From: Myxococcota bacterium
GTDB lineage: Bacteria > Myxococcota_A > Bradymonadia > UBA7976 > UBA1532
Length of the DNA: 64,000 nt
Reading direction: 5' to 3'
NCBI GenBank assembly: GCA_963169045.1
Contig: CAUJDF010000041.1
Coordinates: 128,872 to 192,871, forward strand
Shown: in pieces, positions 1 through 64,000 of the stretch
How positions within the stretch are numbered: position 1 is the stretch's first letter
How the letters are laid out: each line of letters opens with the position of its first letter
The notes under the pieces: model-generated
What the model saw: the letters and a program-made list of their open reading frames with translations, nothing else
Told to the model about the DNA's origin: nothing
Databases searched by the model: none
Position numbers and translations under genes: made by a program

Positions 1-122
1 GGCCACGCACGACGGACGGAGAACATCGATTACCCCCTGGGACGGTCCGCGGCCGGGGCCTCGCCCGGAGCACGCGGTGCGCCAATTGTGGGGAATGCGG
101 CGGTTCCAGGTCTATGAAATTT

Positions 123-1274
123 TCAACGGAGGCGGTCGAGGACGCTGCCGAGGATGTCGGTGACCTGCCGAGTCTGCTCGAGCGTGCCGATGGTGAAGCG
201 GAGGTAGCCGTCGAGGTTGCGCTGTCCCGAGCGGTCGCGGACGTACACGCCGTGCTCGGCCAGCGTCTGGGCGACCCAGGGCGCGCGGTCGAACTTCGCC
301 ATGTAGTAGTTGGCCGGCGTCAGGTGGAGCACGATGCCGCGAGCCTCGAACCACTCGCGCAGCGCCCGCTTGCTGGCGGCCACCTCGTCGAGGTACCAGC
401 GCAGCCAGGCTTGGTCGTCGAGCGCCGCCATCGCGCCGATCTGCGCCAGCACGTTCACGCTCTTCGGATTGAAGACGCGCCGCATGTCGCGCACCACCTC
501 GGGGTGGGCCAGCGCGTAGCCGATGCGCAGGCCGGCGATCCCGTACGCCTTCGAGAAGGTGCGGGTGACGACGAGGTTGGAGTACGTGTGCAGCAGCCCG
601 ATGCAGGTGGACCCCGCGAATTCGGAGTACGCCTCATCCACGATGACGAGCGTCTCCGGCACCGCGGCGAGCAACGCGGCCACCTCGTCGGGCGTGTACA
701 TCACGCCCGTCGGGTTGTTGGGGTTCACGAGGTACAGCAGCTTCGGGCGAACGCGCGTCGCCGCCTCGAGCAGCGCGTCGAAGGCCGGCTGGAACGGGTC
801 CGCGCCGTAGAACGGCACGATGCGCGCGCCCCGCGTCTGGGCGAACACCAGGAAGTGCGTGTAGGTCGGCGACGGCACCAGCACCGGGTCGTCGGGGTTC
901 AGGTACGTCGCGCAGATGGTGTCGAGCGCCTGGTCGCTGCCGTTCGTGATCAGCAGGCGATCGCCCTCGACGTCCCAGTGTCGGGCGAGGCGCTCGATCA
1001 GGTTGGTGCTGTTGAGCACCGGGTACCAGTTGAGGTGGTGCGTGTTGGTGAGGAACGCGCTGATCGCCTCGATGACCCGCGGCGACGGCGGCACCGTCGC
1101 CTCGTTCCAGTCGAGCTTGTGCGGCACCTGGTCCGGCCGAGCGCCGATCTGCTCGAGCGACGACACGGCCTGGTAGGGCTGCAGTTCGCGCACCGTCTCG
1201 GCCACCGCGAACGACGTCGCGCGCGCCGGGTGTGGGGGGTGAGCGACGCTCAATCCGGTGCTGGGCAAGCGCAT
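123..1274 (-). CDS. hisC: Histidinol-phosphate aminotransferase-like PLP enzyme (HisC family)
   Basis: 383 aa. A fold-type I PLP aminotransferase of the HisC class, which moves an amino group between glutamate and imidazole-acetol phosphate in histidine synthesis. Visible marks are the substrate-side LDWNEATVPPSP near residue 50, the NPNNPTG motif, VDEAYSEF, and the PLP-lysine motif TFSKAYGIAGLRIGY. The start is the ATG at 1274 because an AGGAGA ribosome site lies just upstream and the protein then has normal HisC length; the reading frame stays open much further only as a shadow of the next gene. No other his genes are in the window, so it could serve another 2-oxo acid or aromatic substrate. 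It is transcribed divergently from the PilZ gene across 180 bases. Confidence 0.85.
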   Translation of the reverse strand: MRLPSTGLSVAHPPHPARATSFAVAETVRELQPYQAVSSLEQIGARPDQVPHKLDWNEATVPPSPRVIEAISAFLTNTHHLNWYPVLNSTNLIERLARHWDVEGDRLLITNGSDQALDTICATYLNPDDPVLVPSPTYTHFLVFAQTRGARIVPFYGADPFQPAFDALLEAATRVRPKLLYLVNPNNPTGVMYTPDEVAALLAAVPETLVIVDEAYSEFAGSTCIGLLHTYSNLVVTRTFSKAYGIAGLRIGYALAHPEVVRDMRRVFNPKSVNVLAQIGAMAALDDQAWLRWYLDEVAASKRALREWFEARGIVLHLTPANYYMAKFDRAPWVAQTLAEHGVYVRDRSGQRNLDGYLRFTIGTLEQTRQVTDILGSVLDRLR

Positions 1275-1344
1275 GCCTGTCTCCTGCCGGTCCCGAGGGT
1301 CTTGCGGGTCGGCGATTCTACACGAACGAGGGTCTCGCTGAGCC

Positions 1345-1372
1345 TTTGCAATGCGCCGGGGGCCTCTATAAG
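1345..1372 (+). promoter_or_regulatory. Possible sigma-70-type promoter for the PilZ gene
   Basis: TTTGCA (1345-1350) and TATAAG (1367-1372) are spaced by 16 bases in the hisC/PilZ divergent intergenic region, about 80 bases before the PilZ start. The AT-rich TATAAG stands out in this GC-rich DNA. This is a by-eye match only. Confidence 0.35.
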
Positions 1373-1454
1373 TTGGACCCGATTTTCCGGACGCTCGCGG
1401 TGGCGCACGCTCGAACGAGCAAGTTCTGCGCCAGCGAGCACCGCGAGGGGATCC

Positions 1455-2657
1455 GTGGAGAACTTCCGTCGGTCGCAGCGCTACCGGTTCCAGCTCGAGG
1501 TCCGGTTCCGCGGCACGTTCCGCACGACGTCGTCGCTCACCGAGGACGTCAGCTTCCACGGCGTGTTCATCCGCACCGACGAAGTGCGCACGCCCAACCA
1601 GCTCATCAAGTTCGCGATCGTCGATCCGCACGAGCAGGAGGCGATCGAGCTCTTGGGCATCGTGGCGCGCTGCGTGTCGCCGGCCGACGCGGGGCCGGGC
1701 CGCCCGCCGGGCGTGGGCGTGTCGCTCTTCGGCAACGATCGCGCGACGGAGGCGCGCTGGGTGGCGCTCATCCGGCGGGTGCGCGGCTGGGCCGAGCGCG
1801 GGCTGGTGAAGGCGCCGCCGCCCGGGCAGCCCGAGGGGCCGATGGAGCTCAGGCGCGTGGGGGCGACGGGCCCGGAACCGGGACGACAGACGGTGACGCC
1901 GCCGGCGGTGAGGCCGGCGGCGCCGCCGATGGTGACCCCGCCGCCGATGGTCGGCGGTCCGCCCCCGCTGGTGACGCCGCCACGGCCGCCCCTCCCGAGC
2001 GTGCCGCCGCCGATCGTGGTGGCCGGCGGCGCCGTCGCCGAGCCGCCCGCCGCCGCCGAGCCGCCCCCCCCGCCCGTCGCCGCGGAGCCGGTCGACGCGG
2101 TACGGCGCGCGCACGTGCGGCGGCCGGCCCGGTTCAACGTCACCCTGCGCCCGGCGGGGCTCGACGAGCTGCACAACTTCGAGCTGAAGGACATCAGCGA
2201 GGGCGGCACCTTCGTGATCACGTCGACCCTCGTGCCCGTCGGCAGCCTGGTCACGCTGCGGCTGGTGCACCCGTCGAGCAGCGAGACGTTCCACATCCCC
2301 GGTCAGGTCGTGCGCACGATCGACAGCCTCGACCCCGCCGAGAAGGGCCTCGGCATCCGCTTCCGCGCCGAGGGCGTCGATCCCGAGCTGTGGAGGCGCT
2401 TCCTCGAGCGCAACGCGCCCGTGCCACCGACCGGGCTCGAGCTCTTCCCCGCCGCGGCGCGCGACGAGGGGCACGTGCGCGTGCTGCGCACGCCGGCCAC
2501 CGAGCCGCCGGTGCTGCTCGGTCCCTCCGAGACGCCGGCCCCGGGCGCCATCGCCGACGACGACCCCGGCGGCGCGCCCATCCTGCTGGGCGACGACGAG
2601 GAGCCGGTGCCGATCATCCTCGGCCCGGGCGTCGCCAACCCGTCCAAACCCTCCTGA
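1455..2657 (+). CDS. Two-domain PilZ protein with proline-rich linker
   Basis: 400 aa, cytoplasmic, with no signal peptide. It has two PilZ-like beta-barrel domains, at about residues 3-115 and 217-322. Each opens with an Arg-rich patch before the barrel (RRSQRYRF; RRPARF), the usual c-di-GMP contact, followed by a D/N-x-S-x-x-G element (EDVSFHGVF; KDISEGGTF). The domains are joined by about 100 residues rich in Pro, Ala and Val, and a disordered acidic tail follows. A role as a c-di-GMP effector in motility or surface behaviour is inferred. The GTG at 1455 is chosen because GAGGGG precedes it and the first PilZ domain begins immediately after it; an earlier start would read antisense hisC. 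The TPR gene follows after 19 bases on the same strand. Confidence 0.82.
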   Translation: MENFRRSQRYRFQLEVRFRGTFRTTSSLTEDVSFHGVFIRTDEVRTPNQLIKFAIVDPHEQEAIELLGIVARCVSPADAGPGRPPGVGVSLFGNDRATEARWVALIRRVRGWAERGLVKAPPPGQPEGPMELRRVGATGPEPGRQTVTPPAVRPAAPPMVTPPPMVGGPPPLVTPPRPPLPSVPPPIVVAGGAVAEPPAAAEPPPPPVAAEPVDAVRRAHVRRPARFNVTLRPAGLDELHNFELKDISEGGTFVITSTLVPVGSLVTLRLVHPSSSETFHIPGQVVRTIDSLDPAEKGLGIRFRAEGVDPELWRRFLERNAPVPPTGLELFPAAARDEGHVRVLRTPATEPPVLLGPSETPAPGAIADDDPGGAPILLGDDEEPVPIILGPGVANPSKPS

Positions 2658-2676
2658 CGACCCCCCAGGTGACGCG

Positions 2677-3312
2677 ATGACCGAAGACGAGCGCATCGAG
2701 CAGTTCCGCAAGATGGCGAAGGCGAACCCCGACGACGACCTGGCGCACTTCGCGCTGGGCCAGGCGCTGCACGACGCGGGGCGCCACGCCGAGGCGGCCA
2801 TCGTGCTCAAGCACGTGCTGAAGCTGAACGACGGCTACTCGAAGGCGTACGCGCTGTTGGGCACGTCGCTCGAGTCGACCGGCGATCCCGACGGCGCCGT
2901 CGAGACGTGGCTCGCCGGCCACCCGCGCGCTCAGCAGCGCGGTGACCTCTCCGTGGCCCTCGAGCTCGAGCGCCTGCTGCGCGCCCGCGGCGTGGAGCCG
3001 CCGCGCAGCGAGGCGCTGCCCGCCGCGCCGGCCGACGACCGCGAGCCCGGCGAGGACGAGGTGCGCGACCGCCGCACCGGTCGCATCGGCCCGCGGCTGA
3101 AGTTCAACCCGTTCGGCGACGCGGTCGGCGACTACATCGTGGCGCACATCAGCCAGGAGAGCTGGGACGCCTGGATGGAGATGTCGATCAAGGTCGTCAA
3201 CGAGCTGCGCCTCGACCTCGGCGACCCCGAGGGCCAGGCCGCCTGGGACGCCCACATGCGCGACTTCCTCAATCTGCCCGCCGAGCTGTTCGAAGGCCGC
3301 GACGACGACTGA
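2677..3312 (+). CDS. TPR protein fused to a cysteine-free YggX-like (Fe(2+)-trafficking) domain
   Basis: 211 aa, soluble. Residues 1-85 read as TPR-type helical repeats (ALGQALHDAGRHAEA; AYALLGTSLESTGD), followed by a charged linker. Residues 151-200 closely follow the C-terminal helices of YggX / Fe(2+)-trafficking protein: the run HISQESWDAW followed by INEYRL-like VVNELRLDLGDPE and a FLNL end. YggX normally starts with a short strand bearing one conserved Cys. Here that part is replaced by TPRs and the whole protein contains no cysteine. It may have lost iron or redox chemistry and kept a protein-interaction role. ATG at 2677; probably co-transcribed with the PilZ gene 19 bases upstream. 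A hairpin follows the stop. Confidence 0.7.
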   Translation: MTEDERIEQFRKMAKANPDDDLAHFALGQALHDAGRHAEAAIVLKHVLKLNDGYSKAYALLGTSLESTGDPDGAVETWLAGHPRAQQRGDLSVALELERLLRARGVEPPRSEALPAAPADDREPGEDEVRDRRTGRIGPRLKFNPFGDAVGDYIVAHISQESWDAWMEMSIKVVNELRLDLGDPEGQAAWDAHMRDFLNLPAELFEGRDDD

Positions 3313-3326
3313 TCCCCGCCGCGGGC

Positions 3327-3354
3327 GAATTCGACGTCGCCGCATGTCGAATTC
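3327..3354 (+). terminator. Terminator-like hairpin after the TPR/YggX gene
   Basis: Perfect 9-bp inverted repeat GAATTCGAC (3327-3335) / GTCGAATTC (3346-3354) with a 10-base loop, starting 15 bases after the stop codon. It is AT-rich for this DNA and has no T-run after it, so it is either a Rho-assisted or processing hairpin or a regulatory palindrome. Confidence 0.5.
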
Positions 3355-3431
3355 TGCGACACGGGCTCCGGCTGTCCGAATGAACCCACGCACAACGTGC
3401 GGAGGGTGCCATGTGACAGTCGAGAGGGCAC

Positions 3432-3933
3432 GTGTACCTGGCCTGGGCAATCGTCGCGGCGACCGCCAGCGGTTGCTGGGAGCCGTGGCGACACGAGGGT
3501 ATCTGGGGACAGGAGGAGGGCAGCGGCGGGGCGACGGGTGACCTCGATGATTGCGTCGCGATGGCCGAGGAGGGCCATCACGTCCAGCGTCGCGAGGCCG
3601 CCGTGCCTTCCAGCTCGGGCGCTCCTACGAGAAGGCGCTGTCCGTCCCCAGGTGCGAATCGCTCGGTGGCCAGCGCGAGGTGCGGATGGCGCGGTACACC
3701 CGGAACCCCGGCGCGCCGACCGAATGCTACATGGTGAACGGACGCGTCGCCTTCCGCCGGGCCGACTGCCTCTTCCAGCCGCGCCTCCTGCGCGATCCGG
3801 CGACGGGCGCGCCGTTGCCCGGGTCCGAGCCGCTGCGCGCCGAGGAGTGGAAGTCACCCTGAACGCCTCGGCGTTCACCGGGCGCGAGCTGGTGCTGAAG
3901 ACCGCGGCGTGCATGGCGGCGAAGCTTCGCTGA
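3432..3933 (+). pseudogene. Frameshifted small secreted/lipoprotein-like gene
   Basis: Coding-like sequence with strong G/C third positions runs in three successive frames. From the GTG at 3432 (after GAGAGGG) it begins MYLAWAIVAATASGCW, a possible lipoprotein signal with Cys at 15. Around 3600 the good codon pattern moves to another frame (AFQLGRSYEKAL to EEWKSP, ending at 3862). Near 3845-3850 it moves again to a third frame (VEVTLNASAFTG to AAKLR, ending at 3933). Each jump is -1 (equivalently +2). Either the gene is broken by two indels or the assembly has two errors in GC runs. I do not recognise the family. This is also what fills the 650-base gap between the TPR/YggX gene and ligA. Confidence 0.5.
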
Positions 3934-3962
3934 CGGACGGGCGCCCCCGTCCGGGGGCGGGG

Positions 3963-5879
3963 TCAGTTGTCGCCGGCGAGGAGCGCGAGGAACTCGGCCT
4001 CGGAGAGGACGGTGACGCCGGCGTCGCGGGCCTTCTGCAGCTTGCTGCCGGCCTTGCCCTCGTCGCCGACGACCAGGTAGCTGAGGTGCTTGCTGACGCC
4101 GCTCGCGGCTTTGCCGCCGAGGGCGGCGACCTTCTCCTGAGCCTCGTCGCGGGTCATCTGCGCGAGGGTGCCGGTGAACAGGAAGGACTTGCCGGCGAGG
4201 GGCCCCTCCCCCGTCGCGGCCGGCGCGCCGGGGTCGTCGGTCGCCGAGACACCGGCCGCAAGCAGCGCGTCGACGAGGTGGGCGCGCGCGCCGAGGCCCT
4301 CGGCCACCTTCGTCGCGAGCAGCTCGCCGAACTTGGGCAGGCCGACGAGGTCCTCGATCTTCGCCTCGCGCACGGCCCTCAGCGTCCGGAAGTGGCGCGC
4401 CAGCGTCTGCGACGCCGTCCTGCCGAGGTGCGGCACGCCGAGCGACTGCAGGAAGACGGCGAGCGGGATCTCGCGGCGCGCCTGGACCCGGTCGACGAGC
4501 TTCTGCGCGAGCGTTTCCCCCATCCGGTCGAACTCGATCAGGTCGGCCGCCCGGAGCCGATAGAAATCGGCGGGCGTGTGGAGCAGGCCGGCGTCGACCA
4601 GCGTCTCGAGCCAGACCTCGCCGAAGCCCTCGATGCCCACGGTGTTCGCGTAGTGGGCGAGCTCGCCGACCGCCGTCATGCGGCAGCCGGTCGCCGAGCC
4701 GCAGAACACGAAGTCGCCCTCGACGCGGACGGGCGAGTCGCACGAGGGGCACGTCGCCGGCGGCACGATCTCCGTGTCGCCGGGCGTGACCACCGCCTCG
4801 AGGTACGGGATGACGCCGCCGCGCCGCATGGCGACGACCTCGGCGTTGATCGAGAGCTTCTTGGACTGCACGAGCCCCCAGTTGTGCAGGCTGATGCGCG
4901 TGACAGTGGCGCCGCTGAGCACCACCGGATCGACGATGCCCACCGGCGTGAGGGCGCCCGAGCGCGAGACGCTCCACTCGACCTGGCGCAGGTGCGTCGT
5001 CGCGCTGTCGCCCTGCAGCTTGTAGGCGATGGCATAGCGGGGGTGGTGGCTCGTGGCGCCGAGCCGCGCCGCCTCGTCGAGACGGTCGGCGCGGAAGACG
5101 ACGCCGTCGATCTCGTAGTCCAGCTCGGCGCGGCGCGCCACATACCGCTCGTAGCCCGCCTGCATCCCGTCCTTGGGGAGCAGCGCGTGCTCGACCGGCG
5201 TGAAGCCCCACTGCGCGAGCTGCGCGAACTTCTCGATCTGTCGCGTGGCGCCGTCGATCAGCGCGTCGTACGCGAGGAAACAGAGGCCCATCGCCTCGGA
5301 CCGGTCGGCGTTCTTGTTCTTGAGCGCGCCGGCGGCGGTGTTGCGCGGGTTCGCGAACTGGTCCTTCACGAGCGCGAACTTCGACAGCGGCAGGTAGATC
5401 TCGCCGCGCACCTCGACCGGCCTCTCGACCGGGATGTGCTTGGGGACCGAGGGGATGCGCAGGACGTTGGCGGTGATGTCCTCGCCGACGGTGCCGCTGC
5501 CGCGGGTGGCGGCGACGATCAGGCGGCCGTCCTCGTAACGCAAGGACGCGGCGACGCCGTCGACCTTGGGCGTCATCACGACGTCGCCGGCGAACTTGTC
5601 GGCCCACTTCTGCAGCGTGTCCGGGTCGTAGCACTTGTCGAGCGACAGCATCGGGTGCCGGTGCTCGACGTCGGCGCCGAGGCGCTCCGTCGGCCCGAGC
5701 GCCGACAGCACCGGGGCGTCGGGCGCGACGGCGCGCAGGCGCTCGACCAGGCGATCGTAGTCGTAGTCGCTGATCTCGGGCGCGGCGCGGTCCCAGTAGA
5801 GCCAGTTGTGGCGCCGCACCTCGGCCTCGAGCTTCGCCTGCGGCCAGGCCTCCCAGCCCTCGGGCAGCGGCGCGCTCAC
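3963..5879 (-). CDS. ligA: NAD(+)-dependent DNA ligase LigA
   Basis: 638 aa. Seals nicks in replication and repair using NAD+. Domains in order: Ia NMN-binding region (APEISDYDYDRL near 35), the adenylation domain with active-site Lys105 in KVDG (KLDG in most relatives), an OB fold, a Cys4 zinc finger (CPSCDSPV ... FCGSATGC), helix-hairpin-helix repeats and a C-terminal BRCT domain (GKSFLFTGTLAQMTRDEA). The order and set are complete. The start is the GTG at 5879, which overlaps the maeB stop as GTGA and gives the normal N-terminus. It is downstream of, and probably translationally coupled to, the malic enzyme. Confidence 0.95.
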   Translation of the reverse strand: MSAPLPEGWEAWPQAKLEAEVRRHNWLYWDRAAPEISDYDYDRLVERLRAVAPDAPVLSALGPTERLGADVEHRHPMLSLDKCYDPDTLQKWADKFAGDVVMTPKVDGVAASLRYEDGRLIVAATRGSGTVGEDITANVLRIPSVPKHIPVERPVEVRGEIYLPLSKFALVKDQFANPRNTAAGALKNKNADRSEAMGLCFLAYDALIDGATRQIEKFAQLAQWGFTPVEHALLPKDGMQAGYERYVARRAELDYEIDGVVFRADRLDEAARLGATSHHPRYAIAYKLQGDSATTHLRQVEWSVSRSGALTPVGIVDPVVLSGATVTRISLHNWGLVQSKKLSINAEVVAMRRGGVIPYLEAVVTPGDTEIVPPATCPSCDSPVRVEGDFVFCGSATGCRMTAVGELAHYANTVGIEGFGEVWLETLVDAGLLHTPADFYRLRAADLIEFDRMGETLAQKLVDRVQARREIPLAVFLQSLGVPHLGRTASQTLARHFRTLRAVREAKIEDLVGLPKFGELLATKVAEGLGARAHLVDALLAAGVSATDDPGAPAATGEGPLAGKSFLFTGTLAQMTRDEAQEKVAALGGKAASGVSKHLSYLVVGDEGKAGSKLQKARDAGVTVLSEAEFLALLAGDN

Positions 5880-8131
5880 GGCTGCGCCCCCTGGGCCTCG
5901 AGCACGACGATCGCGGTCATGTTCACCACCGAGCGCACGCTGCAGTCGCGCTCGAGGACGCTCACCGGCTTGCCGACGCCCATCAGGATCGGCCCGACGA
6001 GGTCCGCGCCGGCGAGGCGGCCCATCAGCTTGTAGGCGATGTTGCCGCTGTTGAGCTCGGGGAAGATCAGCACGTTCGCCTCCCCCTGCAGCGTGCAGAA
6101 CGGGTACAGGCGCTCCCGCTGCTCGACGTCGAGCGCCGTCCCCACCTGCATCTCGCCGTCCACGTCGAGCGCCGGATCGCGCTGGCGCAGGATGCGGACC
6201 GCCTCCTCGACCTTGGTCGCCTGCGGGTGACGGTTGCCCCCGTAATTGCTGAAGCTCAGCATCGCCACGTGCGGCTCGATGTCGAACTCGCGCACGGTGG
6301 TGGCGGTGAGCAGCGCGATCTCGGCCAGGTCCTCGGCGGTCGGCTCGATGTTCACCGTCGTGTCGGCGAAGAACTTCACGCTGTCCGGCAGGATGACCAT
6401 GTACGCGCCCGCCACGCGGTGCAGGCCGGGCTTGAGGCCGAGGATCTGCAGCGCCGGGCGGATGGTCTCGGGGTAGCTGCGGGTCATGCCGCTGACGAGG
6501 CCGTCGGCGTCGCCGGCGTGCACCATCATCGTCCCGAAGTAGTTGCGGTGGCGCAGCATGCGGTGGGCCTCCTCGCGGGTGAAGCCCTTGCGCTGCCGCA
6601 TCTTCCAGAGCGCGTCGCCGTAGGCGGGGAAGCGCGCGTCGAGCGTCGGGTCGACGATCGTCAGGCCTTCGAGCCCGATCTCGTGGCTCTCGGCCACCTC
6701 GCGGATCTCGGCCTCGACGCCGAGCAGGATCGGCAGCGCGATGCCCTCGTCGCGGGCGATGCGCGCGGCGCGGATGATGCGCGGGTGGTCGCCCTCGGGG
6801 AAGACGATGCGCTTGGGATCGCGCGCGGCCTTGGAGATGACCTTGCGCATCACCTCGCGCTCGCGGCCGAGGATGCGCTCGAGGCCGTGCAGGTACGCGG
6901 ACCAGTCGGCGATCGGGCGGCGGGCGACGCCGCTGTCCATCGCCGCCTTGGCGACCGCGGGCGCTACGCGCAGCAGCGCCCGCCAGTCGAACGGCTTGGG
7001 GATGATGTACTCGGGCCCGAAGCGCAGCGTGTCGTCGCCGTAGGCGCGCTTCACCTCGTCGGGCACCTCCTCGCGGGCCAGCTCGGCGAGCGCGTGCACC
7101 GCCGCGAGCTTCATCGCCTCGTTGATCGCCATGGCGCGCACGTCGAGCGCGCCGCGGAAGATGAACGGAAAGCCGAGCACGTTGTTGACCTGGTTGGGGA
7201 AGTCGCTGCGGCCCGTCGCCATGATCGCGTCGGGGCGCGCGGCCTTGGCGTCGGGGTAGCTGATCTCCGGGTCGGGGTTGGCCATCGCCATGATGATCGG
7301 GTGCGCGGCCATGCCCCGGACCATCGCCTGCGTGACCGTCCCCTTCGCGCTCACGCCCACGAACACGTCGGCGCCCCGCAGCGCCTCTTCGAGCGTGCGA
7401 TGCGGCGTGTCCACGGCGAAGCGCTGCTTGTAGGGGTTCATGCCCTCCTTGCGACCGGCGTAGACGACGCCCCGCGTGTCGCAGAGGATCAGGTGCTCGG
7501 GCTTCACCCCCAGCGAGAGGAAGAGCGACGCGCAGGCGAGCGCGGCGGCGCCCGCTCCGCTGAACACGCACTTCACGTCGCCCGCCCGCTTGCCCGAGAG
7601 CTCGAGCGCGTTGACGAACGCCGCGCCGGCGATGATCGCGGTGCCGTGCTGGTCGTCGTGGAAGACCGGGATGCGCAGGCGCGCCCGGAGCTTCTCTTCG
7701 ATGTAGAAGCACTCCGGCGCCTTGATGTCCTCGAGGTTGATGCCGCCGAACGTGGGCTCGAGCGCGGCGACGACCTCGACGAACCGGTCCGGGTCGTGCT
7801 CGGCGACCTCGATGTCGAAGACGTCGATGTCCGCGAAGCGCTTGAAGAGGACGGCCTTGCCCTCCATCACGGGCTTGCCGGCCTCGGGCCCGATGTCGCC
7901 GAGGCCGAGCACCGCGGTGCCGTTGGTCACCACGGCGACGAGGTTGCCGCGGGCGGTGTAGTCGAAGACGCGGTCGACGTCCTGCGCGATCTCGAGGCAG
8001 GGCTCGGCCACGCCCGGTGTGTAGGCCAGCGACAGGTCGCGCTGCGTCTGCAGCGGCTTCGTCGACTGGATCGCGAGCTTCCCCGGGCGTCCCTGGGCGT
8101 GGTAGTCGAGCGCGTCGCGGCGCAGCGCCAT
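5876..8131 (-). CDS. maeB: NADP-dependent malic enzyme with phosphotransacetylase-like C-terminal domain
   Basis: 751 aa, matching the long MaeB type (about 760). It oxidatively decarboxylates malate to pyruvate, giving NADPH. Residues 1-430 are the malic enzyme half: [12 protein letters not shown], the catalytic-site FHDDQHGTA, and the nucleotide fold near [10 protein letters not shown]. Residues 430-751 are a Pta-like regulatory domain ([33 protein letters not shown]), which in relatives binds acyl-CoA effectors. The ATG at 8131 is preceded by GGAGGA. ligA overlaps its end by four bases. Confidence 0.95.
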
Positions 8132-8192
8132 CGAACGGATCCTCCGAGATGTTTCGGGGCTCCGTAGCAGATGCGGGCGCCGGGGAAAAGAC

Positions 8193-9239
8193 CTACCGGG
8201 GCTGCAGCGCGCAGAGGCCGCGGCTGGCGAGCGTCCAGGCGCAAAGCTTGTAGAGCAGGCGGGCGCCGACGTTGGCGTCCCACTCGTCATCGCCCGGGGA
8301 CACCTCGTTCAGGTCGAAGCCGAGGATGCGCCGGCCCGAGCGCACGACCTCGCCGACGAGGTAGGTCGCTTCGTCGAGCTCGAGGCCGCCGGGCACGGGC
8401 GTGCCGGTGTGGGGACAGAGCTTCGGGTCGAGGCCGTCGATGTCGAACGTGATCCAGACGTCGCGCGGCAGGCGCGCGACGAGGTCGCGACAGAGCGCGC
8501 CCCACGTCTCGCCCTCGAAGCGACGGCGCGTGAGGTCCCGCCAGTACGCGACGTGCACGCGCTCGCCCTGAGCGCGGCAGTAGTCGACCTCCTCTTCGCA
8601 GAAGTCGCGGATGCCCACCTGCACGAGGCGCGTCACCTGGGGCACCGCGTCGAGCGCGTTGCGCAAGATCGACGCGTGCGACCACGTGAAGCCCTCGTAG
8701 GCGTCGCGCGTGTCGCTGTGGGCGTCGAAGTGCAGGACGCCGAAGTCGGCATGGCGCTCGGCGATGGCCTGCAAGGCGCCGAGCGGGACCGCGTGGTCGC
8801 CGCCGACGAGCCCGACGATCTTGCCGGCGTCGAGCCAGCGGCGCGTCTCGTCGCGCACCCAGCGGTTGAGCGCCGCGCCGGCCTCATTGACGCTGGCGAG
8901 CGCAGCGTGGAGCGACGGGTCGTCGCCGATGTCGCCGCCGACTTCGATGATGCGCGCGGCGCGCTCGCGGGCGGCGGCGTTCCACTCGCGGACGCGCGGG
9001 TCTTCGGGGAGCATCGCGATGCCGGGCTCGTACGGCCGCACCACGTCGCCGTCGTACAGGTCGACCTGGTGGCTCGCGCGCAGGATGGCCGCGGGGCCGT
9101 CGGACGTGCCGCCGCCGTAGGAGGTCGTCGCCTCCCACGGGACCGGCAACAGCACGAGACCGGCGTCGGCGGGCGTGTGCGGGAGGCCGAAGATGCCCGC
9201 GTCCTTCGCGGCGGCGGCGTTGGGATCGAACGTCGTCAT
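8193..9239 (-). CDS. Agmatinase / arginase-family ureohydrolase
   Basis: 348 aa. A binuclear manganese ureohydrolase; the most likely reaction is agmatine to putrescine plus urea. All metal-ligand motifs are present: GGDHAVPLG, FDAHSDTRDAY, SHASILRNAL and FDIDGLDP, and the substrate-side GTPVPGGLE is kept. The ATG at 9239 gives a normal length. It lies 61 bases upstream of maeB on the same strand, so it may share a transcript with maeB and ligA. SpeA, which makes agmatine, is encoded near 55-57 kb on the same strand. Agmatinase is preferred over arginase for that reason, but formiminoglutamase or guanidinobutyrase activity cannot be excluded. Confidence 0.85.
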   Translation of the reverse strand: MTTFDPNAAAAKDAGIFGLPHTPADAGLVLLPVPWEATTSYGGGTSDGPAAILRASHQVDLYDGDVVRPYEPGIAMLPEDPRVREWNAAARERAARIIEVGGDIGDDPSLHAALASVNEAGAALNRWVRDETRRWLDAGKIVGLVGGDHAVPLGALQAIAERHADFGVLHFDAHSDTRDAYEGFTWSHASILRNALDAVPQVTRLVQVGIRDFCEEEVDYCRAQGERVHVAYWRDLTRRRFEGETWGALCRDLVARLPRDVWITFDIDGLDPKLCPHTGTPVPGGLELDEATYLVGEVVRSGRRILGFDLNEVSPGDDEWDANVGARLLYKLCAWTLASRGLCALQPR

Positions 9240-9339
9240 GGGCCCCGAATAACGGCCGTGGCGCGGCGAGTCAATCCCCCGGCGGGCGGTCGGCTTCGGC
9301 GAGCATCGCCGCCCGCCCTCCCGGGCCGGGCGCCCCGCC

Positions 9340-9790
9340 ACGTCCGCCCACATCGAGGCGCTGCCATCGCACCTCTCTGGCGAAAACATCGCCGGCGAGC
9401 TCTTCGTCTCGCCGCCGCCCGCGCCGCCGCCCGTCGGCGCCGCGTCGGACCGGGGCGGGCTGCGGGTCGGGCCATTCCGTCTCGATGCCAGGGGCCCGGG
9501 CGGGGGGCGCGTCCCGCGCGCGCCGGCGCTCCGCCTCGACGGCGACGTCCTCGTGCCGGACGCCACCGGCTGGCGCCCCGAACGGCTCCCCAAACTCTGC
9601 GCCACCGCGTGCTTCGCCGTCCCGCCCGACGGGGACTGCGAGGTCCTCTCGCCCGCCGGGCGGGTCGACCGTCTCCTGAAGGCGCAGGCCGGCGCGCGCG
9701 AGGGCGTGCGTCGCCGCCGGCTGCTCGACCCGTTCCTGCGGCCGCTCGAGGATTCCCGCCCCGCGGGAGGGCGCCGGCCACGAGGTCCGC
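9340..9790 (+). pseudogene. Decayed Uma2-family (DUF820, PD-(D/E)XK-like) nuclease relic
   Basis: One frame reads like a Uma2 protein: IEALPSHLSGENIAGELFVSP, then RLDGDVLVPDATGWRPERLPKL, CEVLSP, AREGVRRRRLLDPFLRPLE. In intact relatives these are LPEHLVGEI..GELHVSPRP, GEDVLVPDLAGWRRERMP, CEVLSPSTARLDR and YAREGV..AWLVDP. Decay is visible: the expected start codon is ACG at 9340, the segment between SP and the D-V-L-V-P-D motif is short and scrambled, and the tail loses its pattern after about 9780. Uma2 genes are often abundant in Myxococcota genomes. With the repeat block next to it, this accounts for most of the 950-base gap before the amylase gene; no functional gene is seen there. Confidence 0.65.
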
Positions 9791-9968
9791 GAGGCGGCGC
9801 TCCGCCAGGTCGACGAGCGCCACGTGCAGGATGGTCAGGCCGAGCTCGCGCATGGGATGCCTCCGTTCCGGTCGGCGGCGTGCCGACGTGCGCCCACGGT
9901 GCGGTGCCCAGGCGTCATCCCGTGTCGCCCCCGGACACGACGTGCGGTCTTCCTTTCCGGTGGTCGGC

Positions 9969-10097
9969 GGCGACGGGCGCGCACCCGTCCGACTCGTCGT
10001 GCCACGGCGCCGGCGACGGGCGCGCACCGGTCCGACTCGTTATGCCGCGGCGCCGGCGCCGCCCGCGCACCGGTCCGACTCGTCGCGCCGCGGCGAC
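9969..10097. repeat. Three tandem 43-bp imperfect repeats upstream of the amylase gene
   Basis: Units at 9969-10011, 10012-10054 and 10055-10097. All share a core of the form GCGCACC-S-GTCCGACTCGT and end in GCCRCGGCGMC. 43 is not a multiple of three and no coding frame with good codon use spans them. They lie about 95 bases before the amylase start. They may be regulatory or simply a slippage-prone minisatellite. Confidence 0.75.
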
Positions 10098-10191
10098 GCC
10101 CGCGGGCCGCGGTGTTCCACGCGCACGCCGACGTCGCTCCCATCGCGGCCCGCGTGGTAGGTATCCATGTTGGACGTGGCGGGGGTCTTTG

Positions 10192-12627
10192 GTGGGTCGA
10201 TTGCTGCGCTGGCTGCCCTGGGTGCTCTTCGCGGTCGCGTGCGACGACGGCGGAACGGCGGCGACCGGCGACGCCGCCGGCGACGCCGCGCCGGTCGCCG
10301 CCGACGCCGCGCCCCCGTTCGACGCCGCCGCCCCGGGCGACGACGCCGCCGCGCCGCGCACCGACGGCGGCGCGGGCGACGCGGCGGCCCGGCCCGACGC
10401 GGGCCGCGACGCCACGACCGACGGCGCCATGCCCGTCGACGCCGAGTCGGGCACGCCCGACGCGGGCCCGCCGAAGACGTTCGACCTGCCGCCGGGCGCG
10501 TACCCGGCGCGCGCCTGCGACGTCCTCGTGCGCACCACCGCGCCCGACGCCGGAAGCGTCCGCATCGCCGGCGAGTTCACCGACTGGGCGACAGCCCCGC
10601 GCGACCTCGAGCGCCAGGCGGACGGCGCGTGGCAGATCCGCCTCGCGCCCGACGACCGGCTCCGGTCCGGCGGGCGCTACGCCTACAAGCTGATCGTCGA
10701 CGACACCTGGCGCCTCGACCCCGACGCCGCGCTGCGCAAGTGGGACGGGGACTGTCTCAACAGCGCCATCGAGATGCCGGCCTGCGACACCGGCCCCGAG
10801 CTGCGCGGGCACCCCGTCGCCGCGACGCCCGACGGGACGGCACGCGTCGAGATCGACGTCCTCTCCGCCCGCGACGGCGTCGCGCCGCGAACCGCGACGC
10901 TGACCCTCGACGGCGACGCGCTCCCCGAGGGCGCGCTGCGCGCGGACGCCGGCCGCCTCGTCGTCACGCTGACCGGCCTCGCCCCGGGCCGCCACGTCGT
11001 CGACGTCGAGGCCGAGGACGCCATGGGCCGCGACGCGGCGCCGATCTCGCTGCCCTTCTGGATCGAGGCGCGGCCCTTCGACTGGCGCGGCGCGACGCTC
11101 TACATGATCGTCATCGACCGCTTCGCCGACGGCGACCGCGCGTCGAACCGGCCGTCCGGCGTCGAGTACCCGGCCGACTGGCACGGCGGCGACCTCTGGG
11201 GCGCGCTCGAGGTGATGCGGACCGGCTACTTCGAGGACCTCGGCGTCGACGCCATCTGGCTCTCGCCGGCCAATCAGCAGGTGGACGGCGCGTTCGGCGG
11301 GCGCGACGACGGCCGACAGTACGCCGCCTACCACGGCTACTGGCCGACCATGGCCCGCGAGGTCGAGCCGCGCTTCGGCGGCGAGGCCGCGCTGCGCGCG
11401 TTCGTGATCGAGGCCCACCGGCGCGGCATCCGCGTGCTGCTCGACCTGATCAACAACCAGGTCCACGAGCAGCATCAGTACTTCTCGGAGTTCCCCACCT
11501 GGTTCCGCACGGGCTGCGTCTGCGGCAACGACCCCGGTTGCGGCTGGAGCGAGCGGCCGTTCGACTGCCTGTTCGCGCCCTACCTGCCCGACATCGACTG
11601 GCGCAACCCGGACGCCGAGCGGCAGTTCATCGACGACGCCCGCTACTGGATCGACGCGTTCGGCGTGGACGGCTTCCGGGTCGACGCGGTGAAGCACGTG
11701 GAGAGCAACTCCATCTACAACCTGCGGGCGATGCTGGCGCAGCGCTTCGAGCAGGGCGGCACGCGCGTCGTGATGCTCGGCGAGACGGCGGTCGGCGAGG
11801 GCGACCGCTTCGACGACGGCTGCGGCGAGCAGTACGGCGACGGCTACGCGTGGGTCGACGCCTACACCGGCCCGCGCGCGCTCGACGGCCAGTTCGACTT
11901 CCCGAGCCACCACCGCATGCAGTGGGGCCTGCTCACCGGCCAGATGGGTTTCGACGAGCTGGACCGCATCGTCGCCGATATGGAGCGGCGCTACCGCGCC
12001 GACGCGCTGCACGTCCGCTTCCTCGGCAGCCACGACTCGTCGCGCATGGCGTCGCGCGCGGCGCTGGACCCCGCCCGCGACTGTCGGTGGCAGGGCGGCG
12101 GCGCCTGCGATCTGCTGCCGGGGACGGTCCGCGACGCCGATGTCTACCGGCGCCTCGAGCGGGCGTTCACGCTGCTCTACACCGTGCCCGGCATCCCTCT
12201 GCTCTACTACGGCGACGAGATCGCGATGCCCGGCGGCAACGATCCGGACAACCGGCGCGACATGGCCTGGGACGGGGCGCTCGAGCGCGTCGCGATGGGC
12301 GTGGCGCGACCGGCGGCGGCCCAGCTGGCGCTGCGGGAGCGTGTGGCGGCCCTCGGCCGCCTGCGTCAACGGCCCGCGCTGCAGGGCGGCGATCGGCGGA
12401 CGCTCGTCGCCGAGCCCGACCTGTACGTGTTCGCACGCACGCGCGACGACGACGTCGCGCTCGTCGTCCTCAACCGCGGCGGCGCGGTGGCCGATCGTCG
12501 CCTCGAGGGCCTGGGTGCGCGCGCGATGACCGCTGCGGTGGGCGAGGCGGAAGTCCGAATCGACGGGGACGCGTTGCGTCTGAGCGTGCCGGCGGGCGGC
12601 GCGGCGGTGCTGGTGCCGGCGGAGTAG
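10192..12627 (+). CDS. Secreted GH13 alpha-amylase-family lipoprotein
   Basis: 811 aa. Signal peptide with lipobox FAVAC (Cys17), then an Asp/Ala-rich spacer of about 80 residues. Residues 121-197 are a CBM48/E-set-like module (VRIAGEFTDW ... YAYKLIVDDTWRLDPD). The (beta/alpha)8 GH13 domain runs from about residue 301 (ATLYMIVIDRF). Catalytic residues are visible: nucleophile Asp498 in GFRVDAVKH, acid/base Glu531 in MLGET and Asp615 in GSHDSS. Conserved region I reads DLINNQ where most relatives have D-x-x-x-N-H, and region IV has SHD rather than NHD. A C-terminal beta domain follows. The GTG at 10192 is chosen because it sits directly before the signal peptide. It probably acts on alpha-glucans at the cell surface. 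fabI starts three bases after its stop. Confidence 0.88.
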   Translation: MGRLLRWLPWVLFAVACDDGGTAATGDAAGDAAPVAADAAPPFDAAAPGDDAAAPRTDGGAGDAAARPDAGRDATTDGAMPVDAESGTPDAGPPKTFDLPPGAYPARACDVLVRTTAPDAGSVRIAGEFTDWATAPRDLERQADGAWQIRLAPDDRLRSGGRYAYKLIVDDTWRLDPDAALRKWDGDCLNSAIEMPACDTGPELRGHPVAATPDGTARVEIDVLSARDGVAPRTATLTLDGDALPEGALRADAGRLVVTLTGLAPGRHVVDVEAEDAMGRDAAPISLPFWIEARPFDWRGATLYMIVIDRFADGDRASNRPSGVEYPADWHGGDLWGALEVMRTGYFEDLGVDAIWLSPANQQVDGAFGGRDDGRQYAAYHGYWPTMAREVEPRFGGEAALRAFVIEAHRRGIRVLLDLINNQVHEQHQYFSEFPTWFRTGCVCGNDPGCGWSERPFDCLFAPYLPDIDWRNPDAERQFIDDARYWIDAFGVDGFRVDAVKHVESNSIYNLRAMLAQRFEQGGTRVVMLGETAVGEGDRFDDGCGEQYGDGYAWVDAYTGPRALDGQFDFPSHHRMQWGLLTGQMGFDELDRIVADMERRYRADALHVRFLGSHDSSRMASRAALDPARDCRWQGGGACDLLPGTVRDADVYRRLERAFTLLYTVPGIPLLYYGDEIAMPGGNDPDNRRDMAWDGALERVAMGVARPAAAQLALRERVAALGRLRQRPALQGGDRRTLVAEPDLYVFARTRDDDVALVVLNRGGAVADRRLEGLGARAMTAAVGEAEVRIDGDALRLSVPAGGAAVLVPAE

Positions 12628-12630
12628 GCG

Positions 12631-13407
12631 ATGTTGCTGCAGGGGCGCCGCGGCCTCGTGTTCGGGGTCGCCAACGACAAGTCGATCGCCTGGGCGATCG
12701 CCCGGCGCGCGGTCGAGCAGGGCGCGCACGTGGGGCTGTCGTACGGCGACGAGCGCCTCGAGCGCCGCGCGCGGCCGCTGGCGGAGAGCATCGGGGCGCC
12801 GCTGCTGCGGTGCGACGTGAACGACGACGCGCAGATCGACGCCGCGTTCGAGGCGTTCGGCGCGCCGATCGACTTCGTCGTGCACTCGCTGGCGTACGCC
12901 GAGCGCGACGACCTGACGGGGCGCTTCGTCGACACGAGCCGCGCCGGCTTCCGCACCGCGCTCGAGGTGAGCGCGTTCAGCTTCGTCGCGCTGGCGCGGC
13001 GGGCGGTGGCGCGGATGAACGACGGCGGCTCGCTGCTCACGCTGTCGTACTACGGCGCGGAGAAGGCGGTGCCCGGGTACGGCGTGATGGGCCCGGCGAA
13101 GGCGGCGCTGGAGGCGTCGGTGCGGTACCTGGCGGCGGAGCTCGGGCCGCAGGGCGTGCGCGTGAACGCCGTGAGCGCGGGGCCGATCAAGACGCTGGCG
13201 GCGGCGGGCATCCCCGGATTTCGCGAGATGTTGCGGCAGGCGGCGTCCGTGGCGCCGCTCCGCCGCGGCGTGACCGCCGAAGAGGTGGCCGACGCCGCGT
13301 TGTTCCTGCTGTCGGATCTGGGCCGCGCGGTGACCGGCGAGGTGCTGCACGTGGACGGTGGCTACCACGTGCTCGGAGGCGCGGCGGGGGGTGAAGGTGA
13401 AGGTTGA
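12631..13407 (+). CDS. fabI: Enoyl-[acyl-carrier-protein] reductase (NADH), FabI type
   Basis: 258 aa. Reduces enoyl-ACP in the last step of each fatty-acid elongation cycle. The FabI-specific N-terminus is visible (GVANDKSIAWAIARRAVEQGA), as are the HSLAYAERDDL segment (SIGFAP region), the catalytic Tyr-x6-Lys in YGVMGPAKAALE, and the C-terminal LSDLGRAVTGEVLHVDGGYH. ATG at 12631, three bases after the amylase gene, with the next lipoprotein starting inside its last codons, so this essential gene is embedded in a run of secreted-protein genes. Confidence 0.93.
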   Translation: MLLQGRRGLVFGVANDKSIAWAIARRAVEQGAHVGLSYGDERLERRARPLAESIGAPLLRCDVNDDAQIDAAFEAFGAPIDFVVHSLAYAERDDLTGRFVDTSRAGFRTALEVSAFSFVALARRAVARMNDGGSLLTLSYYGAEKAVPGYGVMGPAKAALEASVRYLAAELGPQGVRVNAVSAGPIKTLAAAGIPGFREMLRQAASVAPLRRGVTAEEVADAALFLLSDLGRAVTGEVLHVDGGYHVLGGAAGGEGEG

Positions 13408-16400
13408 GCGCGCGACGCGATGGGCGCTGCTGGTGGTCCTGCTGCAGGGCTGCCTCGGTGGCGAGACGGAGATCGTCCAGCGCGGTGGCTCCGCCGACGC
13501 GGCGGCGGCCGGCGGCGGTGGCGGGGGCGGCGCGGGGGGCGGCGCCGGCGGGGGCGGCGGCGGCGGGTCCGGCTGGCCCGACGATCGCTGCGACATCGAC
13601 GTCGACCTCGACACGCTCGACGGCTGGGAGGCCGCCGGCGATCGCTGGACCGTCGAGGACGGCCGCGTCGCGGCGACCGCCGGTGGCGTGAGCGGCCTGT
13701 TGCTGCGCGGTCGCGAAGAGACGTGCAGCGACACCGAGACGAGCGTCACGTTCGTCGCCGCGCCCGGCGCGTATCCGTTGCTCGTAGCGCGCGTCGGCGA
13801 GGGCGGCGGCTGGTACGGCGTCGGGTACGACGGCCGCTACGGCGCCGTCGTCCTGCTCTCGGGCAATGGCGCGGAGACGGGCGAGACGGCCGCGCCGCTC
13901 GACTTCGTGGACGTCGATCCCGGCAAGCCCTACCGGCTCTCGCTGCGCGTCGTCGACGACGCGCTCGTCGGCGCGCTGTTCGAGGGCGACGGCGCAAGGC
14001 CGCTCTCGGTGCTGCACGGCCCGGCGCCGGCGCGGCCGGGCCCGGGGCGCGTCGGCCTGCTCGAGGTCGCCGGCGGCGCCGTCCGCTTCGAGCGCTTCCG
14101 CGCCGCGCCGGTGGCCCGCGGCGACGGCGTCGCCATCGACTCCGCGCGGGTCGTCGCGCCCGACACGCTCGTCGTGACCACCGGCCCGCGGGACGGGGGG
14201 CCGCTGATCGTGGACTGGGTCCCCGGCGGCCTGTCGCTCCACGTCGGCGAGGTCGAGGTGGCCCTCACCGACGTCGCGCCGCGCCCGGGCACCGCCGGCG
14301 AGCTGCTGCTGACGGCCGACGCGTTCCTGCGCGGCGCCGACGACGTGACGCTGACGCACACCGGCGACGGCGCCATCTCCCGGCACGACGCCACCCTCCC
14401 CGCGACGACCGTACGCGTCGACAACCTGCTGTGGAGCGACGCGGACTTCACGCCGTACACCGAGGACTTCGACGGCGAGGGCCTCGGCGCGGGCTGGGCG
14501 GCCGACGCCCCCGAGGCGTTCGCCGCCGGCCGCGGCGGGCTGACGATCACGCCCCAGGGTCGCTACGGCGAGAAGGCGTGGCTGCGGCGGCCGACGGCGG
14601 AGGCCCACGTCGACAGCACGGTCACCGCCGACTTCTCCTTCGACGACCGCCCGCGGCGGGAGGCCGAGCGCACGACGGTCATCGTCGCCCTGCGCGCCCG
14701 CAGCGCGGTCAACGCCCACTACCAGGCGGCGTTCGGCTACGGCGACTTCGACGCGAACCTCGCGATCCGGGTGATGAACCGCGACGGCTTCACGAGCGAC
14801 CTCGCGACGGTGCCGGTGGACCGCGCGGCGGCGGCGCCCGGTGCGCCGCTGCGCCTCGAGTTCTCGGCGTCGGGCCCGCTCCTCTGGGCGAGCCTCTACC
14901 GCCTCGACGCCGACGGCCCGACGCTGCTCGCCGCGACGTCGGTCGCCCACCGGCAGGTGCCGGGGCCGGGGCCGGTCGCCCTCGGCGCGCGCGGGCACGG
15001 CACGGTGCGCTTCGACCGCGTGAAGGTGACGCCGGCGGAGGCGCCACCGCCGCGCATCGCTGCGGCGAGCGTGCCGGCCAGCGATCCGAACCGCATCGAC
15101 GTCGCGATCGAGGCCGCCTCCGCGCTGCGCGGGATCGGACCGGCGGGGTTCCAGGTGGTCGCCGGCGAGGTGCGCGCGGTGGCGGCGGCGACGCGGACGC
15201 CGGACGGCCTCGCGCTGCGCCTCGACGGGCCGCCGCTCCAGGCAGGTCAGCGCGTCTTCGTGTCGTACGACGCCGCGACGGGGCGCGTCTCCGACTCCGG
15301 GCAGCCCCGGTCGCAGTCGCTGCTCGGCGTGGATCGCTTCCCGGTGCGCAACGACGCGCCGCCGGCGCCGGTGCTGGCGCTGGCCCACGCGCGGCTCGTC
15401 ACGCCCGACACGCTGGACCTCGTGGTCACAGACTCGGGCGCGTTGCCGGTGCGCGTGAGCGGGACGGACGGCCTCTCCGTCCGGCTGAAGGGCCGCCCGG
15501 CGGCCATCCTCGCCGCGCGGCCGCTGGCGGGCGTCCGCGACGTGGTGCGCGTCAGCTTCGAGGCCGAGGTGGCGCCGGGGGATCCGGTCGAGGTGACGCA
15601 CGAGGGCCGCGCCGTCGCCGACGGCGGCGGCCAGGCGCTGCGTCCCTTCACCGGCGCGCCCGCCGAGAACGGACTCGAGGCGCCGCTCGAAACGACGCCG
15701 CAGGGCGACGACTTCACCCGCGCCGACGGCCCGCCGGGCGGCGGCTGGGAGCCGCGGACGCCGGCGCTCTGGGCCATCGAGGCCGGCGCGCTCCGGTACA
15801 CGGCCGACGCCGGCGCGGACGGCCGCATCCTCCTCCACCCGCAGTCGTCGCGCGCGCGCTACCGGACGTCGGTCACGGTCCGCGCTGCGCCGTTCCGCGA
15901 GGGCTTCGAGGAGCCGACCGCGTCGCTCTTCGGCAGCTACGTGGGCGTGAACCCCGCCAACCCCGAGGAGTACTTCGACGTCCGCCTGCAGCTGAACTTC
16001 GCGACCGGGGACGTCAGCCTGATCGGCCAGTTCAATGCGCCGGTCGCCGGGACGCGGCTCGAGGCGCCGCCGGCGCCCGAGGAGGCGGTGCGGCTGGTGC
16101 TCGAGGTGAACGGCCGCGCCGCGCAGGGCCGCGTGGAGGCGCTCGACGGGCGGGTGCTCGCGACGCTGGCGTGGTTCCTGCCGATGGAGGCCCCGATGGG
16201 GCGGCCGGGTCTCGTCGGCGGCGCCGCGGGCACGGTCTACTTCGACGACTGGCAGCTGGTGGCGCCCGAGGCGCGGCCGCCGTGGACGCAGGTGCTCTCG
16301 ACGCGGCTGACGGCGGCGGCGCCCAACGATGTGCGCGTCGAGGTGGGCACGCCCTCCGGTCGCGTGTTCACGGGGGGCGCCGGCGACGGCTGGACGGTCC

Positions 16401-18958
16401 GCGTCGATGGTGCGGCGCGGCGCGTCGAGGGCGTGCAGGTCTCCGGGCGCGCGCTGCTTGTGCGTTTCGCGGGGGCGCCCGTGTCGGCCCGGCAGCGCGT
16501 GACCATCGCCTACGACGCGCGGCGCGGCGACGTGCACGACGGCAGCGATCCCGTCCCCTTCCCGCTCGAGACGCTGCCCACGGTACCGGTCGTGAACCAG
16601 GCCGCCGTCGGCGCCGACCTGTTCGTCGTCGCCGCCGAGGCGGTCGATCCGTGGAGCGTCGACCTCGTCTTCAACGGCGAGGCGGCGCTGCCGGCGGCGC
16701 CCGAGGCGGCCGCGCACGAGGCGTTCACGGTGCGCGCCGGCGCCGACGAGATCGCGGTCCGCGAGCTGGTGGCGCTGCCCGCGCGCGACGCGCGCCTGCG
16801 GCTGCGGCTGGCCGAACCGATCGCGGCGGGCGCCGCCGTCCGCGTGAGCTACGCGCCGGGCACGGCGGGCGCGCGTGTGCTCGATGCGCGCGGCGGGGAG
16901 CTGCAGCCGCCCCTCGAGGTCGCCGCAGCGCCGCTCGGAGCGCCGGCGGCGTTCGCGCCATTCGCCGACGACTTCGACGGCCCCGGCATCAACTTCGCCG
17001 CCGGCTGGACGCCCGATCCCGCCGAGTCGTGGGTGCGCGACCGCGGCGACGCGCTGTTCCAGCGCCAGGACTTCCGCGAGGGCAACAGTCTGCTGCGGCC
17101 CGAGGGCGAGGCGCGCGAGGACGTGCGCATCACCACGCGCGTGCGCGTCGACGCGCCGCCGCTGAGCTTCGTCGCGGCGGGCGCGGTGGCCCGCGTCGGC
17201 CCCGAGGGCGGCTACCGCGGCTGGTACGCCGGCGCCGACGGTCTCACGCCGGTGCTGCGGGTGGAGCGCCTGGGCCCGTTCGGCGGCGCCGTGCTGGCGC
17301 AGGCGCCGATGCCGCGCCTGAACGCCAACTCCACGTACGACTTCGACTTCCTGGTGCAGGGCGCGTTCGTGCGCCTCGAGGTGCGCCGCGGCGACGAGGT
17401 CGTCGGCCTCGTGGGCGCCGTCGATCCCGGCGCGCCCCTGCCGCCGGGCCGCGTCGGCCTCGTCGCCCAGGGGGCGGGCACCGCGCGGTTCTCGGACGTC
17501 GGCGTCGAGCCCGCCCCGGGCCGGCGCGCGAGCGTGGTCGCGATCCGCGCCACGGTCTTCAACTACGCGCCGGACACGGTCGCCGTCGACGTCGCGGCGG
17601 CGCGGCCGCTGCTGTACGCCGACGGGCGCGGCTTCCGGGTGACGGTGAACGGCGCGCCGCGGGTGGCGGCGGGCGTGACGCTCGAGGCGGCGCGCGTGCT
17701 CCTGCGGCTCGACGGGCCGCCACTGCAGGCCGAGGACGACGTGCGCGTCGCCTTCGACGCCGCCGCCGGCCTGGTGGTCGACGACGGCGAGGTGCCCCAG
17801 CCGCTCGGCCCGTTCGCGGCGCTGCGCGCGCGGATGTCCGCGCCGCCACTGCTCGCGTCGACCACGGTGATCGGGCGCAACCTGGTGGAGCTGACCTACG
17901 CCACCGAGGGCCTCCCGCTCGAGCTCGAGGGCGACGGCGGGCTGCAGGTCTGGGTCGCCCACGCGGACCTGGGGCCCGCGCCGGTACGCCTGGGCCTGAT
18001 CGACGTGTGGCCCGATCCCCTACGCGACGGCGACACGCTGCTGCTCGCGACCGCCGAGGCGATCCCGCGGCGGGCGCAGGTGACGATCGTCTCCGCGCCG
18101 GGGCCCGGGAACCGGCTGACCGACGTCGGCGGCGTGGAGCCGGCGCCGCTCGACCTGCCCGTCACGGCGGCGGCGGCGCGGACGCAGGCCGACGTCGCGG
18201 CGCCGGCGGTCTACGACGCCGTCTGGGGCGGCGACGAGCCGAGCGGCTGGCGCTACTACGGCCAGCGGCCCGATCGCTTCGCCGAGGAGGAGGGCGCCCT
18301 CGTGGCGACGGGCTCGGGCGTGCTGAACGAGGCGACGAGCGCGCTCGCCCCGGCGGCGACCGCCGAGGCCGACGTGAAGGTGACGGCCGACTTCCGGCTC
18401 GAGGAGGTGGACGCCCCGCTCGGACGCCACGCGTTCCCGCGCGTCGACGTGCGCGGCTTCAACGACGACGTGTGGGTGGGCTGCTTCGTGCGCAACGATC
18501 GCGCGCTGTTGCCGGCCCGCGACGACGGGGGCCGGTTCGAGGTCGTCGAGGACGCGAGCCCGGCCCTGGTCTGCGCGACGCAGAACGGCGACGCGGAGCA
18601 GACGACGTTCGAGGCGTGCCGCATGCAGTTCTACGAGGCCAGCGCCGACGGCGGGCACGTCCGCTATGACTGGGCCGCCCGCTGGCTCGACGAGCACCGC
18701 CTCGTGGTGAAGGTGCGCGGACGCCGCCTGCGCGCCGAGCTCTACAACCTCACGCAGCGCGACGCCGGGCAGCCGCGGCTCGTCGCCGTCAGCGAGGTGC
18801 CCGACATCGGCGACCGCGCCGCCGCCCTCGGCCTGGCGGGCGTCGGCCTCTTCGACTCGGGCCGCGTCCGCTTCACGAGCTTCCGCGTCGAGGCGCTCGG
18901 CGCCGACGACCTCCCCGCCCTCGACGAGCGCTGGGCGCCGACCGGCGACTGCCGCTAG
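13391..18958 (+). CDS. Very large modular lipoprotein with alternating LamG-like and SwmB-like domains
   Basis: 1855 aa. Lipobox LLQGC, then a poly-Gly spacer at about residues 45-65. The rest alternates two modules. Five beta-sandwich (concanavalin/LamG-like) modules start near residues 69, 357, 773, 1193 and 1615, each opening with a phrase such as DDFDGPGINFAAGW or DDFTRADGPPGGGW and closing with a V-x-F-D/E-x-x element. Between them are SwmB/Ig-like segments with a recurring LDGPPLQAGQRVFVSYDAATGRVSD pattern. No catalytic motif is seen. A cell-surface adhesin or glycan-binding role is inferred. The start is taken as the GTG at 13391 (or 13397), so it overlaps the end of fabI by 17 bases. 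Confidence 0.78.
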   Translation: MKVKVERATRWALLVVLLQGCLGGETEIVQRGGSADAAAAGGGGGGGAGGGAGGGGGGGSGWPDDRCDIDVDLDTLDGWEAAGDRWTVEDGRVAATAGGVSGLLLRGREETCSDTETSVTFVAAPGAYPLLVARVGEGGGWYGVGYDGRYGAVVLLSGNGAETGETAAPLDFVDVDPGKPYRLSLRVVDDALVGALFEGDGARPLSVLHGPAPARPGPGRVGLLEVAGGAVRFERFRAAPVARGDGVAIDSARVVAPDTLVVTTGPRDGGPLIVDWVPGGLSLHVGEVEVALTDVAPRPGTAGELLLTADAFLRGADDVTLTHTGDGAISRHDATLPATTVRVDNLLWSDADFTPYTEDFDGEGLGAGWAADAPEAFAAGRGGLTITPQGRYGEKAWLRRPTAEAHVDSTVTADFSFDDRPRREAERTTVIVALRARSAVNAHYQAAFGYGDFDANLAIRVMNRDGFTSDLATVPVDRAAAAPGAPLRLEFSASGPLLWASLYRLDADGPTLLAATSVAHRQVPGPGPVALGARGHGTVRFDRVKVTPAEAPPPRIAAASVPASDPNRIDVAIEAASALRGIGPAGFQVVAGEVRAVAAATRTPDGLALRLDGPPLQAGQRVFVSYDAATGRVSDSGQPRSQSLLGVDRFPVRNDAPPAPVLALAHARLVTPDTLDLVVTDSGALPVRVSGTDGLSVRLKGRPAAILAARPLAGVRDVVRVSFEAEVAPGDPVEVTHEGRAVADGGGQALRPFTGAPAENGLEAPLETTPQGDDFTRADGPPGGGWEPRTPALWAIEAGALRYTADAGADGRILLHPQSSRARYRTSVTVRAAPFREGFEEPTASLFGSYVGVNPANPEEYFDVRLQLNFATGDVSLIGQFNAPVAGTRLEAPPAPEEAVRLVLEVNGRAAQGRVEALDGRVLATLAWFLPMEAPMGRPGLVGGAAGTVYFDDWQLVAPEARPPWTQVLSTRLTAAAPNDVRVEVGTPSGRVFTGGAGDGWTVRVDGAARRVEGVQVSGRALLVRFAGAPVSARQRVTIAYDARRGDVHDGSDPVPFPLETLPTVPVVNQAAVGADLFVVAAEAVDPWSVDLVFNGEAALPAAPEAAAHEAFTVRAGADEIAVRELVALPARDARLRLRLAEPIAAGAAVRVSYAPGTAGARVLDARGGELQPPLEVAAAPLGAPAAFAPFADDFDGPGINFAAGWTPDPAESWVRDRGDALFQRQDFREGNSLLRPEGEAREDVRITTRVRVDAPPLSFVAAGAVARVGPEGGYRGWYAGADGLTPVLRVERLGPFGGAVLAQAPMPRLNANSTYDFDFLVQGAFVRLEVRRGDEVVGLVGAVDPGAPLPPGRVGLVAQGAGTARFSDVGVEPAPGRRASVVAIRATVFNYAPDTVAVDVAAARPLLYADGRGFRVTVNGAPRVAAGVTLEAARVLLRLDGPPLQAEDDVRVAFDAAAGLVVDDGEVPQPLGPFAALRARMSAPPLLASTTVIGRNLVELTYATEGLPLELEGDGGLQVWVAHADLGPAPVRLGLIDVWPDPLRDGDTLLLATAEAIPRRAQVTIVSAPGPGNRLTDVGGVEPAPLDLPVTAAAARTQADVAAPAVYDAVWGGDEPSGWRYYGQRPDRFAEEEGALVATGSGVLNEATSALAPAATAEADVKVTADFRLEEVDAPLGRHAFPRVDVRGFNDDVWVGCFVRNDRALLPARDDGGRFEVVEDASPALVCATQNGDAEQTTFEACRMQFYEASADGGHVRYDWAARWLDEHRLVVKVRGRRLRAELYNLTQRDAGQPRLVAVSEVPDIGDRAAALGLAGVGLFDSGRVRFTSFRVEALGADDLPALDERWAPTGDCR

Positions 18959-18976
18959 GAGCTCGGGCCAGGCGCC

Positions 18977-18997
18977 GGACCGGTGCGACCGCGGTCC
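18977..18997. terminator. Possible hairpin between convergent lipoprotein genes
   Basis: GGACCG (18977-18982) and CGGTCC (18992-18997) form a 6-bp stem with a 9-base loop, between the stop of the large lipoprotein (18958) and the stop of the opposing gene (19037). There is no T-run, so support is weak. Confidence 0.3.
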
Positions 18998-19036
18998 CGC
19001 GCGTGATCGCGATCGCGTCCTCTCGCCGGACTCGTT

Positions 19037-22000
19037 TCAGAAGCTGACGACGGGCCACTCGACGCCGAGGGCGGGCGGGAAGATCGACTCGCAGTCGTCG
19101 GTGTCGGCGATGACCAGGTCGTAGTCGAGGCGCTGGTCCTCCTCGATGAGCGCGCTCACCGACAGCGGGACGACGCGGAGGTAGACGATCTCGTCGGCCT
19201 CGCCGCCCTCGAAGACGATGCACTGCTTCGAGGGGCCGCGCGTGATCTCGGCGGTGCTGGCGAACTGCCCGGGGCTGTGCGCGTCGGGCAGCAGCATGCG
19301 GTCGCTGTCGAAGGCGGCCAGGTACAGGTCGCCGTCGTCGCCGTAGAGGAACGTCGCCGCGACGGCGCGCACCGCGCCCGCCGGGATCTCGATCTGGAAG
19401 AAGTCCTCGTCGCGTGGATCGCGGTCGCAGACGTATTCGTCGTCGATGATGCGCGGCGCCGAGCCGAGGATCTCGGCGTCGTCGAACCCGGTGGGGTCGC
19501 CGGCGGGCGGATCGCAGAGGAACTCCGCCGGGAGGACCTCGACCTGCATCTCGTACTGCACGTTCGGCCCGTCGATGCCGCGCACCTGCACGTAGTAGCG
19601 CGCCGCCGGCAGGTTGGGCAGGTCGACCTGCTCGTCGTCGTCATTGCTGTGGCCCGCCGGGAGGCCGTTGTTGAGCGACCGCCCGCCGCCCTCCCGCCAC
19701 AGGTCGAGCTCGAGATCGCCCTGCGCGTGGGCGAACCGCAGCGTCACGCGGATGCGCCCGAGGGTGTCGGTGGTGAACGTGTACCAGTCCTCGTCGCCGT
19801 CGACGCCGCAGAGGCGCAGGTTCGCGTGGCGGCCGGGCTCGATCTCGGTGGCGAACTGCTGCGCGTCGTTGACCTCGGCGGCGTCGAACACGTCGGGCAG
19901 GCACCGCTCGGGCGACGTCGTGCGACTCAGGCGCAGCGTGTACTGGCTCTGGGTGTCGGCGACGCCACTGACCCAGACGAAGTACGCGCCGGCCTCGAGA
20001 TCCTGCGCGCGCGCCTCGTTGACGGCGGCGCCGCTGCGACCGGGCGCGCCGACGAGCTGGCCGAGGTTGTTGCGGATCTCGATCAGCGTGTCGCCCTGCG
20101 GCCCCGCCTCCTGACGCTGGATCGCGGCGATCAGGTCGTCGCCGGCGGCGAGCTCGACGCGGTACCAGTCTTCTTCGCCGCTGCACAGCCACAGGTCGGG
20201 CACCAGCAGGTCGCGGCCGGGGATGAGCTCGGTGCCGCCGCCGAGCCGGTCGCGGACGAAGCGCCCGTCGCTCATCAGGTCGTAGGCCTGGTTGCGCGCG
20301 TCGTTGGGCTCGGCGTCGTCGTCGAGGCAGAGCGGGCGCGACCGATCGACGCGCGCGACCAGCGAGTAGCTCGACGTCTGCTGTCCGTTGGCGCCGTGCA
20401 CGCGGACGTAGTAGCGCCCGTCGCGCACCTGGGGGTTATTGCGCGGCGCGACGAACGAGATGACGCGGGCGCCGTCCTCGCCCTCCTCGCTGCCGTTCGG
20501 CAGGAAGGCCGGCGCGGCGTCGGCGGCGGGCAGCCCGGGGCCGAACATCTCGAACGCCAACTCGTCGTTGTTGCGGTCGCCGTTGTCGGGCGTGACGAGG
20601 CGCAGATCGAGCCCGTCGCCAGCGCCCATCTTGATCGTGAACCAGTCCTCGTCGCCGAGGCAGATGCTGCGGTCGGCCACCGTCTGCTCCTGCTGCATCA
20701 TCGGCAGGTCGATGAGCGAAGCGGTGGCGGCGGTGTCGTCGCCCAGGCGCGCCTCGGCGGCGTCCTCGGCGCAGGCGCCGCCCGTCGGCGTGAGTCGCAC
20801 GGACAGGCCGTAGGTGTTCTGGCCGAGGCCGCGCGCGAAGACGCGCACGCGCCACGTGCCGCCGGGCGCGACGATGCCCGCGACGGCGGGGTACGTGAGC
20901 GTCTCGTCGTCGTCGGCGCTCTCGCCGCGGGCGACCAAGTTGCCGTCGGGGTCGTACAGCATCGCGTCGAGATCGCCGGCGGCGTGGTCGAAGTCGACCG
21001 TCACGCTCACCTGCCAGCCGGGCCCCGGCGTGTCGAAGCGGTACCAGTCGGCGTTGTCGGGGCAGGCCGAGAGCGCGTTCGCGCCGGACTCGAAGCGGTG
21101 CTGGGCGTCGAGCGCGAGCGCCGCGGCGCCCTCGCGGGCGTCGTTGGGCTCGAGCCCGTCGTCGCGGCAACCGTCGGCGCAGCGGTCGGTCTCCGGGTCG
21201 CACGCCTCGCCCTCGCGGCACTCGCCGTGGCCCGCGCACGGGCGACGGCACTCGCCGTCCTTGCAGTAGGTGCCCACGCCCGTCGACCGCTCGCAGTCCC
21301 CGTCGGCGGCGCACGCGCCGCCCATGCACGAGCGGTTGTCGGCGCAATACTCTCCGGCCGGGCAGTTGTCGGGCTCGACGCGGCAGCCGATCTCGCAGAG
21401 GCCGTCGTCGGCGCAGAACTGGTTCTGGGGGCACTGGGCGTCGCCGTTCGGGCACGGGGCGCGGTTGCATTCGCGCGAGCCGGCGTCGCAGCGCCGCCCC
21501 GGCGGGCAGTTGCTCGGATTGGTGCGGCAGCCGGTCTGGCAGCGCCCCTCTTCCGCGCCCTCGGCGATGTCGCAGTACTGGTCGTCGGCGCAGTCCCGGT
21601 CGACGGCGCAGCGGCCGACGCAGGGGTTCGGGTTGAAGCACGCGACGCCGGGCGCGGGATCGGCGCAGTCGCGGGCCATCACGAAGCTGCACGACTCGTC
21701 CTCGGCGCAGCACGGGATCTGGTCGACGCACTCGCGGGAGCGCGGATCGCATTGCCGGTAGGGGTTGTCGCCGGTCGGGCAGGTGTCGGGATCGACGCGG
21801 CAGCCGACGACGCACCGATTGTCCTTGCAGTACTGGTCGGGATCGCACTGGTTGTCGGACTCGCAGCGGGGATCGCGCTCGCAGATGCGGCTCTGGTCCG
21901 CCTGCTCGACGCAGATGTAGCCCTCGACGCAGTCGCCGCGGCCGACGCCGGGGTTCTCGGCATCGAGCCGGCACCCGGGCGTGCAGCTGCCGCCCTCGAG

Positions 22001-22246
22001 CGACTCGGGAGGGATGAGGCAGAAGTAGCCCTCGGTGCAGGTGCTGTCGTCGAGGCAGGGTGGCACCTCGGGCGGTCCGAGATCGGGGACGCTGCCGCCC
22101 GCGCCGCCGCCGCCGTCGGCGCCGCCACCGCCCGCGCCGCCGCCGGCGCCGCCGCCGCCGTCACCGCCCCCCTCGCCGCCGCACGCGGCGAGGACGAGAG
22201 CCAGCAACAAAGATGCGATGCCGCGTGGCGCGGTGATCGACGACAT
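19037..22246 (-). CDS. Cys-rich / PPC-repeat surface lipoprotein
   Basis: 1069 aa. Lipobox LAAC near residue 22, then a Gly-rich spacer. Residues about 60-360 hold EGF-like, disulfide-rich units (patterns such as DDQYC, NCPPGRRCD). From about 365 to the end there are roughly five PPC-type (pre-peptidase C-terminal) beta domains, each with an Asp-rich strand such as NADWYRFDTPG, DEDWFTIKMGAG, EEDWYRVELAAG, DEDWYTFTTDT or DEDFFQIEIPAG. No protease or other enzyme domain is present, so it may be a binding or scaffold protein of the outer surface. The ATG at 22246 follows a GGGGGAG ribosome site. Confidence 0.8.
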   Translation of the reverse strand: MSSITAPRGIASLLLALVLAACGGEGGGDGGGGAGGGAGGGGADGGGGAGGSVPDLGPPEVPPCLDDSTCTEGYFCLIPPESLEGGSCTPGCRLDAENPGVGRGDCVEGYICVEQADQSRICERDPRCESDNQCDPDQYCKDNRCVVGCRVDPDTCPTGDNPYRQCDPRSRECVDQIPCCAEDESCSFVMARDCADPAPGVACFNPNPCVGRCAVDRDCADDQYCDIAEGAEEGRCQTGCRTNPSNCPPGRRCDAGSRECNRAPCPNGDAQCPQNQFCADDGLCEIGCRVEPDNCPAGEYCADNRSCMGGACAADGDCERSTGVGTYCKDGECRRPCAGHGECREGEACDPETDRCADGCRDDGLEPNDAREGAAALALDAQHRFESGANALSACPDNADWYRFDTPGPGWQVSVTVDFDHAAGDLDAMLYDPDGNLVARGESADDDETLTYPAVAGIVAPGGTWRVRVFARGLGQNTYGLSVRLTPTGGACAEDAAEARLGDDTAATASLIDLPMMQQEQTVADRSICLGDEDWFTIKMGAGDGLDLRLVTPDNGDRNNDELAFEMFGPGLPAADAAPAFLPNGSEEGEDGARVISFVAPRNNPQVRDGRYYVRVHGANGQQTSSYSLVARVDRSRPLCLDDDAEPNDARNQAYDLMSDGRFVRDRLGGGTELIPGRDLLVPDLWLCSGEEDWYRVELAAGDDLIAAIQRQEAGPQGDTLIEIRNNLGQLVGAPGRSGAAVNEARAQDLEAGAYFVWVSGVADTQSQYTLRLSRTTSPERCLPDVFDAAEVNDAQQFATEIEPGRHANLRLCGVDGDEDWYTFTTDTLGRIRVTLRFAHAQGDLELDLWREGGGRSLNNGLPAGHSNDDDEQVDLPNLPAARYYVQVRGIDGPNVQYEMQVEVLPAEFLCDPPAGDPTGFDDAEILGSAPRIIDDEYVCDRDPRDEDFFQIEIPAGAVRAVAATFLYGDDGDLYLAAFDSDRMLLPDAHSPGQFASTAEITRGPSKQCIVFEGGEADEIVYLRVVPLSVSALIEEDQRLDYDLVIADTDDCESIFPPALGVEWPVVSF

Positions 22247-22354
22247 GAGCTCCCCCCGGAACGCAGACTGGTACCGGCCGCCCCCAAGCGGGCCCGGCCG
22301 GGTCGAGCTTATTTCAAGGAAGCGGACCGCGACAACCCACTGAGATCGCGACGG

Positions 22355-23005
22355 TCAAGGCAGGCGGAAGGCCGTCGTGCCGCTGCCGTCGCCGACGGCC
22401 TCGCAACGGACCGGCGTGTGACCTTCTTCTGGCAGCACGCAGAGCGACACGGCGAAGCGGTCGTCGGCGCCGCCGCGGTGCCGGACCTCGTGCACGACCA
22501 GCTGGTCGCCGGCGGCGAGCGGTCGGTTCAGGCCGAGGCGCAAGAGCAACCGGCCGCCGTCGGCCCCGAGCGAGACGTAGCGCTCCTCGCGCAGCTGCGC
22601 GTCGGGCGGACCGAGCGCCTGTCGCGGATCGGTCGCGGAGCTTCGCCCGCTGGGATCGCCGACGAAGGCGTCGACGACCTGCGCGCCCGAGCCGACGAAC
22701 CCGTCGAGCGCCTCGACGGCGACGGCGTCGATGTCGGCGCCGGGCGCGTCCGGCTCCTGCGACGCCTCGCGCAGCGTCGTCAGGTCGCGGATCTCGACGC
22801 CGGTGAACGCCGCCCAGTCCCGCGTGGAGGGCGCGGCGTCGTCCGGCTTCGCCGGGGCAGCATCGTCGGACCGACCGCCGAACGGGGGCGGTGGCCGCGC
22901 CGGCACGCACCGGTCGCCCTCGGCCACGAAGCCGTGGCCGCACGTCTCCGTGTCGAGGATGCAGCCGGTCAGGACGAGGGCGGCGAGCGCGGGAGAGAGA
23001 CGCAC
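22355..23005 (-). CDS. Small predicted lipoprotein with jelly-roll-like surface domain
   Basis: 216 aa. The GTG at 23005 gives a lipoprotein signal (ALVLTGC, Cys near 15) followed by a short Cys pair region and an Ala/Pro/Asp linker. The C-terminal about 130 residues contain IDAVAVEALDGF, a DPRQALGPPD element, YVSLGADGGRLLLRL and DQLVVHEV. This is a pattern I associate with secreted beta-sandwich domains of unknown function that resemble discoidin-like folds. I do not recognise a specific family. It lies 108 bases upstream of the PPC lipoprotein on the same strand and may share its transcript. Confidence 0.65.
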   Translation of the reverse strand: MRLSPALAALVLTGCILDTETCGHGFVAEGDRCVPARPPPPFGGRSDDAAPAKPDDAAPSTRDWAAFTGVEIRDLTTLREASQEPDAPGADIDAVAVEALDGFVGSGAQVVDAFVGDPSGRSSATDPRQALGPPDAQLREERYVSLGADGGRLLLRLGLNRPLAAGDQLVVHEVRHRGGADDRFAVSLCVLPEEGHTPVRCEAVGDGSGTTAFRLP

Positions 23006-23078
23006 GGCGGCAGTGTCGCGCGCCGCGCCGCGGCAGGTCAACGGGCGGGCAGACGCGGCGGGCGGGCAGGTCGCACGG

Positions 23079-24719
23079 TCACTGACAGGTGCCGTTGCGG
23101 CAGTCCCCGCCGCCGCAGTCCTCGGGCGTCGAGCACTCCGGGGCGAGCTCGATGCGCGGCGTGCAGTAGCGCTCGTGGCAGACGTCGCCGCCGCCGCAGT
23201 CGGCGTCGGCCCAGCAGGGCACGCGGCAACGGGCGTCGACGCACTCCTCGCCCACCGCGCACTCGCGGTTGCGCACGCACTCGGCGCTCGGCCGGGTGTC
23301 GGGCAGGCAGATGCCGTGGTCGCACATCTCGCCCGCCGCGCACTCGGCGTCGGCGCCGCAGCGGCCGTGGCACAGCGCGTTGATGCACACGCCGCCGCCG
23401 CAGTCCTCGTTGAAGCGGCACTCGATGGGCCCGTCGACGAGCGGCAGGCAGAGGTTCTCGCTGCAGCCGGTGCCCTTCGGGCACTCCGCGTCGGCCTCGC
23501 AGGCGGCGCGGCAGAAGCCGTTCACGCAGGCACCGCCGCCGCACTGGTTGTCGAAGGTACAGAACAGGCCCTCGTGGCGGTGCGGCGGCACCACACACTC
23601 GCCGTCGCGGCACTCGAGGCCCTCGCCGCAGTCGGCGGCGGCGTCGCACCCCTGCGGGGCCGGGGCGCGGCAGCGGCCCTCCAGGCACTGCTCGCCGGCG
23701 GGGCAGTCGCAGTCCACCGCGCAGGCCGCCGCCTCGGGCTCGGCGGGGACGCAGGCGTGCCGCGCCTCGTCGCAGACCTGGCCGTCGGGGCACTCGCAGG
23801 AGCGGTCGCACGAGGCGCTGCCCGCGTCCTCGCAGCGGCCGCCGGCGTTGCAGCGCTCGCCTGCGGCGCACTGGCCGTCGTGGGTGCACTCCGCCTCCGG
23901 GTCGCGCTCGCAGCGGTCGTTTGCGCAGCGGCGGCCGGCGCCGCAGTCCGCGTCGCGGACGCACTCCGCCTCGCCGGCGCAGCGGCCGTCGACACAGCGG
24001 CGGCCCGCGCCGCAGTCCGCGTCGGCGGCGCACTCCGGCTCGCCGATCACCGGATCGCCGCCCTCGCAGACGTAGCCGTCGGGCAGCGACTGGCCGTCCT
24101 CACAGTGCGGGTAGCACCGCCCCTCGAGGCAGAAGCCGCCGACGCCGCAGTCGGCGTCGAGCTGGCAGCGCAGCCGACACGTGCCGTCGATGCACACGTC
24201 GTCGTCCGGGCAGTCGCGGTCGTCGTCGCAGCGCGTGCCCTCGAAGCACTCGCCGACGACGCACACGCAGCCGGGCAGGCAGTCGCCGTCGCGGTCGCAG
24301 GCGTTGCTGCCGTCGTCGCCGTTCCCGACCCAGACACAGCGGCCGTAGGCGTTGCACTCCTGCCCGTTCGGGCAGTCGTCCGACGAGAAGCAGTCGGCGT
24401 TCATGTCGCCGTCGAGCGGCTCGCAGGTGCCGTCGGCGCCGCAGCGGCTGCCGCGCCCGCAGTCGCCGTCCCGTCGACACAGGCCGTCGTCCCCGCGGCA
24501 GAGGCCGTCGGCGTGACAGAAGGTGCCCGCCGGGCAGTCGGCGTCGCCGCCGCACGCGTACGGGAAGCACTGGTCGCCGTCGCAGTGGTAGCAGCCCGAC
24601 TCGTCGCAGCGGTCGTACCGCTCCTGCCGTTCACAGTCGAAGCAGTCCTCGGAGGGACAGCCCGCAAGGCCCGTCCCCATCAGCACCAGCAGCGTTCCCC
24701 AGATGCGCGCGCGCAGCAT
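23079..24719 (-). CDS. Cysteine-rich EGF-like repeat lipoprotein
   Basis: 546 aa. Lipobox LAGC near residue 21, and then almost entirely short disulfide-rich units of the type C-x-x-D-x-D-C-x-x-G-x-x-C-x-x-G-x-C (for example DADCGAGRRCVDGRC twice in tandem, ECAVGEECVDARC, DADCGGGDVCHERYC). More than a dozen units are visible. Such proteins are frequent in Myxococcota; the function is unknown, probably cell-surface binding. The ATG at 24719 is preceded by GAGGAGGAGAGG; an earlier in-frame start 13 codons upstream would mask the signal peptide. It is first in a same-strand run of three lipoprotein genes going left. Confidence 0.78.
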   Translation of the reverse strand: MLRARIWGTLLVLMGTGLAGCPSEDCFDCERQERYDRCDESGCYHCDGDQCFPYACGGDADCPAGTFCHADGLCRGDDGLCRRDGDCGRGSRCGADGTCEPLDGDMNADCFSSDDCPNGQECNAYGRCVWVGNGDDGSNACDRDGDCLPGCVCVVGECFEGTRCDDDRDCPDDDVCIDGTCRLRCQLDADCGVGGFCLEGRCYPHCEDGQSLPDGYVCEGGDPVIGEPECAADADCGAGRRCVDGRCAGEAECVRDADCGAGRRCANDRCERDPEAECTHDGQCAAGERCNAGGRCEDAGSASCDRSCECPDGQVCDEARHACVPAEPEAAACAVDCDCPAGEQCLEGRCRAPAPQGCDAAADCGEGLECRDGECVVPPHRHEGLFCTFDNQCGGGACVNGFCRAACEADAECPKGTGCSENLCLPLVDGPIECRFNEDCGGGVCINALCHGRCGADAECAAGEMCDHGICLPDTRPSAECVRNRECAVGEECVDARCRVPCWADADCGGGDVCHERYCTPRIELAPECSTPEDCGGGDCRNGTCQ

Positions 24720-24844
24720 GTGCCTCTCCTCCTCGCCGATGCCGGCGACAAAGAGCAAGGGGCGTACCGTCCACCTGAGACGATGCGGCGGGGGCGGCGG
24801 ATGCGCGGTGTGAACCGGGTTCTACAGACGGCCGTGCCGCCCGT

Positions 24845-25777
24845 TCACAGGCTGGTGAGCGTGCGGGTGAGCCGGACGTGGGCGATGGTGTCGTCGAGGC
24901 CGTGCCGCGCCTCGAAGCCGAGCACGTCGCGCGCGCGCCGGCCGTCGACCATGCACACGTAGCGCAGGTGGTCGAGCTCCGGCGCCGGGAAGCTCGTGAC
25001 GCGCCAGCGCCACATCTGCTTGAGCACGACCGGCGCGAGGAAGTGCGGGAAGTCGACGACCGCGCCGCCGGCCATCGCCAGGATGCGCGTCAGCGGCGCC
25101 GGCTCGCAGCCCGGCACGTTGAACACGCCGGAGACGCCGCGCCGCAGCGACAGCTCGATGGCGCGCCCCACGTCCTCCTCGTGGATGAGCTGCACCATCG
25201 GGTCGAACCCGGCGAGGCGCGGCGGGTGCGACAGGCGCAGGTAGTTGCTCGGCGCGTTGCGCACGGCGCCGACGATGTGCACCGGCCGCAGGATGACCGT
25301 CTCGACCTCGGGGTACTTCCAGAAGAAGCTCTGCGCGCTCATGTCGAGCGCGATGAGATCGCGGATCTCGCTGAAGTGCGTGCCGCCGAGCAGCGGCGCG
25401 TCCTCGGTGAGGAACTGCGGGTTCTCGGCGCGCGGGCCGTAGACGTTGGCGCTCGAGAGCAGGATGAGCTTCGGGATCTTGAAGCGGGCGCAGTACTCCA
25501 TCACGCGGGTGGTGCCGCGGATGTTGAACGTGTGGTGCTCCTCGCTGCTGGCGCGCGGATCATGCATCACGTTGAGGTGCACCACGGCGTCGAAGCGCCC
25601 GGCGCGGAAGATGTCGGCGCACCGCTTCCGCCGGATGTCGATGCAGTGCATCTGCACGTCGGGCGGGCCGCCGGTGAACGGTCGCCGATCGATGCCGACG
25701 ACCTCGTGGCGGCGGTGCAGGCGCTGGGCGAGCAGGCGGCCGAAGCGCCCGCTGATGCCGGTGACGGCGATGCGCAT
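24845..25777 (-). CDS. NAD(P)-binding SDR/epimerase-like protein without the catalytic Tyr-Lys pair
   Basis: 310 aa, extended-SDR type. The Rossmann entry is clear: VTGISGRFGRLLAQRL and later VHLNVMHDP, with the Ser region LLSSANVYGP. At the place of the catalytic YxxxK there is FSEIR (encoded near 25360-25380), so Tyr and Lys are replaced by Phe and Arg. It may therefore be a binding protein or an enzyme with altered chemistry. The ATG at 25777 lies 12 bases after the acyltransferase stop on the same strand, so the two form an operon; a lipid-linked role is inferred from that neighbour and from the divergent glycerol-phosphate dehydrogenase. Confidence 0.75.
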   Translation of the reverse strand: MRIAVTGISGRFGRLLAQRLHRRHEVVGIDRRPFTGGPPDVQMHCIDIRRKRCADIFRAGRFDAVVHLNVMHDPRASSEEHHTFNIRGTTRVMEYCARFKIPKLILLSSANVYGPRAENPQFLTEDAPLLGGTHFSEIRDLIALDMSAQSFFWKYPEVETVILRPVHIVGAVRNAPSNYLRLSHPPRLAGFDPMVQLIHEEDVGRAIELSLRRGVSGVFNVPGCEPAPLTRILAMAGGAVVDFPHFLAPVVLKQMWRWRVTSFPAPELDHLRYVCMVDGRRARDVLGFEARHGLDDTIAHVRLTRTLTSL

Positions 25778-25789
25778 GGCGCCCTCCGC

Positions 25790-26650
25790 TTACCAGAAGA
25801 TGTGCTGGCGCTCGGCCAGCCCGCGCCGCAGCAGCGCGTCGACGGCGTCGCGCACCTGGGCCACCTTGGCCCCGATGGAGGCGTCCTCCTCGTCGGCCTC
25901 GCCTTCGAAGCGCATCGGCTCGCCGAACCAGATGCGGTACTTCACCGGCAGCGGCAGGAGGCCGAGCGGCCCCGCCAGCGGGAAGAACGGCGTCACCGGC
26001 ACGGCGGGGATGCCCAGCACCTTCGCCAGCGCCTCGAGGTTGGCCACCGCCGGGTACTGCTCCTCGGCGCCGATGACGCCCACCGGCACGATCGGGGCCT
26101 TGCTCTCGAGCGCGAGGCGCATGAATCCGTTGCCGAACCCCTGGAGGCGGTACGCCTGGTCGTAGGTCTTGTTGATCCCGCGCACGCCCTCGGGGAAGAC
26201 GAGGATCGCGTGCCCCTGGTTGAGCAGCACGCGGCAGTTCTCCGGCGTGCCGAGCACTTGCCCGACGCGCGCGAAGAGCGTGCTGACGAAGGGCAGCGTG
26301 GGCACCCAGCGCTCGACCATCGAGCGGACGGCCCGCGGCGGGCGGGCGTCGAACAGCATCGACGAAGCGATCATCATGCCGTCGAGCGGGATCTGCCCGC
26401 TGTGGTTGCTGACGAGCAGCACCCGGCCCGGCGGCACGTGCTCGATACCGTGGGCCTCGACGCGGAAGTAGTGGCGGTAGAGCCACTGCACGGCGCCGGC
26501 GACGACCTTGATCGAGTCGGGGTCGAGGCCGAAGTCGTCGGTCGCCCGCCCGCCGAGATCGGCCTTCAGCGCCTCGATGCGCTCGACCACCTCGTCGTCG
26601 AGTCGTCCTTCGAGGGCCCGCCGGATGCGCTCCGCGGCTTCGCCCAGCAT
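25790..26650 (-). CDS. Lysophospholipid / glycerol-phosphate acyltransferase family protein (PlsC-like)
   Basis: 286 aa. Contains the LPLAT motifs: NHSGQIPLDG (motif I, with wider H-to-D spacing than classic HX4D), a GTPENCRVLL segment (motif II region), FPEGVRGINK (motif III) and VPVGVIGAEEQYP (motif IV). The spacing of motif I is like that of MGAT/TMEM68-type members. It likely acylates a lysolipid or a glycerol at the inner membrane. The ATG at 26650 follows AAGGAAA. It is first in an operon with the SDR protein and divergent, across 76 bases, from the glycerol-1-phosphate dehydrogenase gene. Confidence 0.85.
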   Translation of the reverse strand: MLGEAAERIRRALEGRLDDEVVERIEALKADLGGRATDDFGLDPDSIKVVAGAVQWLYRHYFRVEAHGIEHVPPGRVLLVSNHSGQIPLDGMMIASSMLFDARPPRAVRSMVERWVPTLPFVSTLFARVGQVLGTPENCRVLLNQGHAILVFPEGVRGINKTYDQAYRLQGFGNGFMRLALESKAPIVPVGVIGAEEQYPAVANLEALAKVLGIPAVPVTPFFPLAGPLGLLPLPVKYRIWFGEPMRFEGEADEEDASIGAKVAQVRDAVDALLRRGLAERQHIFW

Positions 26651-26726
26651 GCGGGGATTTCCTTCACGCCGTCCGGCGCGCATTCTACGCCTTCACGATC
26701 CCGACGGAAGTCCCGAGTCGCCCCGC

Positions 26727-27995
26727 ATGAAACTGACCGACTTCGTCCCCGTCCCCCTGCCCGCCGGACACCCGCTGCCCGAAGAGGTCCGCGTCGGCCC
26801 CGGTCGCCGCGCCGAGCTCGCCGACGTCGCCGCGCGGCACCTCGCCGGGACGTGGCTGCGCGTGGGCGATCCCGACACGCTCGCCGCCGCCGGCGACCCG
26901 CTGCCCGACCTCGAGATGTTCCGCCTCGAGCGCCACCCGCACGCCGACGACGAGACGGTGGCCCGCGCCGTCGCCGCAGCCCGCGGAGCCGGGGGCCTGG
27001 TGGCGATCGGCAGCGGCACTGTCAACGACGTCGCCAAGCGCGCCGCGCACGAGCTCGGCATCCCCTACGTCGTGCTCGGGACGGCGGCGAGCATGAACGG
27101 GTACGCCAGCGGCATCGCGGCGCTCCTCAGCCGCGGCCTGAAGATCACGGCGCCGGCGCGCCCGCCGCGCGCCATCTTGCTCGACACCGACATCCTCGCC
27201 GCCGCGCCGCTCGCGCTCACGCGCGCCGGCCTCGGCGACCTGCTCAGCAAGCCGGTGAGCGACAGCGACTGGTGGCTCGCGGACCGGATCGAGGGCACGG
27301 GCTACTCGACGCTGCCGAGCCTCGTCACCGACGCCGCCGTCGCCGACGCCACCGCCCACGCGGCGGGGCTGGCGACGGGCGATCGCGACGCCCACGCCGC
27401 GCTCGGCCGCGCGCTCGTGCTCAGCGGCGTGGCGATGGTCGTCGCCGGCAGCAGCGCCCCGGCGAGCGGCGGCGAGCACCTGCTCAGCCACCTCTGGGAC
27501 ATGGAGGCGCTCGCCGCCGGACGCGAGACGCGCCTGCACGGCGCGCAGGTGGGCGTCGCGACGTGCATCTCCGCCGCGCTCTACCAGCGCCTGCTGCGGG
27601 CGACGCCGGTCTTCACCGAGCCGCCGCCGTGGGAAGACGAGGCGGCGCGCCTCCACGCCGAGCACGGCGCCCTGGCCGACTCGGTGCTCGGCCCGGCGAA
27701 GCGCAAGCACGACCGGGCGGCGGCGCGCGTCGCGCTGCTGCGCGATCGGTGGCCGGAGATCCGCGACGGCCTGGCGGCGCGCAAGCTGCCGACGCCCGCC
27801 GAGGTGCGCGCGCCGCTCGCGGCGTGCGGCGCACCCAACACGTTGGAACACCTCGGGATTTCTCGCGCGGATGCCGCGCGGGTGCTGCGGATCGCGCGCG
27901 ACATCCGCGACCGCGTGACCGTGCTCGACGTGGCGTTCGAGATCGGCGTGCTGCCGAGGGCGATCGGCGACGTGCTGGACGACGCCGGCGTGTGA
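26727..27995 (+). CDS. sn-Glycerol-1-phosphate dehydrogenase family protein (Fe-ADH type 2, AraM-like)
   Basis: 422 aa. Belongs to the family that reduces dihydroxyacetone phosphate to sn-glycerol-1-phosphate, the archaeal-type lipid backbone; bacterial AraM is the known bacterial example. Motifs: nucleotide loop IGSGTVNDVAKRAA, GTAASMNGYAS, AGLGDLLSK, and the metal ligands in SGGEHLLSHLWDME and LHGAQVGVA. Relatives usually have HGEQVG, so one residue beside the ligand differs. The C-terminus is longer than in AraM. ATG at 26727. Its stop touches the opposing rnhC stop: TGA and TCA abut as TGATCA at 27993-27998. Confidence 0.82.
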   Translation: MKLTDFVPVPLPAGHPLPEEVRVGPGRRAELADVAARHLAGTWLRVGDPDTLAAAGDPLPDLEMFRLERHPHADDETVARAVAAARGAGGLVAIGSGTVNDVAKRAAHELGIPYVVLGTAASMNGYASGIAALLSRGLKITAPARPPRAILLDTDILAAAPLALTRAGLGDLLSKPVSDSDWWLADRIEGTGYSTLPSLVTDAAVADATAHAAGLATGDRDAHAALGRALVLSGVAMVVAGSSAPASGGEHLLSHLWDMEALAAGRETRLHGAQVGVATCISAALYQRLLRATPVFTEPPPWEDEAARLHAEHGALADSVLGPAKRKHDRAAARVALLRDRWPEIRDGLAARKLPTPAEVRAPLAACGAPNTLEHLGISRADAARVLRIARDIRDRVTVLDVAFEIGVLPRAIGDVLDDAGV

Positions 27996-28901
27996 TCAGG
28001 CGCCGCCGGTGATCTGCCCGGTGGTCACGAAGTGCAGCTTGCCCGCCTCGCGCAGGACGTCGGGTCCGTGGACCCGGACGAGCTCGCGCCCCGCCTTCAG
28101 CGCCGGCGGCCCGGCGCCGGCCCACAGCTCGACGCCGAACCGGCGCGAGAGCGCCCGCACGCCGCGCACGTAGGCCGCGCGCGCCAGCACGCTCGCCGCC
28201 GCGACCGCCGGGTCGTCCTCGGCCTTGGTGCGCAGGTCGACGCGCGCCGCGCGCCCCTTCTCACCGAGGCCGCGGTGCACCACCTGCTCGTCGGCGAACT
28301 TGTCGACGACGACGTATGGCGCGGGGCCACGCTCGAGCAGGTTCTCGATCACCTTGCCGTGGGCCCACGCGAGCATGCGGTTCAGGTTGCCCATCTTCGC
28401 GTACAGCTCGTTGTACTTCGCCGGCCCGATCACCAGCACCTCGGTGTCGGCGCACGCCTCGATGGCGGTCACCATCTCGCCCATGCGGGCGTCCGTCAGC
28501 GTCTTGCTGTCGGCCACGCCGAGCGTCGCCAGGATCTCCACGGCGGCCCGCTCGAGGCGCACCCCGGCCACCACGAGCGGCCCGAAGTAGTCGCCCTTGC
28601 CGGCCTCGTCGGTGCCGATCCAGGCCGGCGGCGGCGGCTTGGGGTGCTTCGCCAGCGCCGCGTGGAAGGGCCGCGCCTCGGCGGTGACCTCCTCGCCGAG
28701 CATCGCCCGCCACGTCTCCGCCTCGGCGCCCTGCAGGAGCAGCTTGCCCGAGGTGTAGAACGTGGCGATGCAGCCGACGCCGCGCGCCTGCCAGAAGGCG
28801 TACGGCGCGTCCCGCATCTCGAAACCGTTGTCGGCGAAGTAGCGCCGCAGCCGCTCGGCGTCGAGCGGCGGCAGCTTGATCGTGATCGAGGCCTGCGTCA
28901 C
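27996..28901 (-). CDS. rnhC: Ribonuclease HIII
   Basis: 301 aa. Cleaves the RNA strand of RNA/DNA hybrids. Residues 1-90 form the N-terminal TBP-like substrate-binding domain (ITIKLPPLDAERLRRYFADNGFE) and a Lys/Pro linker follows. The catalytic domain starts GTDEAGKGDYFGPLVVAG, which carries the first carboxylate pair of the type-2 RNase H fold, and continues with ADSKTL and VVDKFADEQV. The GTG at 28901 overlaps the stop of the upstream lipoprotein as GTGA. This housekeeping enzyme is thus coupled to a large surface lipoprotein gene. Confidence 0.92.
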   Translation of the reverse strand: MTQASITIKLPPLDAERLRRYFADNGFEMRDAPYAFWQARGVGCIATFYTSGKLLLQGAEAETWRAMLGEEVTAEARPFHAALAKHPKPPPPAWIGTDEAGKGDYFGPLVVAGVRLERAAVEILATLGVADSKTLTDARMGEMVTAIEACADTEVLVIGPAKYNELYAKMGNLNRMLAWAHGKVIENLLERGPAPYVVVDKFADEQVVHRGLGEKGRAARVDLRTKAEDDPAVAAASVLARAAYVRGVRALSRRFGVELWAGAGPPALKAGRELVRVHGPDVLREAGKLHFVTTGQITGGA

Positions 28902-31621
28902 GGCAGGAGGTACTCGATCTCGACGCTGAGGTCGGCGACGGCGCCGGTGTCGCGGGGGCCGTGGTCCTCGACGCGCAGCGTGAACGTGCCGCGGGCGGCG
29001 AGGCCCTCGAACTGGCGGTAGACGCGGTCGTCGAAGTTGATGTCCCCGCCGGTCAGCGGCAGGAAGTCGTCGTCGCGACCGCCGTCGCCGCCGTTCTCGT
29101 CGCCCTCGCGGTCCCACATCACGACCACGTCCTGGCCTTCCCACATGCCGATCACGCGCAGGTCGCGGAGGAAGTCGTGGTTGACGTCCAGGTCGCGCAC
29201 CGTCAGTCGGCGGATGACCGCGCCCGCGGGCACGTCGAACACGAGGTTCACCCGCGCCACGCCCGCCGCGCCGTTCGCGTAGTCGGGGATGTTCACGTCG
29301 GCGCCGGGCATGTTCACGCGCCGGGACTGCGCCTGGCCGCTCGTCTTGAACAGCCGATAGGCGTTCTTCGCGCCGTTGAAGCCGTAGACGCGCACGTGAT
29401 AGGTGCCGCGCTCGAGCACCTGCTCGATCGTCTCGTCGTCGTCGCTGCTGTTGGCGAAGGCGATGGCGTTGTTGCTGCCGTCGCGGAAGAGCTGCATGTC
29501 GACGTCGCCGGCGTCGTGCGCGAAGAGCAGGTCGATCCGCACGTTGCCGCGCGCCGGCACGTCGAACGTGTACCAGTCGTCGTCATGGTCGCAGACCTGG
29601 CGGCGCTCGCCGACGGCCGGCAGGCGCGAGGCGCCGTCGCGGGTGTCGTTGTGCTCGCCGGCGCCGCCCTCGGCGTCATCGGTGCACTGCGTGAAGACGT
29701 TGGCGGTCAGGCCGTACTCGTTGCGCGCGGCGCGGAAGCCGTAGACGCGCACGAGGTACGTGGCGTTCTCGCTGGCGCGGCGCTCGTACACCGTCTCCGT
29801 GTCGCCGACGCCGGTGCTGCTGTCGACGTAGACCAGCTCGCCGTCGGCGTCCCGCTTGTAGAGGGCCACGTCGACGTCGCCGCGATCGTGCTCGAACGCG
29901 AGGTCGATCTCGAGGCCGTCGCCGGCCCGCAGGTCGATCTGGTACCAGTCGTCGTCGTTGGGGCACACCACGAGGCCGCCGTACTGCACGCCGCCGGTGT
30001 TGCCGTCCTCGACGCCGGTGGCGAACGCGTCGGTGCCGTTGCTGCGGGCGCGGTCGAACGCGTCGTCGGCGCAGGCGTCCGGCGTCGCGGGATCGCAGTC
30101 GTCGTCGCGGCCGTTGTTCACGATCTCGACGGGCCCCGGGATGGCCGGGTCGTTGGGCTCGCAGTCCTGGGCGTCGGGCACGCCATCGTCGTCGGCGTCG
30201 TCGTCGGCCACGCCGCACTCGACGTCGCCGCCGCGGCAGTCGTGGTCGATGCCGTCGCCGCAGTTCTCCTGGCCGTTCTCGGTCACGCCGGGATGGATGG
30301 ACGGATCGTCCTCGTCGCAGTCCGTGTCGCGGCCGGCTCCGTCGTTGTCGAGGTCGTCGTCGCGCGTGGCCGGGTCGCAGTCGTCGTCCACGCCGTTGTA
30401 CGGGACCTCGTCCGCGTCCGGGTTCACCTCGGGCGCGCTGTCGTTGCAGTCGGGACCATCGCCGCCGCCGAAGCCGTCGCCGTCGGCGTCGGCGTCGACC
30501 GTCGCCGGGTCGCAGTCGTCGTCGACGCCGTTGCCGAAGACCTCGCGGGCGTTCGGGTTGACCGCCGGATCCTCGTCGCCGCAGTCGGCGGGCGCCGGGA
30601 AGCCGTCGGCGTCGAGGTCGTTGTCGCGGGTGGTCACGTCGCAGTCGTCGTCGACGCCGTTGTAGGGCGTCTCCTCGGCGTTCGGGCTGACCGCCGGGTT
30701 CTCGTCATTGCAGTCGCCCTCGGCCTCGGTGACGCCGTCGCCGTCGACGTCGCCCTCCATCGCCACCCGGTCGCTGCCGTCGCAGTCCTCGTCGGTGCCG
30801 TTGCCGGCCACGTCGCGGGCGCCGGGGTTGATGTGGCGCGCCTGGTCGTTGCAGTCGTCGCCGCCGGCCTCGGTGGCGCGGAAGCCGTCGCCGTCCTGAT
30901 CGTCGTCGCGCGTCTGCGGATCGCAGTCGTCGTCCTTGCCGTTGTAGTAGACCTCGTCCTTGTCGGGGTTGACCTGCGGATCGGCGTCGTCGCAGTCGCC
31001 GTTCTTGTCGGTCACGCCGTCGCCGTCGGCGTCGACCTCGCCGCAGACCGCGTCACCGTTGGCGCAGTCGTGGTCGATGCCGTCGTCGCAGCGGGTCTCG
31101 CCGTTCTCGGTCTGGCCGGGGTGGACGTCGCCGTTGGCGTCGTCGCAGTCGGGGCCCGCCTGGCAGCCGGCGCCGAACGTGTCGCCGTCGGCGTCGATGC
31201 ACTCCTGCAGCGCCGGCACGCAGCGGTTCTGGTCGGTGCACTCCTCGCCGGGGTTGCAGTGGGTGTCCTCGACGCAGGCCACCGGCTGGCACTGACCGTC
31301 GATGCAGAAGCCGGCGCCCTGGCAGTCCGGGTGGTCCGTGCAGCCGCCACCCTGGTCGATCACGCACGAGAGGTTGTCGAGGTTGCAGGTCCGCCCCGCG
31401 GCACACGCGAGCGTCGGGCTGCACTCGCCGAGGACGCAGGCGCCGTTGAAGCAGACCTGCCCCGGGTCGCAGTCGCCCTCGTTCTGGCAGAGCCCGTCGC
31501 GCACCGCGGCGTCCGGATCCGGACCCGACGACGAGTTGCTGGCGTCGTCGCTGCAGCCGGCGAACGCGCCCGCGCTCAGGCCGGCGACGAGGGCAAACGA
31601 CCCGATCCGATGGCGAAGCAT
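28898..31621 (-). CDS. MopE-type metal-binding-repeat lipoprotein with PPC domains and a C-terminal P-like domain
   Basis: 907 aa. Lipobox FAGC (Cys near 23). Residues 40-140 are Cys-rich EGF-like units. Residues about 140-510 carry many copies of the MopE/thrombospondin-3-like unit: DxDGDG, then DCDDxDPxVNPxxxE and NGxDDDCDP. This is expected to bind calcium or copper. Two PPC-like domains follow (DDDWYQIDLRAG; DDDWYTFDVPARG), and the last 130 residues resemble a proprotein-convertase P domain (VFDVPAGAVIRRLTVRDLDVNHDFLRDL ... FTLRVEDHGP). No protease domain is present. The ATG at 31621 has GGGAGGAG upstream. rnhC is translationally coupled downstream. Confidence 0.82.
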   Translation of the reverse strand: MLRHRIGSFALVAGLSAGAFAGCSDDASNSSSGPDPDAAVRDGLCQNEGDCDPGQVCFNGACVLGECSPTLACAAGRTCNLDNLSCVIDQGGGCTDHPDCQGAGFCIDGQCQPVACVEDTHCNPGEECTDQNRCVPALQECIDADGDTFGAGCQAGPDCDDANGDVHPGQTENGETRCDDGIDHDCANGDAVCGEVDADGDGVTDKNGDCDDADPQVNPDKDEVYYNGKDDDCDPQTRDDDQDGDGFRATEAGGDDCNDQARHINPGARDVAGNGTDEDCDGSDRVAMEGDVDGDGVTEAEGDCNDENPAVSPNAEETPYNGVDDDCDVTTRDNDLDADGFPAPADCGDEDPAVNPNAREVFGNGVDDDCDPATVDADADGDGFGGGDGPDCNDSAPEVNPDADEVPYNGVDDDCDPATRDDDLDNDGAGRDTDCDEDDPSIHPGVTENGQENCGDGIDHDCRGGDVECGVADDDADDDGVPDAQDCEPNDPAIPGPVEIVNNGRDDDCDPATPDACADDAFDRARSNGTDAFATGVEDGNTGGVQYGGLVVCPNDDDWYQIDLRAGDGLEIDLAFEHDRGDVDVALYKRDADGELVYVDSSTGVGDTETVYERRASENATYLVRVYGFRAARNEYGLTANVFTQCTDDAEGGAGEHNDTRDGASRLPAVGERRQVCDHDDDWYTFDVPARGNVRIDLLFAHDAGDVDMQLFRDGSNNAIAFANSSDDDETIEQVLERGTYHVRVYGFNGAKNAYRLFKTSGQAQSRRVNMPGADVNIPDYANGAAGVARVNLVFDVPAGAVIRRLTVRDLDVNHDFLRDLRVIGMWEGQDVVVMWDREGDENGGDGGRDDDFLPLTGGDINFDDRVYRQFEGLAARGTFTLRVEDHGPRDTGAVADLSVEIEYLLP

Positions 31622-31784
31622 CCCGATCTCCTCCCTTGCGAAACGTGAGGGGCGGCGTGGCAGCAAGCGACGTGCCACGACGCGCCGCCGCCTGCCGCCG
31701 TCCCCCGATGGCCATCTGGGTAGCCACCCGGGGTGCAACATTTTTCCCGTGCCGGGCCTGGCCCGTCTCGCCATCCTGCCCGAC

Positions 31785-33140
31785 ATGAGACGGACAATGC
31801 TGCTGTTGTGCCTCGCCGCCGCCGCCGGCTGCGACGAGACCCCGAAGAGCGACGACGGCGACCCGCTCGGCGGCGCCGACGGCGCGGCGCCCGACGCCGC
31901 GCCCGAGGCGGACGCCGCGCCCGATCCCGACCAGGGCGCCGGCGGCATGGGCGGCGCCGGCGGCATGGGCGGCGCCGGCGGCATGGGCGGCGCCGGCGGC
32001 ATGGGCGGCGCCGGCGGCATGGGCGGCATGGGCGGCGCCGGCGGCCAGCCGGGCCCGTCGTGCGGCGGCGACGCGCCCGACGCGCGCGTCGACCAGGTCG
32101 AGGTCCGCATGGAGACGGTCACGATCGGCCGAGATGGCCGCTCCGAGGAGCAGACGCTCGAGCTCCCCGAGGACGCCGTCAGCGTGACGATGATCGTGCT
32201 CGGCAGCGAGGAGTACCTCTACGTCGTCTCCCAGTTCGTCGGCCCCGACGGCCGCGTCTTCACCTCCGAGCGGCCCCCCGGCGTCACGCTCACCCAGATC
32301 GACCAGTTCATCACCCCCTTCCCCGGCCCGTTCCGCAGCCCGAACCGGTCGGTCACCGCGGCGACCGGCGTGGCGGGCTACCTGGCGCCGAACACGCCCT
32401 CGGTCGAGCTGATCCCCGGCGACTGGACGTGGCAGCTGCAGTCGATGTCGGAGCGCGGCCAGCCGGGCAGCGGCGAGGTCGACGTGGTCATCGAGATCAA
32501 GCGCGCCCCGGCGCCGCCGCTCCGCGGCTCGCTCGATCTGCACTTCCACTTCACGGGCGCGCACGGCTGGACGGCGGCCACCGCTGCCGGCGACGCCGAC
32601 TTCCAGGCGGCCGTCGGGCGCATGTGCGAGTTCTACGGCGCGATCGGCATCGGCCTCGGCGCGTTCACCTACGACGACGTCGACCCCGAGTTCGCCACCG
32701 TCGACAGCATCCAGGGCGCCAACAACGAGCTGCACCGCATCTACGCCAGCAGCCGCTATGACACCGGCGTCAGCCTCTTCTTCGTCGAGCGCATCCAGGG
32801 GCCGTTCGCCGGGGCCGCCATCGGCGGCATCGCGGGCGGCACGCCGGGCCCGACGCTGCTGCCGGAGACCGTGCGCAGCGGCGTCGTCGTCGCCACCGAG
32901 CTCGACACCGATCCGCGCGCCATCGGCCACATCATGGCCCACGAGAGCGGCCACTTCCTCGGCCTCTTCCACACGCGCGAGATCACGGGCCACACCGACC
33001 CGATCGCGGACACGCCCGACAACGCGCAGGACAACCTGATGTACCCGACCGTGACGCAGGGCGACGCGCACCTGACCGAGGGCCAGGGCTTCGTGCTCCA
33101 CCGCAGCCCGGCGGTCGTCACCACGGAGGTCGAGCGATGA
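31785..33140 (+). CDS. Metzincin-like zinc metalloprotease lipoprotein
   Basis: 451 aa. Signal with lipobox AAAGC (Cys near 16), an acidic Ala/Asp spacer, a 6-residue GGMGGA repeat array, then a beta-rich domain (about 110-240). The C-terminal catalytic region has HESGHFLGLFH, the complete HExxHxxGxxH zinc motif of metzincins, followed by NLMYP, a plausible Met-turn. It probably cleaves proteins outside the cell. ATG at 31785 with the second Met (31797) as an alternative; no clear ribosome site is visible. It is divergent from the MopE-type lipoprotein, and the HEAT-repeat gene overlaps its end as ATGA. Confidence 0.82.
   Translation: MRRTMLLLCLAAAAGCDETPKSDDGDPLGGADGAAPDAAPEADAAPDPDQGAGGMGGAGGMGGAGGMGGAGGMGGAGGMGGMGGAGGQPGPSCGGDAPDARVDQVEVRMETVTIGRDGRSEEQTLELPEDAVSVTMIVLGSEEYLYVVSQFVGPDGRVFTSERPPGVTLTQIDQFITPFPGPFRSPNRSVTAATGVAGYLAPNTPSVELIPGDWTWQLQSMSERGQPGSGEVDVVIEIKRAPAPPLRGSLDLHFHFTGAHGWTAATAAGDADFQAAVGRMCEFYGAIGIGLGAFTYDDVDPEFATVDSIQGANNELHRIYASSRYDTGVSLFFVERIQGPFAGAAIGGIAGGTPGPTLLPETVRSGVVVATELDTDPRAIGHIMAHESGHFLGLFHTREITGHTDPIADTPDNAQDNLMYPTVTQGDAHLTEGQGFVLHRSPAVVTTEVER
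31941..32039 (+). repeat. 18-bp tandem repeat encoding GGMGGA
   Basis: Four consecutive perfect copies of an 18-bp unit (GGCGGCATGGGCGGCGCC) plus partial 9-bp copies lie inside the metalloprotease gene. They encode a flexible Gly/Met/Ala spacer and are a likely slippage site with in-frame length variation. Confidence 0.85.
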
Positions 33141-33571
33141 GCGCGCGCGTGCTGGTCCTGCTGCTGGCGCTCGCCGCCCCGGCGATGGCCGCCGACGCCG
33201 CGCCGACGGCCGAGCTCCTGCTCGGCGCGATCGACGTCCCGCTCACGCCGGAGGCCCTGGCCGCCGCCGGCGTCGACGAGGCCCGCGCCACCGCGGTCGC
33301 CCGCGACCCGGCGCGCCGTCGCTACCTGCGCGTCCGCGCCGCGGGCGCCCTCGGCGTGCTCGGCACCGACGGAGCGCGGCGCACGCTCGAGGCGCTCGCC
33401 GCCGAGGACCCCGACGTCGAGGTCCGCATCCAGGCGGTCACCGCGCTCGCGCGCGTGTGGGCGCCGCGCGACCCCGCCGTGGCCGAGCGCCTGCGCGCGC
33501 TCCACGCGGGCGCGCCGCGCGCCCTCGGCGACGTCCTCGCCGCCGAGCTCGCCCGCCTCGCGCCGCGCTGA
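33137..33571 (+). CDS. Exported small HEAT-like repeat protein
   Basis: 144 aa. Sec signal peptide ending APAMAAD (cleavage after residue about 18-19), then a short alpha-helical repeat region: VRAAGALGVLGTDGARRTLEALAAEDPDVEVRIQAVTALARV. This is the HEAT/armadillo pattern with about two repeats. It is periplasmic by prediction, probably a binding partner. Its ATG overlaps the protease stop by four bases (ATGA), so the two are made together; it could be an inhibitor or chaperone of that protease, but that is speculation. Confidence 0.72.
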   Translation: MSARVLVLLLALAAPAMAADAAPTAELLLGAIDVPLTPEALAAAGVDEARATAVARDPARRRYLRVRAAGALGVLGTDGARRTLEALAAEDPDVEVRIQAVTALARVWAPRDPAVAERLRALHAGAPRALGDVLAAELARLAPR

Positions 33572-33576
33572 CGCCG

Positions 33577-33942
33577 TCAGCCTCCCCGATAGACCACCCG
33601 CGAGACGTCGTTCTCCCGCAGCACGAGCTGCGTGAGGCCCGGCAGCGCCGGCCGCAGGCGGTCCCAGATCCACGTCGCGAGCACCTCGCTCGTCGGACTC
33701 TGCAACCCCTCGATCTCGTTCAGGTAATGGTGGTCGAGCCGGTCGCGCAGCGGCTTGAACGCCGCCTCGATGTCGCCGAAGTCGGCGACGAAGTCGGTGC
33801 GCGGGTCGATCGCGCCCGTCACGTGGATGTCGAGGTAGAAGGCCAGGCCGTAGAGGTTGCCGCACGGGTGCCCGGGCGGCACCTTGGTCAGGCGGCGCGC
33901 CGACTCGAAGCGCACCGTGTGGATCAGCTCGTAGGTGGCCAC
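33577..33942 (-). CDS. QueD/PTPS-family protein lacking all three zinc-ligand histidines
   Basis: 121 aa, full QueD length. It aligns by eye with 6-carboxytetrahydropterin synthase over its whole length: DPRTDFVADFGDIEAAFKPL, RLDHHYLNEI, NPTSEV-like SPTSEVLATWIWDRLRP and the ending VVYRGG. The catalytic Cys (PCGNL) is kept, and so are the His pair in LDHHYL and the Glu of LREND. The zinc ligands are not: the E-A-A-H-R position reads ESARR and the L-H-G-H position reads LYGLA. It should not be taken as a working QueD without proof. The GTG at 33942 has GGAGGAA upstream. It starts 17 bases after the next gene's stop on the same strand. Confidence 0.78.
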   Translation of the reverse strand: MATYELIHTVRFESARRLTKVPPGHPCGNLYGLAFYLDIHVTGAIDPRTDFVADFGDIEAAFKPLRDRLDHHYLNEIEGLQSPTSEVLATWIWDRLRPALPGLTQLVLRENDVSRVVYRGG

Positions 33943-33959
33943 CGTTCCTCCGGAGAGGG

Positions 33960-34994
33960 TCAGGGTTTGGCGGGGGGCAGGGCGACGACCAGCTCGCCGC
34001 CGGCGTGCGCGCCGAGCGCCTTCGGCTCGAGGATCTGAGGCTCGCGGCCCTTCGCCTCCACGCGGATGGTCTCGTCGGCGGGCACCGAGCACGCCTCGGC
34101 CGACTCGCAGAGGACCTCGCCCGTCTCGGCGGAGACGAAGCGCGCCGGCGCCGGGCGCGCCTTCACGCGGGTGTACTCGCGCTCGCTGCCGGCGAGGCGC
34201 TCGTTGCTGCGGACGACCGCGGGGGGGCGCTCCTTCGGTCTCTCGGCGACCGGGGCCGTCGGCGGCGGCGCGGCCTGGACCGTGGGGGCCGCCACGGACT
34301 CGGCGGGCTGTCGCCAGTACCAGAGGCCCGCCGTCGCGCCGGCGACGACGAGGACGGTGCCTGCCAGCGACAGCATCGCCTGCCGCTGCTTGCGTCGGCG
34401 GGCGCTCACTGCGGCGGCGGCGGGCGCCGCGCCGCGCTCGCGAGCGGCCAGCGCCACCCGGCGCGGATCGGCGCCGAGCTCGGGCCCCCGCCCCTGCTGA
34501 CCGCGCGGCACATGGACGGCGCGCGGACCGCCGCCCGACCAAGCCTCCGGCCGCTTCGCCGCCGGCTCGGGCGCCCGTGGCGGCGGCGTCGGCGCCGGGG
34601 GCATCGGCGCTCCGGGCAGCGGTCGCGGCGGGTTCGCCGTCACCGTCGGCGCGTCCTCGGCGTCGAGCCAGGCGCCGGCGTCGCTCGGCGGCGGCGGCCC
34701 CTCGCCCCGGCGCGCCTTGACCTGGGCGGCCTTCGGCGCGTCGCCCGCGAACCAGTCGGCGCCGGGATCGCCGCCGGGCGTGCCGTGAGGCGGCGTCTCG
34801 CCCGCCCCCCAGTCGGCCTCGGGCGGCGGCTCGAGCGCAGGGTCGATCGCGCGCTCGTCGGGGACGTAGGCGCTCTCGGGCATGAAGTCGCGGTGGATGG
34901 AGGCCGGATCGTGCTCGACCCAGCCGGCGTCGCCCCGGTCGTCCGCGGCCGGCGCGTCGCCCGGCGCCCGGCGGTCCTCGCGTTGCCCGCTCAT
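33960..34994 (-). CDS. Single-pass membrane protein with proline-rich cytoplasmic region
   Basis: 344 aa. The first 200 residues are disordered, rich in Pro, Ala, Asp and Gly, with a basic patch before the membrane (SARRRKQRQ). A transmembrane helix lies near 205-228 (MLSLAGTVLVVAGATAGLWYW). The outer C-terminal domain of about 75 residues is beta-rich with one Cys pair (VLCESAEACSVP), reminiscent of PEGA-like domains on the extracytoplasmic side of kinases, but no kinase is present. The family is not recognised. The ATG at 34994 was chosen; Met at 35006 is possible. The reading frame remains open far upstream, through the antisense of the deacetylase and into the TIGR03790-like gene. Confidence 0.6.
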   Translation of the reverse strand: MSGQREDRRAPGDAPAADDRGDAGWVEHDPASIHRDFMPESAYVPDERAIDPALEPPPEADWGAGETPPHGTPGGDPGADWFAGDAPKAAQVKARRGEGPPPPSDAGAWLDAEDAPTVTANPPRPLPGAPMPPAPTPPPRAPEPAAKRPEAWSGGGPRAVHVPRGQQGRGPELGADPRRVALAARERGAAPAAAAVSARRRKQRQAMLSLAGTVLVVAGATAGLWYWRQPAESVAAPTVQAAPPPTAPVAERPKERPPAVVRSNERLAGSEREYTRVKARPAPARFVSAETGEVLCESAEACSVPADETIRVEAKGREPQILEPKALGAHAGGELVVALPPAKP

Positions 34995-35174
34995 GTCGCG
35001 AACCATGGCACAGGCCCGGCGACGGCGACAACCTCGCGTGCGCGACCGGCGAACTGGCGACTCCGGTTGCCACCGGCCACCACGCCCACCCGTCCCGGGT
35101 CCATCGACACGGGAACGTCCCAGTGGCACGCCATGTGCTCTTCGGCGCCGGCATCGACGCCTCTGGGGGACTCC

Positions 35175-36380
35175 ATGGCCTTCCGCCGCCTGTTCGCGCT
35201 GCCCGTCCTGCTGCTCGCCACCGCGTGCGCCGATGCGCCCGTCGAAGACGAGCACGACGACCTCGACCCCGAAGCCGCCGCTGAAGCGTACGGCCAGGCG
35301 TGGCAGGGCAAGGACGAGACGAAGGCCGACGGTCAGCAGTGCACCGGCGTGCGCGTCCCGGATCGCGGCAAGTTCGGCAAGCGCATCGCGCTGACCTTCG
35401 ACGACGGGCCGAACCCGGCGACGACGCCGCAGGTCCTCGAGATCCTGCGCCGGCGCGGCGTCCCGGCGACGTTCTTCATCAACGGCTCCCGCGTGCGCGA
35501 CGACGCGACCCGCGCCATCGTGGCCGACGTCGCCGCCGACCCGAACTTCCTCGTCGGCAACCACTCGTGGTCGCACCAGAACATGGCCCAGCTGCCGACC
35601 TCGCGGGTGGCCACCGAGATGGACCGCACGACCGAGGTCATGCGCGCCGCCGGCGTCGCGCCGCGGTGGTACCGCTTCCCCTTCGGCAGCTCGACCTGCA
35701 CCACGGCGGAGATGGCCCGCGACCGCGGCTACATCATCACCGGCTGGCACGTCGACAGCGCCGACTGGTGCTTCGCCGCGGGCGGCGGCACGTGCCCGGC
35801 GCGCACCTTCCGCTACGTCGACGACGCCTTCCGCAGCGACATGGCCGGGCTCGTGATGCAGCAGGTGCGGCAGTACCAGGGCGGCATCGCGCTGTTCCAC
35901 GACATCCACCAGAACACGGCCGACGCCATCGAGGGGATCATCGACCAGCTCGAGGCCGAGGGGTACACGTTCGTCCGGCTGGACGACGCGAGCGTCTTCC
36001 CGCTGCTCAACGGCCAGGCGCCGGCGCCCCCGCCGCCCCCGCCCCCGCCGTCGGCCTTCGTGGGCGACGCGTGCGACAGCGAGGCCGAGTGCGACTTCGC
36101 GGACGCGAACGGCAACCGCGCCTTCTGCCATCGCGCGGGTTTCTGCAGCCTGCCGTGCGAGGGCTACTGCCCTGACATGACCGGCAAGGCGCCCACGTTC
36201 TGCGTGGCCGACACCGGCGTCGAGCCCGCCACCGGCATTTGCGTCAGCAAGTCGGTCGAGGCCAACGGCAACTGCGCCGACGTGCCGGGCACCATCGATG
36301 CCTCCGCCGATCGCTTCATCGGCAGCAGCAGCGCCGCCGCCCGCAGCGCCGAGGTCTGTCTCCCCGCGCCGCAGCAGTGA
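35175..36380 (+). CDS. Polysaccharide deacetylase (NodB-type) lipoprotein with C-terminal Cys-rich domain
   Basis: 401 aa. Lipobox LATAC (Cys18). The NodB domain (about 60-275) has TFDDGPNP (motif 1), GNHSWSH with both zinc His (motif 2), RFPFGSS (motif 3), SADW (motif 4) and LFHDIH (motif 5), so the enzyme looks complete. It would remove N-acetyl or O-acetyl groups from peptidoglycan, chitin or an exopolysaccharide outside the inner membrane. A Pro run near 285-292 links to a C-terminal domain of about 110 residues with ten or so Cys, perhaps for cell-wall or substrate binding. Convergent with the TIGR03790-like gene. Confidence 0.87.
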   Translation: MAFRRLFALPVLLLATACADAPVEDEHDDLDPEAAAEAYGQAWQGKDETKADGQQCTGVRVPDRGKFGKRIALTFDDGPNPATTPQVLEILRRRGVPATFFINGSRVRDDATRAIVADVAADPNFLVGNHSWSHQNMAQLPTSRVATEMDRTTEVMRAAGVAPRWYRFPFGSSTCTTAEMARDRGYIITGWHVDSADWCFAAGGGTCPARTFRYVDDAFRSDMAGLVMQQVRQYQGGIALFHDIHQNTADAIEGIIDQLEAEGYTFVRLDDASVFPLLNGQAPAPPPPPPPPSAFVGDACDSEAECDFADANGNRAFCHRAGFCSLPCEGYCPDMTGKAPTFCVADTGVEPATGICVSKSVEANGNCADVPGTIDASADRFIGSSSAAARSAEVCLPAPQQ

Positions 36381-36425
36381 CCCCGCCCGCCCCGGCGGCC
36401 TCGCCGCCGTCGACCGTCTTCGCGT

Positions 36426-38108
36426 CCGCCGCCGCCGCGCCACCCCCGCCAGGACCAACGCGATAAGGGCGGGTCCCCTGCCGGGCGCCGCCGCGCAACC
36501 CACGTCGCCGCCGCCCGCCGCCCCGGGCATCCCGTCCGCCGACGCGTCGATCACGCGGGCGTCCGTCGTCGCCGCGTCCCCCGCAGGCTCTGCGTCGGGC
36601 AGGGCCGCGTCCGGGGGCGCCCCGTCCACTGCCGCGTCCGGGGGCGCCGCGTCCGGGGGCGCCGCGTCCGCGTCGGCTGGCGCGCAGACGCCCGGCGCCG
36701 GCACCACCCGGACCGCCGCCCACCCCTTCGGCCGGTGCGATCCGGCCCGCGTGTGGTCGTCGAACGCCTGCGCCACCGCCAGCACCTGGACCGGCGCGTC
36801 CCCCGAGAGGTACGCCTCGACCCGACCCGCCCCCGCGCCCGCCTCGACGCCGTCGACGAACAGCCGCACCGTCGGGGTGCCGCGGTCCAGCGGATCCACC
36901 GCCGTCGCGGCGATCACCCGGGGCGCGGCGATCCGCTCCCCGTCCGCCGCGCCCTCGATCGTCACCACCGGCCGCACCGCGTACGGCGCCGCCATCGGGT
37001 CGCCGAGCACCAGGTTGCGCCAGTACGCGAACGGCAGGTGCCGGAAGTACGCCTCCGCCAGCGTCCCGCCCTCGACGTAGTCCAAGAGCAGCCGCCGCGA
37101 CGGAAAGACATCGTTCAGCGGCTCGTCCGTCGTCCCGTGGACGCCCGCCGCCCCGCGGGCCACCCACCGCGCGATCGAGACCTGCACCTCGCCCGCCGGC
37201 GCGAAGTTCTCGGGCACCGCGCCGAAGCTGGTCAGGTTGTCGACGAGCGCGCCGGGCACCAGGGCGTTCGCCTCGACCGTCGCCCCGAGCGACGCCGTCC
37301 CCACGAAGAACCCCGCCAGCCGCAACCCGCCGAGATCGTTCGCGAAGGGGATCCGCCGCGCCGGCACGTCCCGCGACGCGAGCCCCGCGAGCACCGCGTC
37401 GTACTCGGCGTCGAGCACGCCGCGCGCGGGATCGGCGCCGTCCATCAGGACGACCTCGCCGCCGCCGGCGCCCGCCCCCTCGGACGCGAGGGCGCTGTCG
37501 AGCAGCCGGCCCGCCTCTTCGTCGCTGCGCCCGTGGAGCATGGTGACGAGCAGGGGCCGCCACGTGACGCCGCCGCTCGAGAGCGTCCACCCCGCCCGGA
37601 ACAGTCCGGAACGAAACGGGTTTCGCCACTCGGCATGCACGCACGGCACGTCGACGCAGGGCACGCGGCGTCCGGGGGCCGCGCCGAGCAGCGGCTCGTC
37701 GCCCCGCGTCGAGCGCCACGTGGCCAGCGCCGCGGCCAGCGAGACCCCCTGCGCGCCGCCGTCCACGGGCACGACCACGCGCAGCGGCAAGCCCCGCATG
37801 ATGACCGCCGCCTCGACGCGATCCGCGCCGTCGCCGAGGCATGCGACGAACGGCTCGAGGATGGCGACGCGAAAGACGTCCAGCGACACGTCGGGGCCCT
37901 CGGGCGCCGAGACGAGGCACACCTGCCGGTCCGGCACCGCCCGCGCTTCGGCATAGCGCTGCGCGAGCGCCACGCTGCCGGGCACGTCCGCGTTGGCCAG
38001 GACCGCCACCGAGTCCGGCCCGGGCACCGCCGCCGCCGCGCCGGGCAGCGACAGCGCCACGACCGTCACCGGCGCCGCCCACGACCGCCCCCCGCTCCGT
38101 CCGCGCAT
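36426..38108 (-). CDS. TIGR03790-like exported protein with MYXO-CTERM-like tail (no stop codon where expected)
   Basis: 561 codons to the end of the Arg tail. Signal peptide (VVALSLPGAAAAVP), then the TIGR03790 pattern: PDSVAVLANADVPGSVALAQRYAEARAVP, VIMRGLPLRVVVPVD and a C-terminal NLVLGDPMAAPY. An Asp/Ala/Pro linker leads to GCAAAPGRG, a hydrophobic stretch (ALIALVLAGVA) and RRRR, a MYXO-CTERM-type sorting end. A stop should follow. Instead the frame stays open through the whole antisense of the deacetylase and into the membrane-protein gene, to 33960. In another frame a stop occurs at 36316, so a small indel could explain it. ATG at 38108 with GAGGGGG upstream. The end given is the last Arg codon, not a stop. 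Confidence 0.6.
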
Positions 38109-38151
38109 CGAGCCCCCTCGGGCGTCGCCCTCGGCGCCCGCGCGCCGTCCG

Positions 38152-39156
38152 CTATCGCCGGCGCCGCCTCGCGAGCAGGCCGGCCCCCAGCAGCAGGAGC
38201 GGCGCGAGCCCGGGCCCCGCGGGCCCCACGTGGCACCCGCCATCACCGCCGCCGTCGTCGTCGTCCCCGGCCGCGCCGCCCGCGCCGGGACCCGCGTCCG
38301 GCGCCGACGGGAAGCCGTCGTCGGGGATGGGCACCACGTTGGGATCGCGGAAGAGGTCGTCGTCGGGCACGCCGCGGCGGCAGCTGCCCTCGCCGGGCGC
38401 GATCTCGCGGCACCCGTAGCCGGCCGGGCATCGGTTGCCGAGGCCGCAGGCGCGCGTGCAGTACGTATCGACGCCGCCCGCGAGGCACTCGTGCCCCTCG
38501 GCGCACCCGGCGAGCGCCGGGTCCGCGGCGTCGGGCACGCACCGTTCGCCGAACGCCGGCCGGGCGACGGCCGTCGGCGCGCACCGCCGCGTCCCGTCGG
38601 GCGCGTTCTCGCACTGGTATCCCGCCGGGCAGACGCCGTCGCACGCGAGCGTGCAGAACGGCAGGCCGCGCGACGCGTGCGACGCGCACACGAAGCCTTC
38701 GGCGCAGGCCGCGCCCTCGGCGCACGGCTCGCCCATCGCCGGCAGGCCGCGCAACGGCGCGCACAGCGGCTGCGCGCGCCCGGCGCAACGGAAGCCCGCC
38801 GGACAGGACCCCGGGACCGTGCACGCCCGACTGCAGAAGCGCTCGTCGTCGTCGCCGACGCAGATCAGGCCCTCGGCGCAGCCCGTTCCGTCGCCGCAGA
38901 CCTCCCCGAGCGCGCCCCCCGGCGGCGGCCCCATGCCCGGCCGCACGCACAGGTTGGCCACGCCCTCGGCGTTGCGGCACTCGTAGCCGTCGGGGCACCC
39001 CTCGGCAGGGCACCGCGTCGTGCAGTAGCCGCCGGCGTCGTCGGGGAAGCACGTCTCGCCCGGGCTGCACACGCCGTCGACGCACGGGTCGCCGAGGGCC
39101 GCCGACGCGGCCGGCGCCGCGAGCATCAGCACCACGAAGATCGCAATCGGTCGCAT
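38152..39156 (-). CDS. Exported Cys-rich protein with MYXO-CTERM anchor
   Basis: 334 aa. Sec signal (APAASAALG), then about six EGF-like disulfide units (SPGETCFPDDAGGYC, CPDGYECRN, CAEGLICVG, CPAGYQCEN, CPAGYGCRE). An acidic Gly/Asp linker is followed by GGCHVGP, a hydrophobic helix LAPLLLLGAGLLA and the terminal RRRRR, the typical tripartite MYXO-CTERM sorting signal that in relatives leads to processing and surface display. It sits between the KamA-family gene and the TIGR03790-like gene with gaps of 18 and 43 bases, so probably in one operon. Confidence 0.82.
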   Translation of the reverse strand: MRPIAIFVVLMLAAPAASAALGDPCVDGVCSPGETCFPDDAGGYCTTRCPAEGCPDGYECRNAEGVANLCVRPGMGPPPGGALGEVCGDGTGCAEGLICVGDDDERFCSRACTVPGSCPAGFRCAGRAQPLCAPLRGLPAMGEPCAEGAACAEGFVCASHASRGLPFCTLACDGVCPAGYQCENAPDGTRRCAPTAVARPAFGERCVPDAADPALAGCAEGHECLAGGVDTYCTRACGLGNRCPAGYGCREIAPGEGSCRRGVPDDDLFRDPNVVPIPDDGFPSAPDAGPGAGGAAGDDDDGGGDGGCHVGPAGPGLAPLLLLGAGLLARRRRR

Positions 39157-39174
39157 GGAAGCGACCCTAGCACA

Positions 39175-40221
39175 TCAGTCGCGGTGGGCGGGATCGACGT
39201 AGAGGTGCTCGCCGCCGAGCGGGCTGCGCAGGATCCAGTGTCCCGGGCGGTCGCCCCGGCGCACGAAGTCGCTGTCGACGGGCACCTTGCCGCCTCCGCC
39301 GGGGATGTCGATGACGTAGGTGGGCCACGCGAGCCCCGTGAGCCGGCCGCGGAGCGCGCGGGCGATGCTCAGGCCGCGGTCCAGGCTCACCCGGAAGTGA
39401 CCCGTCCCCACCGTCAGATCGGGGTGGTGCAGGTAGTACGGGCGCACCTGGTGCTCGAGCAGGCCGGTGAACAGCGCCGCCAGCACCGACGCGTCGTCGT
39501 TCACGCCGGCGAGCAGCACCGTCTGGTTCAGCACCGTCACGCCGGCGTCCACGAGCGTCCGCAGCGCCAGCGCCGAGGCCGGCGTGAGCTCGCGCGGGTG
39601 GTTGAAGTGCGTGACCAGGAACAGCGGGCGGTGCGCCGCCAGCAGCGACGCCAGCGACGCGTCCACCCGCATCGGCAGCGTCACCGGGAAGCGCGTGTGG
39701 ATGCGGACGCGGCGCACCGAAGGGATGGCGCGGAGACGCCCGAGCAGCTCGCCGAGCCGGTCGTCGGACAGCATCAGCGGGTCGCCGCCGCTGAGGATGA
39801 CCTCGGCGATCGCGGGGTGCGCGCGCAGGTAGTCGAGGGAGGCGTCGAGCGCCTGCCGCAGCCGGATGGGCTCCCCGTTGATCGCGACCTTGCGGAAGCA
39901 GTAGCGGCAGTACATCGGGCAGCGGAACGTGGGGAACAGCAGCGCGCGGTCGGGGTAGCGATGCACGAGCAGCGGCGTGGGCGCGTGGGCCGCGTCCCCG
40001 ATGGGATCCGACCGCTCCTCCGGCGCGACGACGAGCTCGGCGGCGTCGGGCAGCGCCTGCTTGCGGATGGGGCACGCGGGATCGGCGGGATCGATCAGCG
40101 AGAGGTAGTAGTCGCTGACGAGGAGCGCGTATCGCTCGACCACCGCCTCGAGCGCGGGCGCGTCGTCGGCCGACACGAGGCCGCGTTCGACCAGCGCCCG
40201 TACGTCGCGGGCGCCGCGCAC
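39175..40221 (-). CDS. KamA-family radical SAM aminomutase (lysine 2,3-aminomutase-like)
   Basis: 348 aa from the GTG at 40221. Radical SAM cluster motif CPMYCRYC (4Fe-4S), the SAM-side SGGDPLMLSD, and PLP lysine in PGGGGKVP. The substrate-binding Asp positions of KamA are matched by HPDLTVGTGHFR and IDIPGGGG. It is shorter than clostridial KamA and lacks its extra N-terminal and zinc Cys segments. It would convert L-lysine to beta-lysine, or a similar amino acid; EF-P modification (EpmB) is less likely because EpmB lacks PGGGGK. The reading frame is open further upstream, with a family-like DRWSRHL segment and only a CTG overlapping the previous stop (CTGA at 40254-40257), so the real start may be upstream. 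Confidence 0.8.
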   Translation of the reverse strand: MRGARDVRALVERGLVSADDAPALEAVVERYALLVSDYYLSLIDPADPACPIRKQALPDAAELVVAPEERSDPIGDAAHAPTPLLVHRYPDRALLFPTFRCPMYCRYCFRKVAINGEPIRLRQALDASLDYLRAHPAIAEVILSGGDPLMLSDDRLGELLGRLRAIPSVRRVRIHTRFPVTLPMRVDASLASLLAAHRPLFLVTHFNHPRELTPASALALRTLVDAGVTVLNQTVLLAGVNDDASVLAALFTGLLEHQVRPYYLHHPDLTVGTGHFRVSLDRGLSIARALRGRLTGLAWPTYVIDIPGGGGKVPVDSDFVRRGDRPGHWILRSPLGGEHLYVDPAHRD

Positions 40222-40253
40222 GAGGTGGCGGGACCAGCGGTCCTCGGGCGCGC

Positions 40254-40847
40254 TCAGTCCGCGCTCCCCTCGGCGGCTTCGCTCGCGGGCGCGGCGGGCT
40301 CCGCCGGCTTCGCGGCGTCCTCGCCCTGCTCCTTGAGATAGGCCTTCATCAGCTTGTCGCGCTCGCCCTGCAGCTTGTCGGCGCGCTTGCCGAGCTTGTC
40401 GAGCTCGCCCTGGAACGCCTTGCGCGCCTTGGCGAGATCGTCGGCGAGCTTCTTCTTGTTCTTCTCGTCGGCGATCGAGACCGCCTCGACGTACTTCGAC
40501 TTCAGATCGGCCTGCTTCGTCAGGAAGGCGTCCTGGGCCTTGATGAAGTCGGCGGTGAGCTTCTCGACCTGCGGGTCGAGCTTCGTGAAGCGCGGCTCGG
40601 CGCTCTGCATCACGTTGAGCCGCTTCTCGAACTCGGAGCGGCGGGCGTCGACCGCCTGCTGCAGCTTGGGATCGGGATCGCTGGTGTCGACCTTCTCCGC
40701 CGGCCGTGCCTCTTCGAGGCCTTGGTTCGCGGCGGGGTCCTGCTCGAGCAGGGCGTCTTCGGTCGTCTGGGCGGCGGCGACGAGCGGCGCCACCGTCAGC
40801 GCCAGGACGGCCAGCCTCCGATCGGGACGCAGAAAGCGCGCGAGCAT
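40254..40847 (-). CDS. Exported coiled-coil protein of unknown function
   Basis: 197 aa. Signal peptide ending VAAAQ (cleavage near 26). Residues about 60-175 are strongly helical with heptad-like Leu/Ala spacing and dense Lys/Glu (KLADDLAKARKAFQGELDKLGKRADKLQGERDKL), predicted coiled coil. The tail is Ala/Pro/Glu-rich. Periplasmic by prediction. The ATG at 40847 follows GAGGAGGAA. It starts a same-strand run with the KamA-like gene. The family is not recognised. Confidence 0.65.
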   Translation of the reverse strand: MLARFLRPDRRLAVLALTVAPLVAAAQTTEDALLEQDPAANQGLEEARPAEKVDTSDPDPKLQQAVDARRSEFEKRLNVMQSAEPRFTKLDPQVEKLTADFIKAQDAFLTKQADLKSKYVEAVSIADEKNKKKLADDLAKARKAFQGELDKLGKRADKLQGERDKLMKAYLKEQGEDAAKPAEPAAPASEAAEGSAD

Positions 40848-40989
40848 CTCGTTCCTCCTCGGCCGATGGTGTCGGCGTGCAATGTCGCGAATATGGCGGT
40901 CACGGGTCAATGACGCAACCGGGGGCGCGCGTCTTCATTGCAGGGAACGCGTGGCGACTGAACGGGATTCAGCTTAGACGCACAACGGT

Positions 40990-41018
40990 TTGACGCAGCG
41001 CGTCGACCCCTCTATGGT
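40990..41018 (+). promoter_or_regulatory. Sigma-70-type promoter for the acyl-CoA dehydrogenase gene
   Basis: TTGACG (40990-40995), spacer of exactly 17 bases, TATGGT (41013-41018), 36 bases upstream of the ATG at 41054. This is the best housekeeping-type promoter match I saw in the window. It lies in the 206-base divergent region between the coiled-coil gene and this gene. Confidence 0.6.
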
Positions 41019-41053
41019 GGGCGCACCCAAAGGGACCGAACGGGGTAGCACGC

Positions 41054-42856
41054 ATGAGCCTGGGCCTCTTCGACCGCCGCGACATCGAGTTCCTCGTGCG
41101 CGAGGTCATCGGCGCCGAGCGCCTCTTCCAGCTCGACGCCTTCAGCGGCCAGTCGTGGGACGACTTCGACATGATCCTCGACGCGGCCTGGAAGCTGGCG
41201 CACGACGTCCTCGCGCCGACCAACATCGTGGCCGACCGCGAGGGCCTGAAGTTCGTCGACGGCGAGGTGAAGACGCCCGCCGTCTTCAAGTCGGCCTACA
41301 AGGCCTTCACCGAGGGCGGCTGGCTGGGCCTCACCGAGAAGGCGGAGCACGGCGGCATCGGCATGCCGCGGGCGCTCGGCATCCACCCGAGCACCGGCAT
41401 CCTCAGCGCCAACGTCGCGCTGTATCTGCTGCCCGGCCTCGGCCACGGCGCGTCCGAGCTCGTCTGGGCGTTCGGCACCGACCGGCAGAAGAAGGTCTTC
41501 GGCGAGCGCCTGCTCTCCGGCGAGTGGGGCGGCACGATGTGCCTCACCGAGCCCAACGCCGGCAGCGACGTCGGCAGCGCGCGCGCGGTGGCCATCCCCC
41601 AGCCCGACGGCACGTTCCACATCAAGGGCACCAAGATCTTCATCACCTGGGGCGAGCACGACATCACCCCCAACATCGTCTACCCGGTGCTCGCGCGCAT
41701 CGAGGGCGATCCCCCGGGCACCGGCGGCCTGTCGCTGTTCCTCGTCAGCAAGTTCCACACGGACGACAAGGGCAATTTGGGCGGCCGCAACGGCGTGAAG
41801 TGCTCGGGGATCGAGCACAAGATGGGCCTGCACGGCTCGCCCACCTGCACGATGGTCTTCGGCGAGGACGTGCCCGCCGTCGGCGAGCTGCTCGGCGAGC
41901 CGCGGCGCGGCATGCGCGAGATGTTCCAGATGATGAACACCGCCCGCATCGCCGTCGGCATGCAGGCGCTGGGCATCAGCGAGGCCGCCTATCGCTACGC
42001 CCACCAGTACGCGCTCGAACGGCAGCAGGGCACCGCGGTCGAGCAGTTCAAAGACCCGAACGCCGCCCGCGTGTCGATCATCCGCCACCCGGACGTGCGC
42101 CGCATGCTGCTCGACATGCGCAGCACCGTCGAGGGCCTGCGCGCGCTGCTGGGCTTCGCCGCCCTGCAGGCCGACCTCGAGTGGGCCGCCGAGGGCGCCG
42201 AGGCCGAGCAGGCCGGCGAGCTCCTCGCGCTGCTCACGCCGCTCTGCAAGGGCTACGCGTCGGAGATCGGCTTCGATGCGATCTCGACGTCGATCATGAT
42301 CCTCGGCGGCCACGGCTACCTGCGCGACCACCCGCTCGAGCAGCACCTGCGCGACACCGTGATCGCGCGCCTCTACGAGGGCACGACGGGCATCCAGGCC
42401 ATCGACCTCGTGTCGCGCAAGCTCGGCCACAAGGGCGGCCAGCCGCTCATGGCGCTGATGAAGCGCGTCGAGGGGACGATCCAGGAGGCCCGCGAGGTCG
42501 GCCTCGCCGACCTGGCCGAGAAGGTCGGCGGCATGGCGAAGAAGGTCGGCATGGCGGCGATGGCGCTCGGCGGCCGCTTCATGGGCGGCGACCTGTACGG
42601 CCCGCTGCTGCAGGCGACGCCGATGATGTACCTGTTCGGCGATGCGGTCACCTCGTGGCTCCACCTGTGGATGGCCACGGTGGCGGCGAAGGCCGAGAAC
42701 AAGACGGCGTTCCACGAGAACAAGATCGTCTCCGCGCGGCACTTCATCCGCAACGCGGGCCCGCGCGTCGACGCCCGCTACGCCCAGATCGAGGGCGACG
42801 ACCGCTCGCCGCTGCAGATGAAGTTCGAGGGCGAAGAAGAGCTCCCGAAGAACTGA
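41054..42856 (+). CDS. Acyl-CoA dehydrogenase, large (about 600-aa) DmdC/FadE-like type
   Basis: 600 aa. FAD-dependent alpha,beta-desaturation of an acyl-CoA. The acyl-CoA dehydrogenase core shows MCLTEPNAGSDVGSARA (FAD/substrate loop), HIKGTKIFITWGEHD, KMGLHGSPTC and LGGHGYLRDHPLEQHLRD. The extra N-terminal segment (SLGLFDRRDIEFLV) and the C-terminal extension of about 130 residues are those of the long 3-methylmercaptopropionyl-CoA dehydrogenase-like group. The substrate cannot be told from sequence. It has its own promoter and is convergent, nine bases apart, with the next gene. Confidence 0.9.
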   Translation: MSLGLFDRRDIEFLVREVIGAERLFQLDAFSGQSWDDFDMILDAAWKLAHDVLAPTNIVADREGLKFVDGEVKTPAVFKSAYKAFTEGGWLGLTEKAEHGGIGMPRALGIHPSTGILSANVALYLLPGLGHGASELVWAFGTDRQKKVFGERLLSGEWGGTMCLTEPNAGSDVGSARAVAIPQPDGTFHIKGTKIFITWGEHDITPNIVYPVLARIEGDPPGTGGLSLFLVSKFHTDDKGNLGGRNGVKCSGIEHKMGLHGSPTCTMVFGEDVPAVGELLGEPRRGMREMFQMMNTARIAVGMQALGISEAAYRYAHQYALERQQGTAVEQFKDPNAARVSIIRHPDVRRMLLDMRSTVEGLRALLGFAALQADLEWAAEGAEAEQAGELLALLTPLCKGYASEIGFDAISTSIMILGGHGYLRDHPLEQHLRDTVIARLYEGTTGIQAIDLVSRKLGHKGGQPLMALMKRVEGTIQEAREVGLADLAEKVGGMAKKVGMAAMALGGRFMGGDLYGPLLQATPMMYLFGDAVTSWLHLWMATVAAKAENKTAFHENKIVSARHFIRNAGPRVDARYAQIEGDDRSPLQMKFEGEEELPKN

Positions 42857-42865
42857 CCCCGCCCC

Positions 42866-43960
42866 TCACTCCCCCACCCCCGCGTCGATCGCTGCCTGCA
42901 GCGCCAGCAGGACCTCGCCCGCCACATACAGCCACGGTTCGCTCGGGTAGTCGGCGAAAGCGCGCCAACGCGGGAGGGCCGCGCGGGCGAAGTCGCGGGC
43001 GGCGGTGCGGTCGCCGAGGCCGACCGCCGCGCGCACGAGGCACGAGAGCGTCGTGACCTCGGCGCGGGTGCCGCGCAGGGGCGCGCCGTCGCGGGCGCGG
43101 TAGTACAGGCGCAGGTCGGCGAGGCGGGCGCGCGCGAACTCGACGACGCCGCGGGCCACCTCGGGCGCGCCCCGCGTGACCGTCTCGGCGACGGTGCACG
43201 TGGCGTTGAGCTGCAAGAGGTCGTTGGGCGCGAACGCCGGCATGGGGAAGCCGGGCACGAGCGTGGCCACGTCCGGCTGGATCATCGAGTAGACGAGCCC
43301 CGACGGCGCCCGAGCGGCGCGCACGAGCGCGTACGACTTGTCGGCGAGCTCGGCGATGGCCGCGTCGCCGGCCTCCGCGGCCACGCGCCGCAGCAGGTCG
43401 GGGTCGTAGTCGACGAGGTACGAGTCGTTGGCGTAGGTGCGCGTGCCGAAGTTGAAGTAGTTGCGGATGAACCACTGCCCCTGGTCGACGGTGGCGTGTC
43501 GGCCGTAGGCGTGCAGCGCGGCGAGCGCGAGGTCGCGGTCGGCGGCGCGGTCGAAGCGGCGGCCGCCCTCCCAGAGCCCGGCGGCGACGCGCAGGCCCTC
43601 GGTCGTGCCCGACGCGTCGATGGGCTCGCGGTCGTGGCGCCGCCACGAGACCATGCCGTGCGTCTCCGGATCGTCCGGGCTCTGCACGACGAAGCGCGCG
43701 ACGGCGACGGCGCGCAGCCGGTCGTAGAGCGCCGCGTGGCCGCGCAACGCCGCGTAGTACAACGCGTTTCCGAGGTCGACCCCGTAGGTGTGGCCGCTCT
43801 CGCGCGCGAGGCGGCCGGCGTCCACCTGCTCGACGAGCCGCGCCTCGATGCGGTCCCGGAGCGCGACCAGCTCGTCGCGCGGCACGGGGCGCGGCCACGC
43901 CCGCCAGCCGATGGCGACGAGCGCCGAAAGCACCATGAGCGCCCGGATCAGCGTGGTCAC
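42866..43960 (-). CDS. Membrane-anchored protein with possible alpha/alpha-toroid (glycosidase-like) domain
   Basis: 364 aa from the GTG at 43960. An N-terminal hydrophobic helix ([17 protein letters not shown]) acts as signal or anchor. The remainder is helical with repeated motifs such as [36 protein letters not shown] and [13 protein letters not shown]. Acidic residues at helix starts and aromatic clusters recall six-hairpin (GH8- or GH88-like) enzymes, but I cannot assign a family. It overlaps the upstream oxidoreductase stop as GTGA. Confidence 0.55.
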
Positions 43961-46236
43961 GGGGCCTTTTCGTTGCCGCGGGGCGTCCACTCGAAGCGCG
44001 GGACGTAGCGCTCGATCGAGCAGTACTGCGGCGGCCAGGGCAGCGCGTAGCCCTGCTCGAAGGCGGCGTGGCGCGTCCAGTACGGATCGAAGAGGTGGGC
44101 GCGCGCGAGCACGCACAGGTCGGCGCGCCCCGCGGCGAGGATGGAGTTCACGTCCGCGTACGAGGAGATGTTGCCGACGGTCATCGTCGGCAGGTCGACC
44201 TCGTGGCGGATGCGATCGCTGAACGGCGTCTGGAAGAGGCGGCCGTAGCGCGGGCGCTGGTCGGCGACGGTCTGGCCGGCGGACACGTCGAGCACGTCGC
44301 AACCCGCTGCGCGCAGCGCGCGGGCGACCTCGACCGCCTGGTCCGCGTCGAAGCCGCCGTCCTTCCAATCGGTCGCCGAGATGCGGACCGACACGGGCTT
44401 GTGCGCGGGCCAGGCGGCGCGCACCGCGCGGAACATCTCGAGCGGAAAGCGCATGCGGTTCGCGAGGTTGCCGCCGTACTCGTCGTCGCGCAGGTTCGTC
44501 AGCGGCGACAGGAAGGTGCCGAGCAGGTAGCCGTGCGCGAAGTGGACCTCGACGAGGTCGAAGCCAGCCTCCTCGGCCATCTCCGTCGCGCGGACGAAGT
44601 CGTCGCGGACGCGGTCCATGTCCGCGCGGTCCATCGGCCGCGGCACCTGCGACTGCGGCAGGTACGGCAGCGGCGAGGGCGCGAGCAGCGGCCAGTTGCC
44701 GTCGTCGAGCGGCTGGTCGATGCCCTCCCACATGCGCCGCGTCGAGCCCTTGCGGCCGGCGTGCGCGAGCTGCAGGCCGATCTTCGCCGGCGTGTGCCGG
44801 TGCACGAAGTCGACGACGCGACGCCACGCGGGCACGTGCTCGGGCCGGTACATGCCGGCGCAGCCCGGCGTGATGCGCCCGTCGCGGCTGACGTCGGTCA
44901 TCTCGGTGATGACGAGGCCGGCGCCGCCCATGGCCCGGCTGCCCAGGTGCACGAGGTGGAAGTCGTCGATCGTGCCGTCCTCGGCCGAGTACATGCACAT
45001 CGGCGAGACGACCACCCGGTTCGGGACGACGAGCTCGCGCAGGCGGAAGGGCGTGAACATCGGCGGCGTCGTCGGCGGCACGTCGCGCCCGGTCTGGCGG
45101 CTCGCCTGCTGCGCGAACCACGCGTCGACCCGCGCCACGAAGGCCGGGTCCCGCAGGCGCAGGTTGGCGTGGGTGATGCGCAGGCTGCGCGTGAGCAGGC
45201 TGAACGCGAACTGCAGCGGCTCGAGGCGGCCGAAGTAGCGCTCCGTCTCCTCGAACCACTGCAGGCTCACCTGCGCGGCGCGCTGCGTGCTCTCGACGGC
45301 GGCGCGGCGCTCGGCCTCGTACGCGGCGAGCGCCGCCGGCACGTCGCCCGGATGCCGCGCGAGCGCCTGCGTCAGCGCGATGCCGTCCTCCATGGCGAGC
45401 TTGGTGCCCGACCCGACCGAGAAGTGCGCGGAGTGGGCCGCGTCGCCGAGCAGCACCACGTTCCCGAAGGACCAGCGGGCGTTCGCCACGGTCGGAAACT
45501 GGCGCCAGATCGAGCGGTTGCACAGCAGCGGGTGCCCCTCGAGCTCGTCGGCGAAGAGCCGCTCGCAGAAGGCCTTCGTCGCCGCCTCGTCCGCCTCGGC
45601 CAGCCCCGCCGCGCGCCAGGTGGCCTCGGTCGTCTCGACGATGAACGTGGAGCGCCCGCCCTCGTACTCGTAGCAGTGGGCGCGCCACAGGCCGTGCGCG
45701 TCCTGCTTGAAATAGAAGGTGAACGCCGGGAAGCGCCTGGTGCTGCCGAGCCACACGAAGCGGTTGGCGCCGGCCTCGACCTGCGGCCCGAAGCGATCGG
45801 CGTCGCGCGTGCGGATCGGGCTGTTGACCCCGTCGGCGGCGACGACGAGGTCCGCGTCCGGGAAGTCCTCGGGGCCGACCTCGGTCTCGAAGACCAGGCG
45901 CACGCCGAGCGCGCGGGCGCGGTCCTGCAGAATGCGCAGGAGGCGGTGGCGCGAGAGGCCGCTGAAGCCATGCCCCGTCGAGCGCAGCACCTCGCCGCGG
46001 TCGTGCACGTCGATCGCGTCCCAATGCGCGAAGTCGGCGGTGATCGCCGCGTAGGTCTCCGGATCGGCGGCGGCGAGGTTGCCGAGCGTCTCGTCGGAGA
46101 ACACGACGCCGAAGCCGAACGTGTCGTCGGCGCGGTTGCGCTCGTACACGGCGACGTCGTCGTCGGGCCGAGCGCGCTTGAGCAGGATGGCGAGGTACAG
46201 GCCCCCGGGGCCGCCGCCGATGCAGACTGCCTTCAT
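43957..46236 (-). CDS. Anthraniloyl-CoA / salicylyl-CoA monooxygenase-like fusion (FAD monooxygenase + OYE reductase)
   Basis: 759 aa, two enzymes in one chain. Residues 1-390: class A flavin monooxygenase with [16 protein letters not shown], an inner [11 protein letters not shown] motif and [22 protein letters not shown]. Residues about 395-759: old-yellow-enzyme TIM barrel with [52 protein letters not shown] and [12 protein letters not shown]. This arrangement is that of 2-aminobenzoyl-CoA monooxygenase/reductase and salicylyl-CoA 5-hydroxylase. No CoA ligase or ring-cleavage gene is nearby. ATG at 46236, with Met 46248 as an alternative. The toroid-like protein is coupled downstream. Confidence 0.83.
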
Positions 46237-46254
46237 GCGGCGCAGCATACGACA

Positions 46255-47718
46255 CTATCGCCGCAGGACGAGCCGCCTCAGGTCGACGTACGCGTCGTGG
46301 ACGCGCGGGTTGATCACCTCGGCGTAGCCGCGGGCGTTCGGGTGGATGGCGTCGCTGAACAGCGCCGCCCGGTCCGCGCGGTCGGCGAGCGCGCGGTTCA
46401 CGTCGACGACCGGCACCTGGAGCTCGGCGCCGAGCGCACGCACGGCGTCGGCCCAGACCTCGCCGAGCGGGCGGCCGGCACGGTCGCCCCAGTCGGCGCC
46501 CTCGGGCCGGAAGACGTAGGCCTCGTAGTCGCCGGGCGGGATCGTCAGCAGCACCGGAATCACGCCGTGGTCGAGGAACCACTGCGCGATGGCCCGCAGG
46601 TCCTCGACGTACGCCGCGCGCGCCTCCGCCTCGCCGGCGGGCGATCGGTCCCAGGAGTAGCGGTCGCGCAGGTACGCCCGCAGATCGTTCGTCCCGTAGA
46701 GGATCGTCGCGATCTCGGGCCAGGCCTGCCGCCGGCCGATCGGGTTCCGGCCGCCGTCGCGGTCCGTGTAGACCATCGGATAGGCCAGGTTGCGCACGCC
46801 GCCCCAGCCGTCGAAGCCGTCGAGCCCCCACCCCGCCGTGGTGCCCGAGGCCGCCGTCTGGAGCACATCGAGGAAGATCGTCGGCTGCCCGAACAGGCGG
46901 CAGTGCGTGGGGTCGGCGTACGCCATGTCCGGGAAGTGGCGATCGGTCGTCAGCGGGTTCAGGAACAGGAACGTCTCGCTGATGCTGTCGCCGACGACCT
47001 GCACCTCGCAGGCGTGCGTGCGCTCTGCGTCGAAGGCCGCGCGCAGACGGTGGACGGCGGCCCAGTCCAGCTGCAGGTAGGGCGACAGGTCGGCGATGGG
47101 GCCTTCGAGCGGACCGGGCGGCGCGGCGTCCGGCTCGGGCGGCGCGGCGTCCGGCTCGGGCGGCGCGGCGTCCGGCTCGGGCGCCGCGGCGTCCGGCTCG
47201 GGCGGCGCGGCGTCCACGACGTGCGGAGAGCCATCGACCTCGCGCGGAGAGCCGTCGACCTCGCGCGGAGAGCCGTCGACCTCGCGCGGAGAGCCGTCGA
47301 CCTCGCGCGGAGAGCCATCGACCGCGTGCGGAGAGCCATCGACCGCGTGCGGAGAGCCATCGACCTCGCGCGGAGACCCGTCCACGTCGCCCGCAGACCC
47401 ATCGATGTCGCCCGCTGACCCGTCGATGTCGCCCGCCGACCCGTCGACCTCGCCCGCAGACCCGTCGACCGCGTGCGAAGAGCCGTCGACCTCGCGTGGA
47501 GATCCGTCGGCGGGCGGCGACCCGTCCGCAGACGGCGACCCGTCCGCGGACCACGGCGGCCGGGCGTCCCACGGCGACGCGTCGGGCGGCGCGCCGTCGG
47601 GCACCGCGGGCCCGAGGTCGGCCGCAAAGCGCCCGTCGCCCTCAACGGGCGCCGTCTCGACGAGGCAGCCCGTGGCGAGCCAGAGGACCGATACCGCCGC
47701 GACCAGCGCCCGACGCAT
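46255..47718 (-). CDS. SGNH/GDSL-type hydrolase lipoprotein with long repeat linker
   Basis: 487 aa. Lipobox LATGC (Cys near 18). Residues about 45-210 are a repetitive linker of DGSPREV- and PPEPDAA-type heptads. The hydrolase domain (about 240-487) has VVGDSIS (nucleophile Ser, block I), LYGTNDLR (block III Asn) and SDAIHPNARGY (Asp-x-x-His, block V), so the catalytic set looks complete. It is probably an outer-surface esterase or acetylesterase acting on sugars. The ATG at 47718 follows GGAGGAAGG. The oxidoreductase gene starts 18 bases after its stop. Confidence 0.8.
   Translation of the reverse strand: MRRALVAAVSVLWLATGCLVETAPVEGDGRFAADLGPAVPDGAPPDASPWDARPPWSADGSPSADGSPPADGSPREVDGSSHAVDGSAGEVDGSAGDIDGSAGDIDGSAGDVDGSPREVDGSPHAVDGSPHAVDGSPREVDGSPREVDGSPREVDGSPREVDGSPHVVDAAPPEPDAAAPEPDAAPPEPDAAPPEPDAAPPGPLEGPIADLSPYLQLDWAAVHRLRAAFDAERTHACEVQVVGDSISETFLFLNPLTTDRHFPDMAYADPTHCRLFGQPTIFLDVLQTAASGTTAGWGLDGFDGWGGVRNLAYPMVYTDRDGGRNPIGRRQAWPEIATILYGTNDLRAYLRDRYSWDRSPAGEAEARAAYVEDLRAIAQWFLDHGVIPVLLTIPPGDYEAYVFRPEGADWGDRAGRPLGEVWADAVRALGAELQVPVVDVNRALADRADRAALFSDAIHPNARGYAEVINPRVHDAYVDLRRLVLRR
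47112..47512 (-). repeat. 21-bp tandem repeat block inside the SGNH lipoprotein gene
   Basis: About five copies of a 21-bp unit encoding PPEPDAA (47112-47217) are followed by about thirteen copies of another 21-bp unit encoding DGSPREV variants (47218-47512). The units are near-identical at DNA level. They code for an extended acidic linker and are prone to length change without frame loss. Confidence 0.8.
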
Positions 47719-47736
47719 CGAGCCTTCCTCCATGCG

Positions 47737-47755
47737 TGTAGGCCCCCATCCTACA
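47737..47755. promoter_or_regulatory. Small perfect inverted repeat in a divergent promoter region
   Basis: TGTAGG (47737-47742) and CCTACA (47750-47755) flank seven bases, midway between the SGNH lipoprotein start (47718) and the HAD phosphatase start (47838). It could be an operator or a chance palindrome. Confidence 0.35.
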
Positions 47756-47837
47756 GACGCGCGTCCCGCGCGCAAGGGCAGCGCCGCGCGCAAAGGCCCC
47801 GTGGCGTTCCACACAGCCCCGCGTTAGCCTGCCGCGC

Positions 47838-48506
47838 ATGTCCGCGCGCTACGACACGTTCCTCTTCGACCTCGACGGCACGCTGCTCGACACCATCCCG
47901 CTGATCAAGGCGTCGATGCGGCACGCCCTGCACCAGCACCTCGCCTACGTGCCCGACGAGCCGGCGCTCGTGCGCGGCGTGGGCACGCCGCTCCTCGAGC
48001 AGGTGCGCACGCACGTCCGCGACGCCGGCACCCACGTCATCGACGACGCGCTCGTCGCGCAGATCGCGCAGACCTACATCGAGCACAACCTCGCCGGGCA
48101 CGACGCCCAGGTCGCCCCCTACCCGGGCGTGACCGAGACGCTCGACGCGCTGCGCGCGCGCGGCGCCCGCCTCGGCGTCGTCACCAGCAAGCCCCAGGCG
48201 ACGGCCCGCCGCGGCCTGCGCGTGTGCGGCCTCGAGGCCCACTTCGACCTCGTCGTCGGCATGGACGACGTGACGCGCCACAAGCCCGATCCCGAGCCGG
48301 TGCTGCACGCGCTGCGGCGCCTCGGCGTCGGCCCCGAGCGCGCCGTGTTCGTCGGCGACTCGCCGCACGACATGCACTCGGGGCGCGGCGCCGGGGTCGC
48401 CACCGGCGCGGCCCTCTGGGGCCCCTTCTCGCGCGCGGATCTCGAGCCCTCGGCGCCCACCTGGTGGCTCGACGACGTGCGCGTCCTGCTCACTTCGCTG
48501 GGGTAG
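47838..48506 (+). CDS. HAD-family phosphatase (phosphoglycolate phosphatase-like)
   Basis: 222 aa. HAD motifs: FLFDLDGTLLDT (motif I, nucleophile Asp), VVTSKP (motif II), KPDPEPVLHAL (motif III Lys) and FVGDSPHDMHSGRGAG (motif IV). The helical cap between motifs I and II (RHALHQHL) is the Gph/PpaX subtype. Likely substrates are phosphoglycolate or pyrophosphate-like small phosphates. ATG at 47838, with no strong ribosome site. Convergent with the carboxylase alpha gene, three bases apart. Confidence 0.88.
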   Translation: MSARYDTFLFDLDGTLLDTIPLIKASMRHALHQHLAYVPDEPALVRGVGTPLLEQVRTHVRDAGTHVIDDALVAQIAQTYIEHNLAGHDAQVAPYPGVTETLDALRARGARLGVVTSKPQATARRGLRVCGLEAHFDLVVGMDDVTRHKPDPEPVLHALRRLGVGPERAVFVGDSPHDMHSGRGAGVATGAALWGPFSRADLEPSAPTWWLDDVRVLLTSLG

Positions 48507-48509
48507 GGG

Positions 48510-50498
48510 TCAGTCCTCGGGGGCTTCGAGCTCGACGAGCGGCATGCCGGCCTGGAACTGGTCGCCGGCGGCGTACCTCGTGGCGCGGACGACGCCGTCG
48601 GCAGGCGCGGTCAGCGTCAGCTCCATCTTCATCGCCTCGATGACGATCAGCGGCGCGCCGGCGCGGACGGCCTCGCCTTCTCTCACCAGCAGTTTCACGA
48701 CCTTGCCGGGCATCGGCGCGAGGCAGCCGCCGCCGGGCATCACCCCGGCGTGCTCGGGGAAGCGCGGGACGAGGTCGAACGTGAGCGTGCGATCGCCCCG
48801 GCGCACGGAGCGCCGCTCGCCGTCGGCCACGAGGCGGTAGCGGCGGCGCACGCCGTCGAGCTCGAGGTCGAGGCCGTCGGGCTGCAGGTCCGTGCGCACG
48901 GCGCGCCAGGCGCCCTCGTCGACGCGCGCGCGCCACGTCCCCGGCGCCGTCGACGCGTACTCCACGCGCAGCGTGCGGTCGCCCGCGCGCAGCTCGACCC
49001 GCTGGGGCCGGAACGGGTTGTTGCGCCAGCCCGGCCGCAATGCCGGGACGTGGGGGATCGCCCGGTGACGGGACGTAGCCTCGGCGAGCGCCGCGGCGAT
49101 CGCGCACTGCGCCTCGAGCTCGGGATCGACCGGCGCGGGCGTCCAGCCGTCGGGCCACTGCTCGGCGATGAAGTGAGTGTTGAAGCGACCGGCGCGGAAC
49201 TCGGGGTGTTCGAGGACGTCGAGGAGGAGGTCGCGGTTCGTGCTGACGCCCACGACCGAGAGCCCGCGCAGCGCCGACACCAGCCGGTCGATCGCCTCGT
49301 CGCGGGTGTCGCCGTGCGCGATCAGCTTGGCGAGCAGCGAGTCGTAGTGCACCGATGCTTCGCTCCCCTCGCGCACGCCGGCGTCGATCCGCACGAGCCC
49401 GCCGAGCGGCTCGCGCCACTCGAGCAGGCGGCCGGTCGCCGGCAGGAGCCCGGCGGCCGGATCCTCGGCGCACAGCCGCACCTCCACCGCGTGGCCGTGC
49501 ACCGTCACGTCCTCCTGCCTGACGGGCAGCGCTTCCCCTTGCGCGACGCGCACTTGCAGCTCGACGAGGTCGAGACCGGTGATCGCCTCGGTGACCGGGT
49601 GCTCCACCTGCAGCCGCGTGTTCACCTCGAGGAAGTAGAACTCGCCGGACGCCGCGAAGATGAACTCGACCGTCCCCGCGCCGACGTAGCCGAGGGTGCG
49701 GGCGGCGGTCGTGGCGGTCGAGCGGAGGCGCGCCCGCTGGGTCGACGTGAGCGCCGGCGACGGCGCCTCCTCGACGACCTTCTGAAAGCGGCGCTGGATG
49801 CTGCACTCGCGCTCGAAGACGTCGATGTGATGCCCGTGCTCGTCGCCGAAGATCTGCACCTCGATGTGGCGCGGCGACTCGATGTAGCGCTCGAGCAGCA
49901 GGCGGTCGTCGCCGAACGCGCTCTTCGCCACGCGGCGGGCCTGCGCCAGCGCCTCGGGGAGGTCGGCGGCGCCGCGCACGACGGTCATGCCCTTGCCGCC
50001 GCCGCCGGCGCTCGCCTTCACGAGCAGCGGGAAGCCGATGCGCGCCGCCTCGGACACGAGCCGCGCGTCGTCCTGGTCGTCGCCGTCGTAGCCTGGCACG
50101 ACCGGCACGCCCGCGGCGGCCATGATCGCGCGCGCCCCGGCCTTGCTGCCCATGCGCTCGACCGTCTCGGCGCGCGGGCCGATGAACACCAGGCCCGCCT
50201 CGGTCACCGCGCGGACGAACGCCGCGTTCTCGGCCAGGAAACCGTAGCCCGGGTGGATGGCGCCGGCGCCCGTACGGCGCGCCGCGTCGAGGATGCGCGC
50301 CACGTTCAGGTAGGACTCCGCCGGGGGCGCCGGTCCGAGGCGCACCGCCTCGTCGGCCATGTCCACGTGGGGCGCGCGCTCGTCGGCGTCGCTGAACACC
50401 GCCACCGTGGCCAGGCCCATCCTCCGGCACGTGCGGATGACGCGGCACGCGATCTCGCCGCGGTTGGCCACCAGGACCTTGTCGAATCGTGCGCTCAA
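48510..50498 (-). CDS. Acyl-CoA carboxylase alpha subunit (biotin carboxylase + BCCP), methylcrotonyl/propionyl type
   Basis: 662 aa. Biotin carboxylase half: [35 protein letters not shown], the ATP-grasp loop [11 protein letters not shown] and [27 protein letters not shown]. The C-terminal biotinyl domain has [10 protein letters not shown] with the biotin Lys near 624 and PMPGKV. It carboxylates biotin and hands CO2 to the beta subunit. The start is the TTG at 50498, which overlaps the beta-subunit stop as TTGA; no better start fits the N-terminus. With its neighbours it fits the leucine route (methylcrotonyl-CoA carboxylase) best. Confidence 0.9.
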
Positions 50499-52096
50499 TG
50501 CCGGAACACTCCGTACGCCATCGAGCCCTCGACCGGCGCGTTGTGGGCGACCGACAGCGCGATGCCGACCACGTCGCGCGTGTCCCGCGGGTCGATGATC
50601 CCGTCGTCCCACAGTCGGGCGCTGGCGAAGAAGGCGTCGGACTCCTTCTCGATCTGCTGCTGCAGCAGCGTCTTCGCCATCGTCAGCTCCATCTCGTTCA
50701 CCGCCTCGCCCGAACGCGCCGCGGCGCCGCGCTTGACGATGTCGAGCACGCCGGCGAGCTGCTCCCCGCCCATGACCGCGATGCGGTGGTTCGGCCACGT
50801 GAACAGGAAGCGGGGCCCGTACGCGCGCCCGCACATCGCGTAGTTGCCGGCGCCGTAGCTGGCGCCGGTCATGATCGTGATCGCGGGCACCGTGCTGTTG
50901 GAGACGGCGTTGATGAGCTTCGCGCCGTGCTTGATGATGCCGCCCTGCTCGTAGTGCGTGCCCACCATGAAGCCGGTGATGTTCTGCAGGAACAGCAGCG
51001 GCACCGACTTCTGGTTGCACAGCTGGATGAACTGCGCGCCCTTCTCCGCCGACTCGCTGAACAGCACGCCGTTGTTGGCGAGCACGCCCACCGGGTAGCC
51101 GTGCACGTAGGCCCAGCCGCAGACCAGCGTCGGGCCGTACTCCGGCTTGAACTCGTGGAAGCGGGAGCCGTCGACGACGCGCGCGATGACCTCGCGGGCT
51201 TCGAACGGGACGCGCACGTCGGCGGACACGAGGCCCAGCAGGTCGTCGGGATCGTGGGCCGGCGGCTCGGGCGCGCGCGGCGGCGGCGGTCCTGCTTTGC
51301 GCCACTCCAGGAGCGCCACGAGCTCGCGCGCGGTGCGGAGGGCGTCGTGCTCGTCGCGCGCGAGGTAGTCGCTCACGCCGCTCTTTCGGCTGTGCATCGC
51401 CGCGCCGCCGAGCGACTCCTCGTCGGTCTCCTCGCCGGTGGCCATCTTCACGAGCGGCGGCCCGCCGAGGAAGACCTGCGCCTGGCGGTCGACCATGATC
51501 GTGTAGTCGCACATGCCCGGGATGTAGGCGCCGCCGGCGGTGCTGCTGCCGAAGACGAGGCAGATGCTCGGCTGCCGGGCTCTCGACGCGCGCGTGATCT
51601 CGCGGAACATCTGCCCGCCCGGCACGAAGATCTTCGACTGGTTGGGCAGATCGGCGCCGGCGGACTCGACGAGGTGCAGGCTCGGCAGCGCGTTCTCGGC
51701 GCCGATCTCGGCGAGGCGGCGGCTCTTCTGCACCGACCACTCGTTCATCGCGCCGCCCTTGAGCGTCGACTCCGTGGCGCTGATGAGGCACTCGACGCCG
51801 CTGACGACGCCGACGCCGCCGATGATGCTCGCGCCCGCCTTCACGCCGCCGCCGGCCCGGTAGCCGGCGATGGGACACACCTCGAGGAACCAGCCGTCGG
51901 GATCGAGCAGCAGCTCGATGCGCTCCCGCGGCAGCAGCCGACCGCGCTCGATGTGTCGCTGCACGTACTTCTCGCCGCCGCCCGCGAGCGATTCCTGAAG
52001 CGCCACGCGGAGTTGCTCGAGGCGCGCCAGGTTGGCGGCGCGGTTCGTCTCGTAACTCCCGGCGCGCCGATCGACGCGCGTCTCGAGCACCCTCAC
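50495..52096 (-). CDS. Acyl-CoA carboxylase beta subunit (carboxyltransferase), methylcrotonyl-CoA type
   Basis: 533 aa. Carboxyltransferase with the crotonase-like folds in tandem: [87 protein letters not shown] and [40 protein letters not shown]. The last block, with the ITGFMVG run, is typical of methylcrotonyl-CoA carboxylase beta. The GTG at 52096 overlaps the upstream BKACE stop (GTGA), and its own end overlaps the alpha gene. Confidence 0.92.
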
Positions 52097-52965
52097 GCGC
52101 CGATCCCCAGGATGGCCCGGGCCTCGGCCGGCGTGGCGATCTCACGGCCCACCTCGCGCGCCGTGCGGACGAGCGCCTCGATGAGCGGCCCGTTGCTCGC
52201 GGCCTTGCTGCCGTCGGGCAGGTAGAACGTGTCTTCGAGGCCGGTGCGCAGGTGCCCGCCGAGCGCCGCCGAACGGCGGTGCACGTCCCACACCTCGTGC
52301 CGCCCGATGACGATCGTCTGCCACGCCGTCGTCGGCGACATCTCTTCGATCAGCAGCGGCAGCCACGACGCCTTCGCCGGCATCCCGGACGCCACGCCCA
52401 TGACGAGCGACACGTGCACCGGCGCCTTCAGCATGCCGGCCTGCTCGAACATGCCCACGCTGCGCACGATGCCGGTGTCGAAGCACTCGCACTCGGGCAC
52501 GACGCCGTAGCGGTTCATCGCCTCGATGAACTGCTTCACCTTCTCGACCGGATTGTCGAACAGCATCGGCGGCCACGCCCACTGCCCGTCCGACTTGATC
52601 TTCAGATAGTTGAGAGAGCCCGCGTTCAGGGCGGCCATCTCCGGCCGCACGCGCTCGAGACAGGCCACCGGCCCCGAGATGTCGGGCCCCACCACGCCGG
52701 TCGACATGTTGATGATGAGCTCGGGACACGCCGCGCGGATGGCGTCGCAGATGGCGCCGGCCACCGCCGGATCCCACGACGGCAGGAATCCCATGCCCGG
52801 CCGCTGGTCGCGGAAGTGGCAGTGGACCACCGTCGCGCCGGCGTCGAACGCCTCGCGCGCCTGCTGCGCCATCTGCTCGGGCGTGACCGGCACCGGGTGC
52901 TGCGCCGGGTTCGTGAGCACGCCGGTGAGCGCGCAGGTGACGACGACCTTCTCGGAGCGGGCCAT
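52093..52965 (-). CDS. Beta-keto acid cleavage enzyme (BKACE / Kce family)
   Basis: 290 aa. TIM-barrel zinc enzymes of this family cleave a beta-keto acid with acetyl-CoA to give acetoacetate and a CoA ester. Motifs: [12 protein letters not shown] (N-terminal), a zinc-site [12 protein letters not shown] (H-x-H), [16 protein letters not shown] and the late [14 protein letters not shown] at 52965, with TATACT at 52996-53001 (minus strand) as a possible -10 element. It is first in an operon with the two carboxylase genes, so the keto acid is probably a leucine-, carnitine- or lysine-type intermediate; the exact substrate cannot be told. Confidence 0.88.
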
Positions 52966-53081
52966 GCGGGTCTCCCATGTGGGGCGGGCGCGGCGAGTAT
53001 AGACCCGTCCGCGCGCGCCGCGAGCGCGAGATTGAGGGCGGAGCGCCGCCGCGGTTACGATGCCCGCCGGGGAGGAAGCTC

Positions 53082-53651
53082 ATGACGACTCGGCGGTGGT
53101 GGGGTGCGGTGCTCGTGGCGGCGCTGGCGGGGTGCGAGGCCCCGGCGGCCGCGCCGGCGGGCTGCCGCGTCGGTCCGCAGCCCTGCGACGAGGGCGAGGT
53201 GTGCGTCGAGGGCGAGTGCGTCCCCGCCGCCGAGCAGGACGACGGACCGCCGGACCCTGCCGACTTCCGCGTCCAGATCCAGCCGGAGCGAGGCAGCCTC
53301 ATCGCCGATCGCACCCATCCGTCCAACCGGATGATCGTGCGCGTCCGCATCCAGAACGACGCCGGCGAGCCCTTCTCGGGCAACGTCATCCTGCGCGCCA
53401 ACCCGTTCGGCGCCGCGTCCTTCGAGCCGATCCTCGTCGAGATGAAGGAGGGCCTCGGCGCCTCGCGCGTCCGCGGCTGCGACGGCCGCGACGACGCCTG
53501 TCCCGACGCCTTCCGCGTCGACGTCGCGCTCGACGCGTACCCGACGGTCGTGATCGGCCACGGCGACCCCATCCGCCTGGACCACGGGCGGCCGCGCCCG
53601 AAGCCGGACGCGGCCCCCGCCCCCGCCCCCGCCCCCGACGCCGGCATGTGA
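53082..53651 (+). CDS. Small lipoprotein with Cys cluster and beta-sandwich domain
   Basis: 189 aa. Lipobox LAGC (Cys18), then a short EGF-like cysteine cluster (CRVGPQPCDEGEVCVEGECVP) and a beta-rich domain of about 100 residues beginning FRVQIQPERGSLIADRTHPSNRMIVRVRI. A repeated Pro-Ala-Pro tail ends the chain. ATG at 53082 with GGAGGAAG. No enzyme motif and no family I can name. Confidence 0.65.
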   Translation: MTTRRWWGAVLVAALAGCEAPAAAPAGCRVGPQPCDEGEVCVEGECVPAAEQDDGPPDPADFRVQIQPERGSLIADRTHPSNRMIVRVRIQNDAGEPFSGNVILRANPFGAASFEPILVEMKEGLGASRVRGCDGRDDACPDAFRVDVALDAYPTVVIGHGDPIRLDHGRPRPKPDAAPAPAPAPDAGM

Positions 53652-53661
53652 ACGGCTCGTG

Positions 53662-53725
53662 GCCTGACACCGAAGTTCCGCACGCTTCGTCGCGGCCCTC
53701 GGGCGCGCGAACTTCGCCGTCAGGC
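53662..53725. terminator. Long imperfect inverted repeat between convergent genes
   Basis: Left arm GCCTGAC (53662-53668), two mismatched bases, CGAAGTTC (53671-53678). Right arm GAACTTCG (53709-53716), two mismatched bases, GTCAGGC (53719-53725). About 15 paired bases surround a loop of about 30. It lies between the stops of the small lipoprotein (53651) and the AGPS-like gene (53735). There is no T-run, so it may act as a Rho-type or two-way terminator or as an RNA end-protecting hairpin. Confidence 0.55.
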
Positions 53726-53734
53726 TCCTCGCTC

Positions 53735-55306
53735 TCAGCCAAGGCCGAGCACGCCCGGGTTGAGCAGTCCGTCGGGGTCGAGCGTGCGCTTGACGGCGGC
53801 GAGCACGTCGCCGAAGGGCGCGGGCCGCTGCTGCTCGTACCAGGGCGCGTGCGTCCGGCCGACGGCGTGGTGGGGGGTGATGGTGGCGCCGTGGGCGAGC
53901 AGCGCGTCGCTGGCCGCCGCCTTGATCGCCGCCCACTGCTCGAGCTCGGCGCCGCGCCGCGCGGGGGCGACGAACGTGTAGTAGGGCGCGGGTCCGTCGG
54001 GATAGACGTGGGTGAAGCGGCACGTCAGGACGCCCGCACCGCACACGCGCTTCATCGCGTCGCGCACGTCACGGACGAGCGCCTCGTGGAGCGCCGGGAA
54101 GCCGCTCCACGTCACCGCCGTCTCGAACGTGTCGGCCAGGATCCCCAATGAGATCAACGTGCTCTGCAGGTAGGGCCCGTCGAGGAAGGCCTGGCGCCAC
54201 TGGTCGGCGGCGGCGTCCCTGCCCTTCTCGGCGTCGTCGCGCAGCGTGGGCGGGCGCCGGACGTCGCCGCCGTGGTCGCGGACCAGCTCGACGGCACGCG
54301 CCATCCACGCGTCGAGCGGGTGGTCGGCGGACTCGAACCCGAGGAGGAGCACGGGGGTGTCCGCGACGCCGTTGAGGGCGGCCTCGCGCTTGTCGAGCAG
54401 GCGGCAGTTGCTCGGGAAGAGGCCGGAGCGCGCGACGGCGCGCGCCGCGGCGACCGCCTGCTCGAACGTGGCGAAGTGCGCGGTGGCGCTCGCGCGCCAG
54501 CGGGGTCGCGGTCGGACGCGCATCCACGCCTCGGTGATGACGCCGAGCGCGCCCTCGCTGCCGAGGACGAGGCGGTCGGGCGACGGGCCGGCGCCGCTGC
54601 CCGGCAGGCGGCGCGACTCGAAGACGCCCGCCGGCGACAGCATGCGGATCGACGCCGTGAGGTCGTCGATGTGCGTGTACACCGTCGCGAAGTGGCCGCC
54701 GGCGCGGGTGGCGAGCCAGCCGCCGAGCGTCGAGAACTCGAAGGACTGCGGGTAGTGGCGCAGGGTGAGGCCGTGCGGCTCGAGGCCCCGCTCGAGGTCG
54801 GGTCCGAACGTGCCGGCGCCGATCCGGGCGAGGCCGGAGACGTCGTCCACCTCGCGGACGCCGCTGAGCGCCGAGAGGTCCAGCGAGAGGGCGCCGGGGT
54901 GCTCGACGCCGCCGACGACGCTGGTGCCGCCGCCGAACGGCACGATCGACTGCGCTGCGCGCGCCGCCCACTCGAAGACGCGCTGCACGTCGTCCTCGTC
55001 CCGGGGCGTCGCGACGGCAGCGGGCGCCGCGGCGAAGTCGCCGCGGAAGCCGCGCACCTGGTCGCGGTACGCCTTGCCGTATGTGTGCTGGATGCGGGCC
55101 TCGGCGTCGGTCGACACGAAGTCGGCGCACTCCCAGGGCACGACGGCGGCGGGCGGCAGGGCGATCGCGCTGATTTCGGCAGGCGATTCAGGTGGTTGCG
55201 GTTCGAATCCGAGGACCGCGCCGACCTGCTGCCCGAGGGCGGCGCGCGCCGCCGCGTCGGGGAAGCGTTCGGCGTGGCCCCAGCCCCAGAAGCTTCGTGT
55301 GCTCAT
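53735..55306 (-). CDS. FAD-linked oxidase, alkyldihydroxyacetonephosphate synthase (AGPS)-like
   Basis: 523 aa. Vanillyl-alcohol-oxidase-type FAD fold: IVPFGGGTSVVGG, GALSLDLSAL, the pyrophosphate-side GSEGALGVITEAWMRV, and a C-terminal HHAVGRTHAPWY, the His-His motif of AGPS. The N-terminus SFWGWGHAERFPD is also AGPS-like. AGPS exchanges an acyl for an alkyl chain on acyl-DHAP, the first ether-bond step in ether lipids; myxobacteria are known to make such lipids. A D-lactate-type dehydrogenase is the other option, but the N-terminus and His-His motif favour AGPS. ATG at 55306, 21 bases after the speA stop. Confidence 0.8.
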   Translation of the reverse strand: MSTRSFWGWGHAERFPDAAARAALGQQVGAVLGFEPQPPESPAEISAIALPPAAVVPWECADFVSTDAEARIQHTYGKAYRDQVRGFRGDFAAAPAAVATPRDEDDVQRVFEWAARAAQSIVPFGGGTSVVGGVEHPGALSLDLSALSGVREVDDVSGLARIGAGTFGPDLERGLEPHGLTLRHYPQSFEFSTLGGWLATRAGGHFATVYTHIDDLTASIRMLSPAGVFESRRLPGSGAGPSPDRLVLGSEGALGVITEAWMRVRPRPRWRASATAHFATFEQAVAAARAVARSGLFPSNCRLLDKREAALNGVADTPVLLLGFESADHPLDAWMARAVELVRDHGGDVRRPPTLRDDAEKGRDAAADQWRQAFLDGPYLQSTLISLGILADTFETAVTWSGFPALHEALVRDVRDAMKRVCGAGVLTCRFTHVYPDGPAPYYTFVAPARRGAELEQWAAIKAAASDALLAHGATITPHHAVGRTHAPWYEQQRPAPFGDVLAAVKRTLDPDGLLNPGVLGLG

Positions 55307-55327
55307 GCGACGACGACGTGTGGCCTG

Positions 55328-57382
55328 TCAGGTGGGGGTGTCTTCGGACAGATCGGAGAGATAGGTGTAGGCGTCGAGGCTGTCCTCGTAGTGCTTCATG
55401 AGCAGGCGCAGCTGGTCGACCCGGATGCGCCCGCGCCGCAGCGCGCGCTCGGCCTGCCGCCGCACCTTCTCGACCATGTCGTCGGGCACGTACTGCACGT
55501 AGTGCAGCACCTCGCCGACCGAGTCGCCCTTCACCACGTGCGCGACGTTGTAGCCGTCCTTCGAGAGCTCGACGTGCACCGCGTTCGTGTCGCCGAACAG
55601 GTTGTGCAGGTCGCCCAGGATCTCCTGGTAGGCGCCATTGAGGAACAGGCCCAGGTAGTAGGGCTTGCCGGCGTGGATCGGGTGCAGCTCGAGCGAGCGC
55701 TTCACGTCGCGCACGTCGATGAACTGGTCGATCTGCCCGTCGCTGTCGCACGTGAGGTCGGCGATCGTCGCCCGCACCGTCGGCCGCTCCTCGAGCCGGT
55801 GGATCGGCATGATGGGGAAGAGCTGGTCGATGGCCCACGTGTCGGGCGCCGACTGGAAGACCGAGAAGTTGCAGTAGTAGATCGACGCCACGAGGTGCTC
55901 GAGGTCCTGCACCTCCTCGGGGACGAAGTCGAGCGTCCGGATCATCCGCAGGATGCGCCCGCAGCAGCTCCAGAACATGCGCTCGGCGACGGCGCGGTCC
56001 TTCAGGCTCAGGTAACCGAGCCGGAAGATGGTCTGCGCCTCCTCCTTGGCCTGCAGCGCGTCGTGCCAGCTCTCCTGCACACGGCGCTCGCTGACGTTCT
56101 CCCACGCCTCGTACAGGTGCTTGATGACCGGGTGCGCGTCGGGCGCCGGCCGCTCCGGGTCCTCGATGGGGAACTCGGACGTGCCGAGCACCTCGAAGAC
56201 CAGGATCGACTGGTGCGCGACCACCGCGCGGCCGCTCTCGCTCACGATCGTCGGCACGTCCAGGCCGGCGCGGCTGCACGCCTCCTGGATCTGCGAGACG
56301 ACGTCGTAGGCGTACTCCTGCTCGTCGTAGTTCTTCGACGCGTGGAAGTCGGTCTTCGAGCCGTCGTAGTCGATGGCGAGGCCGCCGCCGACGTCGATGT
56401 AGCGCATGTTGCAGCCCATGCGCGCCATCTCGACGTAGATGTGGCCCGCCTCGCGCAGCGCCTGCTTGAACGGGAGGATCGACGAGATCTGGCTGCCGAT
56501 GTGGAAGTGCAGGAGCTGCAGGCAGTGCAGCATCTTCTTGTCGGACAGCCGCTCGATGACCTCGACGATCTCGGCGGCGGTCAGGCCGAACTTGGCCCGG
56601 TCGCCCGCCGACTCCGCCCAGCGCCCGACGCCCTTCGCCGTGAGCTTGGCGCGCACGCCGAGCACCGGCTCGAGGCCCAGCCGCGCCGAGGCCTCGAGCG
56701 CGATGTCGAGCTCCTCGATGCGCTCGAGGACGATGATCACCGTCTTCTCGAACTGCTGGGCGAGGATGGCCGTCTCGATGTACTGCCGGTCCTTGTAGCC
56801 GTTGCAGATGATGATCCCGCCGGGATCCTGGTTCTGCGCCAGCGCGACGAGCAGCTCGGGCTTGGAGCCCGCCTCGAGGCCGTACTTCCACGGGCGGCCG
56901 TACTCGATGATCTCCTCGACCAGGTGCCGCTGCTGGTTGACCTTGATCGGGAACACGCCCCGGTACTCGCCGGCGTAGTTGTACTCGGCGATCGCGCGCG
57001 CGAACGACTCGTTCAGGCGGCGGATTCGGTCGTGCAGGATGTCGCTGAAGCGGATGAGCAGCGGCAGGTCGAGACCGCGCGCCTTCAGGTCGCTGATCAG
57101 CTCGTACAGATCGATCGCGCGGTCGAGGCGCGGATCGGGGCGCACCTCGACGTGCCCTGCCGCGTTGATGCGGAAGTAGGGCTCGCCCCAACCGTTGATG
57201 TTGTAGAGCTCGGCGGCGTCGTCGAGCGTCCACGGCGCGCGCTCGCCGGCGCCCTCGCGCACCTCGTTCTCGGGGTGCTTCGTGTCGTCGACGAGGCGGA
57301 CGCTGCTCTTCTTGGGATCGGCGGCGGGGCGGCCGCGGCGGGGGGGCTTGCCGCCCGCCCGCCGGGTGTCCTGGGTGCTCAC
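55328..57382 (-). CDS. speA: Biosynthetic arginine decarboxylase SpeA
   Basis: 684 aa. PLP-dependent alanine-racemase-fold enzyme converting L-arginine to agmatine. Motifs: WTLDDAAELYNINGWGEPYF at the N-terminus, PLP Lys in FPIKVNQQ, EAGSKPELLVALA, LHFHIGSQIS and DVGGGLAIDYDGS, and the C-terminal YCNFSVFQSAPDTWAIDQLFPIMPIHRL. The length is normal. The GTG at 57382 overlaps the sodB stop as GTGA. A basic, disordered leader of about 50 residues precedes the conserved part. The agmatinase-like gene near 8.2-9.2 kb would continue the pathway. Confidence 0.95.
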   Translation of the reverse strand: MSTQDTRRAGGKPPRRGRPAADPKKSSVRLVDDTKHPENEVREGAGERAPWTLDDAAELYNINGWGEPYFRINAAGHVEVRPDPRLDRAIDLYELISDLKARGLDLPLLIRFSDILHDRIRRLNESFARAIAEYNYAGEYRGVFPIKVNQQRHLVEEIIEYGRPWKYGLEAGSKPELLVALAQNQDPGGIIICNGYKDRQYIETAILAQQFEKTVIIVLERIEELDIALEASARLGLEPVLGVRAKLTAKGVGRWAESAGDRAKFGLTAAEIVEVIERLSDKKMLHCLQLLHFHIGSQISSILPFKQALREAGHIYVEMARMGCNMRYIDVGGGLAIDYDGSKTDFHASKNYDEQEYAYDVVSQIQEACSRAGLDVPTIVSESGRAVVAHQSILVFEVLGTSEFPIEDPERPAPDAHPVIKHLYEAWENVSERRVQESWHDALQAKEEAQTIFRLGYLSLKDRAVAERMFWSCCGRILRMIRTLDFVPEEVQDLEHLVASIYYCNFSVFQSAPDTWAIDQLFPIMPIHRLEERPTVRATIADLTCDSDGQIDQFIDVRDVKRSLELHPIHAGKPYYLGLFLNGAYQEILGDLHNLFGDTNAVHVELSKDGYNVAHVVKGDSVGEVLHYVQYVPDDMVEKVRRQAERALRRGRIRVDQLRLLMKHYEDSLDAYTYLSDLSEDTPT

Positions 57383-57963
57383 TGCTTGAAGTTCTCGGCG
57401 ACGAAGTCCCAGTTGACGACGTTCCACCACGTCTGCACGAACTTCGCGCGGTCGTTGCGGTAGTCGATGTAGTAGGCGTGCTCCCACACGTCGCAGGTGA
57501 GCAGCGCCGTACCGCCCTGGGTCAGGGGCAGCTCGGCATTGGGCGTCGAGTAGATCTCGAGGCCGGCGTCCTTCTTGACGAGCCAGGCCCAGCCGGAGCC
57601 GAACTGGCCGACGGCCGCCGCGTTGAACTTCGCCTGGAAGTCGGCGACGCTGCCGAAGCTCTTCTCGATGGCGGCCTTCAGCTCGCCCGTCGGACCGGCG
57701 CCGCCGTTCGGCTTCATGCAGTTCCAGAAGAACGTGTGGTTCCACACCTGGGCGGCGTTGTTGAACACCGGGCCCTTGCCCGCGGTGCGGATGATCGTCT
57801 CGAGATCCTTGCCGGCGAGCGACGCGTCCTTCTCGACGAACTCGTTGAGCTTGTTGACGTACGCGTTGTGGTGCTTGCCGTGGTGGTATTCGAGCGTCTC
57901 AGCCGACATGTGCGGCGCGAGGGCGTCCTTCGAGTAGGGCAACGGCGGCAGCTTGAAGGTCAT
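57379..57963 (-). CDS. sodB: Iron-type superoxide dismutase
   Basis: 194 aa. Dismutates superoxide in the cytoplasm. Metal ligands His27, His76, Asp158 and His162 are visible in YHHGKHHNAYV, WNHTFFW and DVWEHAYY. Gln72 in NNAAQVWNHTFFW, and NAELPLT instead of NQDSPL, mark the Fe rather than the Mn type. ATG at 57963, after an AGGAGCTTG-like ribosome site. It is first in a run with speA (four-base overlap) and the AGPS-like gene. Confidence 0.95.
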   Translation of the reverse strand: MTFKLPPLPYSKDALAPHMSAETLEYHHGKHHNAYVNKLNEFVEKDASLAGKDLETIIRTAGKGPVFNNAAQVWNHTFFWNCMKPNGGAGPTGELKAAIEKSFGSVADFQAKFNAAAVGQFGSGWAWLVKKDAGLEIYSTPNAELPLTQGGTALLTCDVWEHAYYIDYRNDRAKFVQTWWNVVNWDFVAENFKQ

Positions 57964-58153
57964 CGCAAGCTCCTTTCGACGAGCGGGTCCGCGGCGCGCG
58001 GTCCCTGCCAGATGCGACGTGTCGGCGAACGGTCGCGTCCGCCGACGGAATCGCTGAAACGAGTCTCACGGCGGGGGGCCATCGTCAAGCGGTCAGGGAC
58101 GTCCCCCGGACGTCTCGGCGGGGCGCCTCGCGAGGCCGGCCTCGGCGGCGCGG

Positions 58154-58369
58154 TCAGTCGTCGGTGTCGGGATCGGCGAGCAGGCCGGTGACGTCGGGCG
58201 GCGTCGTCCACTCGTCGCGCGCCTCGTCGTACACGCCGCCCCGCCGCGCCGCGCAGGCGGCGCAGAGCAGCACGTCCTCCTCGATCGCGTAGCCGCGCTG
58301 CGCGTCGGGATCGAGGAGCGCCTTGCACTGCACACAGGTGAGGACGTCGTCGAGCTCTTCGTCGGCCAT
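58154..58369 (-). CDS. Small Cys4 zinc-ribbon-like protein
   Basis: 71 aa, cytoplasmic and acidic. Two Cys pairs, CVQC and CAAC, are 20 residues apart, a likely zinc ribbon. The rest is charged and probably disordered. ATG at 58369 with GGAGG in place. Family unknown; it resembles the small zinc-finger proteins common in Deltaproteobacteria. Divergent from the outer-membrane protein gene across 52 bases. Confidence 0.65.
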   Translation of the reverse strand: MADEELDDVLTCVQCKALLDPDAQRGYAIEEDVLLCAACAARRGGVYDEARDEWTTPPDVTGLLADPDTDD

Positions 58370-58421
58370 CGGTGCCTCCGCGTTCGTGCAGTCGTGATGC
58401 GCCGTCTGCTATCAAGGCCGC

Positions 58422-59831
58422 ATGCAGCGCGCCCTCGCCGGAGCGGTCGCCGCGGCCGCGCTGGTCGTCGCGCCGGCCCGCGCCCTCGAGGCCGAGGGCC
58501 GCGTCATCGGCGCCGTCATCGGCAGCGTCGAGCGCGGGCGACCGGCCCAGGCCATGGACCTCGACGCCGGGACCCTCCGCCTCGACGGCTGGCTGCGTCC
58601 CACCGAGGACGACGCCGCCGCCTACGTCTTCGCCGCCGCCGAGGCCGACGTGCGGGTCGCCGACTGGCTGTCGCTCCGCTTCGGCGCCGATACCGGCTTG
58701 ATCCGCGAGCGAGACGGCGCGGTGGAGTCGGGCGGTCGCCCGATCGGCGAGGAGGCGTCGGCGACGCTCTTCCTCCGCACCGCCTGGGCCGACGTCACCG
58801 CCCCGGACGGCGCGTTCGGCCTCGGCGTCGGCCGCCGCGCCGTGCGCGTGGCCGAGGGCCTGCTCTTCGACGAGTACGCGACCGGCATCGAGGCCTACGT
58901 CGGCCTCGGCGACTTCGCGCTGTCCGCGGGGCTGTGGGTCCCCGGGCGCGACCTTTCGCCCGAGGGCGAGCCCTTCGTGGTGGGCGAGCTGGCGTACGCC
59001 TTCGATTTCCTCAGTCGTGTCGCGGTGTTCGCGGCCATGCACCGCGACAGCGGCGAGACGGCGCGCGCCCTCGGCGAGCAGCTCGTCGTCGAGCGCCGGG
59101 CCACCCTCTCGCCGGCCGACCTCGGCGACGCGCACCTGCTGTGCAACGTCGCCGACGGCGAGGCGCGGCCGTGGTGGATCGGCGCCACCGCCGATCTCGT
59201 GCTCGAGGGCCACACGCTGCGGGGCGCGGTCCTCGCCGGCCGGGGCGAGGCCCGCGTGGACCTCGCCGCCGACCGGAGCCGCCCCCTCTGCCGGGCCGCG
59301 CGCGACCTCGGGTCCGCCGACCTCGACCTGCGCGCCCTCGCCGCCGACGTGACGTGGCGCGCGCGCGCCGGCGCGTCGCTCTGGCCGGGCGCCTTCGCGC
59401 TCTACCACGGCGGCGGCACGTTCGACGGAGGCGGCGGCACGTACACGTCGTTCCTGTCGATCGATCCGTACTCCGATCGGCCGGTCGTCTTCTTCGACGC
59501 GGGCCTGGCCGCGGGTTACGCGCCGCGCGCGCACCGCGCCGCGGGCGTCGCCGGGCGCGGCCTGGTCGCGGCGGGGCCGACGCTGCTCTTCAGCCCCGAC
59601 GCGGCGCTCGAGGTGCACCTGCTGGCGGCGGCGCTCTTCGCCGACGCGCCCGGGCCGCTCGGCGACGCGCGCCGCTACGGCGAGGAGCTCGACGCGCGCG
59701 CCACCTGGCGTCCGACCGAGGGCCTCGCGCTCAGCGCCGAGGCCGGCGCCTGGCGGCTCGGCGACTTCTTCCCCGAGGAGGGCACGGTCTGGCAGGCGCG
59801 CCTCGGCTTGCGCGCGGAATGGCCGCCGTGA
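58422..59831 (+). CDS. Predicted outer-membrane beta-barrel protein
   Basis: 469 aa. Signal peptide (AAAALVVAPARALEA). The remainder shows alternating polar and hydrophobic residues in many short strands (RVADWLSLRFGADTGLI, FVVGELAYAFDFLSRVAVFAAMHRD, WWIGATADLVLEGHTLRGAVLAGRGEA) and ends with LRLGLRAEWPP-like aromatic strands, as in porin-type barrels. No known porin signature. It begins a co-directional run: small acidic protein, sigma factor, anti-sigma factor, DUF3106-like protein. Confidence 0.68.
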   Translation: MQRALAGAVAAAALVVAPARALEAEGRVIGAVIGSVERGRPAQAMDLDAGTLRLDGWLRPTEDDAAAYVFAAAEADVRVADWLSLRFGADTGLIRERDGAVESGGRPIGEEASATLFLRTAWADVTAPDGAFGLGVGRRAVRVAEGLLFDEYATGIEAYVGLGDFALSAGLWVPGRDLSPEGEPFVVGELAYAFDFLSRVAVFAAMHRDSGETARALGEQLVVERRATLSPADLGDAHLLCNVADGEARPWWIGATADLVLEGHTLRGAVLAGRGEARVDLAADRSRPLCRAARDLGSADLDLRALAADVTWRARAGASLWPGAFALYHGGGTFDGGGGTYTSFLSIDPYSDRPVVFFDAGLAAGYAPRAHRAAGVAGRGLVAAGPTLLFSPDAALEVHLLAAALFADAPGPLGDARRYGEELDARATWRPTEGLALSAEAGAWRLGDFFPEEGTVWQARLGLRAEWPP

Positions 59832-59874
59832 GATTCGACCGCAACCTCCGGCGGCGGGGCGGGTTGAGGTGGAC

Positions 59875-60075
59875 GTGAGACCGCTTTCGATCGTGGTGGC
59901 CCTGTTCGTCGACGCCGGCGCCCCCGCGCCGACGTCCGCCCCGCCGGCGCCGCCGCCGCGCGACGCCGACGCCGAGGTCATCGAGCAGCTCGACTTCCTG
60001 CAGTCCCTCGAGCTCCTGCGCGACGACGACCTGACCCTGTTTATGGAAGACGAGGAGGACGCCCGCGATGAGTGA
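59875..60075 (+). CDS. Small acidic protein heading the ECF sigma operon
   Basis: 66 aa from the GTG at 59875, preceded by GAGGTGGAC; the GTG at 59869 is an alternative. A weakly hydrophobic N-terminus (RPLSIVVALFVDAG) and a Pro/Ala stretch lead to an acidic amphipathic helix AEVIEQLDFLQSLELLRDDD. This resembles the C-terminal LDLLEVYGEVEALDAL helix of the anti-sigma factor two genes downstream. The sigma factor's ATG lies inside its last codons (8-base overlap). Function unknown; it may be a partner of the anti-sigma factor. Confidence 0.6.
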   Translation: MRPLSIVVALFVDAGAPAPTSAPPAPPPRDADAEVIEQLDFLQSLELLRDDDLTLFMEDEEDARDE

Positions 60076-60667
60076 GGTCTTCGTCCTCGACGAGGACGCC
60101 CGGCTGATGTGCCGCGTGCGCGACGGCGACGCCGGCGCGTTCGACCGGCTCTTCGAGCGCTGGCGCGTGCCCATCGTGCGGTTCGCGGTGCGCTTCGTCG
60201 GTCGCCAGGACCGCGGCGAGGAGCTCGCGCAGGAGGTCTTCCTCAAGCTGTACCGGGCCCGCGCCCGCTACGAGCCGCGGGAGCGCTTCGCCGCCTGGAT
60301 CTTCCGCGTCGCGACGAACACCTGCCTCAACGAGGTGCGCCGGCCCGAGTACCGGCACCGCCCGGTCGACGTCGAGGACCTCGCCCAGGAGCCGACCGAC
60401 AGGTCCAGGCCGCGGGCCGACGACGCCGTCCACGCGCTGCGGCTCCAGGCCGCCGTCCGCGAGGCGGTGGCCACGCTGCCGGACACGCAGCGCGCCGCCC
60501 TGCTGCTGCAGCAGGACCAGGGCCTGAGCTACGACGAGATCGCCGCCGCGCTCGACTCGACGACGTCGGCGGTGAAGGCGCTGCTCAACCGGGCGCGCCG
60601 CACGCTCACGGAGCGCCTCGCGCCGTGGCTCGAAGCGCGCAGGGCCACGGAGGGGGTGGGCACGTGA
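60068..60667 (+). CDS. RNA polymerase ECF sigma factor
   Basis: 199 aa. Region 2 at about 15-90: RVRDGDAGAFDRLFERW, AVRFVGRQDRGEELAQEVFLKLYRARARYEPRERFAAWIFRVATNTCLNEVRR. Region 4 at about 125-185: AVATLPDTQRAALLLQQDQGLSYDEIAAALDSTTSAVKALLNRARRTLTERL. Both regions are complete. It directs RNA polymerase to stress- or envelope-type promoters. ATG at 60068. The anti-sigma gene overlaps its stop as GTGA, the classic arrangement for a cognate pair. Confidence 0.93.
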   Translation: MSEVFVLDEDARLMCRVRDGDAGAFDRLFERWRVPIVRFAVRFVGRQDRGEELAQEVFLKLYRARARYEPRERFAAWIFRVATNTCLNEVRRPEYRHRPVDVEDLAQEPTDRSRPRADDAVHALRLQAAVREAVATLPDTQRAALLLQQDQGLSYDEIAAALDSTTSAVKALLNRARRTLTERLAPWLEARRATEGVGT

Positions 60668-61188
60668 GCCGCGAAGACGACGCGCTCGACGCGCTGCTGG
60701 CGCTGGACCGGCCCGTGCCCACGTCGGGGTTCGACGCCCGCGTCCGCGCCGCCATCGCCGCCGACCCGGCGCTCGACGCGCTGCTCGCCGCCGACCGGCC
60801 CGCGCCGGGCGCCGACTTCGACGCCCGCGTCCGCGCCGCCATCGCCGACGAGGCGGCCGGCGATCCGCTCGACGCGCTGCTCGCCGCCGACCGCCCGATC
60901 CCGTCGCCCGGGTTCGACGCCCGCGTGCGCGGCGCCGTCCGGGCAGAGCGCCGCCGCGGCGGGTGGATCGCCGGCGCGCTCGCGGCCGCCGCGGCCGCGG
61001 CCGCGCTCTTCTTCGTCGCGCCCCGCGGCGAGGGCGACGGGGATCTCGACGCCGACGCGGCGCTGCTCGCCCACCTCGACCTGCTCGAGGTGTACGGCGA
61101 GGTGGAGGCGCTCGACGCGCTCGAGGACGAAGAGACGTTCGAGCTCGTCGCCGCGCTCGACGACGTGAACGCGGAGGGCATCCCGTGA
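60664..61188 (+). CDS. Membrane anti-sigma factor with three tandem N-terminal repeats
   Basis: 174 aa. The cytoplasmic part (residues 1-95) consists of three tandem copies of LDALLAADRP-x-P-x-x-x-FDARVRAAI. Such a helical element occurs once at the N-terminus of many anti-sigma factors. One transmembrane helix follows (about 100-117, IAGALAAAAAAAALFFV), then an acidic C-terminal helix (LLAHLDLLEVYGEVEALDALEDEETFELVAALDD). There is no zinc H-x3-C-x2-C motif. GTG at 60664 overlaps the sigma stop; the next gene overlaps its own end the same way. It is predicted to hold the sigma factor at the membrane. Confidence 0.8.
   Translation: MSREDDALDALLALDRPVPTSGFDARVRAAIAADPALDALLAADRPAPGADFDARVRAAIADEAAGDPLDALLAADRPIPSPGFDARVRGAVRAERRRGGWIAGALAAAAAAAALFFVAPRGEGDGDLDADAALLAHLDLLEVYGEVEALDALEDEETFELVAALDDVNAEGIP
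60685..60948 (+). repeat. Three tandem intragenic repeats of about 90 bp in the anti-sigma gene
   Basis: Each copy begins CTCGACGCGCTGCT and contains TTCGACGCCCGCGT. DNA identity between copies is high, which suggests recent duplication. They encode the triplicated putative sigma-binding helix. Confidence 0.75.
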
Positions 61189-61685
61189 TCCGCTGCCTCT
61201 TGTGGCTGTGCCTGCTCGCCGTCCCCGCGTCGGCGCTCGCCGCCGGCGAGCCCGAGGCCGCCGCCGCGCAGGACGAGAAGCGCGCCCGCTGGGACAAGCT
61301 GTCGCCCGAGGAGAAGCAGGCGCTCCGAGACCGTCTGCAGAAGTTCAAGGACCTGCCGCCCGAGGAGCGCGAGCGCCTGCGCCGCCGCTGGGCTCGCTTC
61401 CGCGCGTTGCCGACCGAGGAGCGCGAGGCCATCCGCGGCCACTGGGCGCGCTACCGCGACCTGCCGCCGACGGAGCGCGAGGCCCTGCGCCGCAACTTCG
61501 AGCGCTACGAGAAGATGGGCCGCGCCGAGCGCGCGAAGGTGCGCCAGCTCTATCGCCGGCTGATGCAGATGTCGCCGGCGGAACGTCAGAGATTCCTCAA
61601 CAATCTCAAGCGATTCCGAGACATGAGCCCCGCGGAGCGGCAGGATCTGCGCCGCCGGTTCCGCGAGCGTCGGCGCGATCGCTGA
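61185..61685 (+). CDS. Exported Arg/Glu-rich helical protein (DUF3106-like)
   Basis: 166 aa from the GTG at 61185 (GTGA overlap with the anti-sigma stop). Signal peptide ending SALAAG. Then about five repeats of the pattern W-x-x-L-[SP]-P-E-E-R-x-x-L-R-x-R-[WFL] (KLSPEEKQALRDRLQKF, DLPPEERERLRRRWARF, ALPTEEREAIRGHWARY, and so on), as in DUF3106 proteins. Periplasmic by prediction. Its position behind the sigma/anti-sigma pair suggests it is a sensor or target of the system; DUF3106 proteins often occur beside ECF pairs, as I recall. Confidence 0.8.
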   Translation: MIRCLLWLCLLAVPASALAAGEPEAAAAQDEKRARWDKLSPEEKQALRDRLQKFKDLPPEERERLRRRWARFRALPTEEREAIRGHWARYRDLPPTEREALRRNFERYEKMGRAERAKVRQLYRRLMQMSPAERQRFLNNLKRFRDMSPAERQDLRRRFRERRRDR

Positions 61686-61718
61686 CGAGACGTCGCACAT
61701 CCATTAGGATGCGCGCCC

Positions 61719-62636
61719 ATGCTGAGCTTCCTCCCGCACTGGCTGCGCGGCACCCTCGCCAGCCTCCTGATCATCGTGAACACCGCGCTGGTGTTCGTGC
61801 CCATGAACCTCGTCGCGCTGCTGAAGCTCGCCGTGCCGGTGACGGCGTGGCGCAAGCTGTGTACGCGCGTGATCATGGCCATGGCCACCTACTGGGTGTC
61901 GTCCAACGGCTTCTTCTTCTATTTGCTGCATCGAATCGAGTGGATCATCGAGCTGCCGACGGATCTGCGCACCGATGCGTGGTACCTGGTGACGTGCAAC
62001 CACCGCTCGTGGTCCGACATCCCGGTCGTCCAGTACGCGCTGAACCACCGTGTGCCCTTCCTGAAGTTCTTTCTGAAGCAGCAGCTCATCTGGGTGCCGC
62101 TGCTCGGCGTGTGCTGGTGGGCGCTCGATTTTCCGTTCATGAAGCGCTACACCAAGGCGCAGATCGAGAAGGATCCGTCGCTGAAGGGCAAGGACCTGGA
62201 GACGACGCGGCGCGCCTGCGAGAAGTTCCGGCACACGCCGGTGGCCGTCTTCAACTTCCTCGAGGGCACTCGCTTCACGCGGGCCAAGCACGACCGGCAG
62301 CAGTCGCCCTACGCGGACCTGCTCCTGCCGCGCGCCGGCGGCGTCGGCTTCGTGCTCGGCGCGATGGGCGACCGGCTCGACACGATGCTCGATCTCACGC
62401 TGCTGTACCCCGACGGCGATCCGACGTTCTGGGACCTGCTCTCGGGGCGCCTGCCCCGCGTGGTGGTGCACGGCGAGCTGCGGTCGATCCCGGCGGCGTT
62501 CCTCGGCCGCGACTACCTGAACGACGAGGCCTTCCGTGACGCGTTCCAGCGGTGGGTGCGCGACGTCTGGACCGACAAGGACGCCCTCCTCGCCGACCTG
62601 CGCGCACGCTACGCTGCGCAGGGCCGCGCCAACTGA
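61719..62636 (+). CDS. YihG-like membrane acyltransferase (PlsC family)
   Basis: 305 aa. Two N-terminal hydrophobic segments (WLRGTLASLLIIVNTALVFV and the one near residue 60), then LPLAT motifs CNHRSWSDI (HX4D, motif I), LGVCWWALDFPFMKRY (motif II region) and FNFLEGTRFT (motif III). This matches the YihG/LCLAT-like group, thought to transfer acyl chains to lysophospholipids in the inner membrane. ATG at 61719, 33 bases after the DUF3106-like gene. It is a second acyltransferase of a different subtype from the one at 25.8-26.7 kb. Confidence 0.87.
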   Translation: MLSFLPHWLRGTLASLLIIVNTALVFVPMNLVALLKLAVPVTAWRKLCTRVIMAMATYWVSSNGFFFYLLHRIEWIIELPTDLRTDAWYLVTCNHRSWSDIPVVQYALNHRVPFLKFFLKQQLIWVPLLGVCWWALDFPFMKRYTKAQIEKDPSLKGKDLETTRRACEKFRHTPVAVFNFLEGTRFTRAKHDRQQSPYADLLLPRAGGVGFVLGAMGDRLDTMLDLTLLYPDGDPTFWDLLSGRLPRVVVHGELRSIPAAFLGRDYLNDEAFRDAFQRWVRDVWTDKDALLADLRARYAAQGRAN

Positions 62637-62645
62637 GGGGAGCCC

Positions 62646-63032
62646 GTGAACGACCCGCAGATCGACCGCTTCCGCCACCTGCTGATCGCGCAGCGCGACG
62701 CCCTGCGCGACGCCGGCGCCGTCAAGCTCGACCCGCTCCGCGACGACGCGGTCGGCAAGGTCGACGACGACCTCGCGCCGCTCAACGAGATGGCCCAGGT
62801 GATCGCCTCGAACCGCAACCGCGACCGCGCCGGCTCGCTACAGAAGATCGAGGCCGCGCTCGCGCGCCTCGAGGAGGACCCCGAGAGCTTCGGCGACTGC
62901 GAGGACTGCGGCGAGGCGATCTCCCACAAGCGCCTCGAGCTGATGCCTTGGACGACGCTGTGCGTCGCCTGCCAGGGCGCGCGCGAGAACCCGAAGGGCG
63001 GCTCGCGGCGCCACATCACCGACTACAAGTAG
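62646..63032 (+). CDS. TraR/DksA-type zinc-finger protein
   Basis: 128 aa. Coiled-coil N-terminal half, then a zinc finger with Cys pairs CEDC and CVAC 17 residues apart (GDCEDCGEAISHKRLELMPWTTLCVAC), as in DksA/TraR proteins that bind the secondary channel of RNA polymerase. Lacks the DksA-specific DxxDxA acidic tip by eye, so it is probably a DksA-like paralogue. The GTG at 62646 lies nine bases after the acyltransferase stop. Confidence 0.87.
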   Translation: MNDPQIDRFRHLLIAQRDALRDAGAVKLDPLRDDAVGKVDDDLAPLNEMAQVIASNRNRDRAGSLQKIEAALARLEEDPESFGDCEDCGEAISHKRLELMPWTTLCVACQGARENPKGGSRRHITDYK

Positions 63033-63071
63033 CGCTTCCGACGGACGGGCGGCGGCGGTTAGACTCGCGCC

Positions 63072-63806
63072 GTGCGACACCTTCCCTCTCTGGTCGTCCT
63101 GCTCTTCGCGTCCACGGCGTCGGCCCACTTCGACTTCGGCCTGCGGGTCGAGCGCCTCACGACCGACGAGTCGCTGCGCTTCACCTGCGACACGCCGTGC
63201 GACGTCGAGTCCGATCCGACGTGCGTCGGCAACCCGAACGTCCCGCTCTGCGAGGACACGTCGCTCGACGAGCCGCACCAGGGCTGGGGCTTCGGCGGCC
63301 TCATCGGCATGGGCACGGGCGGCCGCATGTGGGCCGCCGGCGTGCGCCTCGCAGGCACGATCGGCTACTACGAGCCGGTGGACGACCCGAGCGCCACCGA
63401 CACCGGCGCGCAGCCCCACGTGCGCGACGTCGTGCTGGCCCACGTCAGCTTCGAGGTCCCGCTCGAGCTCAGCTTCGGCGGGCGCGGCGGCCAGGGCTTC
63501 CTGCAGGCGGTGCCCCGCGTCGGCATCCTCAACTACGTCGAGGGCCGCGACGAGGACGCCGACACGTTCACCGCCGGCGTGATGGTCGTCGCCGGCTTCC
63601 GGTTCGGCGGCGGCGGCGGCCAGATCGGCCTCGACGCCGGCCCCGTGCTGCACCCGTCCTTCGGCGGCTGGATGGTCGAGGGCACGTACCGCGCCGGCAT
63701 GGAGCCCGAGGCCGCCGACCCGGAGCCGGAGCGCCCCGTCAAGAAGAAGCCCGCCCGCAAGCCCGCCCGCAAGCCCATCAAGAAGAAGCCGAAGCCCCGC
63801 GGCTGA
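63072..63806 (+). CDS. Exported beta-rich protein with Lys/Pro/Ala C-terminal tail
   Basis: 244 aa from the GTG at 63072. Signal peptide (VVLLFASTASAHFD). The middle is Gly-rich and strand-forming (GWGFGGLIGMGTGGRMWAAGVRLAGTIGYYE, AGVMVVAGFRFGGGGGQIGLDAGPVLHPSFGGW), like a small outer-membrane barrel. The last 30 residues are KKKPARKPARKPIKKKPKPRG, a strongly basic tail that could bind LPS, nucleic acid or peptidoglycan. Family not recognised. Confidence 0.65.
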   Translation: MRHLPSLVVLLFASTASAHFDFGLRVERLTTDESLRFTCDTPCDVESDPTCVGNPNVPLCEDTSLDEPHQGWGFGGLIGMGTGGRMWAAGVRLAGTIGYYEPVDDPSATDTGAQPHVRDVVLAHVSFEVPLELSFGGRGGQGFLQAVPRVGILNYVEGRDEDADTFTAGVMVVAGFRFGGGGGQIGLDAGPVLHPSFGGWMVEGTYRAGMEPEAADPEPERPVKKKPARKPARKPIKKKPKPRG

Positions 63807-63884
63807 ATCCCGCGACCTCCCCGTCCGGCGGCTGCTCCAAGCACCGCGGGGCAGACTCGCCCGACGTGACGAGGGAGGTCGCAC

Positions 63885-64000
63885 ATGGCCGCGAAGGTGG
63901 CAATCAACGGCATGGGCCGCATCGGCCGGGCCACGCTCAAGATCGTGATGGAGAAGCCGGAGCTCGAGCTCGTGGCGGTCAACGACCTGGTACCGCCGGA
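63885..64000 (+). CDS. gapA: Glyceraldehyde-3-phosphate dehydrogenase, N-terminal part (cut by window end)
   Basis: Only the first 38 codons are in the window: [32 protein letters not shown], the NAD-binding start of type-I GAPDH (GxGRIGR). ATG at 63885 follows GGGAGGTC. The rest, including the catalytic Cys, lies beyond 64000. Isoform and cofactor preference cannot be told. Confidence 0.85.

Follow-up and report, generated by a model that had tools for sequence, protein, structure and literature searches.

A conserved clade of PTPS-family proteins lacking the three zinc-ligand histidines in Myxococcota and Poseidoniia archaea

Results

A QueD-like gene with a replaced zinc site

The window, a 64,000-nucleotide stretch of a Myxococcota genome, carries a short gene of the PTPS/QueD type in which the three histidines that bind zinc in QueD are replaced (Table 1); we call such proteins zinc-less, with reference to the missing ligands. 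The gene lies on the minus strand, a detail missing from the original prediction, and its translation reads ...RFESARRLTKVPPGHPCGNLYGLAF...LDHHYLN...LRENDVSRVVYRGG. Membership of the PTPS family (PF01242, COG0720) follows from a Pfam score above the curated cut-off (E 7.2e-25, 87.7 bits against 22.4) and from the tunnel fold. With the AlphaFold2 model (mean pLDDT 96.4), the top PDB matches found by Foldseek were E. coli QueD chains (TM 0.96, rmsd 1.0 Å), and the nearest solved structures in a phmmer search were likewise E. coli QueD entries (4ntm, E 4.5e-38). The likeness to QueD/PTPS-I (4ntk, 4ntm, 3qn0) extends to length, to most of the core and to residue numbering, which takes the GTG codon as residue 1 and coincides with the E. 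coli QueD numbering; the Foldseek alignments show 46–48% identity. Among the fold matches, Acinetobacter QueD2 (7v0f) is a remote one (TM 0.71, 14–16% identity).

The alignment to E. coli QueD is gap-free across both active-site motifs. It bears out the replacement of all three zinc ligands announced in the original prediction (H16R, H31Y and H33L) and, equally, the retention of the cysteine, the Asp-His pair and the C-terminal glutamate. Residues were counted in 97 aligned PTPS rows, namely 26 zinc-less, 65 zinc-complete and six of a type termed R-HGH, where His16 is Arg and HGH is kept. All 26 zinc-less rows retain E13, C27, D70, H71, N75, E86 and E110, among them the full set of QueD catalytic residues (Cys27, Asp70, His71 and Glu110, the last being presumably the pterin anchor, as in the QueD/PTPS literature). 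Five further differences from QueD accompany the lost ligands and are nearly fixed: K26P and T111N in 26/26 rows, S34A and C116V in 25/26, and G115R in 24/26. From this pattern of residues, the zinc-less proteins appear to have dispensed with the whole zinc site, and would then carry no metal there, while keeping the rest of the active site.

The protein does not fit the known motifs. Where QueD/PTPS-I has C-x3-H-G-H (CxxxHGH), the window protein has C-x3-Y-G-L (CGNLYGL), and neither the PTPS-II motif CxxxxxHGH nor the PTPS-III motif ExxHGH is present. According to PMC5041015, the defining motifs of PTPS-I, II and III, the three main subfamilies, contain the zinc-binding HGH. The NCBIfam QueD equivalog cut-off of 89.25 bits is also not reached by the window protein (73.8 bits), nor by two zinc-less homologues, L012 (79.2 bits) and L003 (79.0 bits). 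Since both the QueD motif and this cut-off fail, the protein should not be filed as QueD.

Table 1. Positions of the zinc-less gene, its active-site codons and related loci. Window positions are given for the first seven rows; L numbers denote loci fetched from other genomes.
Feature	Position	Strand	Remarks
Zinc-less PTPS/QueD-like gene	33577..33942	(-)	121 aa; GTG start at 33942, TGA stop at 33577-33579
Arg16 codon, replaces zinc ligand His16	33895..33897	(-)	R in 26/26 zinc-less rows, H in 65/65 zinc-complete
Cys27 codon, retained catalytic cysteine	33862..33864	(-)	C in 26/26
Tyr31 codon, replaces zinc ligand His31	33850..33852	(-)	Y in 26/26
Leu33 codon, replaces zinc ligand His33	33844..33846	(-)	L in 25/26, Q in one (L181)
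Asp70-His71 codons, retained catalytic pair	33730..33735	(-)	26/26 each
Glu110 codon, retained glutamate	33613..33615	(-)	E in 26/26
R-HGH loci, Thiobacillus order	L019 7998-8351; L210 1384-1818; L211 1468-1821		
R-HGH loci, Poseidoniia bins	L178, L182, L183, L185, L187, L188		
Metallo-beta-lactamase-fold gene followed directly by zinc-less PTPS	L012 7221-8357; L177, L179-L181, L184, L186, L189-L196		

Zinc-less proteins form a single clade under purifying selection in two domains of life

Scanning the genome collection yielded 80 relatives, and the best 10 of these 80 all carry the R/Y/L triple. Nine of the ten loci come from Myxococcota or Deltaproteobacteria records (68–78% identity), and the tenth belongs to a Candidatus Poseidoniia archaeon (58% identity; L012, genome G066). 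An additional carrier among the relatives of the window genome (G011) brings the Myxococcota carriers to 11, including the window; in a motif search, HPCxxxYGLAF was present in 9 of 377 Myxococcota genomes. For Poseidoniia, 20 regions at shorter PTPS matches were fetched, of which 14 contained a zinc-less gene and six a different paralog. Together with G066 this makes at least 15 carriers in the 194 genomes examined, a lower bound because the regions had been picked mostly for short match length. The G066 contig looks truly archaeal, judging by the neighbours of the zinc-less gene, which we take to encode an aIF1A-like protein, a RIO-type kinase and a KH-domain protein. The zinc-less set thus comprises 26 sequences, from 11 Myxococcota genomes and 15 Poseidoniia archaea.

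For phylogeny, PTPS matches of at least 60 bits and at least 95 residues were kept, giving 131 distinct sequences that divide at the three ligand positions into 98 HHH, 25 RYL, six RHH and one RYQ, plus L001, which is zinc-complete by eye. A quick tree was built from 97 of them, every second zinc-complete row of the named collection being taken, and a careful tree from 60 rows, 58 of which belong to the 97. In the careful tree, calculated with masked trait columns at the three ligand positions, all 26 zinc-less rows fall in a single clade with 100/100 support. The 11 Myxococcota rows do not form one clade in the best tree, and their monophyly is not rejected (p-AU 0.31).

In all eight close pairs compared, dN/dS lay between 0.045 and 0.196. 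The residue pattern, the clade obtained with masked columns and these low ratios establish that the zinc-less proteins are a functional subfamily, not products of decay. A decaying gene or a sequencing error, the other possible origin of the triple, is refuted by the selection on the genes and by the conservation of the residues, and nothing was found in its favour: the reading frames are open, dN/dS does not exceed 0.20, and the same residues are each seen in 25 or 26 of the 26 genomes, which span two domains of life. Beyond the window, R16 and Y31 occur in another 25 genomes and L33 in another 24, so that these changes are not sequencing errors. The view that the gene is not undergoing random decay, and the suggestion that the triple might mark a clade of its own, both held. 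Three-histidine homologues at this locus in close strains would have spoken against that view, and none was seen; three loci from same-family genomes (L007, L009 and L010) have flanking genes in common with the window and possess the R/Y/L form at that place.

Two mobile origins were also considered and set aside. A single IMG/VR pattern match lay within a ribonucleotide-reductase-like open reading frame, in another frame, and is attributable to chance. As to plasmids and phages, tblastn returned only matches below 60% identity, on which measure alone these were judged.

The R-HGH proteins (ARRL...HPC...HGH) were found in 3 of 300 Thiobacillus-order genomes and at six loci of Poseidoniia bins. 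They share with the zinc-less clade an Arg in place of His16 and HPC instead of HKC; unlike it, they keep HGH, and they form their own group (support 81/95). The quick 97-row tree joins R-HGH to R-YGL (SH-aLRT 89), whereas in the careful 60-row tree the R-HGH group does not stand beside the zinc-less clade. As the quick-tree grouping was not recovered, we do not claim a stepwise loss in which His16 went first and HGH next. In the Thiobacillus bin G067 the R-HGH protein is the only PF01242 match and a strong QueC is also present; there it may serve as a QueD with an altered metal site.

Most bacterial carriers have an additional, zinc-complete PTPS

The search for HPPK, FolB, FolE and QueC covered 36 chosen genomes, 27 of which were also searched for MptE and MptD. 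The original prediction had proposed to look elsewhere in the window genome for a zinc-complete PTPS and for QueC, and both were found: a second PTPS with intact motifs (CASHQL, CRELHGH) and a QueC (E 3e-76). At least one further PF01242 match occurs in nine of the ten other Myxococcota carriers, the exception being G064/G007 (2.7 Mb, 67% complete), so that most of these bacteria have the zinc-less protein on top of a zinc-complete one. FolE and HPPK were detected in 11/11 Myxococcota carriers and FolB in 10/11. In the Myxococcota loci examined, which represent two different neighbourhoods, no recognised pterin gene stands beside the zinc-less gene. Elsewhere in the window, a plus-strand gene (26508-27995) encodes an Fe-ADH_2 family protein (PF13685) that by eye resembles glycerol-1-phosphate dehydrogenase, an enzyme of archaeal-type lipids that would be unusual in a bacterium. 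A minus-strand gene (39175-40221) encodes a radical SAM protein matching the lysine-2,3-aminomutase C-terminal domain (PF04055, PF12544).

Gene duplication followed by repurposing typically leaves such an additional copy beside a zinc-complete one. Together with the loss of all three zinc ligands, it is what one would expect of a catalytically dead pterin binder (a sensor, carrier or regulator) whose pocket is kept for binding only. We hold this to be rather improbable, though it deserves serious attention: Cys27, Asp70, His71 and Glu110 are invariant in 26/26 sequences, and a catalytic Cys and an Asp-His pair are needless for mere binding. Moreover, the zinc-less protein is the sole PF01242 match in 6 of the 15 archaeal carriers.

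The coexistence of zinc-complete PTPS and QueC with the zinc-less protein in the window genome would also suit a zinc-sparing isozyme, which carries out the QueD reaction metal-free or with another metal when zinc is scarce. PMC2770081 describes the backing up of zinc enzymes by zinc-independent counterparts as a strategy, and the Zur-regulated QueD paralogs presented there resemble our case in being a second PTPS-family copy in the genome; those paralogs, however, conserve the zinc ligands, so that the zinc-less protein is not a known Zur zinc-sparing paralog. No COG0523 or zinc-uptake gene was recognised among the seven neighbouring window ORFs scanned. A strong QueC match, finally, was obtained in only 4/11 Myxococcota and 6/15 archaeal carriers, which would suggest that the carriers have no general need of QueD activity alongside the zinc-less protein, and we regard a zinc-sparing role as unlikely. 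At two loci, L113 (G057) and L116 (G065), a zinc-complete QueD is located next to an ORF that by eye is QueE-like, with no strong QueC match.

PTPS active sites sit between subunits, and the zinc-less protein might thus be one subunit of a mixed oligomer with a zinc-complete PTPS, giving residues to shared interface active sites. In L006 (8001-8921) and L008 (8001-8900) the two genes stand in direct tandem, the zinc-complete one following and containing an insertion. Such tandems exist in only 2/11 Myxococcota carriers, however, and the zinc-complete partners are of different PTPS types. The heteromer suggested in the original prediction is further weakened because 6/15 archaea have no other PF01242 match and because the catalytic residues are all present in the protein's own chain; we consider it improbable.

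Nearly all archaeal carriers lack a recognisable dihydroneopterin aldolase

FolB, the dihydroneopterin aldolase, was detected in 1/15 archaeal carriers, as against 9/9 Poseidoniia controls. The lone carrier FolB (L247 3-299, minus strand, genome G072) is incomplete, truncated where its 6.5-kb contig ends, and is possibly foreign sequence in the bin. The nine controls had been picked from genomes with a PF01242 match about 420 bases long; three of them (G075, G077 and G079) were assessed on the PTPS sequence itself and the rest on match length only. MptD, the archaeal aldolase, was found in none of the 27 genomes searched (15 carriers, nine controls and three Myxococcota). HPPK was absent from all 24 Poseidoniia searched and is uninformative as an archaeal control, and MptE, the 6-hydroxymethyl-dihydropterin pyrophosphokinase that acts after the aldolase, was used instead. 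An MptE-like match is present in 13/15 archaeal carriers, 11 of them over the curated cut-off, and in 4/9 controls, none over the cut-off. If 13/15 is taken as the detection rate, the missing FolB is not explained by incompleteness alone. With an MptE-like protein kept and FolB and MptD missing, the carriers seem to require an aldolase product without having an aldolase gene to make it, and the zinc-less PTPS is a candidate for this step. FolE was not found in 8/15 archaeal carriers, which makes the source of the substrate unsure and counts against this role.

The gene order is the same in 15/15 archaeal loci: aIF1A, RIO kinase, KH protein, a metallo-beta-lactamase-fold gene and then the zinc-less PTPS, which abuts or overlaps the gene before it. 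The metallo-beta-lactamase-fold protein is RNase Z/phosphodiesterase-like: it belongs to PF12706, its nearest models being those of RNase Z. Since all these loci come from one Poseidoniia lineage, the common order is weak evidence of function. It also counts against an aldolase role that FolB was probably lost only once among these archaea, in a single lineage whose genomes are small and in part incomplete.

Discussion

The zinc-less proteins are a new variant inside the PTPS family, set apart by motif from PTPS-I to -III, with which the comparison was made. Our literature search, whose coverage did not extend to Phillips et al. 2012, the main PTPS-subfamily paper, returned no recognised description of a PTPS/QueD clade free of zinc ligands.

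We tentatively favour, with a probability of roughly 0.4, a metal-free tunnel-fold enzyme acting on the side chain of a dihydropterin, Arg16 and Tyr31 taking over from zinc. The activity, substrate and product set out here are what we infer from residues and gene content. A dihydropterin would be bound and its C6 side chain cut or rearranged without a metal. In the pocket, the side chain would be held and polarised by Arg16 and Tyr31, aided by the co-varying Asn111 and Arg115, instead of by zinc acting on its oxygens; the acid-base roles would fall to Cys27 and Asp70-His71. The product would probably be 6-hydroxymethyl-dihydropterin in the archaeal carriers, where it would close the dihydroneopterin-aldolase gap before MptE. 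FolB is itself a metal-free tunnel-fold protein, and the zinc-less PTPS is predicted to share its reaction; as folds, the two match weakly (best E 5e-3, TM 0.45) and they belong to different sequence families.

A metal-free enzyme is favoured by the clade recovered with masked columns, the catalytic residues kept in 26/26 sequences, the coherent swaps at 24 to 26 of 26, the low dN/dS and the unchanged fold; the archaeal distribution of FolB (1/15 against 9/9), MptD (0/15) and MptE-like proteins (13/15) favours the filling of a gap. The absence of an adjoining pterin gene from the Myxococcota loci examined counts against a metal-free pterin enzyme. So does the presence of FolB (10/11) and HPPK (11/11) in the Myxococcota carriers, which leaves no aldolase gap there. 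A precedent comes from malaria: as PMC2229834 describes, a PTPS can bypass the missing aldolase there via a Cys-to-Glu change. Like this PTPS-III, the zinc-less clade belongs to the PTPS family and is proposed to make up for a missing FolB by providing 6-hydroxymethyl-dihydropterin. The solutions differ, PTPS-III having exchanged its catalytic Cys for Glu and kept the zinc histidines, whereas the zinc-less clade has kept the Cys and lost the histidines (PMC5041015 and PMC2229834). The fuller proposal is that a metal-free pterin aldolase arose from a zinc-dependent QueD and replaced FolB/MptD in the Poseidoniia lineage, in an operon with the metallo-beta-lactamase-fold hydrolase; we advance it as a speculation with the odds against it. 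If true, it would add a further chemistry to the PTPS family and exemplify the loss of a catalytic metal from an enzyme.

For annotation, naming these proteins QueD or PTPS from similarity only would mislead. Occurring in both bacteria and archaea, the clade offers a natural test of the need for zinc in PTPS chemistry, and it supplies a concrete candidate for an aldolase step that is missing from the way in which a group of marine archaea makes pterins.

Follow-up and report, generated by a model that had tools for sequence, protein, structure and literature searches.

The membrane anti-sigma factor encoded in the four-gene operon at positions 59869-61685 of the window (the whole 64,000-nucleotide stretch of DNA analysed here, from a 9.0 Mb draft genome labelled G000) appears to have lost the usual three-helix bundle and carries three tandem copies of a short unit that related anti-sigma factors carry once. 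The loss of the bundle, which was overlooked in the sequence-only reading of this DNA, is what makes the repeats striking. Taken as a whole, the operon is best explained, with moderate confidence, by a bundle-less anti-sigma factor with tandem minimal clamps, most likely holding more than one sigma molecule per membrane anchor. The genes of the operon encode, in order, a small acidic protein, an extracytoplasmic function (ECF) sigma factor, the anti-sigma factor and an exported DUF3106 protein (Table 1). As had been stated earlier, all four genes overlap, namely by 8 bases (small protein/sigma), 4 bases (sigma/anti-sigma) and 4 bases (anti-sigma/DUF3106).

Table 1. Features of the operon and of the gene upstream of it, in window coordinates.
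Feature	Position	Strand	Basis or remark
Exported 469-aa protein, probably an outer-membrane beta-barrel (putative)	58422..59831	+	ends 37 bp upstream of the small gene
Small acidic protein	59869..60075 (alternative start 59875)	+	same place in 7 of 8 family genomes
ECF sigma factor, 199 aa, regions 2 and 4	60068..60667	+	Pfam Sigma70_r2, Sigma70_r4_2
Membrane anti-sigma factor, 174 aa, GTG start	60664..61188	+	matches canonical anti-sigma factors from DUF3106 operons when profiles are compared
Putative sigma-binding unit 1, residues 8-31	60685..60756	+	repeat alignment, unit profile, Tandem Repeats Finder, AF2
Putative sigma-binding unit 2, residues 37-60	60772..60843	+	repeat alignment, unit profile, Tandem Repeats Finder, AF2
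Putative sigma-binding unit 3, membrane-proximal, residues 69-92	60868..60939	+	repeat alignment, unit profile, Tandem Repeats Finder, AF2
Anti-sigma transmembrane helix, residues 101-119	60964..61020	+	hydropathy maximum 2.13; AF2 helix 84-118
Anti-sigma acidic tail, presumably periplasmic, residues 129-170	61048..61173	+	AHLDLLEVYxxxExLDALEDEETFELVAxLD; family alignment
Exported Arg-rich DUF3106 protein, GTG start	61185..61685	+	PF11304 E=2.4e-26

The repeated unit has the 24-residue consensus LDALLAxDRPxPxxxFDARVRAAI, and the three copies are followed by a transmembrane helix and an acidic tail. They are 75-79% identical in protein and 78-81% identical in DNA. The best 24-residue internal match within the anti-sigma factor covers 19 of 24 residues, as against at most 13 of 24 in 200 shuffles, and Tandem Repeats Finder independently reports an array at 60681-60958 with a period of 87 and 3.0 copies. 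The repeat that had been described as three near-identical copies of a helix is thus real; the word near-identical is a little strong, and the unit is a helix, a proline linker and a second helix. In the AF2 model, which is of moderate confidence (pLDDT 69), each unit is predicted as helix-linker-helix and the last one continues into the membrane helix, with no fixed overall fold (pTM 0.25). The single membrane helix and the tail, presumably extracytoplasmic, give the protein the layout of a membrane anti-sigma factor, and the acidic tail is the best-conserved C-terminal part of the family alignment. Neither a Pfam domain nor a match to PDB sequences, even at E=10, was found for the anti-sigma factor, and a fold search with its model gave no match to any solved chain.

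The origin of the unit becomes apparent from relatives in the same phylum, most of them metagenome-assembled Myxococcota. DUF3106 was found in 65 of 379 genomes of the phylum. In the DUF3106 operons examined outside the family of the window's genome, the anti-sigma factor is mostly ordinary: its bundle, of the zinc-finger or RseA type, is followed by a single helix such as PSPGFETRFWARIA, then by the membrane helix and the acidic tail. The unit profile of the family finds exactly one match, at about residues 54-78 and right after the bundle, in seven distinct canonical anti-sigma factors (L057/L075, L061, L041, L073, L040, L056 and L076; most scores are weak), compared with two to five matches per protein within the family. 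When whole proteins are compared profile to profile, family and canonical anti-sigma factors match with E=4.7e-13; the aligned part extends from the unit across the tail, and canonical columns 1-40, the bundle, remain unmatched. The unit alone matches the canonical anti-sigma factors with E=1.5e-7, so that the earlier statement that other anti-sigma factors carry the element once is supported by two kinds of profile comparison.

In the window protein itself, no class I three-helix bundle, of either the zinc-finger or the RseA type, was detected: there is no Pfam domain, the alignment begins only after the bundle, and the AF2 model is without one. By homology, the helix 4 strip expected to bind sigma region 2 is present three times. 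These comparisons show that the family proteins are the same anti-sigma factor as the canonical one, but lack the bundle and have the unit in several copies. The ancestor would have been a class I anti-sigma factor whose folded three-helix (zinc-finger) bundle was lost, while the strip after the bundle, consisting of the end of helix 3, a proline linker and helix 4, would have been multiplied.

The structural literature suggests what such a strip could do. Four solved sigma/anti-sigma complexes have 25 contacts in common, of which two fall at RseA residues 10-11 and 23 at residues 40-63 (PMC7406223 Table 2). The end of helix 3 contacts sigma region 4, and the linker together with helix 4 contacts sigma regions 2.1/2.2 (PMC7406223). 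The unit corresponds in order and spacing to RseA residues 38-63 (RseA sequence checked against 1or7_C): RseA L38-F53 aligns with L1-F16 of the unit, 15 residues in both, and RVMAAI of RseA resembles RVRAAI of the unit, RseA helix 4 being two residues longer between F and R. Since this is the stretch that holds 23 of the 25 common contacts, each unit would carry nearly the whole sigma contact strip and is a plausible minimal sigma clamp.

The sigma factor, encoded just before the anti-sigma factor, matches Sigma70_r2 (PF04542, 4.6e-17) and Sigma70_r4_2 (PF08281, 2e-13) and, with these two regions only, is an ECF sigma factor of typical size. Its orthologues in seven family genomes are 60-66% identical, the sigma factors of the eight family genomes with the operon form one clade (support 96/99), and sigma gene and repeat-bearing anti-sigma gene are jointly present or jointly absent across the family genomes. 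The third gene would encode the membrane anti-sigma factor for this sigma factor. In each unit, contact with sigma region 4 would be made by LDALL, and FDxRVxAAI would lie over sigma region 2.1/2.2, the binding place of the RNA polymerase core. The units would be strung like beads on the cytoplasmic side, one membrane anchor most likely holding more than one sigma molecule, and an action on the acidic tail in the periplasm would release sigma.

The repeats and their setting are conserved. Of the 13 genomes of the family that were sampled, 8 have the genes for the sigma factor, the repeat-bearing anti-sigma factor and DUF3106; all three genes are missing from the remaining five, several of which are incomplete drafts. 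The anti-sigma factor has three units in the window, G011 and G012, five in G008, and two each in G002, G004, G007 and G009. Gene order and multiplicity of the repeat, both proposed earlier as points to check in relatives, are conserved in these relatives. A relative with a single repeat and no small protein, named in the sequence-only reading as a case against it, was encountered in parts only: single repeats were seen outside the family, where the bundle is still there, and inside the family G007 has no recognisable small protein. When the phylum was searched with a two-unit profile, tandem units turned up in the eight family genomes only; the pre-filter scored at most 17 places per genome and could have let rare tandem cases escape. 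Of three weak matches elsewhere, each spanning about one unit, two correspond to the anti-sigma genes in DUF3106 operons. Because the number of units varies from two to five, no fixed stoichiometry is implied.

None of the eight family operons has fewer than two units, and this would be explained if two or more units clamped the same sigma molecule, with region 2 and region 4 each gripped by a different unit in place of the lost bundle, and extra copies only raising the local concentration. This is a close rival of multiple occupancy and a real possibility, if a somewhat less probable one. Without a bundle, the grip of a single unit may be too weak, and one sigma molecule may require at least two of them. 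The usual contact surface for region 4, formed by helix 1 and the bundle, is missing. Furthermore, the anti-sigma factors known so far touch sigma at two separate sites, and those of the CnrY type manage with just two helices (PMC7406223). However, the end of helix 3 and helix 4 are both already contained in each unit, the same conserved residues occur in all copies with none specialised for region 4, and the number of copies reaches five in G008.

The units themselves bear signs of maintenance. All 22 family units keep D8, P10, P12, F16 and D17, and hydrophobic residues at unit positions 1, 4, 5, 16, 20 and 24 are kept in nearly all of them. Copies are nearly identical within the genome in G008 and in G004, and units 2 and 3 of G012 have a common four-residue insertion. 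In six of the eight genomes (the exceptions are G002 and G009), mean similarity is 0.60-0.96 within the genome and 0.52-0.62 to other genomes. Between copies, dN is 0.02-0.04 against a dS of 0.05-0.41 in G008 (comparisons with position 132, which were out of register, are left out) and 0.02 against 0.12 in G004. The likeness of units within genomes together with dN below dS points to repeated local duplication with the sequence kept by selection; purifying selection acts on the units of a genome. These data also bear on the idea that only the membrane-proximal unit binds sigma and that the others are slippage duplicates, a spacer or a decoy. That copy occupies the place of the single unit in canonical relatives, its position 20 is V in G008, G011 and G012 where upstream copies have F or L, and GC-rich 87-bp arrays expand easily. 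Nevertheless, the invariant residues are kept in the upstream copies as well, and with dN below dS between copies this explanation is unlikely. That the units form a shared hub for different sigma factors is very improbable, since no second sigma in the genome matches the operon's sigma below 1e-25 and units are mostly more alike within than between genomes (the six of eight given above), even though the genome is large and a first look for the operon's sigma gave 93 candidate places. The preferred reading is multiple occupancy. In its fullest form, put forward more tentatively, it describes an anti-sigma factor that is multivalent, with two to five similar minimal clamps strung on one membrane anchor. 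Each anchor would store several copies of one sigma factor and release them jointly, the number of units setting both the threshold and the dose of the response.

On the envelope side, likely parts of the system would be the exported DUF3106 protein together with the small acidic protein and the putative outer-membrane protein encoded upstream. The upstream protein has no Pfam match; a homologue lies just before the same operon in G002, G008 and G009, as well as in G058 of another family, and similar open reading frames are found at the operon in G011 and G012. A conserved ECF-type promoter was looked for upstream of the operon and none was found. The small protein consists of a short N-terminal hydrophobic stretch, a Pro-rich linker and an acidic LDxLxxLELL motif. 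It is present in seven of the eight family operons, and distant counterparts occupy other positions in operons L044, L079 and L089. The single exception in the family is G007 (L085), where no small acidic gene could be recognised and where the DUF3106 protein is also the least basic (+6 versus +15 to +23). The acidic helix proposed to be shared by the small protein and the anti-sigma C-terminus clearly beats shuffles in five of seven genomes (0-3 of 300), with a similarity that is short and compositional. It weakly suggests that the small protein pairs with the anti-sigma tail; that it might compete with the tail for DUF3106 is a guess.

The DUF3106 assignment is secure (PF11304, 92.7 bits against a cut-off of 24.3), and the AF2 model contains eight helices of about 18 residues (pLDDT 87). 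A CpxP/Spy/CnrX-like sensor was considered on the basis of fold, and a Foldseek search of the PDB with this model gave nothing below E=1. DUF3106 is basic and the anti-sigma tails are acidic; charge matching, considered as a sign of binding between the two, runs the wrong way over 19 operons (Spearman +0.62), more basic DUF3106 proteins going with less acidic tails, and so lends the idea no support. A second, fragment-like DUF3106 copy lies about 7 kb from the operon in G008 (G008:C79:81343-81582, L027), beside a TPR-like protein.

Several other repeats were noticed. Within the DUF3106 gene, window positions 61350-61508 contain tandem repeats of 54 bases (18 residues), with roughly one repeat for each predicted helix. 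Elsewhere in the window there are 21-base arrays at 47115-47509 (4.8 copies at 97% matches and 13.7 copies at 88%), about three copies of repeats of 129-135 bases at 30339-30752, and an exact 18-base repeat of 5.2 copies at 31935-32027 (GGCGCCGGCGGCATGGGC), Gly-rich if translated. Downstream of the DUF3106 gene of G008, and outside the operon genes, L083:6965-8065 holds a long array built on a 43-base repeat and its variants, with periods of 43, 85 and 127.

In the literature, which was covered in part, no paper on tandem, multiple or double sigma-binding units or anti-sigma domains was found, which is weak evidence of novelty, and within the same coverage no mention of DUF3106 was found. The family offers a natural series of two, three and five tandem contact strips without a folded domain. 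With such a series it can be tested directly whether a strip of 24 residues suffices to hold an ECF sigma factor and whether the number of units sets the response threshold. The series would also provide a ready-made means of tuning sigma/anti-sigma circuits.

Among known systems, the class I ECF anti-sigma factors (zf-HC2/RseA type ASD) share with the window protein a gene beside that of an ECF sigma factor, a single membrane helix and the strip of helix 3 end, linker and helix 4; unlike them, the window protein is without a three-helix or zinc-finger bundle, and the strip occurs two to five times in tandem in its family. CnrY-type anti-sigma factors also lack a bundle and wrap sigma regions 4 and 2 with short helices (PMC7406223). 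They have one pair of helices, whereas the units here stand in tandem, and the window protein has no sequence or fold match to solved chains. A periplasmic helical partner encoded beside the CnrY-type anti-sigma factors is another likeness to the window operon. The closest parallel in gene content is found in the DUF3106 (PF11304) operons of Myxococcota, which have the same order of sigma, anti-sigma and DUF3106, sometimes a small acidic exported protein, and a similar acidic tail, but in which the anti-sigma factors examined combine one unit with a bundle.
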